The notes under the pieces: model-generated
Databases searched by the model: none
What the model saw: the letters and a program-made list of their open reading frames with translations, nothing else
What the model was told of the DNA's origin: nothing
Origin: Spirochaetales bacterium
GTDB taxonomy: Bacteria > Spirochaetota > Leptospiria > Leptospirales > Leptonemataceae
Assembly: GCA_015075425.1 (NCBI GenBank)
Contig: JABTUL010000001.1
Location: forward strand, 1,674,001 to 1,738,000
Direction: 5' to 3'
DNA length: 64,000 nt
Program-made: the position numbers and the translations under genes
Part shown: positions 1 to 64,000 of the stretch, in pieces
Layout: every line of letters begins with the position of its first letter
Position numbering within the stretch: the first letter of the stretch is position 1

Positions 1-1328
1 CAGATTTCCTGCCCCCGGAGTGTTGCCGAAGTACTGTCCGTAATCCGCACATCCACCTCCTTTCCGCCGAGGGTGGGCTCTTCACTCTCTGGTTTGAAAA
101 CGCACATCTTACCCGTAGCCGTCCGGCCGGATTGCTCCAGAGCTGATCGCTTGCTCCTTCCTTCCACCAGAATCCGGTGCACCCGGCCCTGCTCCGCTGC
201 ATTGTTCTGTTGACTGATGGCCGTCTGAAAGCGTATCAACCTTTCGAGTCGATCCTGCTTGATCTCGTCTGGCACGTCATCGGCCATTTTTTTGGCAGCA
301 TACGTGCCCTGGCGCTCTGAATAGCGGTACATATAGGCCATATCAAATCTGATTTCCTCAAGCACCTGCAAAGTTTCCTGGAAGTCAGCTTCTGTCTCTG
401 TGGGGAAGCCCACAATGACGTCCGTGGAAAGCCCGGGACCGGCAACAATGGAACGGATGGTCCGCACCAGGGAAAGGAACTCATCCCTGGAATAGTCCCG
501 CTTCATCAGTCCGAGTACCCTGCTGGAACCGGCTTGCAGCGGCAGGTGGATCTGGGAGCAGAAGCGCTCTTCTGTGGCCATGAGTTCAAGCAAATGAACG
601 GGAAAATCATGAGGGTGCGGCGATGTAAAGCGAATCCGGCGAATGTCCGTCTCGCTGAGAATTCGAGCAATCAGTCCACAGAAATCCAGACCCTCGCTGC
701 GGTAGGAGTTGACGTTTTGCCCGAGAAGCAATACTTCTTTCACTCCCTGCGCTGTAAGCCGCTGGATTTCGCGAATGATGGACTCAGGAGAACTGCTACG
801 TTCCCGTCCGCGGGTGTAGGGCACAACGCAGAAGGTGCAGAAATTGTCGCAGCCGCGCATGATGGAAACTGACGCGGTCACGCCTCCGGGGCTGACCATT
901 CCGCCAGCGATGTCTTCATAGTTTTCCTGGGCGGAGAGTCGGGTATTTTTTGCCGGAGCATCCTTGCATTGTTCGATCAATTGCGGTAGCTGGCGATAGG
1001 CATCGGGGCCGGCAATGATGTCAATGGGTAGCCCCTGAGCCAGAAGATCATCGCTCAGATTCTGGGCCATACAACCCAGAATTCCGATCCGGGTATGGTT
1101 TCTCTCCCGGTAATGCCGCAAGGAATCCAGCCGACTGTAAATTTTCTCATGGGCTTTTTCCCTGACGGCGCAGGTATTGAGGAAAATGCAGCTGGCCTCT
1201 TCAATCCTGTCGGTTAGAGCATAGCCGGACTTCTCCAGAATCCGGCCGACGATTCCGGAATCATTCACATTCATCTGGCAACCGTAGGTTTCAATGTAAA
1301 CGCCTAACTTTTCAGTCGTCCCGGACAC
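1..1328 (-). CDS. miaB: MiaB, tRNA-2-methylthio-N6-dimethylallyladenosine synthase (3' end cut by window edge)
   Basis: A radical-SAM methylthiotransferase that adds a methylthio group to isopentenyladenosine-37 of tRNAs. Reading the reverse strand gives the N-terminal UPF0004 domain with YIETYGCQMN, then the radical SAM cluster motif CDNFCTFCVVPYTRGRERS, and a TRAM domain (RVHRILVEGRSKR) near the C-terminus. The visible part ends at ...LRGQEI, where the family normally ends, so only a few residues are missing. The start is uncertain: a GTG at 1328 gives a usual N-terminus, while an in-frame ATG at 1400 would overlap the divergent gene. No convincing ribosome site supports either. A second methylthiotransferase, mtaB, lies at 13.9-15.2 kb. 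The family call is secure. Confidence 0.93.
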   Translation of the reverse strand, partial: MSGTTEKLGVYIETYGCQMNVNDSGIVGRILEKSGYALTDRIEEASCIFLNTCAVREKAHEKIYSRLDSLRHYRERNHTRIGILGCMAQNLSDDLLAQGLPIDIIAGPDAYRQLPQLIEQCKDAPAKNTRLSAQENYEDIAGGMVSPGGVTASVSIMRGCDNFCTFCVVPYTRGRERSSSPESIIREIQRLTAQGVKEVLLLGQNVNSYRSEGLDFCGLIARILSETDIRRIRFTSPHPHDFPVHLLELMATEERFCSQIHLPLQAGSSRVLGLMKRDYSRDEFLSLVRTIRSIVAGPGLSTDVIVGFPTETEADFQETLQVLEEIRFDMAYMYRYSERQGTYAAKKMADDVPDEIKQDRLERLIRFQTAISQQNNAAEQGRVHRILVEGRSKRSALEQSGRTATGKMCVFKPESEEPTLGGKEVDVRITDSTSATLRGQEI

Positions 1329-1394
1329 AGATGCAAGATTTTTGGATGCCCTGCCAGGCAAAACGAAAATCCTGCCGGCCGGAGACAATTTCCG

Positions 1395-1997
1395 ATGCAT
1401 CCAACAGATATATCCCGGCTGGTTGAACTTCTGGATGAGGACATCACTGCTTTTGACTGCGCACAGTTGTGTCGGGGTGCTGATGGGATGGCCTATTGCT
1501 GCAAAACACAGAATTTTGTGCCGGTTCTCTACAGGGAAGAGCAGACCTACTGGAATGAGCGAGGTGCCCACTGGCAAGAGTACCCCGTAACAGTCAAAGA
1601 AGAGGCAGCCCTGTCTGTCGGGCAGGTATTTTGTAGCTGTGCCCTTTCTACCTGTCAGCGCGACCTGCGCAGTTTGAGTTGCCGCACCTACCCGCTGGAA
1701 CCCTATTTTGGCTATTCGGGAGAATTCCTGGGGTTAACTTTTCTTGCGACGGCAAGTGAGGTGGACCGTGAAACAGGCCGCTTGCGGTGCCCCTTGAGTC
1801 GACAGTATCGCAGTATTCGCCAACAGTTCATCAATAAGACCACTCTTTTTTTTGATCAATTATTGGCTCTCCGCCCTGAGGAGAAGGAAGCCTATTTGCA
1901 GAGCAGCCGACGCCACCGTAAACGGCATCGGGAGTGCGGGATACAGATCATCGTTTTACGGCCGGATGATGCCGTCCTGGAAAAGATCAACCTGTGA
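1395..1997 (+). CDS. Cysteine-rich protein, YkgJ-like zinc/iron-chelating domain
   Basis: A 200-residue soluble protein with no signal peptide. Cysteines cluster in pairs: FDCAQLC near residue 22, CC near 36, CSC near 79-81, then single cysteines in LSTCQRD and LSCRTYPLEP. The spacing and the sequence CRTYPLEP resemble YkgJ-type proteins (putative zinc- or iron-binding, function unknown). The C-terminal third is basic (SSRRHRKRHRE). The ATG at 1395 is preceded by GGAGA at 1381-1385, a plausible ribosome site with a slightly long spacer. It diverges from miaB, whose possible upstream start overlaps it, and converges with the oxidoreductase only 4 bp away. The metal-binding role is inferred from the cysteines alone. 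Confidence 0.65.
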   Translation: MHPTDISRLVELLDEDITAFDCAQLCRGADGMAYCCKTQNFVPVLYREEQTYWNERGAHWQEYPVTVKEEAALSVGQVFCSCALSTCQRDLRSLSCRTYPLEPYFGYSGEFLGLTFLATASEVDRETGRLRCPLSRQYRSIRQQFINKTTLFFDQLLALRPEEKEAYLQSSRRHRKRHRECGIQIIVLRPDDAVLEKINL

Positions 1998-2001
1998 GGC
2001 T

Positions 2002-2964
2002 TTAAGAGAGATGGGCGTGGATCTGCGCCAGGATTTCCGTGGCGATTTCCAGGGTGCGTTTGTCAGAATCTCCGGCAACAATAGGCTCATCCGTTCCGCG
2101 AATGCAGGCAACAAAATGCAGGTGTTCCTGTCGCAGTGGATTATCTTTATGCACAAATATCTTTTCTACAAACGATTCCTGCTTGTACTTTAGTTCTTCC
2201 CGGGTCATGAGGTAGGCGCTCTGCGCCTGACGATGAATATCAATATCTTGTGAGGAAAAATCCAGAACAATGAACGCGCTTTCCTGCGAGATGGTCAGAG
2301 TGCGGATTTTGCTCTGCGAAGCCCTGCTGGCATTTAAGACGGCAATGCAACCGGATTCAAAATGCAGCGTCGCAACGGCAATGTCTTCATGGGATCCGTA
2401 AGCAATGACCCCCCGGGCATACACGCTCTTAATACGGCTATTCACCAGATTCAAAATGATATCAAGGTCATGAATCATTAGGTCCAGCACCACACCCACA
2501 TCATTGATTCGATTGTTGTAGGGTGCCTGACGCCGCGATTCGATAAGCAATGGCCGATCCACAATTTTGCTCAGTTCCATCACCGCGCCATTGAATCGCT
2601 CTACGTGACCAACTTGCAGAATCAAATTTCGTGAGCGCGCCAGTTCCACCAGTTCACTGGCCTGAAGGACGGTCTCCGTCATCGGTTTCTCAACCAGAAC
2701 ATGGCGGCCCAGTTCCAGCGCTTTGCGCGCCACCTGGAAGTGACTGACCGTGGGAACGGCAACCACAACGGCATCTGAAGCCTGGATTAAAGAATCAATT
2801 TCCGCAAACAGCGGGACCCGGAAACGATCGGCCACTTCGCGGGCTCTTTCCTGGTTTGCGTCATAAATGCCCGCGACCTCATACGCGGAGATTCCGGTGG
2901 CCACATTGACATGGTACTGTCCCATGTGACCTGTTCCGATGAGTCCGAGTTTGATTGGCACCAT
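2002..2964 (-). CDS. Gfo/Idh/MocA family NAD(P)-dependent oxidoreductase
   Basis: A 320-residue sugar-type dehydrogenase. The N-terminus carries the Rossmann motif GLIGTGHMGQYH. The family motif EKP appears in LVEKPMTET, and the expected substrate-binding D/H pair in LMIHDLDIIL. The stretch QVGHVERFNGAV resembles members found beside lipid A genes, including the GnnA type that oxidises UDP-GlcNAc at C3 for the diamino lipid A of Leptospira and Acidithiobacillus. No GnnB aminotransferase or lpx gene is adjacent, so that specific role is only a suggestion. It lies 44 bp downstream of dnaJ on the same strand, with GGGAG just before the ATG, and may be read from the heat-shock operon. Confidence 0.85.
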   Translation of the reverse strand: MVPIKLGLIGTGHMGQYHVNVATGISAYEVAGIYDANQERAREVADRFRVPLFAEIDSLIQASDAVVVAVPTVSHFQVARKALELGRHVLVEKPMTETVLQASELVELARSRNLILQVGHVERFNGAVMELSKIVDRPLLIESRRQAPYNNRINDVGVVLDLMIHDLDIILNLVNSRIKSVYARGVIAYGSHEDIAVATLHFESGCIAVLNASRASQSKIRTLTISQESAFIVLDFSSQDIDIHRQAQSAYLMTREELKYKQESFVEKIFVHKDNPLRQEHLHFVACIRGTDEPIVAGDSDKRTLEIATEILAQIHAHLS

Positions 2965-3008
2965 CAGCTCCCGTGCTTTCAGGGCTCTTCAGGCTGGCGA
3001 TAAAAAAA

Positions 3009-4106
3009 TCAGGATCTGCTAAATACTCGCGGCTCCTCTTCAGCAAGCTCGCGCGCCAGTTCTGTTACCAGGGTCCTGGCTTTGCCATTGAGATTGCGGG
3101 GAGTTCGTACCTGAATGATCACATGTTGATCGCCCTTTCCGTAGCCACCCAGGTAGGGCATGCCCTTGCCTTTCAGGCGAAAGATCTGTCCGCTTTCCGT
3201 GCCGGCCGGGATCTTCATCTTTACCTTTTTGCCGTCGATTGTGGGAACTTCGATTTCGCCACCCAGGATAGCCAGGGTAACCGGCAATTCTACCTGTATA
3301 ACCAGATCGTTTCCTTCCCGTTCAAAAACGGGATGTCTCTTGACCTGAGTCACAACGTAGAGGTCTCCGCTCGGCCCCCCACCCATTCCGGCTTCGCCTT
3401 CTCCCGAAACCTTCAGCCGGCTGCCGGATTCCACTCCAGGCGGAATTTTGATGTTCAGGGTGCGCCGCTTTTCCTCCAGGCCGCTGCCAGCGCAGGACGG
3501 ACAGGGATCTTTGATGATGTTACCCTGCCCCTGACACTGTGGACAGGTGGTGGTGATAGAAAAAAAGCCCTGCGATCGCCTGACCTGGCCGCGGCCGCCG
3601 CACATGGCGCAGGAAGTTGAGCCGCCTCCGCGGGACCCACTGCCCTTACAGGTTTCGCAGCGTTCATGTCGGGGTAGTTCGATTTTTAAGTCTTTGCCGG
3701 CCGCAGCATCGTCCAGACCAATCTCTATGTTGTAACGCAGGTCTGCGCCGCGGCGCGATCCATCGCGCCCGCGGCCCTGATTGAAGCTGCCACCAAAGAA
3801 TTCCGAAAAGATGTCCCCGATATCGCCAAAAATATCTGAGAAGTCTGTGTAGGCCCTCGATCCAAATCCACCGCCCATGTTACCAAGCCCGGCTTTCCCA
3901 AACTGGTCATAGGCGGATCTTTTCTGATCATCGGAGAGCACTTCATAGGCTTCCGTTGCTTCCTTGAATTTATTCTCAGCCTCGGGATTACCACGGTTTT
4001 TATCCGGGTGGTATTTGATGGCCAGCTGCCGATAAGCCTTCTTGATTTCATCCTTACTGGCCCCTCGCGCTACTCCCAGTACTTCATAGTAATCCCGATC
4101 TGACAT
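3009..4106 (-). CDS. dnaJ: Chaperone DnaJ (Hsp40)
   Basis: Co-chaperone that delivers unfolded clients to DnaK and stimulates its ATPase through the J domain. Visible in order: a J domain at residues 1-65 with HPD at 33-35; a Gly/Phe-rich stretch (GGGFGSRAY to [11 protein letters not shown]); four CxxCxGxG zinc motifs ([32 protein letters not shown]); and the C-terminal substrate-binding domains. The length of 365 is normal for a type I DnaJ. GGAAAA lies upstream of the ATG. It is the last chaperone gene of hrcA-grpE-dnaK-dnaJ, 27 bp after dnaK. A T-run follows the stop, but no hairpin precedes it, so transcription may continue into the oxidoreductase. Confidence 0.98.
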
Positions 4107-4133
4107 ACACTTTTCCGTTCAACGGTCCGATTT

Positions 4134-6092
<1,959 letters not shown>

Positions 6093-6108
6093 TTAAAGAT
6101 ATGTTCTG

Positions 6109-6693
6109 TTACGCATTTTTTCCAGAAGGCCGGCCAACCTTAACGCGAGCCGGTCGAATCACATGCGCTTCCCCTTCTTCCACCTCCAGGCGAAAACCAT
6201 CCTGGTACACTTCCAGAACAGTTTCGGAATCGAGTTCGGCCTGCTCTTCCACGGAGATCGCTTCCATCTGCATGGGGTTAAAGGCATCTCCCCGGGGTGA
6301 ATAGCGTACAATTTTCTCTTTGCCCAGGGCAGTCAGAAATTCCTGCTCCACCATACTGATGCCGGCGATAAAGTTCGCCACTTCCGGATTCCCGCCGGTG
6401 GCCTGAGTTACCCTCTGTAGGTTATCAAATATGGGTAAAAGCTCATGAACAAATGCCGCGATGATCTGACCGCGCATGCGCGACTTTTCCTGCATGGAGC
6501 GCTTGCGAAAGTTTTGAAATTCCGCACGTTCCCGGGTCCAGGAATCTTTCAGTGATTCGATCTCCTGTCGGGCCTTTTCCAGCTCAGCGGCGTCAGCAGC
6601 CTGTGCTGGCGTTTCCTGTACCGGGGCCGCCTCAGAGGCTTGATCCCCACTGGCCATATCTACCCCTTCTATTGTTTGTTCAGCTTCTGCCAT
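6109..6693 (-). CDS. grpE: GrpE nucleotide exchange factor for DnaK
   Basis: Releases ADP from DnaK. The protein has 194 residues: an acidic, disordered N-terminus, a long helical region (LEKARQEIESLKDSWTRERA, then FQNFRKRS), and the C-terminal beta domain with FNPMQMEAISVEEQ. This is the family's NPxxHEA motif with M in place of the usual H. The end IRPARVKVGRPSG fits the conserved R(P/K)A(R/K)V(K)V terminus. It follows hrcA after 10 bp and precedes dnaK by 52 bp. Confidence 0.97.
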   Translation of the reverse strand: MAEAEQTIEGVDMASGDQASEAAPVQETPAQAADAAELEKARQEIESLKDSWTRERAEFQNFRKRSMQEKSRMRGQIIAAFVHELLPIFDNLQRVTQATGGNPEVANFIAGISMVEQEFLTALGKEKIVRYSPRGDAFNPMQMEAISVEEQAELDSETVLEVYQDGFRLEVEEGEAHVIRPARVKVGRPSGKNA

Positions 6694-6703
6694 TTCTTCC
6701 TCC

Positions 6704-7756
6704 CTAATTGCTGATCCGGGTGATGAGACTCGATAGCAGTCGAGACATGTAATTCACAAGTCCAATCATGCGTACATAATCCATGCGATTGGGGCCGATA
6801 AGTCCGAGAGCGCCAATCTGCTTTTCGCCCATTTTATAACTTTTGAGGATCATCGACAAACCCTGCATCCGGCGATCAGCGTCGCCATCAATCATAACCA
6901 GAATATCATCAACCTGCATGGATTGTTGTAAGGTATCCTGTAAGAAGTTCTGATCAAAAACCGTTACCGACTCACGATCCACCTGCCCGGAACTCATCAG
7001 CTGGTACAGTAAATTTTCCTGACCATAGGCATACGTATCATTTTTGCGGCCAAAGGCATCAAGACTTCCATGCAGCGCCCTTGAAATGGTATCCTTAAAT
7101 GGCCGAAAAGCTTCATTCATGGCCATGAGGCCATCCATTTTCTGGCGCATCTCCTCCAGATCTGCACCGGCAAAGGAATGGTTGAGAAAACGACTGAACT
7201 GCTGCAGAACAGATCGGGGCAGATGCTGGTCCAGGACAACGCTGTGGTGCAGGACAAGGCCGGAGCGCGTAATCATAAGTACCATGACCTCATCCTGACC
7301 CATATCGATGAGCTCAAAGTGTTTGAGTACAGTCATCTGCAACCTCGGGGAAAGGACGACAGCCGAGTAACTTGAGAGCATGCTGAGCAGTTGTGCCGTT
7401 GCTTTGAGGATTTCATGCAGCTGCAGGGGATGGCGCAACAGCTCCTGCTGGATGAAAGTCTGGTCGGCCTCATCCACCAGCCATTCATTGGTCAGACCCA
7501 GGACATAAAAACGATAACTCTTTTCTGTCGGGATCCGGCCGGAGCTACGATGCAGAGAAATCAAATAGCCCTTTTCCTCCAGATCCACGAAATCAGAGCG
7601 AATCGTAGCCGGACTCACCCCGAAAGAAAACCGGGAAGCCAGATATCCGCTTGAAATGGGTTGGGCTGTGCCTATGTAGCTACCTACCAGGCAGCGGACA
7701 ATCTCCTGCTGCCGGGGGGACAATTCATCGCCTGTGGAACTGCTCAGTCGTATCAT
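6704..7756 (-). CDS. hrcA: HrcA heat-inducible transcription repressor
   Basis: Represses class I heat-shock genes by binding the CIRCE operator. The N-terminus is a winged helix (LSPRQQEIVRCLVGSYI, then SPATIRSDFVDLEEKGYL), followed by the GAF-like domain and a C-terminus with IGPNRMDYVRMIGLVNYMSR, all typical of HrcA. It is 350 residues long. The ATG at 7756 lies only 6 bp from the CIRCE-like repeat and has no clear ribosome site. A TTG at codon 12 with AGG upstream is an alternative start. As first gene of the operon it should repress itself together with grpE-dnaK-dnaJ. Confidence 0.96.
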   Translation of the reverse strand: MIRLSSSTGDELSPRQQEIVRCLVGSYIGTAQPISSGYLASRFSFGVSPATIRSDFVDLEEKGYLISLHRSSGRIPTEKSYRFYVLGLTNEWLVDEADQTFIQQELLRHPLQLHEILKATAQLLSMLSSYSAVVLSPRLQMTVLKHFELIDMGQDEVMVLMITRSGLVLHHSVVLDQHLPRSVLQQFSRFLNHSFAGADLEEMRQKMDGLMAMNEAFRPFKDTISRALHGSLDAFGRKNDTYAYGQENLLYQLMSSGQVDRESVTVFDQNFLQDTLQQSMQVDDILVMIDGDADRRMQGLSMILKSYKMGEKQIGALGLIGPNRMDYVRMIGLVNYMSRLLSSLITRISN

Positions 7757-7762
7757 AACCGG

Positions 7763-7789
7763 TTAGCAGTCCATGGTGCCGACTGCCAG
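7763..7789 (-). promoter_or_regulatory. CIRCE-like operator for HrcA
   Basis: On the plus strand: TTAGCAGTC, nine bases, GACTGCCAG. The consensus CIRCE is TTAGCACTC-N9-GAGTGCTAA. Spacing is exact, and the one inner change (C to G) is matched by its partner, so the dyad is kept over GCAGTC/GACTGC. It sits between the predicted transcription start and hrcA, where the operator normally lies. Confidence 0.75.
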
Positions 7790-7798
7790 ATCAGGAGT

Positions 7799-7827
7799 AT
7801 ATTAGTGTTTCTGCGCGAGCCTGTCAA
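7799..7827 (-). promoter_or_regulatory. Sigma70-type promoter of the hrcA-grpE-dnaK-dnaJ operon
   Basis: On the reverse strand TTGACA (7827-7822) is followed by a 17-base spacer and TAATAT (7804-7799), one mismatch from consensus in the -10 element. The start would fall near 7792, directly before the CIRCE-like repeat, giving a leader of about 36 bases. Confidence 0.72.
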
Positions 7828-7832
7828 GCGTT

Positions 7833-8369
7833 TTAGTCATCAATGGCGCTTGATTTTAGCAGTCTACGGTATTGATTGCGAACCAGGTCAGCCTCATCCC
7901 ACTTCCCCAACTCTTCTAATATGGCGAACTGGTTGTAAACGGCATCCAGCCGTTCGAAATCGGCCCGGTAGGCGGCCCGAAAGGCATAAAGGGCCTTCAA
8001 AGCGTCCTGACCGTACCAGTAAGCCAGCCCCTGGTAAAAATAGCGCAGCCCCAACTCTTCTCCCCTGTCCGCTATGCGCGTATACTGCTCGATGCTGTGC
8101 GAAAGAAGTGCTACAGCTCGCCGAAGATCCTGTCTGTAGGCTGTTTTGCTGCGCGGTTTTTCCTGGTAGAGCAGCGCCAGGGCCAGGTAGTAGCCGGTTT
8201 TCTCTTCAAAGGGCTGCCTTTTATGCAATTTCTCGAGGTAAGGCAGGCTCGCCGAAAACTGTCCATCCATCATCAGCTCTCTGGCCCGGACCATCAACCG
8301 GGAGCTGAGGGGATCGGAGTAAAGCGAAAGGGGAAAGAAAAGGATCAGTACCAGTCGGAAAGGTAGCAA
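7833..8369 (-). CDS. Exported small TPR-like protein of unknown function
   Basis: A 178-residue protein with a hydrophobic N-terminal signal (LPFRLVLILFFPLSLYSD), probably cleaved, leaving a periplasmic helical protein. The rest looks like three or four degenerate TPR units (ARELMMDGQFSASLPYLEKL; YFYQGLAYWYGQDALKALYAF; AVYNQFAILEELGKWDEADL). No enzyme motif is visible. Its start overlaps the end of the preceding unknown gene by 25 bases, so the two are probably co-translated. The hrcA promoter follows just after its stop. The TPR call rests on the pattern of small and aromatic residues and is moderate. Confidence 0.7.
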   Translation of the reverse strand: MLPFRLVLILFFPLSLYSDPLSSRLMVRARELMMDGQFSASLPYLEKLHKRQPFEEKTGYYLALALLYQEKPRSKTAYRQDLRRAVALLSHSIEQYTRIADRGEELGLRYFYQGLAYWYGQDALKALYAFRAAYRADFERLDAVYNQFAILEELGKWDEADLVRNQYRRLLKSSAIDD

Positions 8370-9391
8370 AGGAGGTTTTCTCCATTCCGGGGATAATGCA
8401 GGGTAACGTTCTTCACCGCGGCAATCTTCTTGAGTTCGGGAAGAAGCCGTGAGCCGGTCTTTTCCCCGACCACCCAGGTGAAGAGGCCCGGACTGCGCCG
8501 GATCAGGCGCTCGTCAGACGCAAGTAGCGGGATCAGCGCGGTGGCCCGTTCTGGGCTTTCCGGATCCACGCGCTGATGGATTACGGTAAACTCCTCATGA
8601 CCGCGCCGGAATTCCTGTAGTTCCAGGTACATCGCCTGCCCTTCCTGATCGTAACTGCTGCGTAAGCAATTTTGTTCATAAATATTTTGTAACCAGGGCA
8701 ACAGGTCCTCCACCGGTATCTGGACTTGATCCTTATCTACTTCGTTACGGTAGAACAAAAGCAAACGGGCTTTGCCAGCCATTCCGGGAATGGTTGCATT
8801 GAGCATCCCCGAAAAACGATTCAAAAAACGGGTGCTGAATCGTCTGGTAAAATCCGGGTCATGGCGCAATCGGGAATGGAAATTGAGCCACTCCAGATCT
8901 TCTTCTGCTTGCAGATAAACATCATTGTTGCTGAAATACAGGTTCTGGCGGGTCACATCATCCAGCCCTCCGGAATGGGCGACCACGTAGCAGGAAAGAC
9001 CCTCATCTTTGACCAGCCAGGCCAGGGCATCGGCCCTGTTGCTATCACGGATGCGCTCTGAAATGGCAGCAAAGGCGCTGCGGTCACCGGCATACAGGCC
9101 AAAGAGCAGTCGGCGCCACTCTTCTCCCCGATAAAAAGGTATGGGCTTTAGAGCTCCTTCGAGTAAATCCAGAGCGGAGATGTCCGCTTTTTTTTCGCTG
9201 GACGTTTGGGTAACCGAACGGGTGATTTCCTTTAGTTCGGGACTCCAGATTTTTTGGCGAATGGGCAGGGTTTCCGTGGTGGCTTTTTCTGCCGGCGGAC
9301 CAAGGCGCAGGTGGCCGCGCACCGGGGCCGAGTAGTGCAGCCACAGATCTGGCCCGGGTTCTTTAAAGGCTGGTCTGGATTCAGCGGGCAT
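8345..9391 (-). CDS. Unknown 348-residue protein
   Basis: I do not recognise a family. It has no signal peptide, no membrane segment and no known catalytic motif. The N-terminus is polar and probably disordered, followed by a mixed alpha/beta region rich in aromatic and charged residues (WRRLLFGLYAGDRSAFAAIS, SCYVVAHSGGLDD) and a C-terminus of GENLLCYLSDWY. The ATG at 9391 is preferred. A TTG at 9424 would run into the divergent gene that starts at 9400. It overlaps the following exported TPR-like gene by 25 bases, suggesting a shared function or at least coupled translation. Confidence 0.7.
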   Translation of the reverse strand: MPAESRPAFKEPGPDLWLHYSAPVRGHLRLGPPAEKATTETLPIRQKIWSPELKEITRSVTQTSSEKKADISALDLLEGALKPIPFYRGEEWRRLLFGLYAGDRSAFAAISERIRDSNRADALAWLVKDEGLSCYVVAHSGGLDDVTRQNLYFSNNDVYLQAEEDLEWLNFHSRLRHDPDFTRRFSTRFLNRFSGMLNATIPGMAGKARLLLFYRNEVDKDQVQIPVEDLLPWLQNIYEQNCLRSSYDQEGQAMYLELQEFRRGHEEFTVIHQRVDPESPERATALIPLLASDERLIRRSPGLFTWVVGEKTGSRLLPELKKIAAVKNVTLHYPRNGENLLCYLSDWY

Positions 9392-9399
9392 AAGGTTGT

Positions 9400-10311
9400 T
9401 TGAGCGGGGAGGCCTTCCTGGCAATACTTTATCTATTTATCGACGGAATCGGCTTTGGAAAGCACGATCCTTTGAACCCTTTTACCCGCCATGGCAACTC
9501 CATACTGTCCCTGCTGGGGGATAGGCCGCCTCCGGCCGACTGGCAGTCCTGGCACCTCTATCCGGTCAGTGCACACATGGGGGTCAGTGGCCTGCCACAG
9601 TCGGCCACCGGGCAAACGGCCCTGTGGACGGGAATCAATGCTCCGCGCCTGATGGGCCACCATAAGACGGGATTCCCCGGGCCGACTTTGATTCCCGTGA
9701 TCCGCGAACACTCGATTCTGCGCCGCTTCAGAGAGGTCGGAAAAAAAGCCCGCCTGGTCAATGCCTACAGCGAACGCTACCTGGAAAGAATTGCCAAGAA
9801 ACCCCGGCTGATGAGCACTTCAACCCATGTCCAGTTGGCCTCCGGACAGCCGCTGGCCTCCCTGGAAATGCTGCGCTCGGGTGAGGCCCTTTACATGGAT
9901 ATTACCCATGAAATCATGCACGCTTTCTGGCCGGAGAGCCGCGATGAGTATCCCGTCCAGGACCCCTACCAGCGTGGAAGACACCTGGCCCACCTGGCCG
10001 GAAAAAGTGACCTTTTGCTTTTTGAATATTTCCTGACGGATAAGCTGGGTCACGATCAGGACATGACCCATGCACCGCGGATCCTGCATCATCTGGAACA
10101 ATTTCTGCGCGGCATTGGAGACAATCTGGGAGAAAACGATACCCTGATCGTGACCTCAGACCATGGTAACTTTGAAGACATGTCCACGGGAAGTCATACC
10201 CACAATCCCGTGCCACTTCTGGCAAAGGGAAGAAGTGCCAGCCGGGCGGCACAAATTCGCTATCTTTATGAAATACCGCAGTGGATTTATGAGCTCACCG
10301 GAATTGCCTGA
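9400..10311 (+). CDS. Alkaline-phosphatase-superfamily metalloenzyme (phosphoglycerate-mutase-like)
   Basis: A 303-residue protein with the metal sites of the iPGM/alkaline phosphatase superfamily. LFIDGIGFG supplies the first Asp, ATGQTALWTG the likely nucleophile region, and DHGNFEDMS with THNPVP the second metal Asp/His set. It is much shorter than a true cofactor-independent phosphoglycerate mutase (about 510 residues) and lacks its inserted transferase domain, so it is more likely a phosphatase or phosphotransferase of unknown substrate. It starts at TTG (9400), with AAGG just upstream. It is divergent from the unknown gene at 9391 and convergent with the TPR gene, 1 bp away. Confidence 0.8.
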   Translation: MSGEAFLAILYLFIDGIGFGKHDPLNPFTRHGNSILSLLGDRPPPADWQSWHLYPVSAHMGVSGLPQSATGQTALWTGINAPRLMGHHKTGFPGPTLIPVIREHSILRRFREVGKKARLVNAYSERYLERIAKKPRLMSTSTHVQLASGQPLASLEMLRSGEALYMDITHEIMHAFWPESRDEYPVQDPYQRGRHLAHLAGKSDLLLFEYFLTDKLGHDQDMTHAPRILHHLEQFLRGIGDNLGENDTLIVTSDHGNFEDMSTGSHTHNPVPLLAKGRSASRAAQIRYLYEIPQWIYELTGIA

Positions 10312-10312
10312 A

Positions 10313-11437
10313 TCACAATCCGCCGTGTAAAGGAACCCTGTCGATGGCACGGAAGTGGCCGCCATCCTGGCTCATTTCTTCTGATTCACGCTTCCATTCG
10401 CGGGCTGTAGCCGTGAACGGGCCGGGCGGGAAGTCCTTTTCCGCCTTGAGAAAGGCAAGGCTTGCCCGCCGGTACTGTCCCAGATCAAAATACACCTGAC
10501 CGATTTTGATCTGCGCCTGCTGATCCATTTCGGCCGCCGGATTGGCGAGCACCGCTTCAAATTGTTTGAGCGCTTCATCGTGTTTGCGCATGGCCAGAAG
10601 CGATTCACCCATATAGTACAGGGCATGTTCGCGTACACCTTTATCGGAATTGGCCTCATAGGTTTTTCGAAAACCCTCAAGAGCGGTTTCATGCTTCCCC
10701 GAACGCAGCGCGGCCAGGGCTTCATCAAAAGTATCTTTTCGAACCTTCTCCAGAATTTGTTCGCGCTGAATTGGACTTAAGTTTCCGCTGCCAAAGAGAT
10801 ACTCCTGGTAGTAATCCAGGGCTACGCTGCTTTCGCCTTTTTCTTTAAGGGCATCAGCCCGCCCCACCTCAGCCTGGACATTTTCTGGATCGTATTTAAG
10901 GGCCACTGTAAAATTTTCCCGCGCCCTTTCAAAATCGCCTTTACGCAGGTAGAAGGCTCCCAGCACAGAATGGATCTTACCTTTAAGCCGACTATCTTCA
11001 GAATTGGCCAGAAGCAGCTGTAGCTTGCTCAGTCCTTCTGCTTCGTGATTCATGAGTAAATACATCTTTCCCATGGAGAAATCGATTCGTTTCCTCATAA
11101 GGGTATCGAGTTCCTCTTTATTTAATATCTGATAATGCTCGAGCGCGCCGCCAAAATCCTGATTCTTTTCCAGAGCAAGTGCCAGGCCGTAACGGGCCAG
11201 TTGATTCACATGAGGGTCCAGATCCCGTGCCAGAACCCTTGTGAAGATGACCAGGGACTCGCGGGGCGATTCACTGGTGTTTTGCTTGAGATAAGCATCT
11301 GCTTCGCGCAGTTCTACCATGGCCGCCTCAATTTTGCTGCGCCGACCCGGGTCCCATATAGCAAAAATTAGGACGACGAGACCCAGAAAAAATAAGGCGC
11401 TGCCCCCCCACAGTATCCCCTTCTGCCATTCACTCAT
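10313..11437 (-). CDS. Membrane-anchored TPR protein
   Basis: A 374-residue protein with one N-terminal membrane helix (ILWGGSALFFLGLVVLIFAI, residues 8-27) and a long helical part outside the membrane. At least five TPR units are visible, for example GAFYLRKGDFERARENFTVA, DEALAALRSGKHETALEGFR, LLAMRKHDEALKQFEAVLAN and VYFDLGQYRRASLAFLKAEK. TPRs normally bind partner proteins. The start overlaps the stop of the upstream FN3-like gene by 4 bases, so the two probably form an envelope unit. The C-terminal 40 residues are polar. Confidence 0.8.
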   Translation of the reverse strand: MSEWQKGILWGGSALFFLGLVVLIFAIWDPGRRSKIEAAMVELREADAYLKQNTSESPRESLVIFTRVLARDLDPHVNQLARYGLALALEKNQDFGGALEHYQILNKEELDTLMRKRIDFSMGKMYLLMNHEAEGLSKLQLLLANSEDSRLKGKIHSVLGAFYLRKGDFERARENFTVALKYDPENVQAEVGRADALKEKGESSVALDYYQEYLFGSGNLSPIQREQILEKVRKDTFDEALAALRSGKHETALEGFRKTYEANSDKGVREHALYYMGESLLAMRKHDEALKQFEAVLANPAAEMDQQAQIKIGQVYFDLGQYRRASLAFLKAEKDFPPGPFTATAREWKRESEEMSQDGGHFRAIDRVPLHGGL

Positions 11438-13230
11438 TTCCGCAGCCGCTCCAGGGACCGGTCGTACCAGAAACGAGCTCGATCCGGATAGTGTCTTCTG
11501 AGATTATCGTCCATAAATGCGCGCAGAGAGCTCTGGTAGTGCCCCAGTTGATAGTACGACAGGCCAGTGTAAAGCATGGCGCGAGCCCGGATCTCTGCCG
11601 GCACATGGGGTGCAAGGAAGATCTGCAATTCCCGAACGGCATCGCCAAAGTGGCTGCGCCTGTAAGTCCTGTTGAGTACGGTTTCCAGATCCGGCATTTC
11701 TGTGGCCGGGCCTGATCCCGGGCCAATCAGAATCGGCTTTTCGATGTAGTTCTTCCCGGCTGCCATTGTTTCCAGCAGTTCGCCGTCTGCTTCCATCAGT
11801 ATAGCATAGTAGTAGGATCCGGCCGGCAGACCGGTATCGAGGACATCGTCCTCATCTTCCTGCTCCTTTATCAAACGGCCGTGGTTGCGGATATCGGAGG
11901 CTGTCTCCATCAACCGCGTAGAACGATAGATAAAGTACTTTACAGATGTTGCATTTTCCTTATAAGCGTCAAACTTGATTCTTACTCGATCATCGCGCAG
12001 GCGAACTTCGAGGTATTCGATCCTTGGTCCACTGGTTGTTCCGCGGATTTCTATCGGGTTGGCCGTTATGGTGCGCCCTTCATAGAATTCCGTGATAATT
12101 TCGCCCGATGGTCCCACAGGGAGCACGGCGTAGAAATAGCGCCCTGGTGCCAGGTTTCGATCCAGATGGGTGCGTACATTTTTGCGCACGGAAGCGATGA
12201 GTCTGGAGCGTCCCAACTCCGCCGTGCTCGTAATCGGTCTTTCCTGTCGATAGATCCGCAGTTCCGTAAAGTCTTCGATGGGATCGACCCAGAGAAGTTT
12301 TACATGATTGCGGGATTGCACAAAGGCGGAAAGCCCCTCCGGTAATTTTCGCGATAGCTCTGCACTCAGAAATGTTGGCTTGAATACATGCTCAATGTAA
12401 GATTCATTGAGAAATACCGATCGATCCTCCCGCCCGGATCTGATCGTAGTTACCGCATAGTAGACTTTTTCATCGGTCAGTGGAGTGGTATCCGTAAAAA
12501 AGGGCGTGTCCGGCGCTGTTGCTCCAATGCGAATCGCCCGGGAAAAGGAATCCGGGGTTTGAAAGGCATCCTTACCGCGGTAGATGTAAAAACTACCACC
12601 GCTTCGCGGAGCAATCCAATTAAGCTTGACTGTGCGGTCGGTGTTAACAGCGCTCAGACCGGTCACCCGATCGGCATGGGCTCCGGCCATGACTTCTTCT
12701 CGCCGGATCACGAGGGGCACGGTTGTATAGTTCACGTTGGGTCTCAGACTCAGTCGATTTCGATTGGGTCCGGCGCTCGAATTGATCTCATCGGCTGTGA
12801 CCACCGCATAGTAGTAGGCTCCGTCCGGAATATTGGTGTCCAGAAATTCCAGTTGGGAAGCCGATAGCGGTGGAGTGGTGAGATTCTCCGCTTCAAAGAG
12901 GAGCTCGCGGGTATCGATTGGTTTGCTGTAACGCCCGATGTATATCGGCGATTGATTGCGCGGACTGGCCGTCCAGCTGATACGCGCAGAATGGCCGCCT
13001 TGCTTTTCTACCCGAATGCCGGTGATGGCGCTCTGACCGGCAAGTCCCGATATCCCGGAACCGGAAGGACTGCCTGGCGTTCCCTCCGGCGGTGCAGTGA
13101 GCGTTCCCTCAGGATCGCGAGCCGGGCTTATTTTGTCCACGCCCGGAATCGGCCTGTTCTCTGCCCCGCTGGAAAAGCCGACTGACAGGAGCAGGCATAC
13201 CGAAAAGAATAGTTTCCCTGCCCGGTTCAT
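11434..13230 (-). CDS. Secreted protein with four FN3-like repeats and a C-terminal TPR-like tail
   Basis: A 598-residue protein with a cleavable signal peptide (LFFSVCLLLSVGFSSGAENR) and a Pro/Gly/Ser-rich stretch at about 40-66. Four fibronectin-III-like beta domains follow at about 68-145, 186-262, 295-372 and 402-480. Each ends in a closely related strand (DGAYYYAVV, DEKVYYAV, PGRYFYAVL, AGSYYYAIL) and contains an IYR or IYIGR strand. Residues 515-598 are helical, with one or two TPR units (AMLYTGLSYYQLGHYQSSL). It is probably periplasmic or surface-exposed and works with the membrane-anchored TPR protein encoded next. No enzyme motif is visible. Confidence 0.78.
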   Translation of the reverse strand: MNRAGKLFFSVCLLLSVGFSSGAENRPIPGVDKISPARDPEGTLTAPPEGTPGSPSGSGISGLAGQSAITGIRVEKQGGHSARISWTASPRNQSPIYIGRYSKPIDTRELLFEAENLTTPPLSASQLEFLDTNIPDGAYYYAVVTADEINSSAGPNRNRLSLRPNVNYTTVPLVIRREEVMAGAHADRVTGLSAVNTDRTVKLNWIAPRSGGSFYIYRGKDAFQTPDSFSRAIRIGATAPDTPFFTDTTPLTDEKVYYAVTTIRSGREDRSVFLNESYIEHVFKPTFLSAELSRKLPEGLSAFVQSRNHVKLLWVDPIEDFTELRIYRQERPITSTAELGRSRLIASVRKNVRTHLDRNLAPGRYFYAVLPVGPSGEIITEFYEGRTITANPIEIRGTTSGPRIEYLEVRLRDDRVRIKFDAYKENATSVKYFIYRSTRLMETASDIRNHGRLIKEQEDEDDVLDTGLPAGSYYYAILMEADGELLETMAAGKNYIEKPILIGPGSGPATEMPDLETVLNRTYRRSHFGDAVRELQIFLAPHVPAEIRARAMLYTGLSYYQLGHYQSSLRAFMDDNLRRHYPDRARFWYDRSLERLRK

Positions 13231-13272
13231 CTATGGGTGAAATATCGGAAGGGGCCAGCGGGAAATACAGAC

Positions 13273-13908
13273 ATGAGCCGTGGATTGCCATACTATGAGG
13301 AAACGGAATTCCAGGAGTATTTGCTATCACGGGAAAGACTGGAACTCTTTCCTGTGGATCGGATCTTAAATCAGCTCCAATGGACAGGAGTGGAAAATTT
13401 CCTGGACTTTGGCGCGGGGAATGGCTTTTTCATCCCCTTTTTTTATCAGTACAGGCCGGAAGGGTGTCATATCTGGGCGGCAGAATGCCAGGAAGACCTG
13501 CTCGATATCCTGCTACAGCAAAGAGTGAAGCAGGACTGGGCTGATTTTTCCGCATTCTTTGTGGAACGGACGGAACATCCGCTTCTGCCTGAGTGGATTC
13601 CGCCAATGGATCTTATATTTTGTTCTCTTTCCCTGTCCACATTTGCCAATCCGGCCCTTGCCCTGCTGGGACTGCGGCGTTCTTTAGCAGACGGCGGGCG
13701 AATCGTTGTTCTCGACTGGGAAAAAGTTTCCGCTCCCTCTGGCCCGGAAGAAAACCTCAAAGTTTCGCGAACACGGATGGAGTATTTCTTTGGCGATGCC
13801 GGGTTCAAAATCCAGCGCAGCCTGAAGGTGAACAAATATCTATACGGTTTTGAAATCGTTCCCGATGCCGCAGCCATAACTCCGCGCGGTTATGAGCAAA
13901 CTACCTGA
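13273..13908 (+). CDS. Class I SAM-dependent methyltransferase, substrate unknown
   Basis: A 211-residue protein. Motif I is FLDFGAGNGFFIPFF and the acidic end of strand beta2 is WAAECQED. MDLIFCSLSLSTFANP matches the post-II region of class I methyltransferases, followed by ADGGRIVVLDWEK, the usual last core strands. Nothing defines the substrate; small-molecule or quinone methyltransferases share this layout. The ATG at 13273 is preferred to a GTG at 13237. The 3' end overlaps the convergent mtaB gene by 19 bases. Confidence 0.8.
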   Translation: MSRGLPYYEETEFQEYLLSRERLELFPVDRILNQLQWTGVENFLDFGAGNGFFIPFFYQYRPEGCHIWAAECQEDLLDILLQQRVKQDWADFSAFFVERTEHPLLPEWIPPMDLIFCSLSLSTFANPALALLGLRRSLADGGRIVVLDWEKVSAPSGPEENLKVSRTRMEYFFGDAGFKIQRSLKVNKYLYGFEIVPDAAAITPRGYEQTT

Positions 13909-15197
13909 TCTGCTTCCCCCTGGCAGGTGGCCCCGACTCGATCCTTTTCCGGGCCCTCAAGAGTAAAATTGTACAGTCGCCCGGGCACAAGCTTTTGATC
14001 GCTTACCAGGCGCAGATAGTTGTCGGTCAGGGCCCGGAATGAGTCCCGGGACCTCTCTGCCAGACCCTGCCGCACCTTCCCCGAAAAGCGTCTCGCATAA
14101 CGAGTCCAGTTTAGCTGCTCCAGGTCGCGAAGTACGGTAAGTCGTTCTTTTTTGACGGCACTCTCTACCGTCCCGCCAAAGCTGGCAGCCAGCGTATGCT
14201 GTCGCACCGAGTAGGGAAAAGCATGGATACGGGCGATGGTTAGATCCGATAGTAAGGAGACTGTGCTCTGAAAATCCGCCGCAGTCTCTCCTGGAAAGCC
14301 TACAATGACATCCGTCCCGACAAAGAGGTCTGGATTTTTCCGGTAAAAATGCTCAATTCGCTGGCGAAAGGAACCGGAATGGTAGGTACGGCGCATTTTT
14401 CTGAGAACCGTGTCCGATCCGCTCTGCAAGGGAACATGCAAATACTTACAAAACGCTGAGTGTTGAAAAATTTCTGCAAGTTCATGGCCCACATCGCATG
14501 GTTCTATACTGGAAAGGCGCAGGCGCATGCCACGGCAATGATCCAGTATCTTGCGCAGTAGATCGGTAAAGCGGATGGATCCAGCCCGGTACCACCCCAG
14601 GTTAACTCCGGTCAGAACGACTTCCTTAATACCGCGCTCACGCAGGAAATCCACTTCATCAAGGACATCTTGCACATCCCGGCTGGTGCCTCTTCCTCGA
14701 GCTTGCGGAATTTTACAGTACGTGCAACGGCGATCGCAGCCATCCTGGATTTTAAGATAGGCCCTGGTATGTCCCTGGGGAAGGACCCCGACAAAGGCAA
14801 AGGCCGCCGCATTTTTGCTGCTATGGATCGTACCGTTAACAGCTTTGATGGCACCGGTTTTGATGAATTCCACGATCATTTCCGCAATTGTGTGCTTGGC
14901 CTGGCCGGAAACGACATGGACACCGGGCTGCGCGAGCTGATCTGGATCCGTATGGGCCTGGCAACCGGTCACTATAATTGGTGCTGCTGGCGACTGCTTC
15001 TTGATCCTCTGGATCGTTTGTCGATTGCGTCTGTCTGCCTGGTCTGTTACCGTACAGGTATTCACTATGGCCAGATCCGCTGAGCTTACTTCTGAAACAA
15101 AAGTGAATTCTCCCTTTCTGGCCAGTTCGCTGAGTATCCCGTCTGATTCATACTGATTGAGACGACAGCCCAGAGTATGGATATAAACCCGGACCAT
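13890..15197 (-). CDS. mtaB: MtaB, tRNA t6A37 methylthiotransferase
   Basis: Converts N6-threonylcarbamoyladenosine-37 to its 2-methylthio form in tRNAs reading ANN codons. The N-terminal UPF0004 domain begins YIHTLGCRLNQYESD, with further cysteines in NTCTV and VTGCQA. The radical SAM cluster is CDRRCTYCKIPQARG. A TRAM-like C-terminus ends with TCQGEADQVVCS. GCRLNQ in place of MiaB's GCQMN distinguishes the MtaB type. It is 435 residues long. Its ATG overlaps the stop of the TPR gene (TGATG), so it is the last gene of a clpC-led operon. Confidence 0.93.
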   Translation of the reverse strand: MVRVYIHTLGCRLNQYESDGILSELARKGEFTFVSEVSSADLAIVNTCTVTDQADRRNRQTIQRIKKQSPAAPIIVTGCQAHTDPDQLAQPGVHVVSGQAKHTIAEMIVEFIKTGAIKAVNGTIHSSKNAAAFAFVGVLPQGHTRAYLKIQDGCDRRCTYCKIPQARGRGTSRDVQDVLDEVDFLRERGIKEVVLTGVNLGWYRAGSIRFTDLLRKILDHCRGMRLRLSSIEPCDVGHELAEIFQHSAFCKYLHVPLQSGSDTVLRKMRRTYHSGSFRQRIEHFYRKNPDLFVGTDVIVGFPGETAADFQSTVSLLSDLTIARIHAFPYSVRQHTLAASFGGTVESAVKKERLTVLRDLEQLNWTRYARRFSGKVRQGLAERSRDSFRALTDNYLRLVSDQKLVPGRLYNFTLEGPEKDRVGATCQGEADQVVCS

Positions 15198-15943
15198 CAG
15201 GGTTGCAGTTTCAGGCGTGCCTTATTGGCCGTGGCCGGACCGTGTCCGGGCACGGCGCGCAGGGCCTGGTCATAGTGATCAAGTGCCTTACGAACGAATT
15301 CCAGTCGATCGCCACCTTCCGCCTTCAGGCCTCGTTGTTCATAGCAGTAACCCAGATTGTTGAGCACATCAGCCGCCAGCGCCGGCGCCATCTGGCCCAG
15401 TTGAATCATATGATTGAACCGAAATTCTGCATTTTCATAATTTCCCTCTCTCATGTAGATCAGACCATCCAAATAGATGGCTCCTTGATGAGAAGGACTC
15501 AAAGTGAGTATCCGGGCTATCTGCTGACGGGCGGCCTCATAGCGCCGCGTATCGTAATAGATGCGAGCCAGTTCATGCCTGAGATCCGCATGGTTGGGAT
15601 GCAGGGTAATGCTGCGAATGAGCACCTGTTCGGCAGCAGGCAGCCGCATTAAAATGCGATGCGCTGCAGCAAGCAAAATAGCTACTTCTGGTTTTCCTGG
15701 AGATTTTTTATCGAGAACACTGAGGTGCGCGAGAGCGCTTGAACCGTCGCCCAGTTTTACATAGTTCATGGCGGCCAGCAATCGCTCTTCATAGCTCTCC
15801 TGGTTGAAGGCCGAGCGCAGCAGTTCCAGGGATTCGGAGTATTTACTCTGACTGTAGAGCTCAAGAGCACGGTTGTAGGTTGATTCCTGAGCAAAGCTCG
15901 CTGTCGCCAGTAGAATTACAAAGAATGCGTTTTTAACGGACAT
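15197..15943 (-). CDS. Exported TPR protein
   Basis: A 248-residue protein with a short signal peptide (AFFVILLATASFAQE) and about six TPR units, including ALELYSQSKYSESLELLRSA, LARIYYDTRRYEAARQQIAR, LDGLIYMREGNYENAEFRFN and NNLGYCYEQRGLKAEG. Probably a periplasmic scaffold. It overlaps the upstream unknown gene by 11 bases and mtaB by 1 base, inside the clpC operon. No catalytic motif is present. TPR assignment is strong; role unknown. Confidence 0.8.
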   Translation of the reverse strand: MSVKNAFFVILLATASFAQESTYNRALELYSQSKYSESLELLRSAFNQESYEERLLAAMNYVKLGDGSSALAHLSVLDKKSPGKPEVAILLAAAHRILMRLPAAEQVLIRSITLHPNHADLRHELARIYYDTRRYEAARQQIARILTLSPSHQGAIYLDGLIYMREGNYENAEFRFNHMIQLGQMAPALAADVLNNLGYCYEQRGLKAEGGDRLEFVRKALDHYDQALRAVPGHGPATANKARLKLQP

Positions 15944-16412
15944 CGGTTGACCTGACCTGAGCCAGAGAATCTATCTGCTCCTGTGAGGCCAGACGATTTC
16001 TGTGAGGACGGGCCGGCTGATACAGAACTGCGACCCGGGGTCGCCTCTCGAGGAGCAGATGTTCGATGAGTTCAAGGCTGCGCACCTGCGCCCCCCGGCT
16101 CATGAGCACGGGAAGATCTGTCTCCATTTCCCGGTAGATGTAACTCTCATCATCGTCGGTGAAATAGGCCAGACTGATCTCATCCTGCCCGGAGACCTGA
16201 CGACGCTCGAGAGACTCTGCAAAGATGTAGCGGCAGCCAAGCAAAGTGGTCCGCCGGGACCCGGTCGCAAAAACCGGCCAGATTTCCTGAATCTCCGCCT
16301 GAGCCCGAACGTATCTTGAACGCGCTGCCAGAGCTCCAAAAAGAAGAACGGCAGTTAAAAATACAAGGAATACAACGAAGACCAGAAGGCCCAGGTCCAG
16401 GATTTCACTCAA
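15933..16412 (-). CDS. Single-pass membrane protein of unknown function
   Basis: A 159-residue protein with one strong membrane helix at residues 8-30 ([20 protein letters not shown]). The soluble part has alternating strands and many acidic residues ([20 protein letters not shown]). No known family is recognised. The ATG overlaps the clpC stop by 4 bases (ATGA), so it is translated from the clpC message. The following exported TPR gene starts before it ends. A small envelope module within a protease-chaperone operon is a reasonable guess. Confidence 0.7.
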
Positions 16413-18937
16413 CTGGCCGATCCTGAGCCTGCTACCTCTGCGACCGGGACCTCCTCTCGTTCGCCGTCCTTTGAATCCTCCCGATGCCGCAGCTTGAGCT
16501 CTTGATAATCCAGCCAGGGTTTTTCCTCAAAGTGCAACTTCCCCTCAAGCAGATCAATCCAGATTTCCGTGGGCTCTTCATAAGCTCCATCCAGCAGTCG
16601 CCCGGCCATGTAATCTTCAATTTCACGTTGCAGTGTGCGGCGCAGCGGTCGGGCTCCGTACTTTTCATCGAATCCCAGTTTGCCCAGGTGTTCGGTTGCC
16701 GCATCGCTCACCACCAGCTTCACCTGGCGATCAAAGAGTTGCTGGTTCATACGCCGCAGCATGATGGTCACTATCTGGTTGATCTGTGCCTGGTCCAGGG
16801 TATGGAAAGTCATGATTTCATCGACACGATTTAAGAATTCTGGATTGAAGTGCTTTTTCAATTCCTCAATCAATTTGTCGCGTCGATTCTCTTCTTTGCG
16901 CTCATTGCTTTCCGCAAAGCCCATTTTACCGCCTTTCTGCATCTCCCGGGCTCCCAGATTGGAAGTCATAATCAAAATACAGTCCCGGAAATCCACCTTA
17001 CGCCCATGGGTATCAGTGAGCGTCCCTTCCTCCAGAATTTGCAGGAGAAGATTGAACACATCCGGATGCGCCTTCTCCACCTCATCGAAAAGGAGTACAC
17101 TGTAGGGATTGCGGCGCACAAATTCACTGAGTTGTCCGGCATCATCATAGCCAATATAGCCTGGAGGAGAACCAATCAGTTTGGAGACACTGTGCGGCTC
17201 CATGTACTCGGACATATCGAGGCGGAAGAGCTTCTTTTCATCTCCAAACAGAAACTCTGCAAGAGCGCGGGCCAGTTCTGTCTTGCCCACGCCTGTGGGC
17301 CCCAGAAATATGAAAGAACCGGAAGGCTTGCGCGGATCCTTAAATCCAGTCCGTGAACGGCGAACAGCCCGGCAGACCATTTGCACCGCGCTCTGTTGGC
17401 CCACGATCCGCCGGGCCAACTCACCCTCCATTCGCTTGAGTTTACCTGCTTCCCCTTCCTCGATTTTTTCCAGGGGAATTCCGGTCCACATGCTGATCAC
17501 GCTGTAGATGTCTTCAGAGGTAATGGCAACAGCATACTCGGCTACTTTTTCCTGCCACTGCACGATGCGTTCCTGAAGGGCTTCTTTTTTCTCGTTGATT
17601 TCGTCGCGAACCTGGGCTGCTTTTTCATACTCCTGCGCTTTTACCAGTTCATCCTTTTTCTGGACCAGCGTCTTGATTTCGTCTTCGATGGCCACGATCT
17701 CTTCGGGCCGGGCAGAATTGGCCAGTCTTGCTCTTGAACCGGCCTCATCGATGATGTCGATGGCTTTATCGGGTAAAAATCGATCATTGATATAGCGCTC
17801 CGACAGCTTGACGGCCAGTTCAATGGCTTCCAGCGGGTAAGAAACCCGATGATGCTCTTCGTAAGCTTTCTTGAGTCCGGTCAGAATTTTAATGGTGTCT
17901 TCAACAGAGGGCTCTTTCACGAGAATGGGTTGAAAACGGCGTTCCAGAGCGGAATCCTTTTCAATGTACTTGCGAAACTCCGTGAGCGTTGTAGCACCCA
18001 CGCACTGCATTTCACCGCGGGCCAGAGCAGGCTTGAGCATGTTGGCTGCATCAATCGCTCCCTCCGCTGCGCCGGCACCGATCAGAGTGTGCAGCTCATC
18101 AATGAATACGATAACATTGCTGGACGCCTGGATCTCCCGAATGATTTTCTTTAAACGGTCCTCAAACTCACCGCGGTATTTAGTACCGGCAACCAGTGAA
18201 GCCAGGTCCAGAGAGATCACCCGCTTTTCAAACAATAGATCGGGTACACTGCGAGTGACTATGCGATCCGCAAGACCCTCAACAATAGCCGTCTTGCCCA
18301 CGCCAGCCTCTCCAATGAGTACAGGATTGTTTTTGGTCTTGCGGCAGAGAACCTGCACCAGTCGCTGAATTTCCATCTCCCGTCCAATGACCGGATCGAG
18401 CTTCTTATCGCGGGCCAATTGCGTCAGATCACGGGCAAATTCATCCAGCGTTGGTGTGCGTGATTTTTCGGGATTCTGGCGCGATTGTCCGGCCGCCGGG
18501 GCAACACCAAGGATGCGCAGAATTTCTCCTTTAATAACAGAATAGTTTACACTGAAATTGGACAGGGCAGCACCGGCCACATTGTTGTTATCACGTAACA
18601 AAGCCAGAAGGATATGCTCTGTTCCCACGTAATTGTGTTTAAGCCTACGTGCTTCTTCCTTACTGTATTCGACTATTTTTTGATATTTATCCGGATTGGG
18701 GGAAATATCAATGAGCAGAGTGTTTCCACCCTGCCGGGAGCGCCGCTCAATCTCTTTGCGCAATTCTGCCAGATCTATGGCGAGGTTCCGGAGTATCTTA
18801 ATGGCTACCGAATCTTCCTCTTTCAAAAGTCCAAGCAAGATGTGCTCCGGACCCAGAGTGTCATGCCCCAACCGTTTGGCTTCTTGCTGGGCGTATTCGT
18901 TGATGACCCGTTTGGCGCGTTTCGTAAAATCAAACAT
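16409..18937 (-). CDS. clpC: ClpC, AAA+ unfoldase of the Clp protease
   Basis: Hexameric unfoldase that feeds ClpP. Two N-terminal Clp repeats ([34 protein letters not shown]) lead into AAA1 with Walker A GEAGVGKT and Walker [16 protein letters not shown]. The middle domain carries a UvrB/C-type motif ([18 protein letters not shown]) that marks ClpC rather than ClpA or ClpB. AAA2 has GPTGVGKT and [12 protein letters not shown]. The start at 18937 ([11 protein letters not shown]) is fixed by AGAGGA six bases upstream; an ATG-like extension to 18985 has no such site. 842 residues. The last 35 residues are polar. First gene of a four-gene operon ending in mtaB. Confidence 0.96.
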
Positions 18938-19088
18938 CGAAGATCCTCTTTCCGGTCCTGGCCGGTTCTCCCAATCTGGGCCCAAGAAAGCATAAAGCGG
19001 GCAAAGCTCCAGCCTTTTTCCTGGTTCCTGCTACAAATTCGGTCTGTCAGGCAGGGGGCATAAGGATTCCGCCCTGAATTCTAACCGG

Positions 19089-19559
19089 TCAGGGCTGCCG
19101 CATCAGGTCCTTAGCGACCTGCGGCGGTGCCTCAACCAGTTCAATCAGAACCCCTTCTCCGGATAGCGGAAATTCCTCATTTCCCCGGGGATGAATAAAG
19201 CAAACATCGTGGCCGGCCGCGCCTTTGCGGATACCGCCCGGGGTGAAACGAACACCGCGAGCGGTAAGTTCCGCAACGGCAGCTTTGAGGTCGTCCACCC
19301 AGAGGCCAATGTGGTTGAGCGGTGGGGTATGGACACGCGGGCTCTTTTCCGGGTCAATGGGCTGCATCAGGTCAATTTCCACCGCGTGGCTCCCTTCACC
19401 CATTTGCAGAATATCCTCATCCACATTTTCTTTTTCACTGCGAAAGGTGTTCACCTTCTTCAGTCCCAAAAGCTCAATCCAGAGTCGACCGAGCGCTTCT
19501 TTGTTTTCACCGCCCACAGCAATCTGCTGGATCCCGAGTATGTGGAATTTTCGTTGCAT
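19089..19559 (-). CDS. VOC-family (glyoxalase I-like) protein
   Basis: A 156-residue vicinal oxygen chelate protein with two beta-alpha-beta-beta-beta modules. The four expected metal ligands can be placed: Q in [10 protein letters not shown] in HAVEIDLM, H in [10 protein letters not shown] and E in [13 protein letters not shown] is the set used by human-type glyoxalase I. Substrate could be a hemithioacetal, or methylmalonyl-CoA if it is an epimerase; the sequence does not decide. The start is placed at the ATG at 19559 (MQRKFHILG). A 33-base upstream extension would run into the palindrome shared with the divergent speE. 151 bases separate it from clpC downstream, and I see no clear signal there. 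Confidence 0.8.
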
Positions 19560-19571
19560 GCCGCATAGCGG

Positions 19572-19586
19572 GCACAGCCCCTGTGC
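19572..19586. promoter_or_regulatory. Short palindrome between divergent VOC and speE genes
   Basis: GCACAG, three C residues, CTGTGC: a perfect 6-bp dyad in the 52-base gap between the VOC gene and speE. It could be an operator or a leader hairpin; no regulator is suggested by the sequence. Confidence 0.3.
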
Positions 19587-19611
19587 TTTCAACCCTTTTT
19601 GGAGGTGCGCT

Positions 19612-20469
19612 TTGGAACTCTGGTTTACGGAAGATCTGGAAATTGCCGGAGGCCTGCGGCATCAGGTGCGCGTCAAACGCATCCTTCATCAAGAGAGAAC
19701 CGATTTCCAGGAGCTTGCGCTGGTGGAAACAACAGACCTGGGTCGCATGATGGTGCTCGATTCTGTGATCATGCTCACAGATCTGGACGAATGTTCCTAT
19801 CACGAAATGATCACGCATGTACCACTGGTGGCTCACGGAGGGGCTGAACGCGTACTGGTCATTGGCGCCGGCGACGGCGGTGCAGTGCGAGAAATTGTAA
19901 AACACAGCGCCGTAAAAGAGATCCATCTGGTTGAACTGGACCGGCGAGTCGTGGAAACCTCTCTGGAATTTTTGCCCGACATTTCCTCAGGCTATAAAGA
20001 TCCCCGGGTACAGATACATTACCAGGATGGAGCCGCCTGGGTGAACGATCGAGAGGGATGGTATGACCTGATTATCGTTGACTCGACAGACCCGATCGGG
20101 CCGGGGAAGGTGCTCTTTGAAAACCCCTTCTACACGGCCTGTCGGAAAGCGCTGCGGCAGGGGGGGATACTGATCACTCAGGCTGAAAATTTTTTTCTGC
20201 ACCGATCAATCATTAAAGAATTATTATCTTTTACCCGGAGTCTTTTTCCAATAGCCAGCTACTACTACACCGCAGTCCCGACCTACCCGGGGGGTATGAT
20301 CGGTTTCACCTTTTCCTCACTGGGAAGGGGCCCGCTGGACTGTCTGGAAAATCCCGGAGTGCAGGACACACTTGCTTCTCTTGAACACAGTTGCCGCTAC
20401 TACAATAGAGAGATGCACATGGCTGCTTTCAGCCTTCCAGCTTTTGTAAGGAAGGATCTGGGTCTTTAG
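19612..20469 (+). CDS. speE: Spermidine synthase (polyamine aminopropyltransferase)
   Basis: Transfers an aminopropyl group from decarboxylated S-adenosylmethionine to putrescine. 285 residues. Visible are the small N-terminal beta domain, the nucleotide motif [15 protein letters not shown], the acidic VELDRRVV, the catalytic-loop region [15 protein letters not shown], and [17 protein letters not shown] near the substrate site. The start is a TTG at 19612, chosen because a full GGAGG lies at 19601-19605 with six bases between. The same frame stays open far upstream but opposite the VOC gene, which is not coding. Its end overlaps the convergent transporter gene by 4 bases. No speD is in the window. 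Confidence 0.95.
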
Positions 20470-21812
20470 CCTGCCGCTCGCGCAGTCCGATTTTTGCGCA
20501 CTATGGCAAAATGAAAGTACACTGCGGATAAGGCAAAACACACGGAACAGACGATAGCCGTTGCATAACTGAAACCCTCAAAGAAATCAAGCCAGGATAA
20601 CTGCCCTCCTCCAAAGTTCTTGTAAAGCAAAAGAAAGACACTGCCCAGATAGCCAAAAGAATCTGTTACGTAAATCATAAAGCCCGCTGTGCCCACAAAT
20701 CCAATAGCGGCGATCATGCGATCAAAAAGCATACATCCGTAGGGAACATACCCTATATACAGCCCTGCTCCAACCAGTATCATCCAGTATACCGGGCCGA
20801 GCAAGCCCGCCTGGAAAGCGAGAGTCCCGAGGCCAATCAGCAGGCTTCCGGCAGCCATAAGTACCATAATAGTGATCAATGCCCGTTCATTGTCCTTGAT
20901 GCGCATGAGAAAACCAAGCATCAGCAGGACAATACACGAAATGAGGGCTTCGGGGTAAGTAAAAACGGCCGGGTCGGTGATTCCCAGTCCTTGATAGATT
21001 TCCACGGCAAAATTATCGCGAAAATCCCGATAGGCAGTTAAAAACATATATAGAAAGGTTAGCAAAAAAAGACCAGGAAAATACAGTTTCAAAAATCTCA
21101 GTCTCTCTTCGCCATTCATGGGCCGTCTTTCCGTCCGGAGCGCAATATCCTCTGCCGTCGGTGGAGGCAGTTGATTCAAAAAAAAGACACTGACCCCGAG
21201 CAAAGGCAAGAATAAGAGACCGGTCAGGAAGGGCATCCAGAACGGAGAAATGCCAGCTTCCAGAAGCATCCGGCCCGCCGTTTTGACAATGCCGCTGGCC
21301 ACAATGTAGCTGGCGCTCAGACCGGCCCCAAGGGCTTCAGAAACGCGCCGGCCTTCCAGGAAACCAAAAACCAGGCCCCATACCATACCAAGGGGGATAC
21401 CGTTCAGGAAAAGAAAGAGAATATTATACGGTGGAGGAATGATGGCAAATCCCAGTAAAGCCAATTGGGCAAAGAGTATCAGAGCAAGGATAGATGTCGC
21501 CCGTGCACTCCCGGTCACTTCTGAGATATACTTAATACCAAAGAATTTGGAAAGCATATAGCCGATCACCTGGGCAATGATGAGCATGATTTTGTAATCT
21601 ACCGCTTCCAGCAATGGGCCAAACCAGTGCAGAGAAACGGGGGCTTCCTCTTTAAACGTAGCGGCAGAGAAAGGTTTTCGGAAGGCATACATACAAAAAT
21701 AAGTCATAAAAGCAAAGAATATGGCATAGATAGAAAATGCGACCGGCCCCTGTTTTTCTATCCAGTTCTGAATGCGCGCAACTTTGATCATAGTCCAGAC
21801 TCGGGCAGGCAT
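20466..21812 (-). CDS. DUF5690-type major facilitator family transporter
   Basis: A 448-residue integral membrane protein with about 12 helices. The first helix reads AIFFAFMTYFCMYAFRKPF. Its closing MYAFRKPF resembles the YYLVRKNF motif of organophosphate:phosphate antiporters such as GlpT, where the Arg contacts phosphate. Other marks are GIPLGMVWGLVFGFLEGRR and GLYIGYVPYGCMLFDRMIA. The match is to the DUF5690 family, whose substrate is unknown. Start is ATG 21812 or ATG 21791; neither has a well-spaced ribosome site. Three 11-bp-spaced direct repeats upstream look like an OmpR/PhoB-type binding site. The phosphate-ester substrate idea is inference from the motif and the repeats. Confidence 0.8.
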   Translation of the reverse strand: MPARVWTMIKVARIQNWIEKQGPVAFSIYAIFFAFMTYFCMYAFRKPFSAATFKEEAPVSLHWFGPLLEAVDYKIMLIIAQVIGYMLSKFFGIKYISEVTGSARATSILALILFAQLALLGFAIIPPPYNILFLFLNGIPLGMVWGLVFGFLEGRRVSEALGAGLSASYIVASGIVKTAGRMLLEAGISPFWMPFLTGLLFLPLLGVSVFFLNQLPPPTAEDIALRTERRPMNGEERLRFLKLYFPGLFLLTFLYMFLTAYRDFRDNFAVEIYQGLGITDPAVFTYPEALISCIVLLMLGFLMRIKDNERALITIMVLMAAGSLLIGLGTLAFQAGLLGPVYWMILVGAGLYIGYVPYGCMLFDRMIAAIGFVGTAGFMIYVTDSFGYLGSVFLLLYKNFGGGQLSWLDFFEGFSYATAIVCSVCFALSAVYFHFAIVRKNRTARAAG

Positions 21813-21861
21813 TCCTTTTGATCAATAGATTTAAAATGCAGGCATCAGAACAGCGTCATGA

Positions 21862-21891
21862 TTCTGTAATTTTTCTGTAACTCTTTTGTAG
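21862..21891. promoter_or_regulatory. Three direct repeats at 11-bp spacing, Pho-box-like
   Basis: TTCTGTAA at 21862, TTCTGTAA at 21873 and TTTTGTAG at 21884: starts are exactly 11 bp apart. OmpR/PhoB-family regulators bind such repeats, and CTGTAA resembles the CTGTCA unit of the E. coli Pho box. It lies 50-80 bases upstream of the transporter start. No well-placed -10 is evident, the best being TTTAAAT about 26 bases downstream. Confidence 0.45.
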
Positions 21892-21915
21892 CAGGATCAG
21901 TCAGCAACCGGACCG

Positions 21916-23709
21916 CTATTCCCATTCGATGGTTCCTGGTGGTTTACCCGTCAAATCGTACAGCACCAGGTCAATGTTCGCATCGGTCATGAGTTTTGCG
22001 GCAATGGCCAGGCGGTGGCTTGCATCCATAAGAAAGGGGGATGCGGTCATTGCATCGAGAGACACGACCGGACGCAGGATTAACGCCTCCCCGTGCCCCT
22101 GACTGAGCGGACACAGGACCACCGGACATTGCCAGATTTGCGCATACAATCCATTTTCTTTCAGGAATTCGTAAACTATTCGATCCGCACGGCGCAGCAC
22201 TTCAATGCGTTCCGGAGTTAAAAAGGCGCGCCGGAGTCGCGGAAGTACTCCCGAATGGCGCTCGGCGAGAGTCAGAAGAACACGATTGACCAGCGGGTTT
22301 TCGTTGCAATAGCGAAGTGCTTTCTGACACAGATCTGATAGTTGAAATTCCCCTGTCGTTCGTAGCAGCAGCGGATGGGCATAGCTGCGGGCATCGCCCT
22401 GGACTCCTACCGATTTCACCGGGAGAACAAAAGTAGAAAGGCCCTCCCATCCCGAAGGATATTCCTTTGCCATTTCACCTTCCCCGGCTGAGCACAAACA
22501 GCGAATGGCAAGGCCCGGTCCGGGGAAGGGATGCCTCATAATCAGTTCTTCCGGCAGCCCGAGCAACCGACCTACCTGTCTGACTTCATCTTTGTACAGG
22601 TCGCGCAGGGGTTCGACAACGCGGCCGGCCGCTATCATTTCCGTTACTACATCAACCCGATTGTGGTGCGTTTTGATTTTATGACTGTGTCTGGTTCCAC
22701 CGGATTCTATTGTATCTGGATATATGGTCCCCTGCCCTAAAAACCAATCCTGAACATTCAGTTCCATTTTCTCCAATTCTCTTTCCCTGACAGCCAGAAA
22801 TTCCCGACCGATGATGGTTCGTTTTTCCTCCGGGTCAGTGACATCCGCAAGGCGGGAAAAAAAATCCCGGGCCGCATGAGCGACTCGCAGGTCGATCCCC
22901 AGTTCATGAAATGAGGCGACAACATTCTCGATCTCTGAGGCCCTCATGAAACCTGTATCAATTAAGAGACCACGCAGGTGAAGAGCCGGTAGCGCCCGCG
23001 AAAGCAGGGCAAACGCCACGGTAGAATCCACGCCACCGGAAATGAGCATAAAAACTCGTTGCTCCGCGTATTTGTCTCTCAGCTCCCTGATCGTCCGCTC
23101 AAGATAGTCGTCCATTTTCCAGGATTTTGCCAGTCCGCACAGAGAAATAAAGTTTTCCAGGTAAAGGTCTCCCTGATCGGTGCCCATTACCTCCGGATGA
23201 AACTGCAGACCATAAATTTTCTTTTGCACATGGCCAATGGCCGCATAGGGACAATCCTCTGTCCGGCCGAGAGCCACAAAGCCAGGAGGCAGGCTGGCCA
23301 GCGAGTCGCCGTGACTCATCCAGACCCGCGAGGAACCGGCAGCACCCTGAAAAATTCCTGTACAATCAAGCACGGAAAGCATGGCTGCTCCGTATTCCCG
23401 GATCTCTGAACGGTGAACCTCTGCTCCCAGTTGCAGAGCGATCAGTTGCAATCCATAGCAGATGCCCAGCACGGGTAAACCAGAGGTCAGGAGTTCCTCC
23501 GGTGTCCGCGGGGCTCCTTCCTCATAGACTGATGCCGGGCCGCCAGAATAGACCAGGCCACGGACTCCCGGAAGTCGCGATGCCTCCAGAGCATCTTCCA
23601 CGGCCACGATTTCACTGAGCGCACCCAGGCGCCGGATACGGGAGGCGATCAAATGGGCATACTGGCCGCCAAAGTCTACCACCAGGATGCGCGGGTCGGT
23701 CACTTGCAT
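21916..23709 (-). CDS. guaA: GMP synthase (glutamine-hydrolysing), long eukaryote-like form
   Basis: Aminates XMP to GMP. The glutamine amidotransferase domain (residues 1-190) has the nucleophile in GICYGLQLIA and the His/Glu in LQFHPEVMG. The ATP pyrophosphatase domain has the PP-loop SGGVDSTVAF. It is 597 residues, versus about 510-525 in most bacteria. The extra ~100 residues lie between FPGPGLAIRCL and ADRIVYEFLKENG, and include FVLPVKSVGVQGDARSY, very like the matching inserted domain of human GMP synthetase. The C-terminus KPPGTIEWE is canonical. It diverges from the ClpS-like gene 38 bp away. Confidence 0.97.
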   Translation of the reverse strand: MQVTDPRILVVDFGGQYAHLIASRIRRLGALSEIVAVEDALEASRLPGVRGLVYSGGPASVYEEGAPRTPEELLTSGLPVLGICYGLQLIALQLGAEVHRSEIREYGAAMLSVLDCTGIFQGAAGSSRVWMSHGDSLASLPPGFVALGRTEDCPYAAIGHVQKKIYGLQFHPEVMGTDQGDLYLENFISLCGLAKSWKMDDYLERTIRELRDKYAEQRVFMLISGGVDSTVAFALLSRALPALHLRGLLIDTGFMRASEIENVVASFHELGIDLRVAHAARDFFSRLADVTDPEEKRTIIGREFLAVRERELEKMELNVQDWFLGQGTIYPDTIESGGTRHSHKIKTHHNRVDVVTEMIAAGRVVEPLRDLYKDEVRQVGRLLGLPEELIMRHPFPGPGLAIRCLCSAGEGEMAKEYPSGWEGLSTFVLPVKSVGVQGDARSYAHPLLLRTTGEFQLSDLCQKALRYCNENPLVNRVLLTLAERHSGVLPRLRRAFLTPERIEVLRRADRIVYEFLKENGLYAQIWQCPVVLCPLSQGHGEALILRPVVSLDAMTASPFLMDASHRLAIAAKLMTDANIDLVLYDLTGKPPGTIEWE

Positions 23710-23747
23710 TCTACTTTACCTGAGGGCTCATCCGGGAAAAATGAAAC

Positions 23748-24059
23748 ATGAGGTCAGGGCCTGCTACGCTGCGCGAAAATCCAGCATATTCCAGGACGGA
23801 AGTTTTTCCAGAGAAGGAAAACGAGCTCTACGCTGTTGTGATTATTGACAATGATCACAATACATACCAGCAGGTTATCGACATCTGTATGAAAGCACTG
23901 GGTTGCGATTTCCAGCATGCCTTCTCCATAGCCCTGGCTGTTGACAATAACGGCGAAGCTGAGGTACTGCGCGCACCTTTAGATGAGGCCCGGCGTATTG
24001 CCTCGATCATTGAAACCATAGGAATCGAAGTCCGCCTGCTGCCACTTCTGGCCGGCTGA
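23748..24059 (+). CDS. ClpS-like Clp protease adaptor, divergent
   Basis: A 103-residue protein. Residues 26-103 match the ClpS fold: strand YAVVIIDND, helix TYQQVIDICMKAL, GCDFQHAFSIALAVDNNGEAEV, and the final helix EARRIASIIETIGIEV. ClpS delivers substrates with destabilising N-terminal residues to ClpA or ClpC, and clpC lies 5 kb away. Aligned by eye with E. coli ClpS, the N-end pocket is altered: NDD becomes DND, the gate Met positions become Tyr and Ala, and His66 becomes Asp. Specificity may therefore differ. A 25-residue polar N-terminal tail is normal for ClpS. Confidence 0.75.
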   Translation: MRSGPATLRENPAYSRTEVFPEKENELYAVVIIDNDHNTYQQVIDICMKALGCDFQHAFSIALAVDNNGEAEVLRAPLDEARRIASIIETIGIEVRLLPLLAG

Positions 24060-24069
24060 GGCGCAATTC

Positions 24070-25293
24070 TTAAACCATATCCAGCAAGTGGCCCAGTCTG
24101 GTTTTTTTTGTTTGTAGATACTTAATGTTATTCTCACCAGGCGGAATGTGCAATCCCAGCCGTCCGCTGATTTTCAAGCCGTAACCCTCAAGCCCCACAA
24201 TTTTGCGGGGATTGTTGGTCAAAAGACGAATCGTGCTGAGCTTCAGGTCAGCCAGAATCTGTGCACCGATGCCATAATCACGTAAATCCGGGTCAAAACC
24301 GAGGCGCTTGTTGGCTTCAACTGTATCAAGTCCCGTATCTTGCAAGGCATAAGCTTTGATTTTATTGATCAGCCCGATTCCCCGACCTTCCTGGCGGATG
24401 TAGAGCAGTACACCCTGCCCTGCTTCAGAGATCATGGCCAGAGCCTTATGCAATTGCTCCCCGCAATCACAGCGGCCGGAGTGAAAAATATCGCCGGTAA
24501 GACACTCGCTATGCACACGCACCAGAACATCTTCCTTTCCGGCAACATCTCCCATCACCAGAGCGACATGCATTTTATCATCAATGGTTGTGCTGTACAC
24601 ATGAATGGTAAAATCCCCGAACTCTGTGGGCAGGAGGGAAGTGGCCTCCCGCCTGATCAATGAATCTTTCTGCCTTCTATAATAGATAAGATCCTGAATG
24701 GTGTACAGAGGAATTTTGTGCTGATGGGAAAATTCAACCAGATCAGGCAGGCGAGCCATACTGCCATCTTCATTCATGATTTCACAGATAACCGCAGCCG
24801 CTTTCTTTCCGGCCAGACGACACAGATCAACACTGGCTTCTGTATGGCCGGCTCGACGCAGAACTCCTCCGGGCACTGCCCGCAAAGGAAAGATGTGACC
24901 GGGACGCACCAGATCATCCGGCCCGGACGAAGGATCGGCAAGCACCTGAACTGTTCGCGCCCGATCCGGGGCGGAGATGCCTGTGCTGATGCCGGATCGG
25001 GCGTCCACGGATACGGTAAAGGCCGTACGCATCAACTCCGTATTCTGCGACACCATCTGACCCAGTTCCAGCCGTTCGAGGATACTCCCCTCCAGCGGGA
25101 CGCAGATCAGCCCTCTGGCGTGGCGGGCCATGAAATTGATGGCCTGGGCATCACAATCCTCCGCGGCAATGACCAGATCCCCCTCATTCTCCCGGTCGTG
25201 AGAATCGACCAGAATGATCATCTTGCCCGATCGAATTGTTTCTATGGCCGATTCAATGTTACGGATGGCCTGTGACTGGTCCACACTGTTCAT
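24070..25293 (-). CDS. ribBA: Bifunctional RibBA: DHBP synthase / GTP cyclohydrolase II
   Basis: Catalyses the two entry steps of riboflavin synthesis. Residues 1-210 are the 3,4-dihydroxy-2-butanone-4-phosphate synthase domain with [12 protein letters not shown] and GHTEASVDL. Residues 215-400 are GTP cyclohydrolase II, with the zinc ligands in [14 protein letters not shown], the catalytic QEGRGIGL and the C-terminal VGLEGYGL region. Both sets of key residues are present, so both activities are expected. The upstream gap is only 67 bases, shared with the divergent STAS gene, too short for an FMN riboswitch. Other riboflavin genes are not in the window. Confidence 0.96.
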
Positions 25294-25360
25294 CTAAATT
25301 CAAGCCGTTTCCCGGGCAAGGTTTTCTTGACGGCTAATAGCCACCGGACAGGAAACCCCG

Positions 25361-25687
25361 ATGCAAATGCAGGAGCGTCGTGGAAAGGAAAGTTTGTTGC
25401 TCGAGCTGGAGGGCAAATTTGATATAGAGGAGGCCATGCGCTTTGAGAGCCGGGTCAATGCCGTGCTTCCCGAGCGGATCAAAACCATAGCCCTTGACCT
25501 AGAAAAGCTCACCTATATTGATAGCTCGGCTATTGGTTCGATTATTAAAATTATGAACCTGGTGCGTAATTATGATGGGGAACTCGTTTTACTGGGAGTT
25601 TCCCCGCATATCCGCAACATATTTGCCCTGGCCCGCCTGGAAAGTTTTTTTGACATTAGAGAAAAGGAAAATTTTTCTTTAGTTTGA
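25361..25687 (+). CDS. STAS-domain anti-sigma factor antagonist
   Basis: A 108-residue single STAS domain like SpoIIAA or RsbV. The phosphorylatable serine sits in LTYIDSSAIGSI. The usual beta-alpha alternation ends with LARLESFFDI. Such proteins switch partners with an anti-sigma kinase, but no RsbW-like kinase is adjacent, so its partner lies elsewhere. AGGA upstream of the ATG is a fair ribosome site. The coding end overlaps the convergent gamma-carbonic anhydrase gene by 9 bases. Confidence 0.9.
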   Translation: MQMQERRGKESLLLELEGKFDIEEAMRFESRVNAVLPERIKTIALDLEKLTYIDSSAIGSIIKIMNLVRNYDGELVLLGVSPHIRNIFALARLESFFDIREKENFSLV

Positions 25688-26248
25688 ACTTGTAAGTGTT
25701 TTATACAGATCCCTGGCCTTCTTCGCAAGTGCGTCTTTATCAATGGTCAGTGGCTTTTTCTTTCTCGCCTTCAGATGCTCTGCCAGAGCAATGTATTCCA
25801 GGGAGCCGGCCAATGTCAGTAGATACGGGGCCCGATTTTCTTTGATGATGATTTTTCCTTCTTTTTCATACACCAGTGCATAAGCTGGTATGCCCGTGTT
25901 TCCGCGAATCAGGCAACGGGCTGTAACCACGGCAAAATCCCCGATGGTCGCCCCATCCAGCACAATGCAACCAATGCCCACAAGGGCCCCCCGGCCTATG
26001 CTGCAACCATGCAGTATCGCTCCATGCCCGATCAGAGCATAGTCACCGATCATGAGCGGATGATCCGGATCCACATGCAACGTGCAGTTATCCTGAATAT
26101 TCACTCCCTGACCGATGGTAATTGTGTTCAGATCCCCACGAAGCACACTGCCCGGCCAGATGGACGTATTCGTGCCCAGGGTGACCGAGCCCATTACACT
26201 GGCCATTTTGTGCACATAGGCTCCTTGCTTTGTGCTCATCCAACTCAT
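25679..26248 (-). CDS. Gamma-class carbonic anhydrase family protein
   Basis: A 189-residue left-handed beta-helix protein of the gamma-carbonic anhydrase/YrdA type. Hexapeptide turns run from about residue 15 to 130 (VMGSVTLGTNTSIWPGSVLR, DNCTLHVDPDHP, IGDYALIGHGAILHGC). The three zinc histidines are placed in TLHV, GHGA and LHGC. The C-terminal helix LTLAGSLEYIALAEHLK packs on the helix as in relatives. Many family members have weak or no measured carbonic anhydrase activity. It overlaps the AAA-VWA gene by 4 bases, so the two are translated from one message. Confidence 0.9.
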   Translation of the reverse strand: MSWMSTKQGAYVHKMASVMGSVTLGTNTSIWPGSVLRGDLNTITIGQGVNIQDNCTLHVDPDHPLMIGDYALIGHGAILHGCSIGRGALVGIGCIVLDGATIGDFAVVTARCLIRGNTGIPAYALVYEKEGKIIIKENRAPYLLTLAGSLEYIALAEHLKARKKKPLTIDKDALAKKARDLYKTLTSSN

Positions 26249-29244
26249 GCAACTCCTGCAACATGATAACGGTGGATGAGTTCCGTAATGCGACCGGCCA
26301 GAAGCGAAGGCAGGCTTGCATAATTTTCACTGCCAATGAAAAGCGATTCATGAAAAGCGGCATCGGGAATCGCCCTCGGGCCGATGCCCGCACCAACGCA
26401 AATGATCCCCTGATGACTGTAAGCATCCACAGCTTCTTTGAGATAGCGGGTATCTGCCGCGGTAATGTCGCGAGCCATGGAAACTCGTCCGCGTGCTCCG
26501 CGAAAATCAGAAACAAATATAAGAATTCTTGTCCGTGCTTCCTTGCTGAAAGCCTGAGCCAGTTCGCCAATCACCTGGTATTCGGCTACAGTATCTCCGT
26601 GCCAGCCCTCACAGAGGCCTTCCCAGAGTTCCTTTTCCATCTCCTGTGTGAAGAACGCATCCGGTTTCTTGTACCAGACCAGGTCAATGTGCTTCTTGCT
26701 ATTGGCAAGATCACTGTAGCCGGATACGCCAAACTCAATGCGGTGATTGCTCAAAATCCGCGAGAGACTCATCAGCGCCACGAGGACGGCCACACTGTAA
26801 TCAAAGTTAAAGATACGGCGGCCCTTGTTGACCGCAAACAGGACCTGGATTCCTTTCAGGCGATCTTCTTCCACAGATAGCGTCGTTCTGTCAAAGATTC
26901 GCCCATCGGATTTTCCGTTGAGGTATGCCAGGTAGCGTCGAACATCGAGGCGCGATCCCTGGTCCAGGTAACGCCGGCGGATCTGGATTTCCGGATCAAA
27001 CAATCGATCAATATCAAGGATGGCCTGTTCAATGCCGGCATCGAATAATGCTTTGAATTCCTGCAGGCTTACGCCCATACTGTAGGGCCATAAAGGACGG
27101 CGCTTGCGCAGAAATTCCTGGTAGATTTCTTCCGTGCGGTATCCCCAGCCGCCGCCCCCCTGACCGGGCTCACCCTGCCCTTTATTCCCCCGGGTGTCCG
27201 AGCCATACCAGGCGTCCGGGCCTTCTTTGGTACTGCCTCCCGTTTCCGGAGTATCGATCTCAATTCCTTTCTTGATGGCATCACCGGTGAGTTTACGGCG
27301 CGCCTTACCGGTATGCGCCTCCCGATAGTGTTCCTCCGGATTCCAGTCAATCCGATCCTTGTAGGTGCTCTGTTTTAAGACTTTTTTTTTTGCTTCTATT
27401 TCTTGAATTTTTGCCGGATCGACTCCTGCGAGAAGTTCTTTCAAAAGGCGCATGGCCTGATCTCTCTCCCGGGCGTCAGCGATCTCATGGATGTAAGCTA
27501 TACCGGCACCGCGTTCGAGCGCGAGCAGACCCTGCTCTGCATAGGCCAGCAGATGTTCGGCCCAGCGCCGGAAATTGGTCAGACCAAAACTGTAAGCTTC
27601 CACACTAAAACCACCAATTTCACGGCGGTGGGCTTTCTCCCGCAGGGCGAGGTGAAAGCGGGCCATGCGTTGGGCCACATCCCGGTCCACCGGCAAAAGA
27701 GCGCAGGCAAAATCGGTTAGACTTTCAACGCTTACCAGGGGATGAACAACGAATGCTGAGAACCTGTTGCGGAAGGCACGCGACACAGATGGTGAACTTT
27801 TTGTCAAACGAAAGTGTTTAACAGCAAAAATTCGCGCATCATCGGAGAGTAGCAGAACTTCCTGTTCCCCCGATTCCGGCGGCAGGACCAGCGCACGCGC
27901 GTCATCGGTCAGCATATTGAGCTTTTCAACAAGTTCCGGTCCGGCCGCTTCCAGCCCGCGCAAAAGAATGTAGTCGCCCATTTTTACAGCGCGCGTGAGC
28001 GGACCATCAACCCAGGTGACCTGGCCGGATTCCCCCTCACGGGTGACGGGCTTGAGCCCACCCAGAATATCTGCCGTATGCATTCCCCGGGACAGAGAAA
28101 TCGTCGTCAGGTTTTTTCCAGCAAGTGCGGCAAAGAAACTGGCAAACTCCTCGGGCTCAACATCGGCATCACTTTCCAGAAGTACATTCTCCCCCATTTC
28201 CACGGATCTGGCCAGCGACTCAAGCAATTCCAGCCGGGCCATGACAGCCGGGTGGGACCGGACAGCCTGATGAACACGGGTCTGTAAATTCTCTTTTTTT
28301 ACGGTCAGATGGGCACGACCGATTACGATTCTTCCAGCCTCCTCATGGACTGCTGGACGAATCAGAATTTTTTCCGGGGTCTTTTGCCCGATAAGCTCTT
28401 GGATAAAAGTTCGATCCGCCGGACTGCGGAACGGACTCAAATAAATATCGGAAACTTCACTGAGGGGATCCTGCCTGGCAGAGACAACGCGTGCTGCCAC
28501 CCGCTTGAGATTGCGTAAATTAAAATGAAAACGTTCCAGGTCATTGACGCCCAGCTTGCGTGCGAACAAGGCCTCCTCCATGGCCTGATTGATGCGCACC
28601 AGCTCCGCAATCTCTTCATCCTCAAGAGGGTACAATTCCCGAATGATGGTGGCCAGTTCCTCCGGGGGATACGAATCCACATACACTGCAGCAAAGTGCT
28701 TCTGGATTTCGCGCGGCAGACTTTTGCGTCCTTCAAATCCCGTGGCCGGATTCTGGGTGGCAACAAAGGAAAAGCCCTCGCGAGCCTCAATGATCGATCC
28801 ATCCCCCTCCAGCAGTTCCAGGCACCCGTCTGTAAAAACGGAGCTGAAGCGTTTGAGGACTTCCGGGGGTGCCAGATTCATTTCATCGGCCACAAAAGTG
28901 GAACCCGATCGTAGCGCCCGGGCCAGCAGTCCATCCTGCCAGACGAATTGATGACTGACCGGATCAATGCGATAGGCACCGATCAAATCCTCAGGCAGTG
29001 TATCTTCATTAAACGAGTAACGATAGACCGGGTGGCGGCGTTCCTGGTTGATATAATAGATCAGGGCATTTTTTCCCGAGCCGGCATCCCCGACCAGAAG
29101 GACGTTACGAAATTGTAGCAGCGGGTACAGAATGCGCTCCAGATTCCGCTCTGTAGTGGGCGTAAGTTTGAGGCGAGTTTCCGGGATCCAGCCAGCTTGA
29201 CCGGTTACGGGAATCGTCAGCCCAGCAATCGTGACTTGATCCAT
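26245..29244 (-). CDS. Midasin-like protein: active AAA, degenerate AAA, linker and degenerate VWA
   Basis: A 999-residue protein. AAA1 (about 30-250) is MoxR/dynein-like, with Walker A GDAGSGKN at 52-59 (N where S/T is usual) and Walker B FVADEMNLAP at 117-125. AAA2 (about 335-560) keeps the midasin-like layout (VSRAFRNRF near 487-495), but its P-loop region is NVLLESDADVEP and its Walker B is YILLRGLEAAGPE, so it should not hydrolyse ATP. A Lys/Gly-rich linker (near 640-720, TRGNKGQGEPGQGGGGW) precedes a VWA-like domain in which the MIDAS DxSxS is replaced by VNKGRR, while ILIFVSDFRG and GDT remain. Probably a remodelling ATPase; client unknown. In operon with a gamma-carbonic anhydrase gene. 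Confidence 0.85.
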   Translation of the reverse strand: MDQVTIAGLTIPVTGQAGWIPETRLKLTPTTERNLERILYPLLQFRNVLLVGDAGSGKNALIYYINQERRHPVYRYSFNEDTLPEDLIGAYRIDPVSHQFVWQDGLLARALRSGSTFVADEMNLAPPEVLKRFSSVFTDGCLELLEGDGSIIEAREGFSFVATQNPATGFEGRKSLPREIQKHFAAVYVDSYPPEELATIIRELYPLEDEEIAELVRINQAMEEALFARKLGVNDLERFHFNLRNLKRVAARVVSARQDPLSEVSDIYLSPFRSPADRTFIQELIGQKTPEKILIRPAVHEEAGRIVIGRAHLTVKKENLQTRVHQAVRSHPAVMARLELLESLARSVEMGENVLLESDADVEPEEFASFFAALAGKNLTTISLSRGMHTADILGGLKPVTREGESGQVTWVDGPLTRAVKMGDYILLRGLEAAGPELVEKLNMLTDDARALVLPPESGEQEVLLLSDDARIFAVKHFRLTKSSPSVSRAFRNRFSAFVVHPLVSVESLTDFACALLPVDRDVAQRMARFHLALREKAHRREIGGFSVEAYSFGLTNFRRWAEHLLAYAEQGLLALERGAGIAYIHEIADARERDQAMRLLKELLAGVDPAKIQEIEAKKKVLKQSTYKDRIDWNPEEHYREAHTGKARRKLTGDAIKKGIEIDTPETGGSTKEGPDAWYGSDTRGNKGQGEPGQGGGGWGYRTEEIYQEFLRKRRPLWPYSMGVSLQEFKALFDAGIEQAILDIDRLFDPEIQIRRRYLDQGSRLDVRRYLAYLNGKSDGRIFDRTTLSVEEDRLKGIQVLFAVNKGRRIFNFDYSVAVLVALMSLSRILSNHRIEFGVSGYSDLANSKKHIDLVWYKKPDAFFTQEMEKELWEGLCEGWHGDTVAEYQVIGELAQAFSKEARTRILIFVSDFRGARGRVSMARDITAADTRYLKEAVDAYSHQGIICVGAGIGPRAIPDAAFHESLFIGSENYASLPSLLAGRITELIHRYHVAGVA

Positions 29245-29262
29245 AATGCAGCAATCTTATGT

Positions 29263-29278
29263 TTGACCGGCGGGTCAA
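29263..29278. promoter_or_regulatory. Palindrome between divergent AAA-VWA and aminotransferase genes
   Basis: TTGACC, GGCG, GGTCAA: a perfect 6-bp dyad with a 4-base spacer. It is centred in the 52-base divergent gap, about 18 bases from each start codon. It may be an operator for both genes; TTGACC could also act as a -35 element toward the aminotransferase, but the -10 at that distance is poor. Confidence 0.35.
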
Positions 29279-29296
29279 GCCCTTTGATTAGGCCAC

Positions 29297-30391
29297 ATGG
29301 CCTTCACTCTTTCCCGGAGAATGCAGCACATTGATTCCTCCGGCATCAGGCGGGTTTTTGATCTGGCTGCGTCATTAAAAAATCCCATCAATCTGAGTAT
29401 CGGGCAACCGGATTATGCGATGCCCGAGCCCATCCGCCTGGCCATAGAGAAAGCGCTGCGAGACGGAAAAACGGCTTACACTCCCACTCAGGGAATCCTG
29501 CCGCTTCGCGAGCGACTTTCCCGGAAGTATGCCACGGTGAATGGCTTTACAGCCCATCCCGATGATATCGTCATTTCCTCCGGTATAGCCGCTCTCCTGG
29601 AACTCTTATTTCTGGTCACCATCGATCCGGGGGATGAAGTACTCCTGACCGACCCTGCCTTTTTGATCTATCGCAGTCTGCTCTCTTTTTTGGGAGCCAG
29701 GGTTCACACGATTGCGGAGGATTTTGCCCTGGATGATACTCTGGCCTTCTCCGGACAGAATCTTAAGTTGATCGTTTTTTCCACTCCCTCCAATCCAACG
29801 GGGCGGATCCTTGAAGAAAAACAGATTCTGGCTCTCGGTTCTCTAGCAGACCGTACCGGTGCCCTTCTCGTCTCGGACGAAATCTACGAGCTTTTCGATT
29901 ACGAGAAAAAATTTCAGAGTCCGGGCGCTTTATATCCGCGAACCATCACTCTGTCCGGTTTTTCCAAAACCTACAGTATGACGGGCCTGCGTCTGGCAGC
30001 CGCGACCGGACCACGGGAAGTCATGAAGGCCATCACAACTCTGCAGCAGTACAGCATCGTTTGCGCGCCAAGCGCCGTCCAGTATGGCGGCATTGCCGCT
30101 CTGGACCTGGATATGTCCTCTTTTGTGGAGCGTTATAAGGAAAATCGGAACCGGCTCCGGGAATGTTTGGATGGACTTTCCTATCCATCACCGGATGGTG
30201 CATTCTACCTTTTTCCGCGAATTGGCAAAAATGACCTGGATTTCGTGGAGCGCGCCATTAAGGAAGAAGAGCTACTTCTGGTTCCCGGCAATATCTTTAC
30301 CGACCGCACCGATTCGATCCGCATTTCCTACGCAGTCAGCACGGAAACGCTTGAGCGCGGCATGGCGGCGCTCAAAAGGCTTCTTTCCTGA
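29297..30391 (+). CDS. Class I/II PLP-dependent aminotransferase
   Basis: A 364-residue fold-type I aminotransferase of the AspC/AspB group. Visible are NLSIGQPDYAMPEPI, TAYTPTQGILPLRERL, the Asn motif STPSNPTGRIL, the PLP-contacting VSDEIYELF, the Schiff-base lysine in SGFSKTYSMTGLR and the carboxylate-binding Arg in SIRISYAVS. Amino-acid specificity cannot be read off. It is slightly shorter than the usual 385-400 residues. It ends 3 bp from the convergent lipoprotein gene. Confidence 0.9.
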   Translation: MAFTLSRRMQHIDSSGIRRVFDLAASLKNPINLSIGQPDYAMPEPIRLAIEKALRDGKTAYTPTQGILPLRERLSRKYATVNGFTAHPDDIVISSGIAALLELLFLVTIDPGDEVLLTDPAFLIYRSLLSFLGARVHTIAEDFALDDTLAFSGQNLKLIVFSTPSNPTGRILEEKQILALGSLADRTGALLVSDEIYELFDYEKKFQSPGALYPRTITLSGFSKTYSMTGLRLAAATGPREVMKAITTLQQYSIVCAPSAVQYGGIAALDLDMSSFVERYKENRNRLRECLDGLSYPSPDGAFYLFPRIGKNDLDFVERAIKEEELLLVPGNIFTDRTDSIRISYAVSTETLERGMAALKRLLS

Positions 30392-30394
30392 AAA

Positions 30395-30889
30395 CTACAG
30401 GCCCCCGCTGCCAAACTCCACGATATAACCGGTTCGCTTGAGAACGGCGTCACAGGTGGTTCCGGAGGCGCCGGTGTAGGTGGAATGCAAAACGGCTTCG
30501 GGAATGCCCAGCTGTATATTCTCGGAATTGTCCAGGAAGGCTCTGGTGTAAATGTAGGCGTGGAAAAAGACATGCTCATAGCAAGCATCGACTGTGGTTC
30601 TACGGTAGTAGTTGCCCGTCCAGGATTGTTGTTTGAGTGCATTGGTACCCAGCGTCCAGACAGCGGCCCAGTATTCATCTCGCGACTGAACCCCACCAAA
30701 TACACCTTTGCGCTGCAAGAATTCGTCCCAGGCCATTGTCCAGCCCGTGCCTGCCCGCCCGCGGATGCCCTTTGCCACCTCTTCTTTGGGAATGGACCCG
30801 AGGGGCGGAGGCATGTTGGCTCCGTCCATAAAGATACAGGCCGGAAAAAGGCCCAGGATTCCCAGGAGAGCGACCATTTTTACTTTCAT
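30395..30889 (-). CDS. Probable lipoprotein, unknown function
   Basis: A 164-residue protein with a short signal peptide and a loose spirochaetal lipobox, LFPAC (Cys18). The mature part is rich in Gly, Tyr and Trp (AGTGWTMAWDEF, WTGNYYRRTT) and has two further cysteines (VDACYEH and TTCDAV) that could pair in the periplasm. No family is recognised. The start is preceded by an A-rich tract instead of a ribosome site; ATG at codon 5 is an alternative. It follows the repeat lipoprotein on the same strand, separated by a hairpin region. Confidence 0.72.
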   Translation of the reverse strand: MKVKMVALLGILGLFPACIFMDGANMPPPLGSIPKEEVAKGIRGRAGTGWTMAWDEFLQRKGVFGGVQSRDEYWAAVWTLGTNALKQQSWTGNYYRRTTVDACYEHVFFHAYIYTRAFLDNSENIQLGIPEAVLHSTYTGASGTTCDAVLKRTGYIVEFGSGGL

Positions 30890-30909
30890 AAATTTTTTTC
30901 TTTTTTTTT

Positions 30910-30950
30910 GCCTGTTAATAGAAACAGGCAGGTCGGCTGACCTGCCTGTT
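30910..30950. terminator. Overlapping hairpins between two lipoprotein genes
   Basis: A perfect 12-bp stem (AACAGGCAGGTC with GACCTGCCTGTT, loop GGCT, 30923-30950) shares its AACAGGC arm with a second 7-bp stem (GCCTGTT at 30910-30916). A run GTTTTGGGTTGTTTT follows on the plus strand; on the minus strand only TTTCTATT follows. It may be a weak two-way terminator or an attenuator between the lipoprotein genes. Confidence 0.5.
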
Positions 30951-30963
30951 GTTTTGGGTTGTT

Positions 30964-31881
30964 TTAGCTGCGGATTCGGGAATATCCGTAAAGACCGGCC
31001 AGGGCCAGAAGCGCAAATGCGCCGATGCCAAGGGCCAGGTTACGGTTGTTCTTGCCCATCGCTCCCAGATACGCTGCCAGAGGTGAATAGCCGCTGCAAA
31101 CCGGTCCGGTGATCAGTCCGGTGTTGTTCTTGGTGCCGGCTTTTGCCAGAACTTGAACGTTTCCTGACGGATACTCACCGTCCAGTGTAAAGGAGAAGAC
31201 TCCACCCTCGCTGTCCCATTTGATGCCCCAGAAGCCCGTGCTGCCGTCACGGCCCACTTCGTATCCAGCTGTTCCGCCGGTCACAGCAGCCCGACAGGAC
31301 TCGTCAAGGCCCACGTTCCAGTGACTCAAATCCCGGCCGTTCACATGGCTGACGCGGTAAGTCCATGTAGAGCCTTCCACGCCAATGAGTTCGACGCTGT
31401 AAGTGGAGTCCTTGTTATCATTAAGTTTGATGGTCACGCTGGAGATCACAGCGGCCGATTCCGAACCGCTGGCCGATTCCGAACCGCTGGCCGATTCCGA
31501 ACCGCTGGCCGATTCTGAGCCGCTGGCCGATTCTGAGCCGCTGGCCGATTCCGAACCGCTGGCTGATTCCGAACCGCTGGCTGATTCCGAACCGCTGGCT
31601 GATTCCGAACCGCTGGCTGATTCCGATCCGCTGGCTGATTCCGATCCGCTGGCTGATTCCGATCCGCTGGCTGATTCCGAACCGCTGGCAGATTCTGAGC
31701 CGCCTTCTGTGCCAAAGCCGCCTGTTTCTTCGCCGTCATCTGGCTCTGCAGCCCCCTCGCTGGCTTTTTCCCCACCCTGGGCCATGGCCAGAAGCCAGAA
31801 GTAATTATCATCCTTCTCCGCACAGGAGAGGAAAGTTGCCGCTGAAAGTGCCGCAATACCTGTGATTTTAATGAAATTCAT
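30964..31881 (-). CDS. Lipoprotein with 14 tandem SGSESA repeats and a C-terminal membrane anchor
   Basis: A 305-residue protein. The signal peptide ends in a lipobox (TFLSC, Cys20). An acidic/Gly region is followed by six-residue repeats SGSESA at about 60-143. A beta-rich domain of about 115 residues comes next (VTIKLNDNKDSTYSVELIG, GSTGFWGIKWDSEGG) with cysteines in LDESCRA and PVCSGY. The end is a hydrophobic helix and basic tail (ALGIGAFALLALAGLYGYSR), resembling C-terminal sorting tails. Start chosen at ATG 31881, with AAGGGG eight bases upstream; an extension to 31935 lacks support. Probably surface or periplasmic. Function unknown. Confidence 0.8.
   Translation of the reverse strand: MNFIKITGIAALSAATFLSCAEKDDNYFWLLAMAQGGEKASEGAAEPDDGEETGGFGTEGGSESASGSESASGSESASGSESASGSESASGSESASGSESASGSESASGSESASGSESASGSESASGSESASGSESASGSESAAVISSVTIKLNDNKDSTYSVELIGVEGSTWTYRVSHVNGRDLSHWNVGLDESCRAAVTGGTAGYEVGRDGSTGFWGIKWDSEGGVFSFTLDGEYPSGNVQVLAKAGTKNNTGLITGPVCSGYSPLAAYLGAMGKNNRNLALGIGAFALLALAGLYGYSRIRS
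31454..31705. repeat. 18-bp tandem repeat, 14 copies
   Basis: Fourteen contiguous 18-bp units inside the lipoprotein gene, typified by GCCGATTCCGAACCGCTG on the plus strand. Unit variants occur in blocks: 1-3 alike, 4-5 alike (TCTGAG), 7-9 alike (GCTGAT), 10-12 alike (GATCCG). Each unit is in frame, so copy changes alter length, not frame. There are no spacers, so it is not CRISPR. Confidence 0.95.
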
Positions 31882-31990
31882 TTTGCGTACCCCTTGAATT
31901 CTCTTATGGAAAGGAGACGGGAAATTCCGCACCAAACCATTCCTTCACCCGACTTTTTTTTTCCCATTACCGAAAAAAGGCAAGGAATTT

Positions 31991-32725
31991 TCAGGGTCCC
32001 CTTTGTCGGAGCCGGGCTTGCACCCGACCTGCCAGGGGGACTTCAGCCTGAAGAAGGAGTGGGATGCGTCCTGGAGCCTGGCTGATCCAGATGAGGGGCG
32101 GCCCTTTGCTGCGAAAAAAGCCTGAGGACGCAAAAATCGGCTGGATCAGAAAAGCCGGGAAGCGCTCCATACCTGCTCCCAGGTCCAACTGCAATTGGCT
32201 TTCTTTTAGAACCCGGATCTCCATCGCTATAATTTTGAGATCATCAAAAACGTGAAGTTCAAACCGTTGACCCGATTTCAGGGATAGCGGCAGATCCCGG
32301 GCAATATAAAAAGCGGACAGAATATCCAGCATGGGATCGGGCAGAGGGCGGCTTTCTCCTTTTTTCACGGCACCGCTGCCCCGGGATTCCTCGTAGAGGA
32401 TTCGAGAGGTCGAGTAATCAAACCGTGCACTGTATTCACGCAAATATCGCCCCTCACGCAGCAGCTTCTGGCTGAAAAGAGTGCGCTTCCTCACAGGGTC
32501 AAAGTGGCTGATGACCTCATCTTTTACTGTATAGATGGCGGCGAAGGAAGGCAGAGACCGGGCAATCGAGCGGTACTTCAGACAGGGGGTCTTTCCGCAG
32601 AGATGCCGGGTCTTCTCGAGGCGCGCTTCCCCGGCCCGAATTCCCTTCCAGGTTAAATCATAGACCAGAACCTCTGCGCAGAGGATTGTCGGGAACAGTA
32701 AAGGCCAGATTGAGCGGCGGATCAA
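31991..32725 (-). CDS. DUF3108 family exported protein
   Basis: A 244-residue protein with an N-terminal signal ([16 protein letters not shown]). The body matches DUF3108: [18 protein letters not shown], then [19 protein letters not shown], and [17 protein letters not shown]. Family members are periplasmic beta-barrel-like proteins of unknown role, often in Gram-negative envelopes. Its start overlaps the sucD stop by 4 bases, so it is read with the sucCD message. About 110 bases to the next gene (31882-31990) hold T-runs and A-runs that could fold, but I see no convincing terminator. Confidence 0.85.
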
Positions 32726-33594
32726 CCGATCAGCTTTTTCATAGCAGTTCCGATGTCCGCCGGCGAGGCTACAACATGAATACCGGCATCTTCCATGGCC
32801 TTCATCTTGGAAGCCGCTGTTCCTTTGCCGCCGGAAATGATCGCACCGGCATGGCCCATTCGCTTGCCTGGCGGAGCGGTCTGACCGGCGATGAAACCCA
32901 CCATCGGTTTTTTTACATGGGCTTTAACCCAGGCGGCTGCATCTTCTTCATCGGTTCCACCGATTTCACCGATCATGATGATCCCGCGCGTGTCCGGATC
33001 GTTATTTAAGATTTCTATAGCATCTCTGTGGCGGGTCCCGATAACCGGATCACCACCAATACCAATGCAGGTACTCTGCCCGAGTCCCACATTGCTCAGC
33101 TGTCCCACGGCTTCGTAGGTCAGGGTGCCCGATCTTGAAACCACGCCAATGTTTCCCGGTTTGTGGATGAATCCCGGCATGATTCCAATTTTACACTTAC
33201 CAGGGCTGATGACGCCCGGACAGTTTGGTCCGACCAGACGGGTCTTTGAATGTCGCAACACTGTATAGACACGAGACATATCGCGGACCGGAATTCCCTC
33301 TGTAATACAGACTACCAGAGGGATGCCCGCATCCACGGCCTCGAGGATGGCGTCAGCAGCAAACGGCGGCGGGACAAAAATCACAGAAGCATTGACGCCC
33401 TCTGATTTTACAGCGTCCTTCAGGGTATTGAATACAGGGACACCGTGATCGCTCTTTGTGCCGCCCTTGCCCGGAGTGATGCCGGCAACAACCTTCGTGC
33501 CGTATTCGATCATCTGCGTTGTATGAAAGGATCCTTCCTTGCCGGTGATCCCCTGCACGGCCAGCCGTGTGTTTTCATTTACCAGTACTGCCAT
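32722..33594 (-). CDS. sucD: Succinyl-CoA synthetase alpha subunit
   Basis: TCA-cycle enzyme subunit that binds CoA and carries the phospho-histidine. 290 residues: CoA-binding Rossmann domain ([22 protein letters not shown]), then [17 protein letters not shown], and the active-site His in [18 protein letters not shown]. Normal family length. It follows sucC after 9 bases in the same orientation, and the two subunits form the enzyme that makes ATP or GTP from succinyl-CoA. Confidence 0.98.
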
Positions 33595-33603
33595 AAATTT
33601 TCC

Positions 33604-34815
33604 TTAGCTACGAATGGCCGCAGCGACCTTCTCTGACCCATCGGTCAGTTCTTCTGCTACATCAATTTTCAGGCCTGATGCCCTGAGAATTTCCCTTGCT
33701 TTTTCTGCATTGGTTCCTTTGAGCCGGACAATGAGGGGAACATTGATATTCACGGTACGGGCAGCTTCCACAATTCCGTTGGCCACGCGATCGCATTGCA
33801 CGATGCCCCCAAAGATATTTACAAAGATTGCTTTGACATTGGGATCCCCGAGTATGATACGAAAGCCATTGGATACGGTCTCTACGTTGGCTCCGCCGCC
33901 AACGTCCAGGAAATTGGCCGGCTCCGCTCCGGCAAGTTTAACGATATCCATGGTTGCCATAGCCAGCCCCGCTCCATTGACCATGCAACCCACATTGCCA
34001 TCCAGCTTGATATAGTTGAGATTGTACTGAGAAGCTTTCAGCTCCAGTGGATCCTCTTCACTCAAGTCACGCATTTCTGCGGGTTCTTTATGACGGAAAA
34101 GGGCGTTATCATCATAAGTGAATTTACAGTCCAGAGCGATCAAAGAGTCATCAGAGGTCAGCACCAGCGGATTGACTTCCAGAAGAGAAGCATCTTCAGC
34201 GTCATAGCACTGCCAGAGCCTCTGCAAGAAGTCCACACCCTGCCGCAGAGTGCTTGCCGGCAGGCCCAGCCGGAACAGCAATTCGCGTGCCTGATAAGCT
34301 TGCAGTCCCAGTGCCGGGTCAACTTCCATGCGAATGATTTTTTCCGGCGTGCTGGCGGCCACTTCTTCGATGTCCATGCCACCTTCCGTGGAGGCCATGA
34401 TGATGGGGCGGCATACAGCCCGATCCAGCAGGATGCTCAGATAGAGTTCTTTCTTGATATCTGTTCCTTTTTCCAGGTAGATAGCATTTACCTGCTTGGC
34501 CGTGCCTCCGGTTTGATGGGTAAGCAAATAATTTCCCAGTAGATTTTTGGTGAAGGTAATCGCCTCCTCCTTGCTACGCGCAACTTTTACGCCACCCTGC
34601 TGCACTACCCTGGAGGTCTGCGGATCAGCTCCATCGTAAACCGTTCCTTTGCCCCTGCCGCCCGCGTGAATCTGACTTTTCACGGCCACAATGGTCGCCT
34701 GCAGGGCATCAAAAGCCTCTTCGGCTTCGTGCGTATGCTTCACCACACGACCTTCCGGAACCTGAACTCCGTGTTTTTTTAGCAGGGATTTTGCCTGATA
34801 TTCATGAATTTTCAT
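33604..34815 (-). CDS. sucC: Succinyl-CoA synthetase beta subunit
   Basis: Nucleotide-binding and succinate-binding subunit. The canonical N-terminus [19 protein letters not shown] fixes the start at 34815; an open frame upstream to 34911 is not coding. The ATP-grasp region has [12 protein letters not shown], and the C-terminal flavodoxin-like domain has [12 protein letters not shown] and [13 protein letters not shown]. 403 residues; typical E. coli SucC is 388. It is divergent from the PPP phosphatase, 61 bp apart. TAGAAT in that gap could be a -10 element, without a good -35. Confidence 0.98.
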
Positions 34816-34876
34816 AATGTGCCCGGCGGCCACAATTCTATTTGCCAGCAGAGGGGGAATTATTTTTTTACTGTAA

Positions 34877-35548
34877 GTGACATGGGTGATTGGCGATATC
34901 CACGGTTGCATTGACGAACTGAGCGCATTACTGGACCGACTTCCCTCCTCGGAAGCTCTTGTTTTTGTTGGCGATTACATTGATCGTGGACCGGACTCCC
35001 GGGCTGTGGTGGATCGGCTTCTCGAGGAAAAAGACCGTTCCGTGTTTCTCATGGGCAATCATGAAGCCATGCTTTATGCCTTCTATTTTGAACCGGAGAG
35101 TGACGAAGGGAGTGCCTGGCTTTACCCGGCAAATGGCGGTGGCAAAACCCTTGCGTCCTACGGGCTGGGGCCCCGCTCCCACTGGGAGGATCTACCGGCC
35201 GCGCATCGGCTTTTTTATTCTTCACTCAAACTATTTCATGAGGAACAACATTTCCTCGCCGTGCATGCCGGACTTCGCGTAAGCATTGCTGAGCCAGAAA
35301 AACAGAATCGAACGGATCTGTTGTGGATCCGCAATGAATGGATCAAACGTGAAAAGGAATGGACCGGCAAACACGTGGTTTACGGTCACACCCCGTCAGC
35401 GGAATTCACCGGAAATTTTCAGGAGCCGATTCGCGGCAGCAAATCCACCGGGATTGATACCGGCTGCGTGTATGGCGGCTACTTGAGTGCCCTGCAAATT
35501 CCAGGTCAGCGTTTGGAGCAGGTTCGCGCTCACCGTCGGTACATTTGA
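34877..35548 (+). CDS. PPP-family serine/threonine protein phosphatase
   Basis: A 223-residue calcineurin-like metallophosphatase. Metal-site motifs are [20 protein letters not shown] and LMGNHEAML, with later histidines in AVHAGL and VYGHTPS. These match bacterial PrpA/PrpB-type and ApaH-like enzymes; which substrate (phosphoprotein or dinucleotide) cannot be told. The start is GTG at 34877 with no visible ribosome site. The stop overlaps the ATG of the CCA enzyme gene (TGATG), so the two are coupled. Confidence 0.88.
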
Positions 35549-36765
35549 TGAAGGATCTGCTTTCGCCCCTGTCAGCGGACTTTCGCGAGGGGATCCTGCA
35601 TCTCTGCCGGACTCTGCGGGAAGGTGGACATCAGGCATGGCTTGTGGGCGGGGCGGTACGCGATCTACTCCTGGGTAGAATTCCGGAAGATGCGGACCTG
35701 ACCACGTCCGCGCGACCGGAAGAAATTCAGGCAATCTTTCCCCGCACCGTCCCGACCGGCATCAAACATGGCACCATCACTGTTCTCGAAAGGGGCCGAT
35801 CCTATGAAGTGACTGCATTCCGTAGCGATGGAAACTACAGCGACGGGCGCCATCCGGATCAGATTACCCTGGGTGTCAGCCTAAAGGAGGACCTTGCCCG
35901 GCGCGATTTTACCATCAATGCCCTGGCCTACGACCCTATAAAGCACCTCTTGATCGATTTGTTCGGTGGCCGATCGGACCTTGGAGCAAGGAGAATTCGG
36001 GCCATTGGAAAAGCTGCAGATCGTTTTTGTGAGGATGGACTGCGGCCGGTCCGGGCCTGTCGATTTGCTGCGTCCCTTCAGGGCACGATCGAAGAGAACA
36101 CCTATCAGGCCCTGCTTTTACCGGAAGTCCGGGCTGTTGCCGGCGGCATCGCTATCGAACGTTTTACAGCAGAAATCCGCAAGGGGCTGCGACAGGGGGC
36201 GTCTCGCCTGTTTACACTGTTACTCGAAGCCCGTCTCCTTGAGCTCTACTGGCCAGAAGCCGTGCCCCTGCCACGGCAGGCTCCCGGAGAAATGGACCAG
36301 GTTTACCCCGCAGAGACGCGTCTTGCATTTTTCTTATCTAAGAATGGAATCGATCCCGCACCTGTTCTCAAACACTGGAAATTTTCCCAAAAGGAAATGC
36401 GACGCGTGGAAGCGGCCGGGAGGTTGCTCGACTTTAAGGGAGCATCGGCTGCAGACGGGCGAAGGCTTCTGAGCAAACTTAAAGATCTTCTCAAAACAGA
36501 TGCCACAGAATTTCTGAGCCTCTGCCAGACCACACAGTTCCAGGGCCCGCAGTTAAAGGATTTGCTGAGATTTCCCCTCAGTATAACGGATCTGGCCTTA
36601 CGCGGGCAGGACCTGATGGATCTGGGTTACAGAGGCGAGCGCCTTGGTCACGCGCTGCATTTGCTCCTCGAAAAGGTTCTGGATGATCCCGCATACAATA
36701 CCAGGGAAAAACTTACCAGAGAGCTTCAGAACTTAAGCCCGGATCGTATTCCGGGAAATAACTGA
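35548..36765 (+). CDS. cca: CCA tRNA nucleotidyltransferase / poly(A) polymerase family
   Basis: Class II nucleotidyltransferase that repairs or adds the CCA end of tRNA. 405 residues. The head domain has AWLVGGAVRDLLLGR and the catalytic acids in EDADLTT, then the neck with RRDFTINALAY, and RRIRAIGKAADRFCEDGLRPVRACRFAASL. The C-terminal body is variable. A poly(A) polymerase role cannot be ruled out. The ATG overlaps the stop of the phosphatase gene. The last 53 bases overlap the convergent unknown gene. Confidence 0.92.
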   Translation: MKDLLSPLSADFREGILHLCRTLREGGHQAWLVGGAVRDLLLGRIPEDADLTTSARPEEIQAIFPRTVPTGIKHGTITVLERGRSYEVTAFRSDGNYSDGRHPDQITLGVSLKEDLARRDFTINALAYDPIKHLLIDLFGGRSDLGARRIRAIGKAADRFCEDGLRPVRACRFAASLQGTIEENTYQALLLPEVRAVAGGIAIERFTAEIRKGLRQGASRLFTLLLEARLLELYWPEAVPLPRQAPGEMDQVYPAETRLAFFLSKNGIDPAPVLKHWKFSQKEMRRVEAAGRLLDFKGASAADGRRLLSKLKDLLKTDATEFLSLCQTTQFQGPQLKDLLRFPLSITDLALRGQDLMDLGYRGERLGHALHLLLEKVLDDPAYNTREKLTRELQNLSPDRIPGNN

Positions 36766-37318
36766 AAAACAGGTCGCGGGGCACAATGATGTACCCATGG
36801 CCGAACTCCTGCAAGTAGTTCTCCGTATAAGCCACCTCTGGCACCTGATGGAAGGGAATGCTATTTTCAAACCCGCGGATTTCATCCAGGGTGATGCGCA
36901 TGTCCGCAGAAATTTCGGTTTTAATGAACTCCCAGTCCTGCTTGAACCGCAGCGGGTTGGGTCTGATATCACGGCAGCGATCGGCCATGGAAAGCAGACG
37001 CATGAGCGGGCAACCGGAATCGGAATAAGGTACCAGGTTAATCATCAGGAATTTTTGCGCCGTCCCGGATTCCTCGTAGACTTGCTTCTTGGCCGAGGTA
37101 GCCGGATGAATCCGCGCCAGGCGGATATCTTGATTCAATGAATCCACGTTGCTACTCTGGCCGCCCTTGCCGGGTCCAAATTCTCCCTCCCAGAGCCAGC
37201 GGTACATATCCGCCGGGCGCAAAGATGCATGGGTATCAAAATAAGCGCGCGCTATACGCGATTTGACTTCATAGGGAACAATGCGCGTGAATTCATTCTG
37301 ATCTAAATAATCCCACAC
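36713..37318 (-). CDS. Unknown protein downstream of plsY
   Basis: A 201-residue protein of no family I can name. It has no signal peptide or membrane helix. It contains many aromatic residues (ADMYRWLWEGEFGPG, IPFHQVPEVAYTENYLQEF) and a Cys pair region (SDSGCPLMRLLSMADRCRDI). The same frame stays open to 38023, but that part lies over plsY in another frame and is low-complexity, so the start is put at GTG 37318, 5 bases after the plsY stop. It overlaps the convergent cca gene by 53 bases. Probably the last gene of the long T2SS-der-plsY cluster. Confidence 0.65.
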   Translation of the reverse strand: MWDYLDQNEFTRIVPYEVKSRIARAYFDTHASLRPADMYRWLWEGEFGPGKGGQSSNVDSLNQDIRLARIHPATSAKKQVYEESGTAQKFLMINLVPYSDSGCPLMRLLSMADRCRDIRPNPLRFKQDWEFIKTEISADMRITLDEIRGFENSIPFHQVPEVAYTENYLQEFGHGYIIVPRDLFFSYFPEYDPGLSSEALW

Positions 37319-37323
37319 AGGCT

Positions 37324-37914
37324 TTATCGAATGGTGTGTTCGGTGCCCCGTTTCATGCGGGCAAGGTTTTCCCTGTGCCGCAGCAAAATGAGGATCAGTG
37401 CAATAAACATATATAAAAAAGTATAACTCTGGGGTGTTTCCAGCGGCCGGGGATGGAGCAGGTAGAATACCACAGGAAGCAGGGTGGCACCGGTCAAAGA
37501 ACCTACTGAAAAGATGCGAGTTACCACCACGGACAGGAGAGCCAGAGGAAACACTACGGCCACTCCTGTGGGGAAAAGAGCCAGAAACGTACCGAGGAAA
37601 GTGGCCACCCCTTTGCCGCCCCGGAAACGCAAAAAGGGGGAGTAGATGTGTCCGAGAGCCGCCGCCAGGCCGCAGAATTCTGGCCAGGGCGCGCCCAGGG
37701 GCCCGGCTAAATAGACCGGCAGATATCCTTTCCCCACGTCCAGGAGGAACACGAGAATACCGGCCAGAGGACCCGCCAGACGAAAAACATTGGAAGCTCC
37801 AGGATTGCCCGAACCGGCGGTCTGAATATCTGTGCGTCCAAACAGACGACTGATGAGCGGCGCAAACGGAATGCTGCCCAGAAAAAATGCCCCGGCCACA
37901 AAGAGCAAATTCAC
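37324..37914 (-). CDS. plsY: Acyl-phosphate:glycerol-3-phosphate acyltransferase PlsY
   Basis: Inner-membrane enzyme for the first acylation in phospholipid synthesis. 196 residues with about five membrane helices. The three family motifs are present: GSIPFAPLISRLFG near the N-terminus, GSGNPGASNVFRLAG (glycerol-phosphate binding) and SPFLRFRGGKGVAT. ATG overlaps the der stop by 4 bases. Confidence 0.96.
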   Translation of the reverse strand: MNLLFVAGAFFLGSIPFAPLISRLFGRTDIQTAGSGNPGASNVFRLAGPLAGILVFLLDVGKGYLPVYLAGPLGAPWPEFCGLAAALGHIYSPFLRFRGGKGVATFLGTFLALFPTGVAVVFPLALLSVVVTRIFSVGSLTGATLLPVVFYLLHPRPLETPQSYTFLYMFIALILILLRHRENLARMKRGTEHTIR

Positions 37915-39248
37915 GAACGATCCTCGCGAAAGAAAAGCTTGAGCGGGACTCCCTCCAGATGGTAGGTTTCCCGGATTTTGTTCTCAAAGAACTTACGATG
38001 TTCGGGGCGGAAATGATCAGCATTCTTTACGAAAAAAATAAAAGCAGGAGGGGTTTTCTCCGCCTGGGTTACATACATTACCCGCCCGGCGCGGATCTGT
38101 TTGCTCCAGCGCTGCACGTCCGTGTTCAGGGCAGCTGTGGGAATGCGGATGCTGTAGCGTTCGTGCAGGGCAAAACATTCTTCCAGTAGCTTCTGCAGGC
38201 GCTGGCCGGTCCTGGCACTGATGTACAGGAGCGGGCTATGATCCATGGCCGGAAAGCGTGACCGGAAATCCGCTGTCGTTTCCTTCATAGTGTCTGTGTT
38301 GCGGCTAACGGTATCCCATTTATTGAAGGCGATGATGCTGGCCTTTTTTTGTTTTTGAACCAGCCCCGCGATTTTTTTATCCTGATCCGTAATCTGGGTG
38401 CTGGCGTCCATGAGCAGGATGACAATGTCTGCCGCTTCAATCGCTCTTGTCGTCCGCGTATAAGATAGCCGGTCCGGCCGCGCAGCATCAGATCTCAAGT
38501 ATTTGGGTCGCCGGATACCGGCCGTGTCAATGATGCGGATGCGCTTGCCCCGCCAGCGGAAAAGCGAATCGATGCTGTCGCGAGTGGTGCCCGGGATCTC
38601 TGAGACCAGAGCCAGCTCTTTGTTTGTCAGAGCATTGAGAAGTGACGACTTCCCGGCATTGGGTTTACCTACGATGGCAATGGTCAAATCCTGGGATTCG
38701 GTATCCGAAAAAGAGCTGTGCGATTTCTGTCGTGCCTCCCGGCCTTCCCGCGCATGGATCACAGTGTAAAGAGCCTCAGTAACCGCGCCTACATTGTAAC
38801 GGCTTTTTACCGATACGGGAATAACTTCAAGTCCCTGGCGCTGGTATTCTTCCAGCAAGGCACCGGCGCTTTCGGGCTGATCGACTTTATTCAGAACATA
38901 AACTACCGGTATTTTCCTGTCTTTGCGAAATCGGGCGATGAGGTTGTATTCAAATCCGGAGGGAAACCCATCGAAAAGAACAATCAAGGCATCCATTCCC
39001 TCAAGGGCAGCCCGGGCCCGCTCCAGAATTGTCGGGGTCAATTCCTCTTCCGGCGGTAGATCCAGTCCCGGTAAATCATGCAGGAGGAAACGCTTTCCGT
39101 CCCTTTCCACCTCGCCGGCCAGGATGTCCCGGGTGAGGCCGCTGAAATCATCCGTGAGAGCACGATGCTTTCCAAGAAGTAAATTAAATAAACTTGATTT
39201 TCCGGCGTTTCTCTTGCCGAGCAGGGCTACTTTGGGCAGAGCTTTCAT
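37911..39248 (-). CDS. der: GTPase Der (EngA), ribosome assembly
   Basis: Double-GTPase needed for 50S maturation. 445 residues: first G domain with GKRNAGKSSLFNLLLG, DLPGLDLPPEE in the DxxG position and NKVDQ; second with GKPNAGKSSLLNALT, DTAGIRR and NKWD; then a KH-like C-terminal domain (PPAFIFFVKNADHF, NKIRETYHLEGVPLKLFF). The first domain's DxxG reads DLPGL, usual for Der being DTAGL or DTGG. It overlaps smpB and plsY by 4 bases on each side. Confidence 0.97.
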   Translation of the reverse strand: MKALPKVALLGKRNAGKSSLFNLLLGKHRALTDDFSGLTRDILAGEVERDGKRFLLHDLPGLDLPPEEELTPTILERARAALEGMDALIVLFDGFPSGFEYNLIARFRKDRKIPVVYVLNKVDQPESAGALLEEYQRQGLEVIPVSVKSRYNVGAVTEALYTVIHAREGREARQKSHSSFSDTESQDLTIAIVGKPNAGKSSLLNALTNKELALVSEIPGTTRDSIDSLFRWRGKRIRIIDTAGIRRPKYLRSDAARPDRLSYTRTTRAIEAADIVILLMDASTQITDQDKKIAGLVQKQKKASIIAFNKWDTVSRNTDTMKETTADFRSRFPAMDHSPLLYISARTGQRLQKLLEECFALHERYSIRIPTAALNTDVQRWSKQIRAGRVMYVTQAEKTPPAFIFFVKNADHFRPEHRKFFENKIRETYHLEGVPLKLFFREDRS

Positions 39249-39718
39249 GACCGTTTGTTGTGTTCCTTGAGAGCCCGGGCAATCTCCCGGCCGGCATCCT
39301 TTTTCTTTTCATCCTCACGTTTGTCCGCCTGCTTTTTCCCGCGGGCGACACCCAGGAGCAATTTTACCCGGCCCCGATCATTAAAATAGCATTTGAGCGG
39401 CACAACGGTCATCCGCTTTTCTTGAATTTGACTTTTCAATTGTAAAATTTCTTTTTTGTGCAGCAAAAGTTCGCGGCTGCGCTTTTCTTCGTGGTTGAAA
39501 ACACTGGCATGGGTGTAGCGATCAATCTGCATATTGATGAGTGCCAGACCGCTGCCAGCGGGAACGGCATAAGCATCATCCAGGCGGGCACGCCCGGACC
39601 GCAGGCTTTTTACTTCACTGCCCGTGAGGACGATACCGGCCTCCAGTGTCTCGCTGACCTCATAGTTCCGGCGTGCTTTCTTGTTTTCGATAACCGCCGA
39701 AGGCCGTGCCTTTTTCAC
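39245..39718 (-). CDS. smpB: SmpB, tmRNA-binding protein
   Basis: Partner of tmRNA in rescue of stalled ribosomes. 157 residues: NKKARRNYEVSETLEAGIVL, the RNA-binding GSEVKSLRSGRA, INMQIDRYTHAS, and the basic C-terminal tail (GKKQADKREDEKKKDAGREI), which enters the mRNA channel. It is preceded by the PDZ/Deg-like gene, 39 bases upstream. No tmRNA gene is visible nearby. Confidence 0.97.
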   Translation of the reverse strand: MKKARPSAVIENKKARRNYEVSETLEAGIVLTGSEVKSLRSGRARLDDAYAVPAGSGLALINMQIDRYTHASVFNHEEKRSRELLLHKKEILQLKSQIQEKRMTVVPLKCYFNDRGRVKLLLGVARGKKQADKREDEKKKDAGREIARALKEHNKRS

Positions 39719-39757
39719 ATTTTATGAACAGAATGAAGTCCTCTGCCGTCAAGTCTT

Positions 39758-41221
39758 TCAGGGTAAGGCCTTGAGATTCCCGGAAAGAAAAGGGATTCCA
39801 TTGCGTTCTTTCACCCGCTGGTCAAGAACGGTCAATCCTGCCGGGTCAAGGACCAGCTTTTCATTGCCGGAAAGGGTTAGAACGATGGTTTCACCGCGGC
39901 GGCGTAAATCTTCCACTTCATAGTAGAAATTCTGTAGATCCGCAACACCCACGCCATTGAGGGAAATGACGGCAACGGAGCGGGGCCGTTCCTCCATGGC
40001 GCCGGGCAGAGAGCGCTCGAGAATGACAATGCGTTGCTTTTTGCGCACGGAGTTGTAGCGCTCGCTTAAATAGCTTTCCAGACCCAGGCGTTCGGCACTT
40101 TTCCCGTCGAGTTCCCGAAACACCAGCCCCCCTACGATGGTAAAAGCCGGTGCCGGATCCGCCGGCAGGATACGAAAATTCTCAAGGGCCAGCGGCGAAA
40201 GCCTTGCGGAAACACTCCGCACTCGATTGCCACGCTGGATGGTAAGTTGCAATCTTTCCCCGGGCTTTTTGAGCTGCCCGCGACGCAAAACAGCTGCGGC
40301 AGCGAGGGGCAGTGGCCCGAGCACTGGATCGTTTACGCTGGCATCCGCTTGTACAGCCCGCCCATCCACGGATGTGATCACATCGCCCGGCTCAAGGATT
40401 CCCTGAAAGCTCTGAAAGGGCAACACAGCTTCCACTACGGCAGCGTTCCGATAGGATCGGACCCGGTAGTACAGGCGCGAACTGGCGGGTACTCCCTGCA
40501 CCGTAAAACCAGGACTTACGAGAACAGATTCCACGGGAAAGGATGTTGTGCCATAGTAATCGGTTACGGAAATCAAAGCGGACTTAGCGCTAAAACGACG
40601 GGAAAGGAAGCTGGCCACAAAGGGCGCGGGCAGAGCCACCTGCCCTTCCTGGCTGCTGGCAATGATAATCCCGGCAAGAGCACCGCGCGATAAAAGAAGA
40701 CTTCCGGCCGGAGAAGCAGGCCCATCGACAAAAAGAAAAGGCATCGTCTGCCAGAGGCCGGGAGATGGCCCGGCTCCGTACCCGGAAACATGCACAGTGT
40801 GGCGGGAGGTCGAGCCTTCCCCGATGCTATGGAGTTCCAGTGTCTGGCCTGCGCTCCTTAGATGATTGCGACTCACCGTAACTTTTCTGAGCCCGTGCCC
40901 CGGGCATTCCACAAGCAAAAGCTGCAAATCCACATCATAGCCGATAAGCCGGGCGGGAAGCAACTCGCCGTCCTTGCGGAAGCGCACATCAATAATCTGG
41001 CGGGCATCGACTCCACCAACAAGCAGACGACTGGCACTGATGGCCACGGCCGGATAAACACGAACAGCTATCGTATCACTTTCCCAGACATTTTTTTCCC
41101 CGGCGAGTCGAAATCGCAGCTCCACGGTTCCCGGCGTGGACGGGCTCTGCCGGTATTCTTCCTGAGCAAAAAGTCCGCCGATCGAAAAAATAAAAATAAT
41201 CAAAAATATATTGAATTTCAT
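39758..41221 (-). CDS. Exported Deg9-like protein with degenerate trypsin fold and two PDZ-type domains
   Basis: A 487-residue protein with a signal peptide (KFNIFLIIFIFSIGGLFAQ). Residues 30-220 follow the HtrA/Deg protease layout, but no catalytic His or GNSGG serine loop can be found; PASPAGSLLLSRGALAGIII occupies the serine-loop position. A PDZ domain follows (GILEPGDVITSVDGRAVQAD). Then comes a second one of the plant Deg9 PDZ3 type (AFTIVGGLVFREL, LSERYNSVRKKQRIVILERS, VAVISLNGVGVADL). It is thus a probable non-catalytic chaperone or scaffold in the periplasm. It overlaps by 4 bases a paralogue upstream and lies in the T2SS cluster. Confidence 0.8.
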   Translation of the reverse strand: MKFNIFLIIFIFSIGGLFAQEEYRQSPSTPGTVELRFRLAGEKNVWESDTIAVRVYPAVAISASRLLVGGVDARQIIDVRFRKDGELLPARLIGYDVDLQLLLVECPGHGLRKVTVSRNHLRSAGQTLELHSIGEGSTSRHTVHVSGYGAGPSPGLWQTMPFLFVDGPASPAGSLLLSRGALAGIIIASSQEGQVALPAPFVASFLSRRFSAKSALISVTDYYGTTSFPVESVLVSPGFTVQGVPASSRLYYRVRSYRNAAVVEAVLPFQSFQGILEPGDVITSVDGRAVQADASVNDPVLGPLPLAAAAVLRRGQLKKPGERLQLTIQRGNRVRSVSARLSPLALENFRILPADPAPAFTIVGGLVFRELDGKSAERLGLESYLSERYNSVRKKQRIVILERSLPGAMEERPRSVAVISLNGVGVADLQNFYYEVEDLRRRGETIVLTLSGNEKLVLDPAGLTVLDQRVKERNGIPFLSGNLKALP

Positions 41222-42636
41222 TCGACACGTCCCAGTGGCTGGATCTGGTAACCCAGAGCGATTCTTTTCTCCGCCGCGGGAATAGCTAATCGCTCAATGG
41301 AGAGGACGGTGCTTTCGTCCAGAAATTTTATAACAACGAAACGGCCCTGCGATCGCTTCCATTCACTGACCAGATGGTCCAGGCTGCGTACCCGCTCTCC
41401 GTTGATCGCTTCCACTATCTTCAAACGAAACGCCCCCGATCCACGGTTGATGGAATCAGGCAAAACGTCGATGAGCGTCACATCCGCATCAGACTCCTGT
41501 GACAGATCTTCCTCGATATAGTTTTTGTAGCGATACTTGATTCTGCTTTTTTGAGGGGCCAGGCGATGCACAATTTCATAATCTACTTCCTGAAATACCA
41601 GACCTGCTCCTGAAAAAAAACGACGGAGTGGCAGGGGCCGCTCGCGCCTGAGTTCATTTGCTCCCAGCGCGGATAGATCGAGCATCAGGCCGTATTTCTC
41701 GCCGTTGCGGATGACTTTGGCCGATACGGCTCCTTTCTGCTGCGTGGAAAGGTATTCCAGAAAATCATAGCGACGCAAAGGTAAAACAACCTCGCCATAC
41801 GTATTGATGGGATTGCGGTTGATTTCGTAGAGGATATCCCCACTTTTCAGGCGGCGGGCAAAACTGCTCTGTCGGCTTATGCGTGAGAGGTAAATACCGC
41901 CAATGGCGTTCTCTATTCCAAAGTGTTTGCGCTCTGCTGCACCGGTCAGACTGCGATAGACTACACCGGGATCGGGAAAGCCGTCGTATCTGCCATCAGC
42001 AATGTCCGCCAGGACATGGCGGATTTCTGCGGCCCGCAGAGCGACTTTGCTCCTGTGGGGTGCAAGCAAAAGGCCAATCAGACGATCCTGCTGCACAACC
42101 GGACCGCCGCGAAAGCCGGAGAGATCGGGCAACTGGTCCAGCCGGAGCAGGTTCCGGCGATCCACATCGCTGCCTGGTAAAAGGCCGCGCTCCACAGCGG
42201 AGACAACGGTGGCAACCTGACCGATCACCCCCGGGCTGCGATAGCCGTACACCATCACTGCGGAGATTTCTCCTTCCTGGTCATCGAGAATGAGGCCCCG
42301 TTTCCCCGTTGCTTCCAGAGTTCTTAGAACAGCAATACCGGCGTCACCGGCGAGGAAAGCTACTCGAGCCGGCCAGGACTGCCCGTCTTTTTTGATGAGA
42401 ATGGACGTGGCATTCTTGACCAGATGATAATCCGTGAGGAAAAGTGGCGCACTGCCGGCGATGAGCGTGGCCGAACCGTGCACTTCCTCGGTTGTGGGAA
42501 CAGCCCAGGGCCGGGCTGGATCCTGCACCATGCGCACCACTTCTGTGCTGTAAACCGCCTCCAGTACCGGGTTCGCCGGCAGGGAAAAAAGGGAGCCGGC
42601 CAGAAGCCACAGGAGAGTATAGCGGAAGGAATTCAT
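41218..42636 (-). CDS. Exported trypsin-fold/PDZ protein lacking the catalytic serine
   Basis: A 472-residue paralogue of the next gene. Signal peptide YTLLWLLAGSLFSLPAN. The HtrA-type catalytic His is kept (FLTDYHLVKNA) and the Asp region reads LAGDAGIAVLRTL, but the serine loop GNSGGP is SGFRGGPVV, with Arg replacing Ser. Proteolysis is therefore unlikely. PDZ-like regions follow (RLKSGDILYEINRNPINTYG; AGLVFQEVDYEIVHRL; IVEAINGERVRSLDHL). It overlaps both neighbours by 4 bases, between the unknown secreted protein of the T2SS cluster and the Deg9-like gene. A binding or chaperone role for secreted proteins is inferred. Confidence 0.8.
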   Translation of the reverse strand: MNSFRYTLLWLLAGSLFSLPANPVLEAVYSTEVVRMVQDPARPWAVPTTEEVHGSATLIAGSAPLFLTDYHLVKNATSILIKKDGQSWPARVAFLAGDAGIAVLRTLEATGKRGLILDDQEGEISAVMVYGYRSPGVIGQVATVVSAVERGLLPGSDVDRRNLLRLDQLPDLSGFRGGPVVQQDRLIGLLLAPHRSKVALRAAEIRHVLADIADGRYDGFPDPGVVYRSLTGAAERKHFGIENAIGGIYLSRISRQSSFARRLKSGDILYEINRNPINTYGEVVLPLRRYDFLEYLSTQQKGAVSAKVIRNGEKYGLMLDLSALGANELRRERPLPLRRFFSGAGLVFQEVDYEIVHRLAPQKSRIKYRYKNYIEEDLSQESDADVTLIDVLPDSINRGSGAFRLKIVEAINGERVRSLDHLVSEWKRSQGRFVVIKFLDESTVLSIERLAIPAAEKRIALGYQIQPLGRVE

Positions 42637-43514
42637 AGGGCCTCTACGTTGATTATCGAACTCCAGTGGAGGGATAGTTGACCCCCCGAAACACGGCTCC
42701 CCCCGTAGCGCAGAGATGCCTTGAGCCTGGCACCTTCAGCAATGAGCACATGGGAGAATCGGTCCAGAAAATCGGCATCCAGATTCACATAGATCCGCGC
42801 AAAGCGGCCGCGGTGGCAGGTCATGCGCATCACCAGTTGTGCGCTACCACTGGCACTTTTCTTTAGCGATTCGACCTCTAGCGGACAATCCCGGGAAAAC
42901 GTGATCTCCATACCGCTCCGTAGAACTTCGGCCAGAGCGGGCTCGGGGTTTTTCAGGCGGGTGGCCGTGTTGAAAATCAGACCGATTTCCGCGCTAACGT
43001 GTCGTTCACCCAGAACATCTTCCAGCGGGTAATCTTTGAGCCTCCGACCGAGAGCCGTCAGGATGGGATTGGTAAAATAGATCTTCCGGGGGCGCCAGCG
43101 CCATTCCGAAGTGTGATAGACTTCACCGGACTGAACCAGTTCCAGCTCTCCGGTAATGCGAGTCCCGACCGGGATCTGATACAAAAGCTTCCAGACCGGA
43201 AGTTCCCGATTGACTTCCACAGTCAAAGCAAGGAAAGCCTGCAAAGATGAATCCAGACAGGTTGCCCTGTATATGGGCCAATCGTGCTGTAGAATTTCTC
43301 CTTTTTCACCGGCCTTCTGTAAAGGGCAGGCTGTGCCAAACCGGTAGCGCCCCGGGCGTAGCAATCGGGAAAGGTCCGCGCGTGTCTTTTTCAAGTCATA
43401 AGCATAGTCGGCACCGAGTGTCTGCGAAATCGTTTTGCCGGGAAAGTCCCGGACGCGCGCGGTTAAGTCGGAAAAAGTAAAGAGAAAAATCAGCGGGAGA
43501 GCGGATCGAATCAT
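42633..43514 (-). CDS. Unknown exported protein in the T2SS cluster
   Basis: A 293-residue protein with a signal peptide (IRSALPLIFLFTFSDLTAR). The mature part is beta-rich, with four cysteines (GTACPL, RATCLD, SRDCPL, MRMTCHRG) that could form two disulfides. No family is recognised. It follows gspN with a 4-base overlap and precedes the two pseudo-proteases, also with a 4-base overlap. Its place suggests a periplasmic helper or a cargo of the secretion system; nothing in the sequence says which. Confidence 0.7.
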   Translation of the reverse strand: MIRSALPLIFLFTFSDLTARVRDFPGKTISQTLGADYAYDLKKTRADLSRLLRPGRYRFGTACPLQKAGEKGEILQHDWPIYRATCLDSSLQAFLALTVEVNRELPVWKLLYQIPVGTRITGELELVQSGEVYHTSEWRWRPRKIYFTNPILTALGRRLKDYPLEDVLGERHVSAEIGLIFNTATRLKNPEPALAEVLRSGMEITFSRDCPLEVESLKKSASGSAQLVMRMTCHRGRFARIYVNLDADFLDRFSHVLIAEGARLKASLRYGGSRVSGGQLSLHWSSIINVEAL

Positions 43515-44368
43515 GAATCCAGTTTCTGGAAGTCCGGCCGATCCAGGTTTCCCTTAAGCGCAAAGCAAAGCTGCCCGCCGGCCGGACCACCGGCCATGAC
43601 ATAGAAATCAAAAATCGTTTTATTCTGTTCTTCGAGATTTCCTGCAGGCCGCAGACAAATTCGCGCATCCAGACTCATGTCAGCAAAGGAATTCTGAGCC
43701 ACACCGGTGCCTGAAATCGTAATACCAAAAAGATTGCTGTCGATCTTCGTTCCGTTTAGATTCACACGTCCATTCTGGATCGCCAGCATGAGCTCGGCCC
43801 GGGTAATTTTAATATCATCGGGACTGGCTGGAATGGGTAGAGTCTCCGGAAGTTTGCTGAGTTTGATGGGACCGGTTTTAATGGCGACGTTGCCGCTCAT
43901 GCTACGGGCAGGCCCCTGAAAACCATTGAGTCCGAGATCAGCATCAAAGCGACCGGTCGTAACTTCGACAGAACCCAGGTCCACAGAAAGCCGGTCCATG
44001 GCCAGTTCTCCGCGGGCATTGCCGGCCATCAGGTGACGTTTGGAAAGAGTACTTTCAACGTCTGCCGCAGTAATGGCCAGGCCAGGCCCTAAAGCAAGGC
44101 GCATGTTGGTCAACTGATCGGCACTAAAGACACCCAGGTTCAGGCTATCAAAATCGAGCTGGATTTGCCCGCCGCCAAATTTTGCCACAGCGGAGCGTAC
44201 AACCAGGTCATAGGGCAGAAAGAAGAAAATGGCGACCAGGAAAGCTAAAAAAACGGTAAGTCCTGTGTAAATCTTTTGTCGGGTGGTCAGAGAATAGCTT
44301 TCGTAATCGTCAAAATCATCAAGATCGTCCGCTGCCGCTGCCGCTTCCTGCTCTTCCATTTCCGTCAT
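43511..44368 (-). CDS. gspN: T2SS protein GspN
   Basis: A 285-residue bitopic membrane protein: an acidic cytoplasmic N-terminus (AAAAADDLDDFDDYESYSL), one membrane helix (IYTGLTVFLAFLVAIFFFLP), then a periplasmic beta-rich AsmA-like domain with repeated strands (GRFDADLGLNGF, ITISGTGVA). This is the GspN layout; the protein is accessory in many T2SSs. It lies directly after gspM, 2 bases apart. Confidence 0.85.
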   Translation of the reverse strand: MTEMEEQEAAAAADDLDDFDDYESYSLTTRQKIYTGLTVFLAFLVAIFFFLPYDLVVRSAVAKFGGGQIQLDFDSLNLGVFSADQLTNMRLALGPGLAITAADVESTLSKRHLMAGNARGELAMDRLSVDLGSVEVTTGRFDADLGLNGFQGPARSMSGNVAIKTGPIKLSKLPETLPIPASPDDIKITRAELMLAIQNGRVNLNGTKIDSNLFGITISGTGVAQNSFADMSLDARICLRPAGNLEEQNKTIFDFYVMAGGPAGGQLCFALKGNLDRPDFQKLDS

Positions 44369-44370
44369 TT

Positions 44371-44898
44371 CTATTCCCCACCTGGCTTGACTGTATCAAG
44401 CGGCCGTTTAACCATCAAGACCAGGCGAATATCGTAAATTTCACGATTGGGAAAAGGTTTGCGGAATGTCAGCTCTTTCACCCGGCCCGCAGGAATCTGA
44501 TTCCCGTATTCCACATCATGCAGAAAAGATATGACATTGTTCAGCGGAATACCGCTGAACTGTAGCTCGGCAGTTAAGGTTTCCTCTTGATCGCGGCGAT
44601 TGCTTTCGCGCCCTTCACGGATATTGCGGGCATCCAGATTGTGTTTCTTGATTAGCGTGGACACACGACTGAGGAAATCGTTCATCTCTGGAATTTCAGA
44701 GCCTGAAGGCAGCGACCGCATATCGCTGCGGATATTGATCATGGCAGTTAAATCGTTACGGGCGGCAACCACCTCTTCTGCAATCTTCTGCCGCATCCGG
44801 TAGATAGACAGCCCCAGAAAGAAGAGCAAAAGCACTCCGAGAAGCGCTCCCGTTGCCATGACCAGCATCCGTTCTCTTTCATTTAGCTGATCAAACAT
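44371..44898 (-). CDS. gspM: T2SS protein GspM
   Basis: A 175-residue bitopic inner-membrane protein: helix at about 12-32 (MVMATGALLGVLLLFFLGLS), a coiled-coil stretch (RMRQKIAEEVVAARNDLTAM), and a periplasmic ferredoxin-like domain (ELQFSGIPLNNVISFLHDVE). This is the GspM/PilO arrangement, partner of GspL. It starts immediately after gspL ends. Confidence 0.85.
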   Translation of the reverse strand: MFDQLNERERMLVMATGALLGVLLLFFLGLSIYRMRQKIAEEVVAARNDLTAMINIRSDMRSLPSGSEIPEMNDFLSRVSTLIKKHNLDARNIREGRESNRRDQEETLTAELQFSGIPLNNVISFLHDVEYGNQIPAGRVKELTFRKPFPNREIYDIRLVLMVKRPLDTVKPGGE

Positions 44899-46566
44899 TT
44901 ACTTACATTTCCTTCCAGCACCGGCTCCGCTGTCTTTCAAATTGAGTTTCAGGTTCATCTTGATCTTCCCCTGGGGCAATTTGGTTCGTTGCTCCACCTC
45001 AACTTTCTTGTATAATTTACTCTCCTGGTACTTGTTCTGGATGGTTGCCACAAAAGGAAAATCGTCCACTTCCGCTTCTATCTTGGCTTCCAGATCCTTT
45101 TCCTGGTAATTAAAACTCTTCAGAACAAAATTGATTTCTTCGCGCGGCGGCGTCCGCGCGGTCAAATCGCTGAGAATATCCAGAACCCTTCCGCCACCAC
45201 TCTGCGCCTGATTGCTTTTGAGTCTCTTCACGCAGAGCCGCCGGGCCTGAGCCACCACGTCACCGCCCTGGGTGACAGAGAGTCCTGGTATGTCGCGGGC
45301 CACAGCATTGATCTGGGACTTGAAGGCTGCGATCTGTCGCCGGTCCAGCAATATAGAAATCAAAAAGGATACCAGAAAAACAATCAAAGCCCCGAATCCG
45401 AGAAACAAGGGCATGGCAAAGACATTGAGATTGAATTCCCCTTTGCGCAGGGTCCGTCCAAACGGGCTGTTTAAGTAATCCAGGCGCTGTTGCGGCTTGT
45501 TGCGGTAATGTTCTCCCGTGCCCAGCGCCGTGGCCCACAGAGCAACAGGCAGAGGTTCAGTGCCACCAACGAGTTGCAAAGGATAGGGCTCTACTTTTAT
45601 CCCCAGAGCAGAACTAAAAAAATCTGCTGCGCCGCGCATGAGCGCGCCACCGCCGGAGATATAGATACGTCCAGGACCGGGCACCTTCAGAGATAAAATG
45701 GACCGCTCTATTTCTTCCAGGATCTCCGCATAAACCGCACGAGTGCGCGAAGTCAGGTCCACCAGTTGCTCACGGGTAATCTTATTGTTTTTAAAGTAAC
45801 GGTCCGACCGTTCAATTTGCAGCTGATCCGGCCCTATGTCCAGGTCGAGAGAAAGCTTGCGTTGCTCCGCCTGGTAGATATCAAGCCCCAGCTCATCCTT
45901 GAGCATCCAGTCCACGGCCAGACCACCAACGGAGATATGGCGGGTGAATACAAGCTCCCCATTCTGGATGACATTAAAAATAGTATATTCACAACCAATG
46001 TCGATCTGGGCAATGACTCGATCCTTTATGTCTTCAGGAGGCAAAATGCCAACGACGCTTGCCAGACCCACGCAATCAAGAGAGAGCATGCGCACAGAGC
46101 CCTGACTGCGCAGTAGCGGCAACACCGCCTGAGAGAGATTTTCATTGGGGGAGGTGAAGGTGAGCGCACTTGCCTGGTCTTCCTCAACAGCCCAGCTTTT
46201 ACCGATGACTTCTGCTTCTTCCAGACTGATCGGCAGATAGTTTTCCACCTCAAATGCCATGACTTCACGGAATTGTTTCTCCGGCACAACAGGCATGGAA
46301 ATATCGCGCACAAAGACCTTGCTCAGCGGCAGATTGAGAACGTAGCTCGTCTCCTCCGGAAAGAAGGACTGCACAAAGCGCACCAGATTGTATTCGTACT
46401 CGTTGATGCGTTCCTGGCCCTCTGCCACTTCTTCCTGCTCCAGTCGAATGATGGGCAGTGATTCCGCTCTCAGAATCTTGCGGCCGGCCGGACCGGCCTG
46501 ATAAAGCAGCCCTTTGATATTGCGGGTTCCATAGTCAATGACGAGTATGTTCTGTGGAAAAAGCAT
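44899..46566 (-). CDS. gspL: T2SS protein GspL with PilM-like actin-fold domain
   Basis: A 555-residue inner-membrane platform protein. Residues 1-345 are a PilM/GspL actin-like domain (ILVIDYGTRNIKGLLYQ, VIAQIDIGCEYTIFNVIQ, RIYISGGGALMRGAADFF), which docks to the ATPase GspE. A membrane helix follows (about 388-410, FAMPLFLGFGALIVFLVSFL), then a periplasmic coil and a PilN-like ferredoxin domain. It thus joins in one chain what type IV pili encode as PilM and PilN. gspK precedes and gspM follows with no gap. Confidence 0.9.
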   Translation of the reverse strand: MLFPQNILVIDYGTRNIKGLLYQAGPAGRKILRAESLPIIRLEQEEVAEGQERINEYEYNLVRFVQSFFPEETSYVLNLPLSKVFVRDISMPVVPEKQFREVMAFEVENYLPISLEEAEVIGKSWAVEEDQASALTFTSPNENLSQAVLPLLRSQGSVRMLSLDCVGLASVVGILPPEDIKDRVIAQIDIGCEYTIFNVIQNGELVFTRHISVGGLAVDWMLKDELGLDIYQAEQRKLSLDLDIGPDQLQIERSDRYFKNNKITREQLVDLTSRTRAVYAEILEEIERSILSLKVPGPGRIYISGGGALMRGAADFFSSALGIKVEPYPLQLVGGTEPLPVALWATALGTGEHYRNKPQQRLDYLNSPFGRTLRKGEFNLNVFAMPLFLGFGALIVFLVSFLISILLDRRQIAAFKSQINAVARDIPGLSVTQGGDVVAQARRLCVKRLKSNQAQSGGGRVLDILSDLTARTPPREEINFVLKSFNYQEKDLEAKIEAEVDDFPFVATIQNKYQESKLYKKVEVEQRTKLPQGKIKMNLKLNLKDSGAGAGRKCK

Positions 46567-47691
46567 TCAATCCTCGGAATAGTATATCAAGCGGCTGTTT
46601 ACTTTGTCATAGAGTCCCGTCACCCGCCGGAGCACTGGACTCTTTCTGTCATTGTCGGCTTCCGGAACGATGCTTCCGACGCCCACGATCCGGTAAATTT
46701 CACCTTCTGACTTGATCATCCCGGAAACCTGCCCGCCCGGGCCGCTCCCGGCCAGCTCTTCAAACAAAGTAACGCCCAGAGGAGTTTCGATCTGAAATTC
46801 CGGCAAACTGCGAAGCTCATCGATATTTTTGATGTAGTTCCCTTTGTCCTTGCGGTATTTGAAGAGGGCCTTTACCGCCCGCTCCGACATGGACTCAGAA
46901 AGGCTCATGAGCACATGGTAACGGGCAGCATTGATATTCACTTTATCATTTAGCTGTTCTCCGTAAGGGACATAAGCTGTGAGATTGTTGGACAGGATCC
47001 AGTCAGGCTCCTGAATCATCGTTTTTTCCTCTTCTGTCAGAAAAGCGAGCTCCGCGCGCTGGGCAGCCCAGTTTTCCGGGGCCCGGGAATGATAGATGTA
47101 TTCGTATTTGATGTCCTTGACCATACCCAGTTCGGACAGTGAAAACATGTAATAATTCTTTATCTTTACCGGAGGCTTGAGCGATTCATAGTAGTGGTTC
47201 TCAGCCATGCCGGTCGTGTTTTCATCAAGCCAGTCTGTAATATTGATCACCGTATCCAGGGGAATATCGTATTGTCTGAATAAGCGCTCAAGGATGATTC
47301 GATACTGATCGTTAGGTTTATCTTCCTGCCAGAGAATCAAATTATTTAAATTCAATTTTCCGTCTTCCGGAATGATCCGGTAGGTGATAAAACAGCGCGG
47401 TTTGCAGTCATCGCTTACCAGAATATCGGGGGGCTCAAGAGCAATGCCGGTCGAATACAGAAATTCCTCCGGAATGGTTTTGAGCGCAGCGAGGCCCGCC
47501 TGAAAACCTCCCAGAGCTATCTGGCGCGCTCGAAATCCTTCTGCACCAACAAGTGTGGCCCGCATCTGGGCCTGAGAATCGCGGGCAAATTTTAAGGCCA
47601 TAACATTGGCCGTAATGCCCACAGCCATGCAAAGCATGAGCACCAGAGAGCCCCGGCGGCTGAAGCGGGGCCTGTAGCGGGGAACTTTCAC
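46567..47691 (-). CDS. gspK: T2SS minor pseudopilin GspK
   Basis: A 374-residue large minor pseudopilin. The N-terminus RRGSLVLMLCMAVGITANVM is a prepilin-like leader and helix; the usual Glu at +5 is absent, as is common in GspK. The alpha domain is recognised by NITDWLDENTTGMAENHYYE and by the helix-hairpin-helix-like KVNINAARYHVLMSLSESMS and IKNIDELRSLPEF. GspK caps the pseudopilus tip with GspI and GspJ. Confidence 0.9.
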   Translation of the reverse strand: MKVPRYRPRFSRRGSLVLMLCMAVGITANVMALKFARDSQAQMRATLVGAEGFRARQIALGGFQAGLAALKTIPEEFLYSTGIALEPPDILVSDDCKPRCFITYRIIPEDGKLNLNNLILWQEDKPNDQYRIILERLFRQYDIPLDTVINITDWLDENTTGMAENHYYESLKPPVKIKNYYMFSLSELGMVKDIKYEYIYHSRAPENWAAQRAELAFLTEEEKTMIQEPDWILSNNLTAYVPYGEQLNDKVNINAARYHVLMSLSESMSERAVKALFKYRKDKGNYIKNIDELRSLPEFQIETPLGVTLFEELAGSGPGGQVSGMIKSEGEIYRIVGVGSIVPEADNDRKSPVLRRVTGLYDKVNSRLIYYSED

Positions 47692-47701
47692 GCCCGGCCG
47701 G

Positions 47702-48328
47702 TCACTGTAAATAGAGTCCTGTGTAGGCTAATGTTTCAAAAAGCTGTTCTTTTTCCCCTATTTTGACAGTAAACTGAATCTGAACGAGTCGCGGAATGCG
47801 ACGAATTTCTGAGCTCTTCCAGGTATCGGTCCATTCCTTACCGGATAAAGAGTAGCGCAGTTTGAAACTGGTCACGCTGCCCAGAAGGGCATAGTGCAGT
47901 CCACCCTTGCCCGGTTCTTTATCCACATGTTGATCCTCGCGCCGCATCAGAGTAAAGTCGTCTTTTTCGCGACGCAAATAAAAAGATACCTCGCGCACGG
48001 CGGGCACACCCAGAGAATCCGCCCCCGGATGAACAGCGGCAAACGTTAAACGGTCCTGCCGGCGTTCGCCGCTGCCACTGTTCTTGCCGTGAAACACAAT
48101 CCGGTCCAGATCAGGATTGAAGTACGTCTGATTGATCGTATTACGTAGTGTTTCCAGAGTCAGCAACGCCTGACGACGCGCCTCCGCTTGAGGGGAACTC
48201 ATATTGATGATTCGGGAAATTCCGAACAGAGCGCCAAAGAGCACAGAGAAAAGCATTCCAAGAACAAGAATGACAATAGCCAGTTCTGCAAGTGTCAGGC
48301 CGCGCCTGTGGCGAGAGCGCCGTTTCAT
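47702..48328 (-). CDS. gspJ: T2SS minor pseudopilin GspJ
   Basis: A 208-residue protein with a class III prepilin leader (RHRRG, cleaved before LTLAELAIVILVLGMLFS, Glu at +5). The soluble domain is larger than in GspH or GspI and its strands (SFKLRYSLSGKEWTDTW) match GspJ. It overlaps gspI by 4 bases and is followed by gspK after 10 bases, the standard order. Confidence 0.87.
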   Translation of the reverse strand: MKRRSRHRRGLTLAELAIVILVLGMLFSVLFGALFGISRIINMSSPQAEARRQALLTLETLRNTINQTYFNPDLDRIVFHGKNSGSGERRQDRLTFAAVHPGADSLGVPAVREVSFYLRREKDDFTLMRREDQHVDKEPGKGGLHYALLGSVTSFKLRYSLSGKEWTDTWKSSEIRRIPRLVQIQFTVKIGEKEQLFETLAYTGLYLQ

Positions 48329-48918
48329 AGTTCTGCTTCCGATTGCACCGTTTTCTGTGAACGGCGGAAAGTCTCCACCCTGTAGGTTCCTTTCAGGCCC
48401 TGCCCCCGCGGATAGCGGATAAGCACCACAATGCGGACGATATCGACTTCCCCGCCCGTCTGTGTCGCCACGGTCTGGCCAGCCTTCTGTGTTTCTCCCT
48501 GGTTCTGTACTCCAGCCGGAAGCTGGTCGGAAACCGGTGTTCCCTGTAATTTTCCGGATTGCGCGACCTCAGCCAGATTGATCCGGTCCTCGCGGACATC
48601 GATTTCAAATTCGTAGCCGGCATACATCCCGGCATCGGAGCCAAAATCGCCTTTGTTGTGCGACGTGGTCAGATTGGGCCGGGACATCAGTTGTGACAAT
48701 TTGGTCTGAGCCAGGGCAACGGCCACCGACATTTTGTCAGCCTCACTTTGCAGTTGCAGGCTGCCAGAAACAGAAGAAAGAATCATAACAATTACTGTTG
48801 AAACTAAAGCAATGGCAATGGCCATCTCAAAGAGTGTAAGGCCGGGCCTTTTACCCTTCTTCCAGGCCGGCCTGTTGAGCTGGAGCCAGATTTTTCGTTT
48901 CAGACGCCGGGGTTTCAT
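48325..48918 (-). CDS. gspI: T2SS minor pseudopilin GspI
   Basis: A 197-residue pseudopilin with an unusually long basic leader (about 26 residues, KGKRPG before LTLFEMAIAIALVSTVIVMI). GspI normally has about 120-130 residues; the excess includes the leader and a Gln/Thr-rich insert (NQGETQKAGQTVATQTGGE). Position between gspH and gspJ with 4-base overlaps supports the call. Confidence 0.82.
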   Translation of the reverse strand: MKPRRLKRKIWLQLNRPAWKKGKRPGLTLFEMAIAIALVSTVIVMILSSVSGSLQLQSEADKMSVAVALAQTKLSQLMSRPNLTTSHNKGDFGSDAGMYAGYEFEIDVREDRINLAEVAQSGKLQGTPVSDQLPAGVQNQGETQKAGQTVATQTGGEVDIVRIVVLIRYPRGQGLKGTYRVETFRRSQKTVQSEAEL

Positions 48919-49520
48919 TCTTCCAGATTCTCCGACCAGTCCGGGTCTTCGAGCTGATGCTCCTTTTCTCCCACCTCCACGCGGGCCGTTCCACCATACT
49001 TGCTGTAGATGATCGTGTTGCGAATTTCCGGCCCCGGGCCCATGTACACCACGAGTTCTTCCGCCATTCCTTCCGGGGCAAAGGCCAGGGTTACCTTGCC
49101 GGACGTTATTTTAGTCCCGGCCCCCATGATGATCGCAACAATACTGTTGGAATCAGCCAGTTCACGTTTGTTGATATAGACGTCCCGCTGGGGTTCCTCC
49201 TCCCCTTCCTTGCGCGCGTAACGGTAGGCTTCATAGGAGCCATTGTCGAGGTCAAATTCCAGATACACCGTCTGATTGGAAAAGATGGCCCCATCGCGGC
49301 AGCTGATGAGCACGTCTTTAAGGATTCCCGACTCTTCTTCTGTAGTCTTGAGTACACTCATGCTGCTCATGGCAGACATCATCACGCCGATGAGTATGCC
49401 CAGAATCAGAATGACGATGGCCATTTCCACCAGGGTTAAACCCTGGCGGAAGGCCCCCGGTGCCGGCCTTTTCTTCACCGGCAATCGGCTTACTGAACCG
49501 GTCGCTTGCCACCAAGCCAT
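48915..49520 (-). CDS. gspH: T2SS minor pseudopilin GspH
   Basis: A pseudopilin with leader ending RQG before LTLVEMAIVILILGILIGVM. The ATG at 49520 makes a 27-residue leader and overlaps gspG by 31 bases; a GTG at 49478 (VKKRPAPGAFRQG) would give a normal 13-residue leader just after the gspG stop and may be the true start. The C-terminal beta domain (TVYLEFDLDNGSYEAYRY, KVTLAFAPEGMAEELVVYMG) is GspH-like. Confidence 0.85.
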   Translation of the reverse strand: MAWWQATGSVSRLPVKKRPAPGAFRQGLTLVEMAIVILILGILIGVMMSAMSSMSVLKTTEEESGILKDVLISCRDGAIFSNQTVYLEFDLDNGSYEAYRYARKEGEEEPQRDVYINKRELADSNSIVAIIMGAGTKITSGKVTLAFAPEGMAEELVVYMGPGPEIRNTIIYSKYGGTARVEVGEKEHQLEDPDWSENLEE

Positions 49521-49960
49521 GCAGGCCAGGTAGTTTCATCGGTCAGCCGATAATCGGAATTCTTATTGTCTCCACCCTCACGGCCATCTTCACCAAGGGA
49601 ACAAATCTGCCGGTTGCCGTTTTGATCGGAGCACAGAAAATAGGGCCGGTTCCAGGGATCCATAATGAGATCTTTTTTTATGGCACGCCAGCCCGTTTCC
49701 TGGTTGCTCTCGGCCAGAATTTGTAAGGAGTCGCCTTCCTGAAGTGCTGCATTTTCTGATTCGTATTTTTCCAGATAGACCGGAAGCTGCGTACTGGCAC
49801 TTTTTACAGCCAGTTTTTTAGCGTCATCAGTGATACCAAAATCTATGGCGCTATAGACAATGCCCATAATGATCCCGAGGACCAGAATGACAATGGCCAG
49901 CTCCACAAGGGTCAGACCACGACGGCGTGAGCGTCGCTGGCGCAGGATGCTTTTTTTCAT
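49490..49960 (-). CDS. gspG: T2SS major pseudopilin GspG
   Basis: A 156-residue major pseudopilin. Start at ATG 49960, fixed by AGGAGA four bases upstream. The leader is KKSILRQRRSRRRG, and the mature protein begins LTLVELAIVILVLGIIMGIV with Glu5. The C-terminal region (DPWNRPYFLCSDQNGNRQI, SLGEDGREGGDNKNSDYRL) contains the calcium-loop residues typical of GspG. The 92-base gap after gspF holds only short weak hairpins, which could give gspG its own message stability. Confidence 0.93.
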   Translation of the reverse strand: MKKSILRQRRSRRRGLTLVELAIVILVLGIIMGIVYSAIDFGITDDAKKLAVKSASTQLPVYLEKYESENAALQEGDSLQILAESNQETGWRAIKKDLIMDPWNRPYFLCSDQNGNRQICSLGEDGREGGDNKNSDYRLTDETTWPAWLGGKRPVQ

Positions 49961-50052
49961 GCTTTCTCCTCTACTGAAGTGAACTGCCCCCATTCTGAGG
50001 GGTGGGTTTGCCATGTAAACGCCTTTTGCAGGCAAAACGGAAAAACTGCCGG

Positions 50053-51282
50053 TTAAACCTGCATGGCCTTCGTCAGGTTGTAGAGCGGAAGCATTATGGA
50101 GACCATGAGTAAGGCAATCGTCGCTCCCATAATCACCATCATCGCCGGCTCAAGAACGGTAGAAAAGCGCATGATGGCCGCGTCCACATCTCCCTCTAGG
50201 ACGGAGGCAATGCGCTCCATCATTTCAGGAACCTGATCGGAAGCTTCACCGGCTGCCATCATTCCGAGCATCATCTGTGAAGCAATGCTGGAATCGCGTA
50301 AAGAATCGGTCATTTTGGAGCCTTCTTTGATCCGATCCAGAGCAATCAGGATCTCTTTCTCGAAAATCGAATGGTTCACCACTCGGGCCACAATCTGCAA
50401 TGCCACGGTAAGCTGCACTCGATTGGCCAGCATGACCGCCAGGTTGCGGGTGAAGCGAGCCAGCACCGCCTTACGGATGAGTGTGCCCGCGAAGGGAATC
50501 TTGAGCATGGTCTTCTCATAAGTTGTGCGACCATCCGGCGTACTTTTCCAGCGGATGAAAGCATAGACCAGACCAGCGATAACCGCTATGAGACCGAGCA
50601 AATACAGAGGAGTGGTTAAGAGATCTGATACTCCCATGACAATGCGTGTAACCAGAGGCAGTTCGGCATTGAGCTGGGCAAATAGCTGCTTGATCTGCGG
50701 AAAAACGTAAGCAAGAAGAAAGATGGCTATGGCTCCCAGTAAAAAGAGCATGATCACCGGATACATAAGTGTTGTGGTTACTTTGTTCACCATGGCCAGG
50801 TTGCGGTCCTCGAGATCAGCAAGGTTGATCAGGCTTTGATCATAGATCCCGGTTTTCTCACCGACAGAAATCAAATTGTAGTAAATGGGCGGAAAAATGG
50901 CTTCCTGTTTGCGAAAGCACTCACTGAGCGCTGTGCCCTCGATCGCATCGGAACGTATCTGTATAATGGCTTTTTTTAAATATTCATTTTCCGTTTGATC
51001 AATGATATTGGCCAGCGCATTGGGAAGCGAAAGTCCCGCTGAAAGCAGCGTTCCCAACTGCCGGACAAACAGGGCAACATCACGCCGGGGCACCCGGTAG
51101 AGGATCTTGGTTAAAAACGGAAAAAGTTCCCGTTCCTTCTTCTCCCGGTCCTGGACAAGCTCACGTACGTAAAGATTCTTGGCTCGCAGTACTTTGCGGG
51201 CCGCTTGGGGATTGCTGGCATCGATGATGCCCTTTTCTTCTTTACCGTTACGATTGAGAGCAATGTAGCGATAGATTGGCAT
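50053..51282 (-). CDS. gspF: T2SS inner-membrane platform protein GspF
   Basis: A 409-residue polytopic protein with two repeated cytoplasmic helical domains (ALFVRQLGTLLSAGLSLPNA; RFTRNLAVMLANRVQLTVAL) and three membrane helices (around 170-195, 220-245 and 375-400). It couples the GspE motor to pseudopilin assembly. The start overlaps the gspE stop by 1 base. Confidence 0.95.
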   Translation of the reverse strand: MPIYRYIALNRNGKEEKGIIDASNPQAARKVLRAKNLYVRELVQDREKKERELFPFLTKILYRVPRRDVALFVRQLGTLLSAGLSLPNALANIIDQTENEYLKKAIIQIRSDAIEGTALSECFRKQEAIFPPIYYNLISVGEKTGIYDQSLINLADLEDRNLAMVNKVTTTLMYPVIMLFLLGAIAIFLLAYVFPQIKQLFAQLNAELPLVTRIVMGVSDLLTTPLYLLGLIAVIAGLVYAFIRWKSTPDGRTTYEKTMLKIPFAGTLIRKAVLARFTRNLAVMLANRVQLTVALQIVARVVNHSIFEKEILIALDRIKEGSKMTDSLRDSSIASQMMLGMMAAGEASDQVPEMMERIASVLEGDVDAAIMRFSTVLEPAMMVIMGATIALLMVSIMLPLYNLTKAMQV

Positions 51283-52955
51283 CAGGTAACCCTGAGCACC
51301 TCTTCGACGGTCGTAAATCCCGCGGCAACCTTTATTTTGCCGTAGTCAGCGAGAGTGGCCATTCCTTTCTTTACGGCAATCTTCTTCAAATTCTCCGAGT
51401 CCACACCTTTGAGCACTGCCTGCTGCAACTCGTGATCGAGTAACAGCAGTTCATAGATACCGAGTCGTCCTGTGTAGCCCGTGCCCACACATTTTTCGCA
51501 ACCCTCGCCCTTGAATAGAGTGCCATTCTTGAGTTCCTCCGGTTGCAGTCCCATTTCCGACAATTCCCGGGCTGTTGGCTTGTAGGGTTTTTTACAGTTC
51601 AGGCAGATCACCCGCACCAGTCGTTGGGCGATGACTGCCCGAACGGTACTGGTGATAAGGTATGGTTCAATTCCCATGTCTACAAGGCGGGTGACGGCTG
51701 AGGCCGCATCATTGGTATGCAGCGTGGAAAAAACCAGGTGGCCGGTAAGAGATGCCTGGATGGCAATACGCGCCGTTTCTGCATCGCGGATCTCACCCAC
51801 CATGATGATATCAGGATCCTGGCGGAGCATGGTCCGCAGAGCCGCAGCAAAACTCAGGCCGATTTTATCATGTACCTGGGTCTGTGATATTCCATCGACT
51901 TCGTATTCCACCGGATCTTCGGCAGTCAGTATGTTCCTGACACCATCATTCAAAGAAGTTAAAAAAGCATATAAAGTAGTCGATTTGCCCGATCCCGTAG
52001 GCCCGGTCACCAGAACGATTCCGTTGGGTTCAGAAAGAAGCGTGTCGATCGTGTCTCTGAGCTCTTGCGTAAATCCAAGCGTGTCGAGGCTGATCTTCAC
52101 ATCTGATTTATTGAGCAATCGCATGACCACTCGTTCACCGTAGATGGAAGGCAGGGTGGATACGCGAATGTCCACATCCTTTCCGGAAAGCTTGGTTTTG
52201 ATACGGCCGTCCTGGGGCAGACGATTTTCGGCAATATTCAGGTTGGAAAGGATCTTGATGCGCGAGACAAGCCCGGCCTGAACCATTTTAGGCGGGCTCA
52301 TCCGTTTATGCAATATCCCATCAATGCGATAGCGGACATCCAGATGCTTTTCAAAGGGCTCAATGTGAATATCTGAGGCGCGCTCCTGCACCGCCTGGGA
52401 GAGGATGCCATTGACCATGCGAATGATTGGTGCCTCGTTGGCAAGATCCAGGGTGTCGTCGCTGGCCAGCTCGGCAAAATCGGCATACTCCTCTTCCATT
52501 CCATCAAGAGCATCACGGGCCGCGGCCGCCGTCTGGTCAAAATGCGCATGAACGATACGCATGATTTCCGCTTCAGGAGCCAGAATAAACATTACCCTGT
52601 AATCTTTTAAGTAACTGCGGATATCATCCATGGGATGTAGATCAGCCGGGTCCTGGATGGCCACCGTGACTACACGGCCGCTGCGTCCGACAGGAACCAT
52701 GCGGGATTTATGAATCAGATTGATGGGAATGAGGCGGAAAACTTCGTCGGCTTTGAAGGTGAGCTGCTCTTTGTACTTGAAGCCGTACTGGCGGGCCAGC
52801 ATTTTGAGAATCTGGGTCTCATCGACAAAACCCTTTTTCAATAAGATCTGACCGATTTTCAGGGAGCTCTTTTTCTGGATCTTTAAGACTTCCTGCAATT
52901 CCTCCCGGGAAATCTGACCTTCTTCCAGCAGCAGTTCACCCAGTTGCTTTTTCAT
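51282..52955 (-). CDS. gspE: T2SS motor ATPase GspE
   Basis: A 557-residue hexameric ATPase. N-terminal MshEN-type domain ([32 protein letters not shown]), then the core with Walker [10 protein letters not shown], Asp box and Walker B ([16 protein letters not shown]) and His box ([12 protein letters not shown]). The tetracysteine zinc module is CLNCKK plus CEKCVGTGY. All catalytic motifs are intact. It follows gspD by 30 bases. Confidence 0.97.
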
Positions 52956-52985
52956 GCTACCAGTCCCCGGTGTGCTAACCGGATT

Positions 52986-54710
52986 TCAATTGTTTTCCAG
53001 TTGTTTTTGCTGTCGTTCCCGGTAATCCCTTTCCTTGCGTTGCGGCCAGAGCTTCATATCGTTTTCTGCTTCCCGTGCATTGCGGATTTGCTCAATGCGC
53101 TTGAAGTTCGTAATTCGATCTGCTTCGCCTTTTTCAATCAACACATGCGGTGTTATGAAGACCATCAGGTTTGTTTTCTTGGTAGAATACGTTGCCCGCC
53201 GGAAGAGAAAGCCCAGCACCGGAATATCGCCAAGGAGCGGTATCTTGGAGACGTTTTGCTGCTTTTCCGTGTTTACCAGGCCACCGATCACAATGGTTTG
53301 CTTGTTGTCCAGATTGATGTAAGTTTTAATCGTCCTTTTGTTGAAGGTCGGATTGGTATTGGCCGAATCAATGTTGGCTATATTGGTCACTTCCTGATAG
53401 AGATCGAGCGTGATCTTATTTTGCTGATTGATGTAGGGCGTAACCTTGAGCTTGATCCCCGATGGGCGATACTCAAAGCTATTGACCGTCGCCTCAGATG
53501 TGCCGCCGCCACTGGTTCTTTCCTGGGTGCGCACCGGAACATCCTGGCCGACGTTGATTTCTGCCTCCTGGTTATCCAGGGTGAGTATTTGCGGCGCGGA
53601 AAGAACGTTGAAATTGGACCGACGCATATTGGCGTTGAAAATGCCAAGCAGGTCACCACCTTTCTTCAAAAATCCCAGACTGAAGCCAGAGAGTGTGTTA
53701 TTGCCGGTGATCTTCCCGGTTTCCGGGTCGACCATATTTCCCTCAACAGCAAGTCCGGTATTGAACTGGGAATGAGCGGCATTGCGCCCCTGGTAACGCC
53801 AGTCGATCCCGAAGTCGTTCAGGTTCTCTGAAGAGATTTCTGCGATGAGCACTTCAAGCAGGATCTGGCGCCTGTTGCGATCCAGAGACTCGACAATTTG
53901 CAGAATTTCTGCCCATTCTTCCTGCGTGGCCGTGACAATCACCGAATTCGATTCTTTATGAGCGACGGCTTTGATCTTTTGCGCCGGTCGGGCTGCCGGA
54001 GTGGTGCCTGGAGCTGCCGCCGGAGCCTGCCCTACATCGGGACTGTCGAGCTTGGCCAGCACATCGGCCAGCGTTTCTGCTTTCATGTGCTTGCAGTGGT
54101 AGATATGCACGGAGCTCGTTGAGATATCACCGGCTTCCTCTGTTCCGCCGGGGAGGAGTTCTTTGATCACTTCCACTGCGGTACGGACGTTCTGAGCATA
54201 TCCGGTGACAACAATAGAATTGGTCTGCCGGTGCGCAATCACGCTCGTATTCTTCCCCGCCAGTTTGGTAACTGTTTGAGAGATTTCCGCAAGATTGGCA
54301 TTGTTTGGCAGACGAATCACCCGTGTGATGGTGTCCGCAGCATTGCCATCGGGATCACTCTTTTCGGGAATGGCCATGGCATGTGCGTCTTTGATGGGCA
54401 TGACTTTCAAAAGATTGGCTTCTTCCACTACAGCAAAGCCCTTCACCTCAAGAACCTGTTTTAGGAAATCCAGTGCCCGGCTAACGGGAATCGGTTTGTA
54501 ACTAACAATAGTTATCTTTCCCTTGACATTTTCATCAATCAGAATGTTCCGCCGGGTGATCTGGGCCATCGTTTTCAAGAAATCCTGGATCTCCACATCC
54601 CGGAACTGAGAGGAAAAATGGCCGCGGGGTATGGCAAAATCCTGGGCGTATAGCGGCAAACCACAGAGTAGCAGGAAGTAAAAGATACATGCAGCTCCGC
54701 AACGTTTCAT
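52986..54710 (-). CDS. gspD: T2SS secretin GspD, short form
   Basis: Outer-membrane pore subunit. Signal peptide CIFYFLLLCGLPLYAQ. N0 domain (about 25-100, FRDVEIQDFLKTMAQITRRN), then two ring domains (TRVIRLPNNANLAEISQTVT; SVHIYHCKHMKAETLADVLA) and the secretin domain (QILLEVLIAEISSENLNDFG, NVGQDVPVRTQ, LLGDIPVLGFLFR). At 574 residues it is shorter than the usual ~650 and appears to lack one of the three N1-N3 repeats. A Pro/Ala-rich insert (APAAAPGTTPAARPA) sits inside the last ring domain. The 60-residue tail is charged. Confidence 0.95.
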   Translation of the reverse strand: MKRCGAACIFYFLLLCGLPLYAQDFAIPRGHFSSQFRDVEIQDFLKTMAQITRRNILIDENVKGKITIVSYKPIPVSRALDFLKQVLEVKGFAVVEEANLLKVMPIKDAHAMAIPEKSDPDGNAADTITRVIRLPNNANLAEISQTVTKLAGKNTSVIAHRQTNSIVVTGYAQNVRTAVEVIKELLPGGTEEAGDISTSSVHIYHCKHMKAETLADVLAKLDSPDVGQAPAAAPGTTPAARPAQKIKAVAHKESNSVIVTATQEEWAEILQIVESLDRNRRQILLEVLIAEISSENLNDFGIDWRYQGRNAAHSQFNTGLAVEGNMVDPETGKITGNNTLSGFSLGFLKKGGDLLGIFNANMRRSNFNVLSAPQILTLDNQEAEINVGQDVPVRTQERTSGGGTSEATVNSFEYRPSGIKLKVTPYINQQNKITLDLYQEVTNIANIDSANTNPTFNKRTIKTYINLDNKQTIVIGGLVNTEKQQNVSKIPLLGDIPVLGFLFRRATYSTKKTNLMVFITPHVLIEKGEADRITNFKRIEQIRNAREAENDMKLWPQRKERDYRERQQKQLENN

Positions 54711-54772
54711 AGCGCAAATTACCTATCGGCTTGCAGCTACCCGCAAATTGAAGGAACCTGGAAATTAAATGG

Positions 54773-55627
54773 CTACTGGATCTTGATTTCGAAGGGCAGG
54801 ACCTGACCTGCACGTTCGATTTCTACACTGAACTGGGTAGCATCTTTAATCGAGGACCACATCTGGTAGAGCTTTTCCGGATTCTCCAGAGGCTGGCCGT
54901 TGATGCGCCGTAATATGTCGCCTGTGCGTGCCCCCATTTCATAGAGGAAATTGTTCTCCGGAACAAGCAAAAGCTTCACTCCGACGATCTTATTGTCCTT
55001 GGTCACCGGTGCAAACTTGGCCTGGTACAGGGCCGCTGGATTGTTGGCCAGAGCCAAAAATTTGGCCCGCTGGATCACGCGCGTTGTGCCGGCTGCGGCC
55101 GCCGGCTGGGCTGCGGCCTGCGGAGCGGCTGACACTTCCCCCGATTTCACACCCACCGGAATATTGACCTGAGAACCGCCCCGCTCCGCAAGAATGGAAT
55201 TGCTGCGGATGCTGATGAGCTTGTAGCCGGCCACGGACTGGCCCACCCGGTATTCTTTGATTTCCTGCTCACCGGTAATCTGGATCGCCGCTCTGGCAAA
55301 GGAAGGATCCCCGCCGATGGTTCCAAGTACGGTGATTTCGCCGCCCGCGCCTTCTTCTCCGCCCGGCCCGGTTGCCACAACCACTCCGCGCACGAAATTT
55401 CCAGGAACAATTCCTTCAAATTCGCTTAATGAGCGGAATGCCGCTTGAGCGGAAACGGTTGGTTCTGACCTGCGTTCGCCACGAACAGTGGCGGCAATGT
55501 TATCCTTCAGTAAAACATAGTTTAAGATCACACTGGCCAGATAGGCCAGTGAGGTGCCAAGGAGCGCTGAAGCAATCAGCGTTATGGCAAAAATATTCTT
55601 CTGCAGCTGTCCGATGAAGAGGCTCAT
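54773..55627 (-). CDS. gspC: T2SS protein GspC with PDZ domain
   Basis: A 284-residue bitopic inner-membrane protein linking the platform to the secretin. Start at ATG 55627, which overlaps the stop of the M23 gene (TGATG). Membrane helix at about 12-36 (IFAITLIASALLGTSLAYLA), HR domain (GEITVLGTIGGDPSFARAAI, VAGYKLISIRSNSILAERGG), an Ala-rich linker, and a C-terminal PDZ domain (GARTGDILRRINGQPLENPE). Confidence 0.92.
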   Translation of the reverse strand: MSLFIGQLQKNIFAITLIASALLGTSLAYLASVILNYVLLKDNIAATVRGERRSEPTVSAQAAFRSLSEFEGIVPGNFVRGVVVATGPGGEEGAGGEITVLGTIGGDPSFARAAIQITGEQEIKEYRVGQSVAGYKLISIRSNSILAERGGSQVNIPVGVKSGEVSAAPQAAAQPAAAAGTTRVIQRAKFLALANNPAALYQAKFAPVTKDNKIVGVKLLLVPENNFLYEMGARTGDILRRINGQPLENPEKLYQMWSSIKDATQFSVEIERAGQVLPFEIKIQ

Positions 55628-56715
55628 CAGTCCTCTTTGAGGGCCGCAGCGTCGGTGGGGATCGCCTCCTGATAGCGCATGGCGGCCATGGGATTCACGG
55701 GCTGAGCCCATTTGCGAATTTCAAAATGCAGATGGGGGCCGGTCGCCGTCCCGGTGCGTCCTACTTCCGCTATATCCTGCCCCTGCTTGACTGTATCACC
55801 TTTCTGTACCAGCATTTTTCTGTTATGGCCGTATACGCTGATAAAACCGTCTGAATGGCGAACGAAAATGCAATTTCCATATCCGCCCATTCTTGCCGCC
55901 TGAATGACAATGCCATCCCCGGCAGCCTGAACACGACTGCCTATGGGCGCACCAATGTCGATTCCATTGTGGTACTGACGGCTGCCCACAAATGGGTTGG
56001 AGCGACGGCCATAGCCCGAAGTAATAGGACCCTTGAGTGGCATGATGAATTTGTTGCGGTAGCGGTAACCGGCCGGAAGTCGCGCTTTTCCCACTACAAT
56101 CTGACTGCCCGCCTGAAGGCGCGGCTCTTTTTTCCAGCCGTTTAAATTGCGCAGGGCGACCCTGCTGATCCTGTACTTGCGGGCCAGCGAAGCTACGGTC
56201 TCGCCGGATTTCACAATATGTAAAACGTCCTCGGGCTCGACGGATTGTTCACGCAGAATGAACAATTCTTCGCCGATGTACAGCGGCCGTTTTTTTAAAT
56301 CTGGATTATGCTTCACCAGTAATTCCACAGAAATTTTATGTTCTTTACTGATTAAATGTAAAGTATCCGTGGATCGCACCGTATGGCTTATGATCCGTTC
56401 ATCTTCACTGGCCGGGACATCCCGGCCAGCTGCGTTGCGCATCGTATGATTTTTACGTGCACCGCCAAAAAGCTTTTCGTTTCTCTGCCGGTCCACGCCT
56501 GGCTCTTCATTTTTTAAGTTTTCTAATAGATCTGTGATGGCGTGGTCGATTTCATCACCCTCCAGAGAAGGCGTTGTCAATGTGCGGGCCGAACCCGCTG
56601 CTGGCTGGGCCTTCCGGTGGATGTCCTGTGCCTGCAGGGTAGTACACAGGACCCCCAGCAGAAGCAGACACCATTTTCCCGAATGCATAGCCATATTATC
56701 GATCCGGACGGCCAT
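55627..56715 (-). CDS. LysM-LysM-M23 metallopeptidase
   Basis: A 362-residue exported peptidoglycan hydrolase or binding protein. Signal peptide KWCLLLLGVLCTTLQAQ. Two LysM domains (about 108-155, VRSTDTLHLISKEHKISVEL; about 165-212, VKSGETVASLARKYRISRVA) and a LytM/M23 domain (about 225-350) with the zinc ligands in HNGIDIG and GPHLHFE. All ligands are present, so it should be active. It is directly upstream of gspC with a 1-base overlap, which suggests it opens the cell wall for secretin assembly (inference). Confidence 0.92.
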   Translation of the reverse strand: MAVRIDNMAMHSGKWCLLLLGVLCTTLQAQDIHRKAQPAAGSARTLTTPSLEGDEIDHAITDLLENLKNEEPGVDRQRNEKLFGGARKNHTMRNAAGRDVPASEDERIISHTVRSTDTLHLISKEHKISVELLVKHNPDLKKRPLYIGEELFILREQSVEPEDVLHIVKSGETVASLARKYRISRVALRNLNGWKKEPRLQAGSQIVVGKARLPAGYRYRNKFIMPLKGPITSGYGRRSNPFVGSRQYHNGIDIGAPIGSRVQAAGDGIVIQAARMGGYGNCIFVRHSDGFISVYGHNRKMLVQKGDTVKQGQDIAEVGRTGTATGPHLHFEIRKWAQPVNPMAAMRYQEAIPTDAAALKED

Positions 56716-56727
56716 TTTCTTGCATCA

Positions 56728-57165
56728 TTACAGGGCGTACCCCGTCAACCGCGAGAAATTTGCCTGCAAATAAACGAGCGCCTTTTCCTGCAGCCCGGTC
56801 CGTTCCTTTGCGGCCTTTTTGTCCGCTTTCATTTCCCTTTCAAGATCTTTCCGGAATATATAGAGAATCGTATAGCCTCGGGCCTGCTCTCTGTTCTCAG
56901 TTGCCGGAATGGCCTTCACCCGGATCCAGTCATCGGAAGCCTCAAGCCAGCAGCGGATCCGCGAGCCCGACTTAAAGATCACTTCCTTGCCCGGACCGGC
57001 AAATTCCGGTAAAATGTCTGTTCGGGCGACGAGCACTTCATCGTGCAGGCGGGCATTGAGCATGGAAAGCTTCTCTTTTTCCAGTAAAGCCGATCTACAG
57101 CCCAGTACAAGCAAAATTAATGCTATCCAACGCACAGCTGTCAAAAGTGCAATGATGCGGTGCAC
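56728..57165 (-). CDS. T2SS-associated lipoprotein, possible pilotin
   Basis: A short lipoprotein. Starting at GTG 57135 gives RWIALILLVLGC, a compact signal with lipobox VLGC; GTG 57165 adds ten residues. The mature part of ~115 residues has a beta-rich section (GKEVIFKSGSRIRCWLEASD) and a long charged C-terminal helix (FRKDLEREMKADKKAAKERT). As first gene of the T2SS cluster it may pilot GspD to the outer membrane or help the M23 peptidase; the sequence is not clearly GspS. Twelve bases separate it from the M23 gene. Confidence 0.75.
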   Translation of the reverse strand: MHRIIALLTAVRWIALILLVLGCRSALLEKEKLSMLNARLHDEVLVARTDILPEFAGPGKEVIFKSGSRIRCWLEASDDWIRVKAIPATENREQARGYTILYIFRKDLEREMKADKKAAKERTGLQEKALVYLQANFSRLTGYAL

Positions 57166-57166
57166 T
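57146..57166. promoter_or_regulatory. Inverted repeat at the head of the T2SS cluster
   Basis: AGTGCA, nine bases, TGCACT: a 6-bp dyad with the spacing of an operator. It lies at the start region of the T2SS lipoprotein gene and 58 bases from comM on the other strand. It could equally be chance. Confidence 0.25.
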
Positions 57167-57223
57167 GCAACAAAAATCGTCGCTCAGCCGCAACGAAACG
57201 CATCGGTTTGACCCTGAAACAAT

Positions 57224-58696
57224 ATGAAAAGTGGGCATGTTTTTGTGCCTGGTGCACCCTTTGAAAATAAATGGTACCGAATTGAATCTCTGGTCCGGCG
57301 TGGCCTGCCCGGGCTGCAAATTACCGGGCTGGCGTCGGGTCGTGAAATCAGTCGTCGGCTATACCTCGCGCTTTATGTGCTGGGTCTGCAGAACCGGGCC
57401 ATTGCCTTAAATGTCAGCCCCGTTCTGAAATTCACGGCCACCGATTACCTGGACCTCGCGCTCATTGCTGCTATCTGCCGGGCTGAATTTCCACAGTGTC
57501 CGCTGTTCCGCCTCCCTGCCCGGCGCATCTGTTTTTTAGGACAGGTCTCCCTCTCGGGAGAAGTCCATCATCCCGGGGGATTTCTGGAAAAATGTCTGCA
57601 GTGTCAGCGCCTGGGTGTGCAGAGCATTGTCTGTGCCCCATTGGATAAAGAATCCCGGGCGATCTTTCCGCAAATTGATTTTTTGCCCATTGAGACTATC
57701 AAAGATTTGCCCACCCTGCACCCTCAGAAAACAAAACCGGAAACGACGGTCCAGGCCTTCCCCGCCAGGCCAGCAATAGAGGAACTCAGTCACCTGCGTT
57801 TGTCCCGGGAAGTCTGGCGAGCAGCAATTCTTTCTCTCGCCGGTTTCCATCATTTGCTGCTCATCGGTCCGCCGGGCACGGGAAAATCAAGCCTGGCGCG
57901 TTCCCTGAGCGGTCTTTTGCCCGAACCGGCACTCCGTGAACGACAGGAAATTCTGGCCATCCACGGCGATGAAGCTCCACCGGCAAGGCCCGTGCGCATG
58001 CCTCATCACTCAGCCAGTCTTGCCGGTTTGATTGGCGGGGGAAATCCTCCAGAACCGGGAGAAGTCACCTTCGCGCACAATGGCCTTTTAATCCTGGATG
58101 AACTTGCAGAATTTCAGGGAGCTGCTCTGCAGGCGCTTCGCGAAACCTTCGACACGCGCAAAGCCAGCATCAGCCGGGCGCGGCACAGAATGCATTTTCC
58201 CGCGCGGTTTCTTTGCATAGCCACAACCAATCCCTGTCCCTGTGGTCGCCGGGGTTCAAAGAACCGCTGCCTTTGCAGCCCGGCAAGATCTCTACACTAT
58301 CTCAGAAATATTATTGGACCGTTGAGCGACAGGATAGCTCTGGAAGTACGTGTACAGAAATCTGCGCACGATGTCCCGCTTGATGGCATTGAAGCCCGCA
58401 GCGGGCTTCTGCGAGCCTGGGCACGCCAGAAAGAAAGATTTTCCAACAAAGAAACCATTTTTTTTAATTCAGATATACCCGGTGAAGAAGTGGATCAATA
58501 CTGTTCCATCGATCATCTATGTGCGGATATCCATGTGGATGCCATTCTTAAAGGTTTCCAGGGTTCACGAAAATTAATCGAAACCCGGCGGCTGGCCAGA
58601 ACCATCGCAGATCTGGCCGGAGCCGCCGGGATCGAAAAGGAACATTTCCTGGAGGCTGCTTCCTTTCAGTGCTTGAAAGAATACTCAGCCCTGTGA
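57224..58696 (+). CDS. comM: ComM/YifB-family Mg-chelatase-like AAA+ ATPase
   Basis: A 490-residue protein of the ComM family, a helicase that helps branch migration during natural transformation. Layout: N-terminal Lon-like ChlI domain (GLPGLQITGLASGREISRRL), AAA domain with Walker A LIGPPGTGKSSLA and Walker B LLILDELAEF, the PHHSAS segment, a zinc-type motif NPCPCGRRGSKNRCLCSPA, and the C-terminal lid (IETRRLARTIADLAGA). It is divergent from the T2SS cluster and convergent with the small gene, 1 bp away. Confidence 0.93.
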   Translation: MKSGHVFVPGAPFENKWYRIESLVRRGLPGLQITGLASGREISRRLYLALYVLGLQNRAIALNVSPVLKFTATDYLDLALIAAICRAEFPQCPLFRLPARRICFLGQVSLSGEVHHPGGFLEKCLQCQRLGVQSIVCAPLDKESRAIFPQIDFLPIETIKDLPTLHPQKTKPETTVQAFPARPAIEELSHLRLSREVWRAAILSLAGFHHLLLIGPPGTGKSSLARSLSGLLPEPALRERQEILAIHGDEAPPARPVRMPHHSASLAGLIGGGNPPEPGEVTFAHNGLLILDELAEFQGAALQALRETFDTRKASISRARHRMHFPARFLCIATTNPCPCGRRGSKNRCLCSPARSLHYLRNIIGPLSDRIALEVRVQKSAHDVPLDGIEARSGLLRAWARQKERFSNKETIFFNSDIPGEEVDQYCSIDHLCADIHVDAILKGFQGSRKLIETRRLARTIADLAGAAGIEKEHFLEAASFQCLKEYSAL

Positions 58697-58697
58697 A

Positions 58698-58898
58698 TCA
58701 GCGTGCCAGAAAATGCGATAACTCCATTGCTATGCGATTGATCGCATGGTCAATGTAGCTATCATCCCTTATTTTCCTTTTGTATTCGGAAATATCCCGG
58801 TTCAGGGTTCCGGCCAGGCCCTGTTTTTTGAGCAAAACAGGATCTGGCCCGTAAGCACCGGACTGCGGAGTCACGGCCTCTCTGAGGAGTGTTTTCAT
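58698..58898 (-). CDS. Small conserved-looking protein, 66 residues
   Basis: The start at ATG 58898 is fixed by GGAAG five bases upstream; the open frame continues to 59027 but lacks support. The protein is polar, with PQSGAYGPDPVLLKKQGLAG and a C-terminal amphipathic helix (SYIDHAINRIAMELSHFLAR). No signal or membrane segment. No family recognised. It is the last gene of the rpsP operon, 125 bases after yraN; that gap shows nothing clear. Confidence 0.6.
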   Translation of the reverse strand: MKTLLREAVTPQSGAYGPDPVLLKKQGLAGTLNRDISEYKRKIRDDSYIDHAINRIAMELSHFLAR

Positions 58899-59023
58899 AG
58901 TTACTTCCCTGTAACATTTTTTCCCATCCGTGGGTGTGTGAATGTTCCGACTTTTTGAATTTCGACGCCGTACGGCTAACGCACTTGCATTTTTCGTGCC
59001 CGGTCTGATTTTTTGCTCGACGA

Positions 59024-59440
59024 TCATGGCCTGATAACACCGGCAGCGATGTTCGGGTAGTAATCTACCCGATATGTCGCATCAAGTCCACAAAAATCTA
59101 CGCTCAAATCCAGAGAGGCAGGATCCAGGCTTTGAAAAAGCGTGCTATAGGGCTCCTCACCCTGACGCACCGCTTCTTCTAATTCCAGCAGAAAGAACTG
59201 CAGGGCCCGTTTGTAGCCGCGAATCTGGCGGGCAAAGGCTGCGGGGCCAAAATAGTCGTCACTCCGGTAGGCTTTTACCTCAATGAAGTGGAGCGTTCCC
59301 TCAAAGAGAGTAATCAAATCGATTTCCGCCCTGCGGATATGATAATTATGTCGCACGAGTGTATGCCCGCAGCCCCGGAAAAAATCCCAGGCCTTCGCCT
59401 CCGCCGGATGACGGAAGCGCTCGTCGAGTCGGCCTTTCAG
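59024..59440 (-). CDS. yraN: YraN/UPF0102 endonuclease-like protein, probable CTG start
   Basis: PD-(D/E)XK-fold protein of the YraN family, often near rnhB. The core is HNYHIRRAEIDLI and GTLHFIEVKAYRS, the family's GEIDLI...VEVK motif with Ala for Gly. The only standard start in frame is GTG 59356, but that truncates the first helix. Upstream, KGRLDERFRHPAEAKAWDFF matches the family's expected N-terminal helix, and a CTG at 59440 overlaps the stop of the HD-GYP gene as CTGA, with GGAAAACGAGG just before it. With CTG the protein is 138 residues, a normal length. Function in DNA repair or recombination is only suspected. Confidence 0.75.
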   Translation of the reverse strand: MKGRLDERFRHPAEAKAWDFFRGCGHTLVRHNYHIRRAEIDLITLFEGTLHFIEVKAYRSDDYFGPAAFARQIRGYKRALQFFLLELEEAVRQGEEPYSTLFQSLDPASLDLSVDFCGLDATYRVDYYPNIAAGVIRP

Positions 59441-60636
59441 ACCTCGTTTTCCAGATCTATCGCGGAACTCCCCGGAGTCAGGGCTTTAACAATGTACAGA
59501 TCCGTATCGTGCATCAAATCAAGGAAGGCCAGCCCGCCCAGAGGGAGTCCGTTTTCATCGCGCAGAAGGCGGAGAAGCGGGCGCAGAGGTTTGTCCGCTT
59601 TGCAACCGATCACAATACCGATTTTCTTGCTGGATAATTCCACAAGGGACCCCACGGGATAAATGGAAAGCTGCCCCAGCAAAGCGCGCAAAAGCTTGGG
59701 ATCGAAGTGATTCATCTGCACGGACAGCATCTGCTTCATAGCATCGTAAGGCAGGAAGGCCGCGCGCTGCGGACGCTTTTCGATCAGGGCTGTGTAGCAA
59801 TCGGCAATGCGAGCAATGCGAGCACTTTCTTCAATCTGACCGCTTTTGATGTTCTGGGGATAACCCGAACCATCAAAGTTCTCATGGTGCTGCAGGGCGA
59901 TGTTGGCCAGGTTGGCTTTGACTTTCCCATTCTTGATCAAAATCTGGTAGCCGCGAAGCGGATGCGTTTTGATTGCCGCAATTTCATTCTCTGTAAGCTT
60001 GTCCGCTTTTTCCTTAAGATGCCTGGGTAAAAGAACCATCCCTGCATCCATAAGCAACATGCCAAAGGCCAGTTCCTGCAGGCGCGGTCGGGTGTAGTTC
60101 AAGGCCATACCCAGATGGATGCCATAGCAGGCAGCATGGAGTGTGTGCTGCACGGACCAGAATGGGGGAAACTTTACGGTCTGGAAGGCAAGCAGGAGGT
60201 AACGGCGCGCCTGCATTTCATCTACCAGATTGGAGGCAATATTTAAAATAGAATGATTATCGAAAGGTCTGTTGTCCGCCAGAGCCACATAGTTATTCTG
60301 GATAACTTCAGCCGCTTCTTTGATTACGGTCCGGAAGCTGATTTTTGCCTTACGCATGGCTTCATAGTCTGAGGATATCTTGATCTGATCGGCTTCCGGA
60401 ATTCCCCGAGAAATGGGTGCAGCTACGGGCGGGAGTTCTGTGGTTACGGTTTTCTTTTCACCCTCAACAAGCTGACCGTTGGTTTCTACTTCACGGATTC
60501 CCCATTTCACCAGCCGCTCAATGTCCCTGGCCTGGATTTCCTGCCTGGCTTGAACCAGGACGTTGCCTGGATCGATGTAAACAGCCTGGTCATACATCAT
60601 GCCTGGCTTGAGCTCTGATACTTTGACCTTTTTCAT
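59437..60636 (-). CDS. HD-GYP-domain protein with degenerate HD motif
   Basis: A 399-residue protein: N-terminal DUF3391-like region (KVKVSELKPGMMYDQAVYID), then an HD-GYP domain (about 155-300). The GYP motif is intact (HHENFDGSGYP, 250-260), as are a later His (THPLRG, 225) and RIARIADCYTAL. The central HD, normally LLHDIGK, reads LLMDAGM (195-200), losing the metal His and the Lys. Cyclic-di-GMP hydrolysis is therefore doubtful; it could be a c-di-GMP sensor. The start is set at ATG 60636 (KKVKVSEL), 47 bases inside the FlhB-like gene. Confidence 0.85.
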   Translation of the reverse strand: MKKVKVSELKPGMMYDQAVYIDPGNVLVQARQEIQARDIERLVKWGIREVETNGQLVEGEKKTVTTELPPVAAPISRGIPEADQIKISSDYEAMRKAKISFRTVIKEAAEVIQNNYVALADNRPFDNHSILNIASNLVDEMQARRYLLLAFQTVKFPPFWSVQHTLHAACYGIHLGMALNYTRPRLQELAFGMLLMDAGMVLLPRHLKEKADKLTENEIAAIKTHPLRGYQILIKNGKVKANLANIALQHHENFDGSGYPQNIKSGQIEESARIARIADCYTALIEKRPQRAAFLPYDAMKQMLSVQMNHFDPKLLRALLGQLSIYPVGSLVELSSKKIGIVIGCKADKPLRPLLRLLRDENGLPLGGLAFLDLMHDTDLYIVKALTPGSSAIDLENEV

Positions 60637-60916
60637 TTCCGCTACGGTTCCGCTCCAGGTCATACACCATGGCCAGAATGGCAGCCACGGCCCTGTAGAG
60701 GTTTTCAGGTATTTCTTTTCCCGCTGGCAGATCAACCAATAATTTTGCAAGAAAAGCATTTTCAACCACCGGAATATCCCATGCCCGGGCCGATTCGATG
60801 ATTCGTTCTGCCAGGTTTCCTTCTGCAGCGGACAGGACCACCGGTGCGGCGTGCCGGCGGGAATCAAATCCCAAAGCCACAGCTTTGCGGGCCCCCTCAG
60901 ACCTGGAGCGCGACAC
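60590..60916 (-). CDS. FlhB C-terminal-like protein (YlqH type)
   Basis: A 108-residue protein resembling the cytoplasmic FlhB_C/YscU domain: KAVALGFDSRRHAAPVVLSA, LAERIIESARAWDIPVVEN, and IPENLYRAVAAILAMVYDLE. It lacks FlhB's membrane part and the NPTH self-cleavage motif. The same kind of gene (ylqH) follows rnhB-ylqG in Bacillus subtilis, so the order is conserved across phyla. Starts at GTG 60916, overlapping the upstream gene by 20 bases. Confidence 0.88.
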   Translation of the reverse strand: MSRSRSEGARKAVALGFDSRRHAAPVVLSAAEGNLAERIIESARAWDIPVVENAFLAKLLVDLPAGKEIPENLYRAVAAILAMVYDLERNRSGNEKGQSIRAQARHDV

Positions 60917-61289
60917 TACTAAATACCACTGATGTCAGGGCCGGGCAGAATTGCCGCAGCTTTAAGGACCACTGTGTTTGATTGGGTTCATTGACGGGGG
61001 TGGAACTGCAAATCCGTAAATGAATTTCTGTAAATTCCATGTTTTTTGCTGTAAAGATAAAGGCGTAGGTTTCATCCCCCAACTTCAATCGAAAATGAAA
61101 GTGCGCGCCTCCGCCGGCTTTTCCCTGCCCCTTGATGTTCTTTGAAGCCGGCTGTGGCTGCCGGGGAAGTCCTGACCATGGCGGCAAATCAGGCGTGTCC
61201 GATCTCTGACCCCCGGGCTCTGTGCGGTCGGCAGTTTCGACCGTGCCGGGTTGCCCACCCTCTTTCAGGGTCGCAGACGGGAGAAACAC
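60897..61289 (-). CDS. Unknown protein at the YlqG position
   Basis: A protein of about 130 residues from GTG 61289, with AAAAGGA just upstream, 13 bases after the rnhB stop. The first half is Pro/Gly/Gln-rich and likely disordered; the second half is a compact beta domain (GGGAHFHFRLKLGDETYAFI, RICSSTPVNEPNQTQWSLKL). The frame also stays open to 61454 across rnhB, which I consider unlikely. In B. subtilis a FliK-like gene, ylqG, holds this place; the C-terminal part here could be a reduced version, which is unproven. Confidence 0.6.
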   Translation of the reverse strand: MFLPSATLKEGGQPGTVETADRTEPGGQRSDTPDLPPWSGLPRQPQPASKNIKGQGKAGGGAHFHFRLKLGDETYAFIFTAKNMEFTEIHLRICSSTPVNEPNQTQWSLKLRQFCPALTSVVFSSVALQV

Positions 61290-61302
61290 GGTCCTTTTAG
61301 CA

Positions 61303-61995
61303 CTAAAATGGGAGTCTTTGCTGGTTATCGGGTTTGGGACAGAAGGTGCGGCGGTGTATGGGGCAGCCTCCACTCGTGGCAAGGGCTTCAAGATGGAGTT
61401 CCGTCCCGTAGCCTTTATGACGTTCAAAAGCATATTCTGGATAAAGAGTTCCATATTTCCTCATCCGTCGGTCCCGGCTTACCTTGGCCACGATAGAGGC
61501 GGCGGCAATGCTCTGCACCCGGCGGTCTCCTTTCACTATCGTGAAAACTTCACACATCTTTAGGTCGGACCAGTCAAAACGATAGTTCCCATCAATCAAT
61601 AGAGTTAGTGGTTCCCTGCCAAAGAGAGGCCAGCGCTGAACCAGCCGCACCATAGCACGATGGATGGCAAAATTGATCCCGGAAGTATCGATGATCCGAT
61701 GGCTTTCATGGGCCACGCGTGCATAAAGCGCAGCTCTGCAGATGGATCGGGCGGCCTCTTCTCTCTGTGGAGCCGAGAGTTCTTTGGAGTCCCGGATGAG
61801 TTTTAAGCCGGGATCATCAGGCAGGTGCCGCGGCAAAAGGACCATGCCCACACTGACAGGCCCGGCCAGGGCGCCGCGCCCTGCTTCATCGATACCGGCA
61901 ACATAGCCGCCGTAGCCTTCCTCCAGCGGCTCAAAGACCGGCTCAGGAGGCGCGATGCGCTTCTTTGATCCGGCTTTCTTTTCCTGATTTTCCAC
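61303..61995 (-). CDS. rnhB: Ribonuclease HII
   Basis: Cleaves RNA in RNA-DNA hybrids and at single ribonucleotides. Catalytic acids: GYVAGIDEAGRGALAGPV (D and E), TLLIDGNY (D), and the later Asp region SIVAKVSRDRRM. 230 residues, with an N-terminal basic extension (NQEKKAGSKKRIAPPE). The start is GTG 61995, overlapping rplS by 53 bases; no later start codon fits before the GIDEAGRG motif. Confidence 0.95.
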   Translation of the reverse strand: MENQEKKAGSKKRIAPPEPVFEPLEEGYGGYVAGIDEAGRGALAGPVSVGMVLLPRHLPDDPGLKLIRDSKELSAPQREEAARSICRAALYARVAHESHRIIDTSGINFAIHRAMVRLVQRWPLFGREPLTLLIDGNYRFDWSDLKMCEVFTIVKGDRRVQSIAAASIVAKVSRDRRMRKYGTLYPEYAFERHKGYGTELHLEALATSGGCPIHRRTFCPKPDNQQRLPF

Positions 61996-62347
61996 GCAGG
62001 TAGAAAAGTTTAGCCCGCTTCACCTTTCCACGCCGGGCTATCTCTATCTTCGAGATAAAAGGAGAATGGTAGGGGAAAATTCTTTCCACACCTACGTCGT
62101 GGGTTACTCGACGAACATTGAAAGTCCGATGGTACCCTTCTCCACGAATCGAAATAACATTGCCTTCATACACCTGAATCCGCTCCTTATCCCCTTCCCG
62201 GATCCGGTAGTGTACCTTGACCAGATCTCCCACACGGAAGGCTGGCCAGGTCTTTTCCTGCTCTCCATGGAGTTTCTTTAGAATGGTGTGTAAACCCTGC
62301 CTGGGTGCATACCGAACGCTTGCTGTGGTTTGAATTTCTTCACTCAT
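61943..62347 (-). CDS. rplS: Ribosomal protein L19
   Basis: 50S subunit protein at the 30S interface. 134 residues: PAFRVGDLVKVHYRIREGDK, RIQVYEGNVISIRGEG, TFNVRRVTHDVGVERIFPYH and RRGKVKRAKLFYLRGKSGK are all canonical. The last 17 residues overlap the rnhB start. The start overlaps trmD by 8 bases. Confidence 0.98.
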   Translation of the reverse strand: MSEEIQTTASVRYAPRQGLHTILKKLHGEQEKTWPAFRVGDLVKVHYRIREGDKERIQVYEGNVISIRGEGYHRTFNVRRVTHDVGVERIFPYHSPFISKIEIARRGKVKRAKLFYLRGKSGKESRIKEAHRAS

Positions 62348-63029
62348 ACTGTATTCTCCCGCCTGTTCCCCAGGCCCTTTTTTCTTTTTCCGCTAAAGCA
62401 TTACGGCTCTGCTCCGCGCGCCACGCCGCTATGCGACCGTGATCTCCGCTCAGCAGCACTTCCGGCACCTTCCAGCCGCGGTAATCGGCCGGGCGCGAAT
62501 ACTGCGGATACTCTACATAGTCCTCGCGACTTTCTACAATGGCGCTTTCCTCTGAACCCATATACTCAGGCAACAACCTTGTTGTGGCCTCAATGACACA
62601 GAGTGCCGCCAGATCCCCTGAACCCAGCACAAAGTCACCCAGACTGAGCTTCTCCGTCACCAGGTGAGAGGCAATACGCTCATCCACACCTTCATAGTAT
62701 CCGCAAACCAGAACGATACCTGGCAGCCGGGCAAACCCTTCCGCCAGGCTCTGCCGGAAGGGCTCACCCCGCGGAGTGAGCAGCACGACCGGATAATCCC
62801 GTCCAATACTTGCCAGCGCCCGGTCCACCGGACCCACCTGCACTACCATTCCGGGTCCGCCTCCGTAGGGCGTATCATCAATCCTGCCTTTCCGGGCCGG
62901 ATCGGCAAAGTCCGGTAGATATACAGGCTGAATCGAAAACAAACCTTTTTTTAGCGCTTTCTGTGGCAAGCCGTATTCGGTGTAGTGCCGGTAGCGTTCC
63001 GGGAAGAGAGTTAAAACGAATATTTCCAT
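62340..63029 (-). CDS. trmD: tRNA (guanine-37-N1)-methyltransferase TrmD
   Basis: SPOUT methyltransferase that prevents frameshifts by methylating G37. 229 residues. Start at ATG 63029 (MEIFVLTLFPERY), overlapping the rimM stop by 1 base. Key motifs: IDDTPYGGGPGMV, CGYYEGVDERI, LSLGDFVLGSGDLAA (trefoil knot) and SRPADYRGWKVPEVLLSGDH. Confidence 0.97.
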   Translation of the reverse strand: MEIFVLTLFPERYRHYTEYGLPQKALKKGLFSIQPVYLPDFADPARKGRIDDTPYGGGPGMVVQVGPVDRALASIGRDYPVVLLTPRGEPFRQSLAEGFARLPGIVLVCGYYEGVDERIASHLVTEKLSLGDFVLGSGDLAALCVIEATTRLLPEYMGSEESAIVESREDYVEYPQYSRPADYRGWKVPEVLLSGDHGRIAAWRAEQSRNALAEKEKRAWGTGGRIQYE

Positions 63030-63538
63030 CAGGGTATGAAGAGTTCCAGCTCCTCCACCACAAGGCGATCCTTCTTTACTTCTACCCAGGCGTCTGTGTA
63101 GGGAACGAGTATCTCCCGGCCATCCTCCAGGCGAATCATAAGACATTGCTGCTCTGCCTGGTCGAGAAGATCGGCAACCTGACCGCAGTAGCCATTCTGA
63201 TCGTGAACGGGAAGATACTTAATGTCTGCAAAGATTTCCGCAATGGGGATAGCCGAGCGATGTGCGAGAAGGGCCGCTCCTTTGCTGATCAGGGGTGCCG
63301 GCTCGAGCAGCCGGAGCTCCGCGCGGCGATGCTGTCGCAGAACGATCCGTTCAACCTGGATTTCCGGACAGATGGCCAGTTCCTTTGCCGAATAGATTCG
63401 TTCCTCCGCCGTCGGAAGGATTTTTAAAGCTGCGGGCATCCTCAGGCTGGCCAGGCCATCGCCCGCCAGAGTAACCTGGATCCGTCCAGGTGCAATGGCA
63501 GTTCTTACCCGCGCAAGGGGCAGGTAGCCATCAATCAA
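63029..63538 (-). CDS. rimM: Ribosome maturation factor RimM
   Basis: 30S maturation factor. 169 residues, divergent at the N-terminus (LPLARVRTAIAPGRIQVTLA). It is recognised by the PRC-barrel half: EIFADIKYLPVHDQNGYCGQ, then GREILVPYTDAWVEVKKDR (family: LIPYI...V...VD) and a C-terminal EELELF. Order rpsP-khpA-rimM-trmD-rplS supports the call. It overlaps khpA by 8 bases. Confidence 0.9.
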   Translation of the reverse strand: MIDGYLPLARVRTAIAPGRIQVTLAGDGLASLRMPAALKILPTAEERIYSAKELAICPEIQVERIVLRQHRRAELRLLEPAPLISKGAALLAHRSAIPIAEIFADIKYLPVHDQNGYCGQVADLLDQAEQQCLMIRLEDGREILVPYTDAWVEVKKDRLVVEELELFIP

Positions 63539-63767
63539 TGATTTCGAGCTGGTAGTTCTTCTGATCTTTTACGGAACAGGCTCCGATCAGGGTACGAATG
63601 GCCCGGATAACCGAACCATTCTTTCCAATGATTTTGCCTATGTCCTGGTCTGCCAGGCGCAGCTCTATGACATTCTCTTCCGTGCCCGGAATTTCATCCA
63701 CCTGGATTTGATCGGGTTCCGATACCATGTTGTTAGCAACAAACTCCACCAGCCTGGCCGCGCTCAC
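63531..63767 (-). CDS. khpA: KhpA, small KH-domain RNA-binding protein
   Basis: A 78-residue single KH domain. The GxxG loop is in DIGKIIGKNGSVIRAIRTLI, preceded by ENVIELRLADQ. KhpA/YlqC proteins bind structured RNA, commonly with KhpB, and are encoded between rpsP and rimM, as here. It starts 1 base after the rpsP stop. Confidence 0.95.
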   Translation of the reverse strand: MSAARLVEFVANNMVSEPDQIQVDEIPGTEENVIELRLADQDIGKIIGKNGSVIRAIRTLIGACSVKDQKNYQLEIID

Positions 63768-63768
63768 A

Positions 63769-64000
63769 TCAAACCTCTGTTTTACGTAGCAATGTCTTTA
63801 CCGAGGGAGTGGGCTGTGCTCCATGTTTGAGCCAGTACTCGACGCGGTCTTTTTTTATAGAGGCCTGAGCCGCAGGCTGGACCGGGTTGTAGTGTCCCAG
63901 TTGCTCAATGAAGCGACCATCTCGGGGGTGCCGGGAATCAGCCGCTACAATCCGGTAAAAGGGATTGTTCCGCGCCCCGTATCTTTGCATTCTTAGTTTT
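63769..64000 (-). CDS. rpsP: Ribosomal protein S16 (5' end cut by window edge)
   Basis: 30S protein. Visible residues run from [20 protein letters not shown] through [19 protein letters not shown] to [19 protein letters not shown]. The family begins MVKLRLQRxG, so the internal ATG at 63990 is not the start; only the first one or two codons lie outside the window. It is the first gene of the trmD operon; the promoter is outside the window. Confidence 0.96.

Follow-up and report, generated by a model that had tools for sequence, protein, structure and literature searches.

Does a bacterium encode, in a single chain, a remodelling machine of the kind known from midasin, the giant ATP-driven eukaryotic machine for finishing ribosomes? 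Midasin-type single-chain AAA-VWA remodellers have been treated as eukaryotic, and bacteria are said to split the parts into separate proteins (PMC10743472). The question is raised by a 999-residue protein encoded in the 64,000-nucleotide stretch of DNA analysed here (the window; Table 1), which an earlier note, made from the sequence, had described as two AAA modules and a C-terminal VWA-like domain in one chain, recalling midasin/VWA8 more than the usual separate MoxR and VWA pairs. In a literature search, neither a bacterial midasin nor the protein itself was found described. We class it as an altered form of the single-chain AAA-VWA remodeller kind, and we put at roughly 60% the probability that it is a self-contained ATP-driven remodeller of the MoxR/midasin clade, with a motor, a regulatory dead motor and a client-binding domain in the same chain.

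A single open frame encodes the protein, both in the window and, with few exceptions, in orthologues that are intact; AAA and VWA are thus not split into adjacent genes as in two-protein MoxR-VWA systems (NorQD, CbbQO, RavA-ViaA). Its ATG start is supported by orthologues that open with MxxVxIAGxxxP. Full-length orthologues are 40–57% identical to it, and all motif conservation counts given here were taken over 24 of them. Pfam recognised two AAA_5 domains together with the midasin lid AAA_lid_7 (AAA_5 2.5e-30, AAA_3 9e-7, AAA_lid_7 3e-12), and neither Pfam nor NCBIfam reported a VWA domain in the 999 residues. An AlphaFold2 model of the monomer, in which the linker is unresolved, gave a mean pLDDT of 79.6 and a modest pTM of 0.62. 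Foldseek comparison of its C-terminal part against the PDB returned the NorD VWA (6e-12), human MDN1-MIDAS (3e-9) and Rea1-MIDAS (1.4e-8), supporting, by structure comparison only, a VWA fold closest to those of NorD and the midasin MIDAS; taken by itself, the C-terminal part had no meaningful match when its profile was searched against the PDB. Profiles, model and Foldseek together confirm the layout originally proposed, the AAA_5 pair being seen by Pfam and the VWA fold by structure alone.

Table 1 Features of the AAA-AAA-VWA gene and its neighbourhood (positions in the window)
Feature	Position	Strand	Residues and description	Evidence or conservation
AAA-AAA-VWA gene	26245..29244	(-)	999 aa, ATG start, AAA1-AAA2-linker-VWA	ORF list
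AAA1 module + midasin-type lid	28345..29163	(-)	28-300, intact ATP-binding site	Pfam AAA_5, AAA_lid_7; Rea1 match
AAA1 Walker A GDAGSGKN	29068..29091	(-)	52-59, Asn for Ser/Thr	N59 24/24
AAA1 Walker B FVADE	28882..28896	(-)	117-121	F117, A119, D120, E121 invariant; V118 nearly
AAA1 helix-4 finger position LPREIQKHF	28693..28719	(-)	176-184	both Arg lost
AAA2 module	27391..28344	(-)	301-618, no ATP site	Rea1 match, hhalign to AAA1, model DSSP
AAA2 degenerate P-loop LLESDADVEP	28153..28182	(-)	355-364	G-K-S/T in 0/24 orthologues
AAA2 arginine-finger motif SRAFRNRF	27760..27783	(-)	488-495, kept	R492, N493, R494, F495 each 24/24
Gly-rich linker	27109..27324	(-)	641-712	TPETGGxxKEGxDAWYGxDTxGNxGxGEPxGGGxWGYRTEELY
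Pre-VWA helix + VWA domain	26257..27108	(-)	713-996	Foldseek against PDB
Altered MIDAS NKGRR for DxSxS	26815..26829	(-)	806-810	K807, R809, R810 24/24
MIDAS loop 2 GDT	26590..26598	(-)	883-885, Thr/Ser ligand kept	T 19/24, S 5/24
MIDAS loop 3 SDFRG	26497..26511	(-)	912-916, Asp ligand (D913) kept	24/24 invariant
Gamma-carbonic-anhydrase-like hexapeptide protein	25679..26248	(-)		Pfam Hexapep 2e-16
der/engA, 50S-assembly GTPase	37914..39248	(-)		Pfam MMR_HSR1 + KH_dom-like of EngA
smpB	39248..39718	(-)		Pfam SmpB 3e-52

Comparison of the family profile with yeast Rea1/midasin gave 515 bits (E 4e-153) over seven stretches; among the other PDB proteins, the highest score was the 59 bits of CbbQ. 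This bears out the midasin-like reading of the earlier note. AAA1 with its lid matched Rea1 1676–1947 in a single stretch at 136.7 bits, compared to 63 for CbbQ and 53 for NorQ, and AAA2 matched Rea1 1282–1533 at 71.7 bits. The tandem AAA matched in fold a segment of the dynein/Rea1 ring (dynein E 1e-20, Rea1 5e-18), with Rea1 highest in sequence identity among these matches at 20–21%. Additionally, the window protein carries AAA_lid_7 (PF17867) at 47 bits against a cut-off of 22.7, with 21 of 24 family members matching at E ≤ 0.1; among the sampled Spirochaetota, matches over the cut-off were confined to genomes with the AAA-AAA-VWA gene, and none of the 14 control genomes had one. Judged by sequence, the AAA pair has its closest relative in eukaryotic midasin, with bacterial MoxR, CbbQ and NorQ further off; judged by structure, the VWA fold is nearest to NorD.

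AAA1 retains the features of an ATP site. As first noticed in the window protein, its Walker A carries Asn in place of Ser/Thr next to an intact DE pair, and both are conserved in orthologues: the family-wide form is GDAGxGKN, with GK-N in 24/24, and the Walker B lies within FVADEMNL (approximately residues 117–124), followed by TQNP at residues 163–166. A Ser-to-Asn change at the Mg2+-coordinating position of Walker A weakens Mg2+ binding in Ras-type P-loop proteins; as Asn replaces the coordinating Ser/Thr in every member, AAA1 may hydrolyse ATP slowly or only bind it. The arginine finger of this module is gone; LPREIQKHF aligns with SRAFRNRF of AAA2 and Rea1, with Arg at position 181 in a single orthologue and at position 183 in none.

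AAA2 has decayed in the opposite sense. It aligns with AAA1 by hhalign (E 1e-9), and the second AAA fold is seen in DSSP of the AlphaFold2 model; in the profile-profile alignment of the two modules, ESDADVEP sits at the P-loop and RG at the Walker B DE. The claim that both the P-loop and the acidic Walker B pair are missing holds in full for the P-loop, lost in 24/24, but needs amending for Walker B, since family f3 has D/E at the Asp position. The catalytic Glu in f3 is Asn, so AAA2 looks hydrolysis-dead in all members, in keeping with the proposal of one motor and one structural AAA, and its changes are conserved in the family. Across the 24 orthologues, the decay is complementary: AAA1 is an ATP site without a finger and AAA2 a finger without an ATP site, which predicts that each chain has exactly one composite ATPase site and gives a clean prediction of the interface at which ATP is burnt.

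The VWA domain is altered at its metal site. The reading of VNKGRR at the DxSxS position agrees with hhalign comparisons, used for motif register only, in which DTSGS of MoxR-type VWA proteins falls over NKGRR in exact register with a weak score (P 0.0043) and NorD-like VWAs align in the same area, also weakly (P 0.011). Position 806 is N, S or A, and D in none of the 24 orthologues, giving a family form of N/S/A-K-x-R-R. From the alignment register and the loss of three of five ligands, we infer that the basic K/R side chains probably fill the VWA metal site by a salt bridge, and the fixed K-x-R-R lets one ask whether a VWA gripper is functional without metal. An intact second P-loop, an intact MIDAS or a named family of known function, any of which the earlier note had set against its own reading, did not appear. 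Between AAA2 and VWA, the Gly-rich linker is the best-conserved segment (mean pairwise identity 0.71, versus 0.66 for the AAA1 core), and it is predicted to be disordered, with AlphaFold2 pLDDT below 50 over most of residues 640–702.

This order of parts recalls the labour division of metal chelatases, in which ChlI is the active AAA and ChlD the dead AAA-linker-VWA. ChlD has been mentioned as an AAA-VWA protein (PMC10743472), and the window protein could be a fused chelatase with AAA1 as ChlI/CobS and AAA2-linker-VWA as ChlD/CobT; we consider this very improbable, given that midasin scores far above CobS and the MIDAS motif is lost. The role is further disfavoured by the CobN/ChlH large subunit (PF02514), which exceeded its cut-off in none of the 47 class genomes, compared to 5 of 14 control genomes.

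The architecture recurs in relatives, with the altered motifs fixed: the gene is present in 36 of the 48 genomes examined, only in the class of the source organism (Leptospira relatives), and was found in none of the other sampled Spirochaetota. A single-sequence scan of genome contigs gave no match, and when the alignment was used instead, all full-length relatives came from members of the class. With dN/dS of about 0.02 between close pairs and synonymous sites near saturation, the family is under strong purifying selection, which together with the 36 carrier genomes speaks against a chance reading frame; it is single copy, its tree matches taxonomy, and it is inherited vertically within one bacterial class. 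Synteny and the taxonomy-congruent tree in many genomes rule out eukaryotic contamination. Three points go beyond what had been described before: the complementary motif decay with finger loss, the exceptional conservation of the linker and the restriction of the family to one class.

Vertical inheritance also bears on a part in a MoxR-VWA conflict or defence system. Ternary systems of this type exist, some with VWAs that lack the MIDAS aspartates (PMC7159879), but such a role appears highly improbable for a single-copy gene with housekeeping neighbours whose tree follows taxonomy. PADLOC returned no match, and plasmid, phage and viral collections held no full-length homologue, only partial MoxR-type AAA matches; the role is accordingly disfavoured.

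In the window, the start of the hexapeptide gene overlaps the AAA-AAA-VWA stop by 4 bases, and the same order in 11 loci of family f1 makes for an apparent operon conserved there. Promoters and terminators were no more frequent than chance would give, and Rfam gave no match. In family f2, smpB lies directly downstream, separated or overlapped by a few bases in L045–L049, and der two genes downstream (tblastn, f2 loci); the order AAA-AAA-VWA gene, smpB, der, plsY, with few-base gaps or overlaps, was seen in six genomes with informative flanks (L045–L049 and G022; plsY by tblastn in 5/6), so that the gene apparently leads a smpB-der-plsY operon.

These neighbours, acting in trans-translation (smpB) and 50S assembly (der), and midasin as nearest sequence relative, itself acting on pre-60S particles, speak for a role in bacteria like that of midasin, as a large-subunit maturation factor working with Der/EngA. 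VWA8, another AAA-VWA protein, is reported to co-migrate with mitochondrial large-subunit intermediates (PMC10743472), which fits. However, neither family f1 nor family f3 showed the smpB-der neighbourhood, nor did the copy in f2 genome G028; both genes lie 8.7 kb away in the window, and housekeeping neighbours can be incidental. Moreover, midasin grips ligands via the MIDAS metal, whose site is altered here, and several near-complete class genomes are without the gene, so that ribosome assembly in general does not depend on it. We regard this function as unlikely, if worth pursuing.

MoxR-VWA pairs commonly mature metalloenzymes or respiratory complexes (PMC13036017, PMC9976466), and with a VWA fold nearest to NorD and an AAA1 related to CbbQ/NorQ after midasin, the protein could do the job of NorQ-NorD, CbbQ-CbbO or CoxD-CoxE in one chain. 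Several carrier genomes, however, already have separate NorQ-NorD pairs with an intact DxSLSTD MIDAS beside a COX1-family gene, and no oxidoreductase structural gene was found as a conserved neighbour. COX1-family genes occur in 46 of 47 genomes, some of them from class members that do not carry the AAA-AAA-VWA gene; there is therefore no tight link, and co-occurrence is uninformative. A NorQD-type role seems unlikely, and we disfavour it.

For the self-contained remodeller, we propose a ring in which each ATP site would lie between adjacent modules, the next module giving the arginine finger. AAA1, with Walker A, Walker B and sensor 1, would be completed in cis by the AAA2 finger, while the contact of AAA2 with the next AAA1 would serve as a fixed joint of purely structural kind. 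The six modules of three chains would then form a closed ring that has three working sites and resembles a simplified form of the midasin/dynein ring. The VWA, held to the ring by the conserved Gly-rich linker, would dock there and grip the client, with a precedent in NorQD, where a VWA finger docks in the AAA ring pore (PMC13036017). As basic side chains probably occupy the metal site, client binding would be metal-independent, likely through a positive patch on the VWA, and ATP turnover would pull or rotate the VWA and linker, remodelling or releasing an assembly intermediate. A client in large-subunit ribosome maturation is our most pointed guess, and a tentative one; the complete picture of a bacterial midasin counterpart in the Leptospira class, with a three-chain ring, one composite site per chain and a metal-free Arg/Lys VWA gripper, acting with Der in late 50S assembly, is more speculative still. 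A bacterial version of about 1000 residues, with one ATP site, one finger and one gripper, would be a tractable model, and its presence in Leptospira relatives may hint that an assembly step in the group is unusual.

Among known systems, the dynein heavy chain has six AAA modules, a stalk and a microtubule-binding domain and no VWA, whereas this protein has two AAA modules and a VWA. ChlI/ChlD and CobS/CobT share an active AAA, an inactive AAA, a linker and a VWA, but as separate subunits needing a large porphyrin-binding subunit, and CobS/ChlI-type AAA similarity is far below that of midasin. NorQ-NorD, CbbQ-CbbO and CoxD-CoxE share MoxR-clade AAA, and NorD is the best solved VWA match; however, these are two genes with a single AAA, compared to one gene with two, and the NorQ-NorD type has an intact MIDAS in related genomes. 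VWA8, eukaryotic and mitochondrial, likewise combines AAA modules with a C-terminal VWA in one chain, a likeness by description only (PMC10743472). Midasin differs in its six AAA modules, its length of about 4900 residues against about 1000 and its long structured linker arm; the protein described here differs from it in turn in the Walker A Asn of AAA1, the lack of a P-loop in AAA2, the bacterial host and, at the MIDAS (DxSxS-T-D), the basic family motif in place of an intact metal-binding site. The two share a tandem of midasin-type AAA modules with AAA_lid_7, a chain that combines active with degenerate modules, and a C-terminal VWA on a flexible linker, the VWA structure of midasin being among the closest.

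The start codon agrees with the conserved N-terminus of the orthologues (MxxVxIAGxxxP), and AlphaFold2, given the family alignment, modelled the whole protein with a mean pLDDT of 79.6 and a pTM of 0.62. In the window protein, a Pfam search detected AAA_5 twice (2.5e-30) along with the midasin lid, AAA_lid_7 (3e-12), but missed the VWA domain, which emerged from a fold search of the model; the single-chain AAA-AAA-VWA layout claimed in the earlier note therefore stands. NCBIfam returned only a sub-threshold GvpN match, and PADLOC returned none.

Features of the protein (residues) and of its surroundings (nucleotides)
Feature	Position	Strand	Remarks
AAA-AAA-VWA gene	26245-29244	-	single open frame, 999 codons, ATG start
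AAA modules	residues about 1-300 and 300-618		AlphaFold2 model
Linker	residues 619-702		AlphaFold2 model, pLDDT mostly <50
Alpha/beta C-terminal domain	after linker		AlphaFold2 model
Gap to divergent aminotransferase	29245-29296		52 bases; divergent pair retained in 9 loci, one in f2
ClpS-like adaptor	23748-24059	+	103 aa, between guaA and ribBA; Pfam 4e-11, under NCBIfam cut-offs; neighbour in 8 loci
Tandem array	31453-31703		18-base unit, 13.9 copies, 95% match
ORF containing the array	30964-31935	-	short lipoprotein-like protein with SESASG repeats; no match in Pfam search
Orthologue in genome G020 (locus L059)	9929-10972 and 10959-13016		two overlapping frames; frameshift or sequencing error

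When the PDB was searched by phmmer, the highest-ranking matches of the window protein were yeast Rea1 (E 5e-92) and fission yeast Mdn1, the best stretch (28-446 against Rea1 1676-2091) spanning both AAA modules. With the family profile, Rea1 reached 515 bits (E 4e-153), whereas CbbQ, the highest-scoring protein other than midasin, reached 59 bits, bearing out the suggested resemblance beyond MoxR-type proteins. AAA1 and its lid alone matched Rea1 1676-1947 in a single stretch (136.7 bits; CbbQ 63, NorQ 53, CobS 37), and Rea1 was again the best match of AAA2 alone (72 bits). PF17867 exceeded its cut-off in 20 of 198 sampled Spirochaetota genomes, all in the carrier class, Leptospiria, and at this locus, and in 0 of 14 control genomes. 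By Foldseek, the full model fits tandem modules from the rings of dynein and Rea1, and sequence identity is highest to Rea1 (20–21%).

In an AAA ring, each ATP site needs the finger of the next module to be complete. Across the 24 orthologues used for motif counts, AAA1 retains an invariant Walker A (G52-D-A-G-x-G-K58-N59), A119, D120, E121 and T163-Q-N-P, consistent with the Asn-bearing GDAGSGKN and intact DE described previously; the invariant Asn may slow hydrolysis. No P-loop-like sequence was found in AAA2 of these orthologues, and the proposed loss of its acidic Walker B pair holds for the window protein (RG in place of DE) but only partly for carrier family f3, which keeps D/E at the first position and has N at the second. 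Helix 4, the carrier of the arginine finger in Rea1 (PMC6286127), reads SRAFRNRF in AAA2, with R492 and R494 each present in 24/24; the corresponding stretch of AAA1, LPREIQKHF, carries the first finger Arg in 1/24 and the second in 0/24. This register comes from hhalign of AAA1 against AAA2 (E 1e-9) and from the alignment of each to Rea1 SRAFRNRF. AAA1 has an ATP site but lacks a finger and AAA2 has a finger but lacks an ATP site, and for this reason each chain would hold one composite site, AAA1 being completed in cis by AAA2; a putative six-module ring would comprise three chains.

The C-terminal 400 residues had no sequence match in the PDB, and their model (mean pLDDT 69.9) matched the NorD VWA (6e-12), human MDN1-MIDAS (3e-9) and Rea1-MIDAS (1.4e-8). 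Because these matches outrank integrin and vWF A domains, the domain as modelled is a VWA of the AAA-ring-partner type. In a register set by a weakly scoring alignment to VWA proteins (P 0.004) and by the order of strands in the models, the MIDAS DxSxS position reads N806-K-G-R-R810, as the earlier note had claimed; position 806 holds N, S or A, the residues K807, R809 and R810 are invariant (24/24), and the loop 2 Thr/Ser and loop 3 Asp are retained (24/24). The VWA probably grips its client metal-free, via this basic site.

The most unusual feature of the protein is its linker: mean pairwise identity is 0.71 over residues 641-712, against 0.66 in the core of AAA1 and 0.45 in the VWA. Its nearly fixed sequence, TPETGGxxKEGxDAWYGxDTxGNxGxGEPxGGGxWGYRTEELY, is nonetheless predicted by AlphaFold2 to be disordered in isolation, and has the look of a segment that folds on binding to the ring or to the client.

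The gene occurs in 36 of 48 genomes of the class, a sample with no named Leptospira species evident, and is not universally essential, since non-carriers include near-complete genomes. In a Spirochaetota sample of 393 genomes, none outside the class passes E 1e-25, and with the C-terminal profile 0/345 genomes outside the class pass E 0.01. Across about 85,000 species genomes, a scan built on an alignment and keyed on two AAA motifs that divergent relatives may escape recovered full-length relatives solely from spirochaete-type records, including one labelled Hydrogenedentota whose contig places it in the class. The gene tree is congruent with taxonomy, and the most similar pairs, whose synonymous sites are almost saturated, give a dN/dS of ~0.02.

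A gamma-carbonic-anhydrase-like gene and ribBA lie downstream of the gene in the window and across much of family f1, with ends sometimes overlapping. In six f2 genomes smpB, der and plsY (the last detected by tblastn in 5/6) follow directly, spaced by a few bases. The f1 and f2 neighbourhoods are both housekeeping; a seventh f2 genome, G028, differs, and neither arrangement was seen in f3. Given the adjacency to der and the homology to midasin, the most pointed hypothesis is maturation of the large ribosomal subunit, to which we assign a probability of roughly 0.2. A metal chelatase role draws no support from the gene set of the class genomes, and against a NorQ-NorD-type role, several of these genomes already have separate NorQ-NorD pairs. 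Separate NorQ-like and NorD-like genes occur at L104, L126 and L128-L133, several adjoining a COX1-family gene, and these NorD-like proteins have an unusual DxSLSTD MIDAS motif. On three IMG/VR viral contigs (L121, L122, L124), a MoxR-like AAA adjoins a VWA protein with an intact DTSGS.

Our literature search found no paper on this bacterial AAA-AAA-VWA protein. AAA and VWA domains lie on different proteins in archaea and bacteria according to the VWA8 paper, with ChlD as the AAA-VWA fusion noted there (PMC10743472). The bacterial protein resembles midasin in AAA type, lid, linker and VWA and differs from it in module number and MIDAS, and because of these two differences we call it not a midasin.
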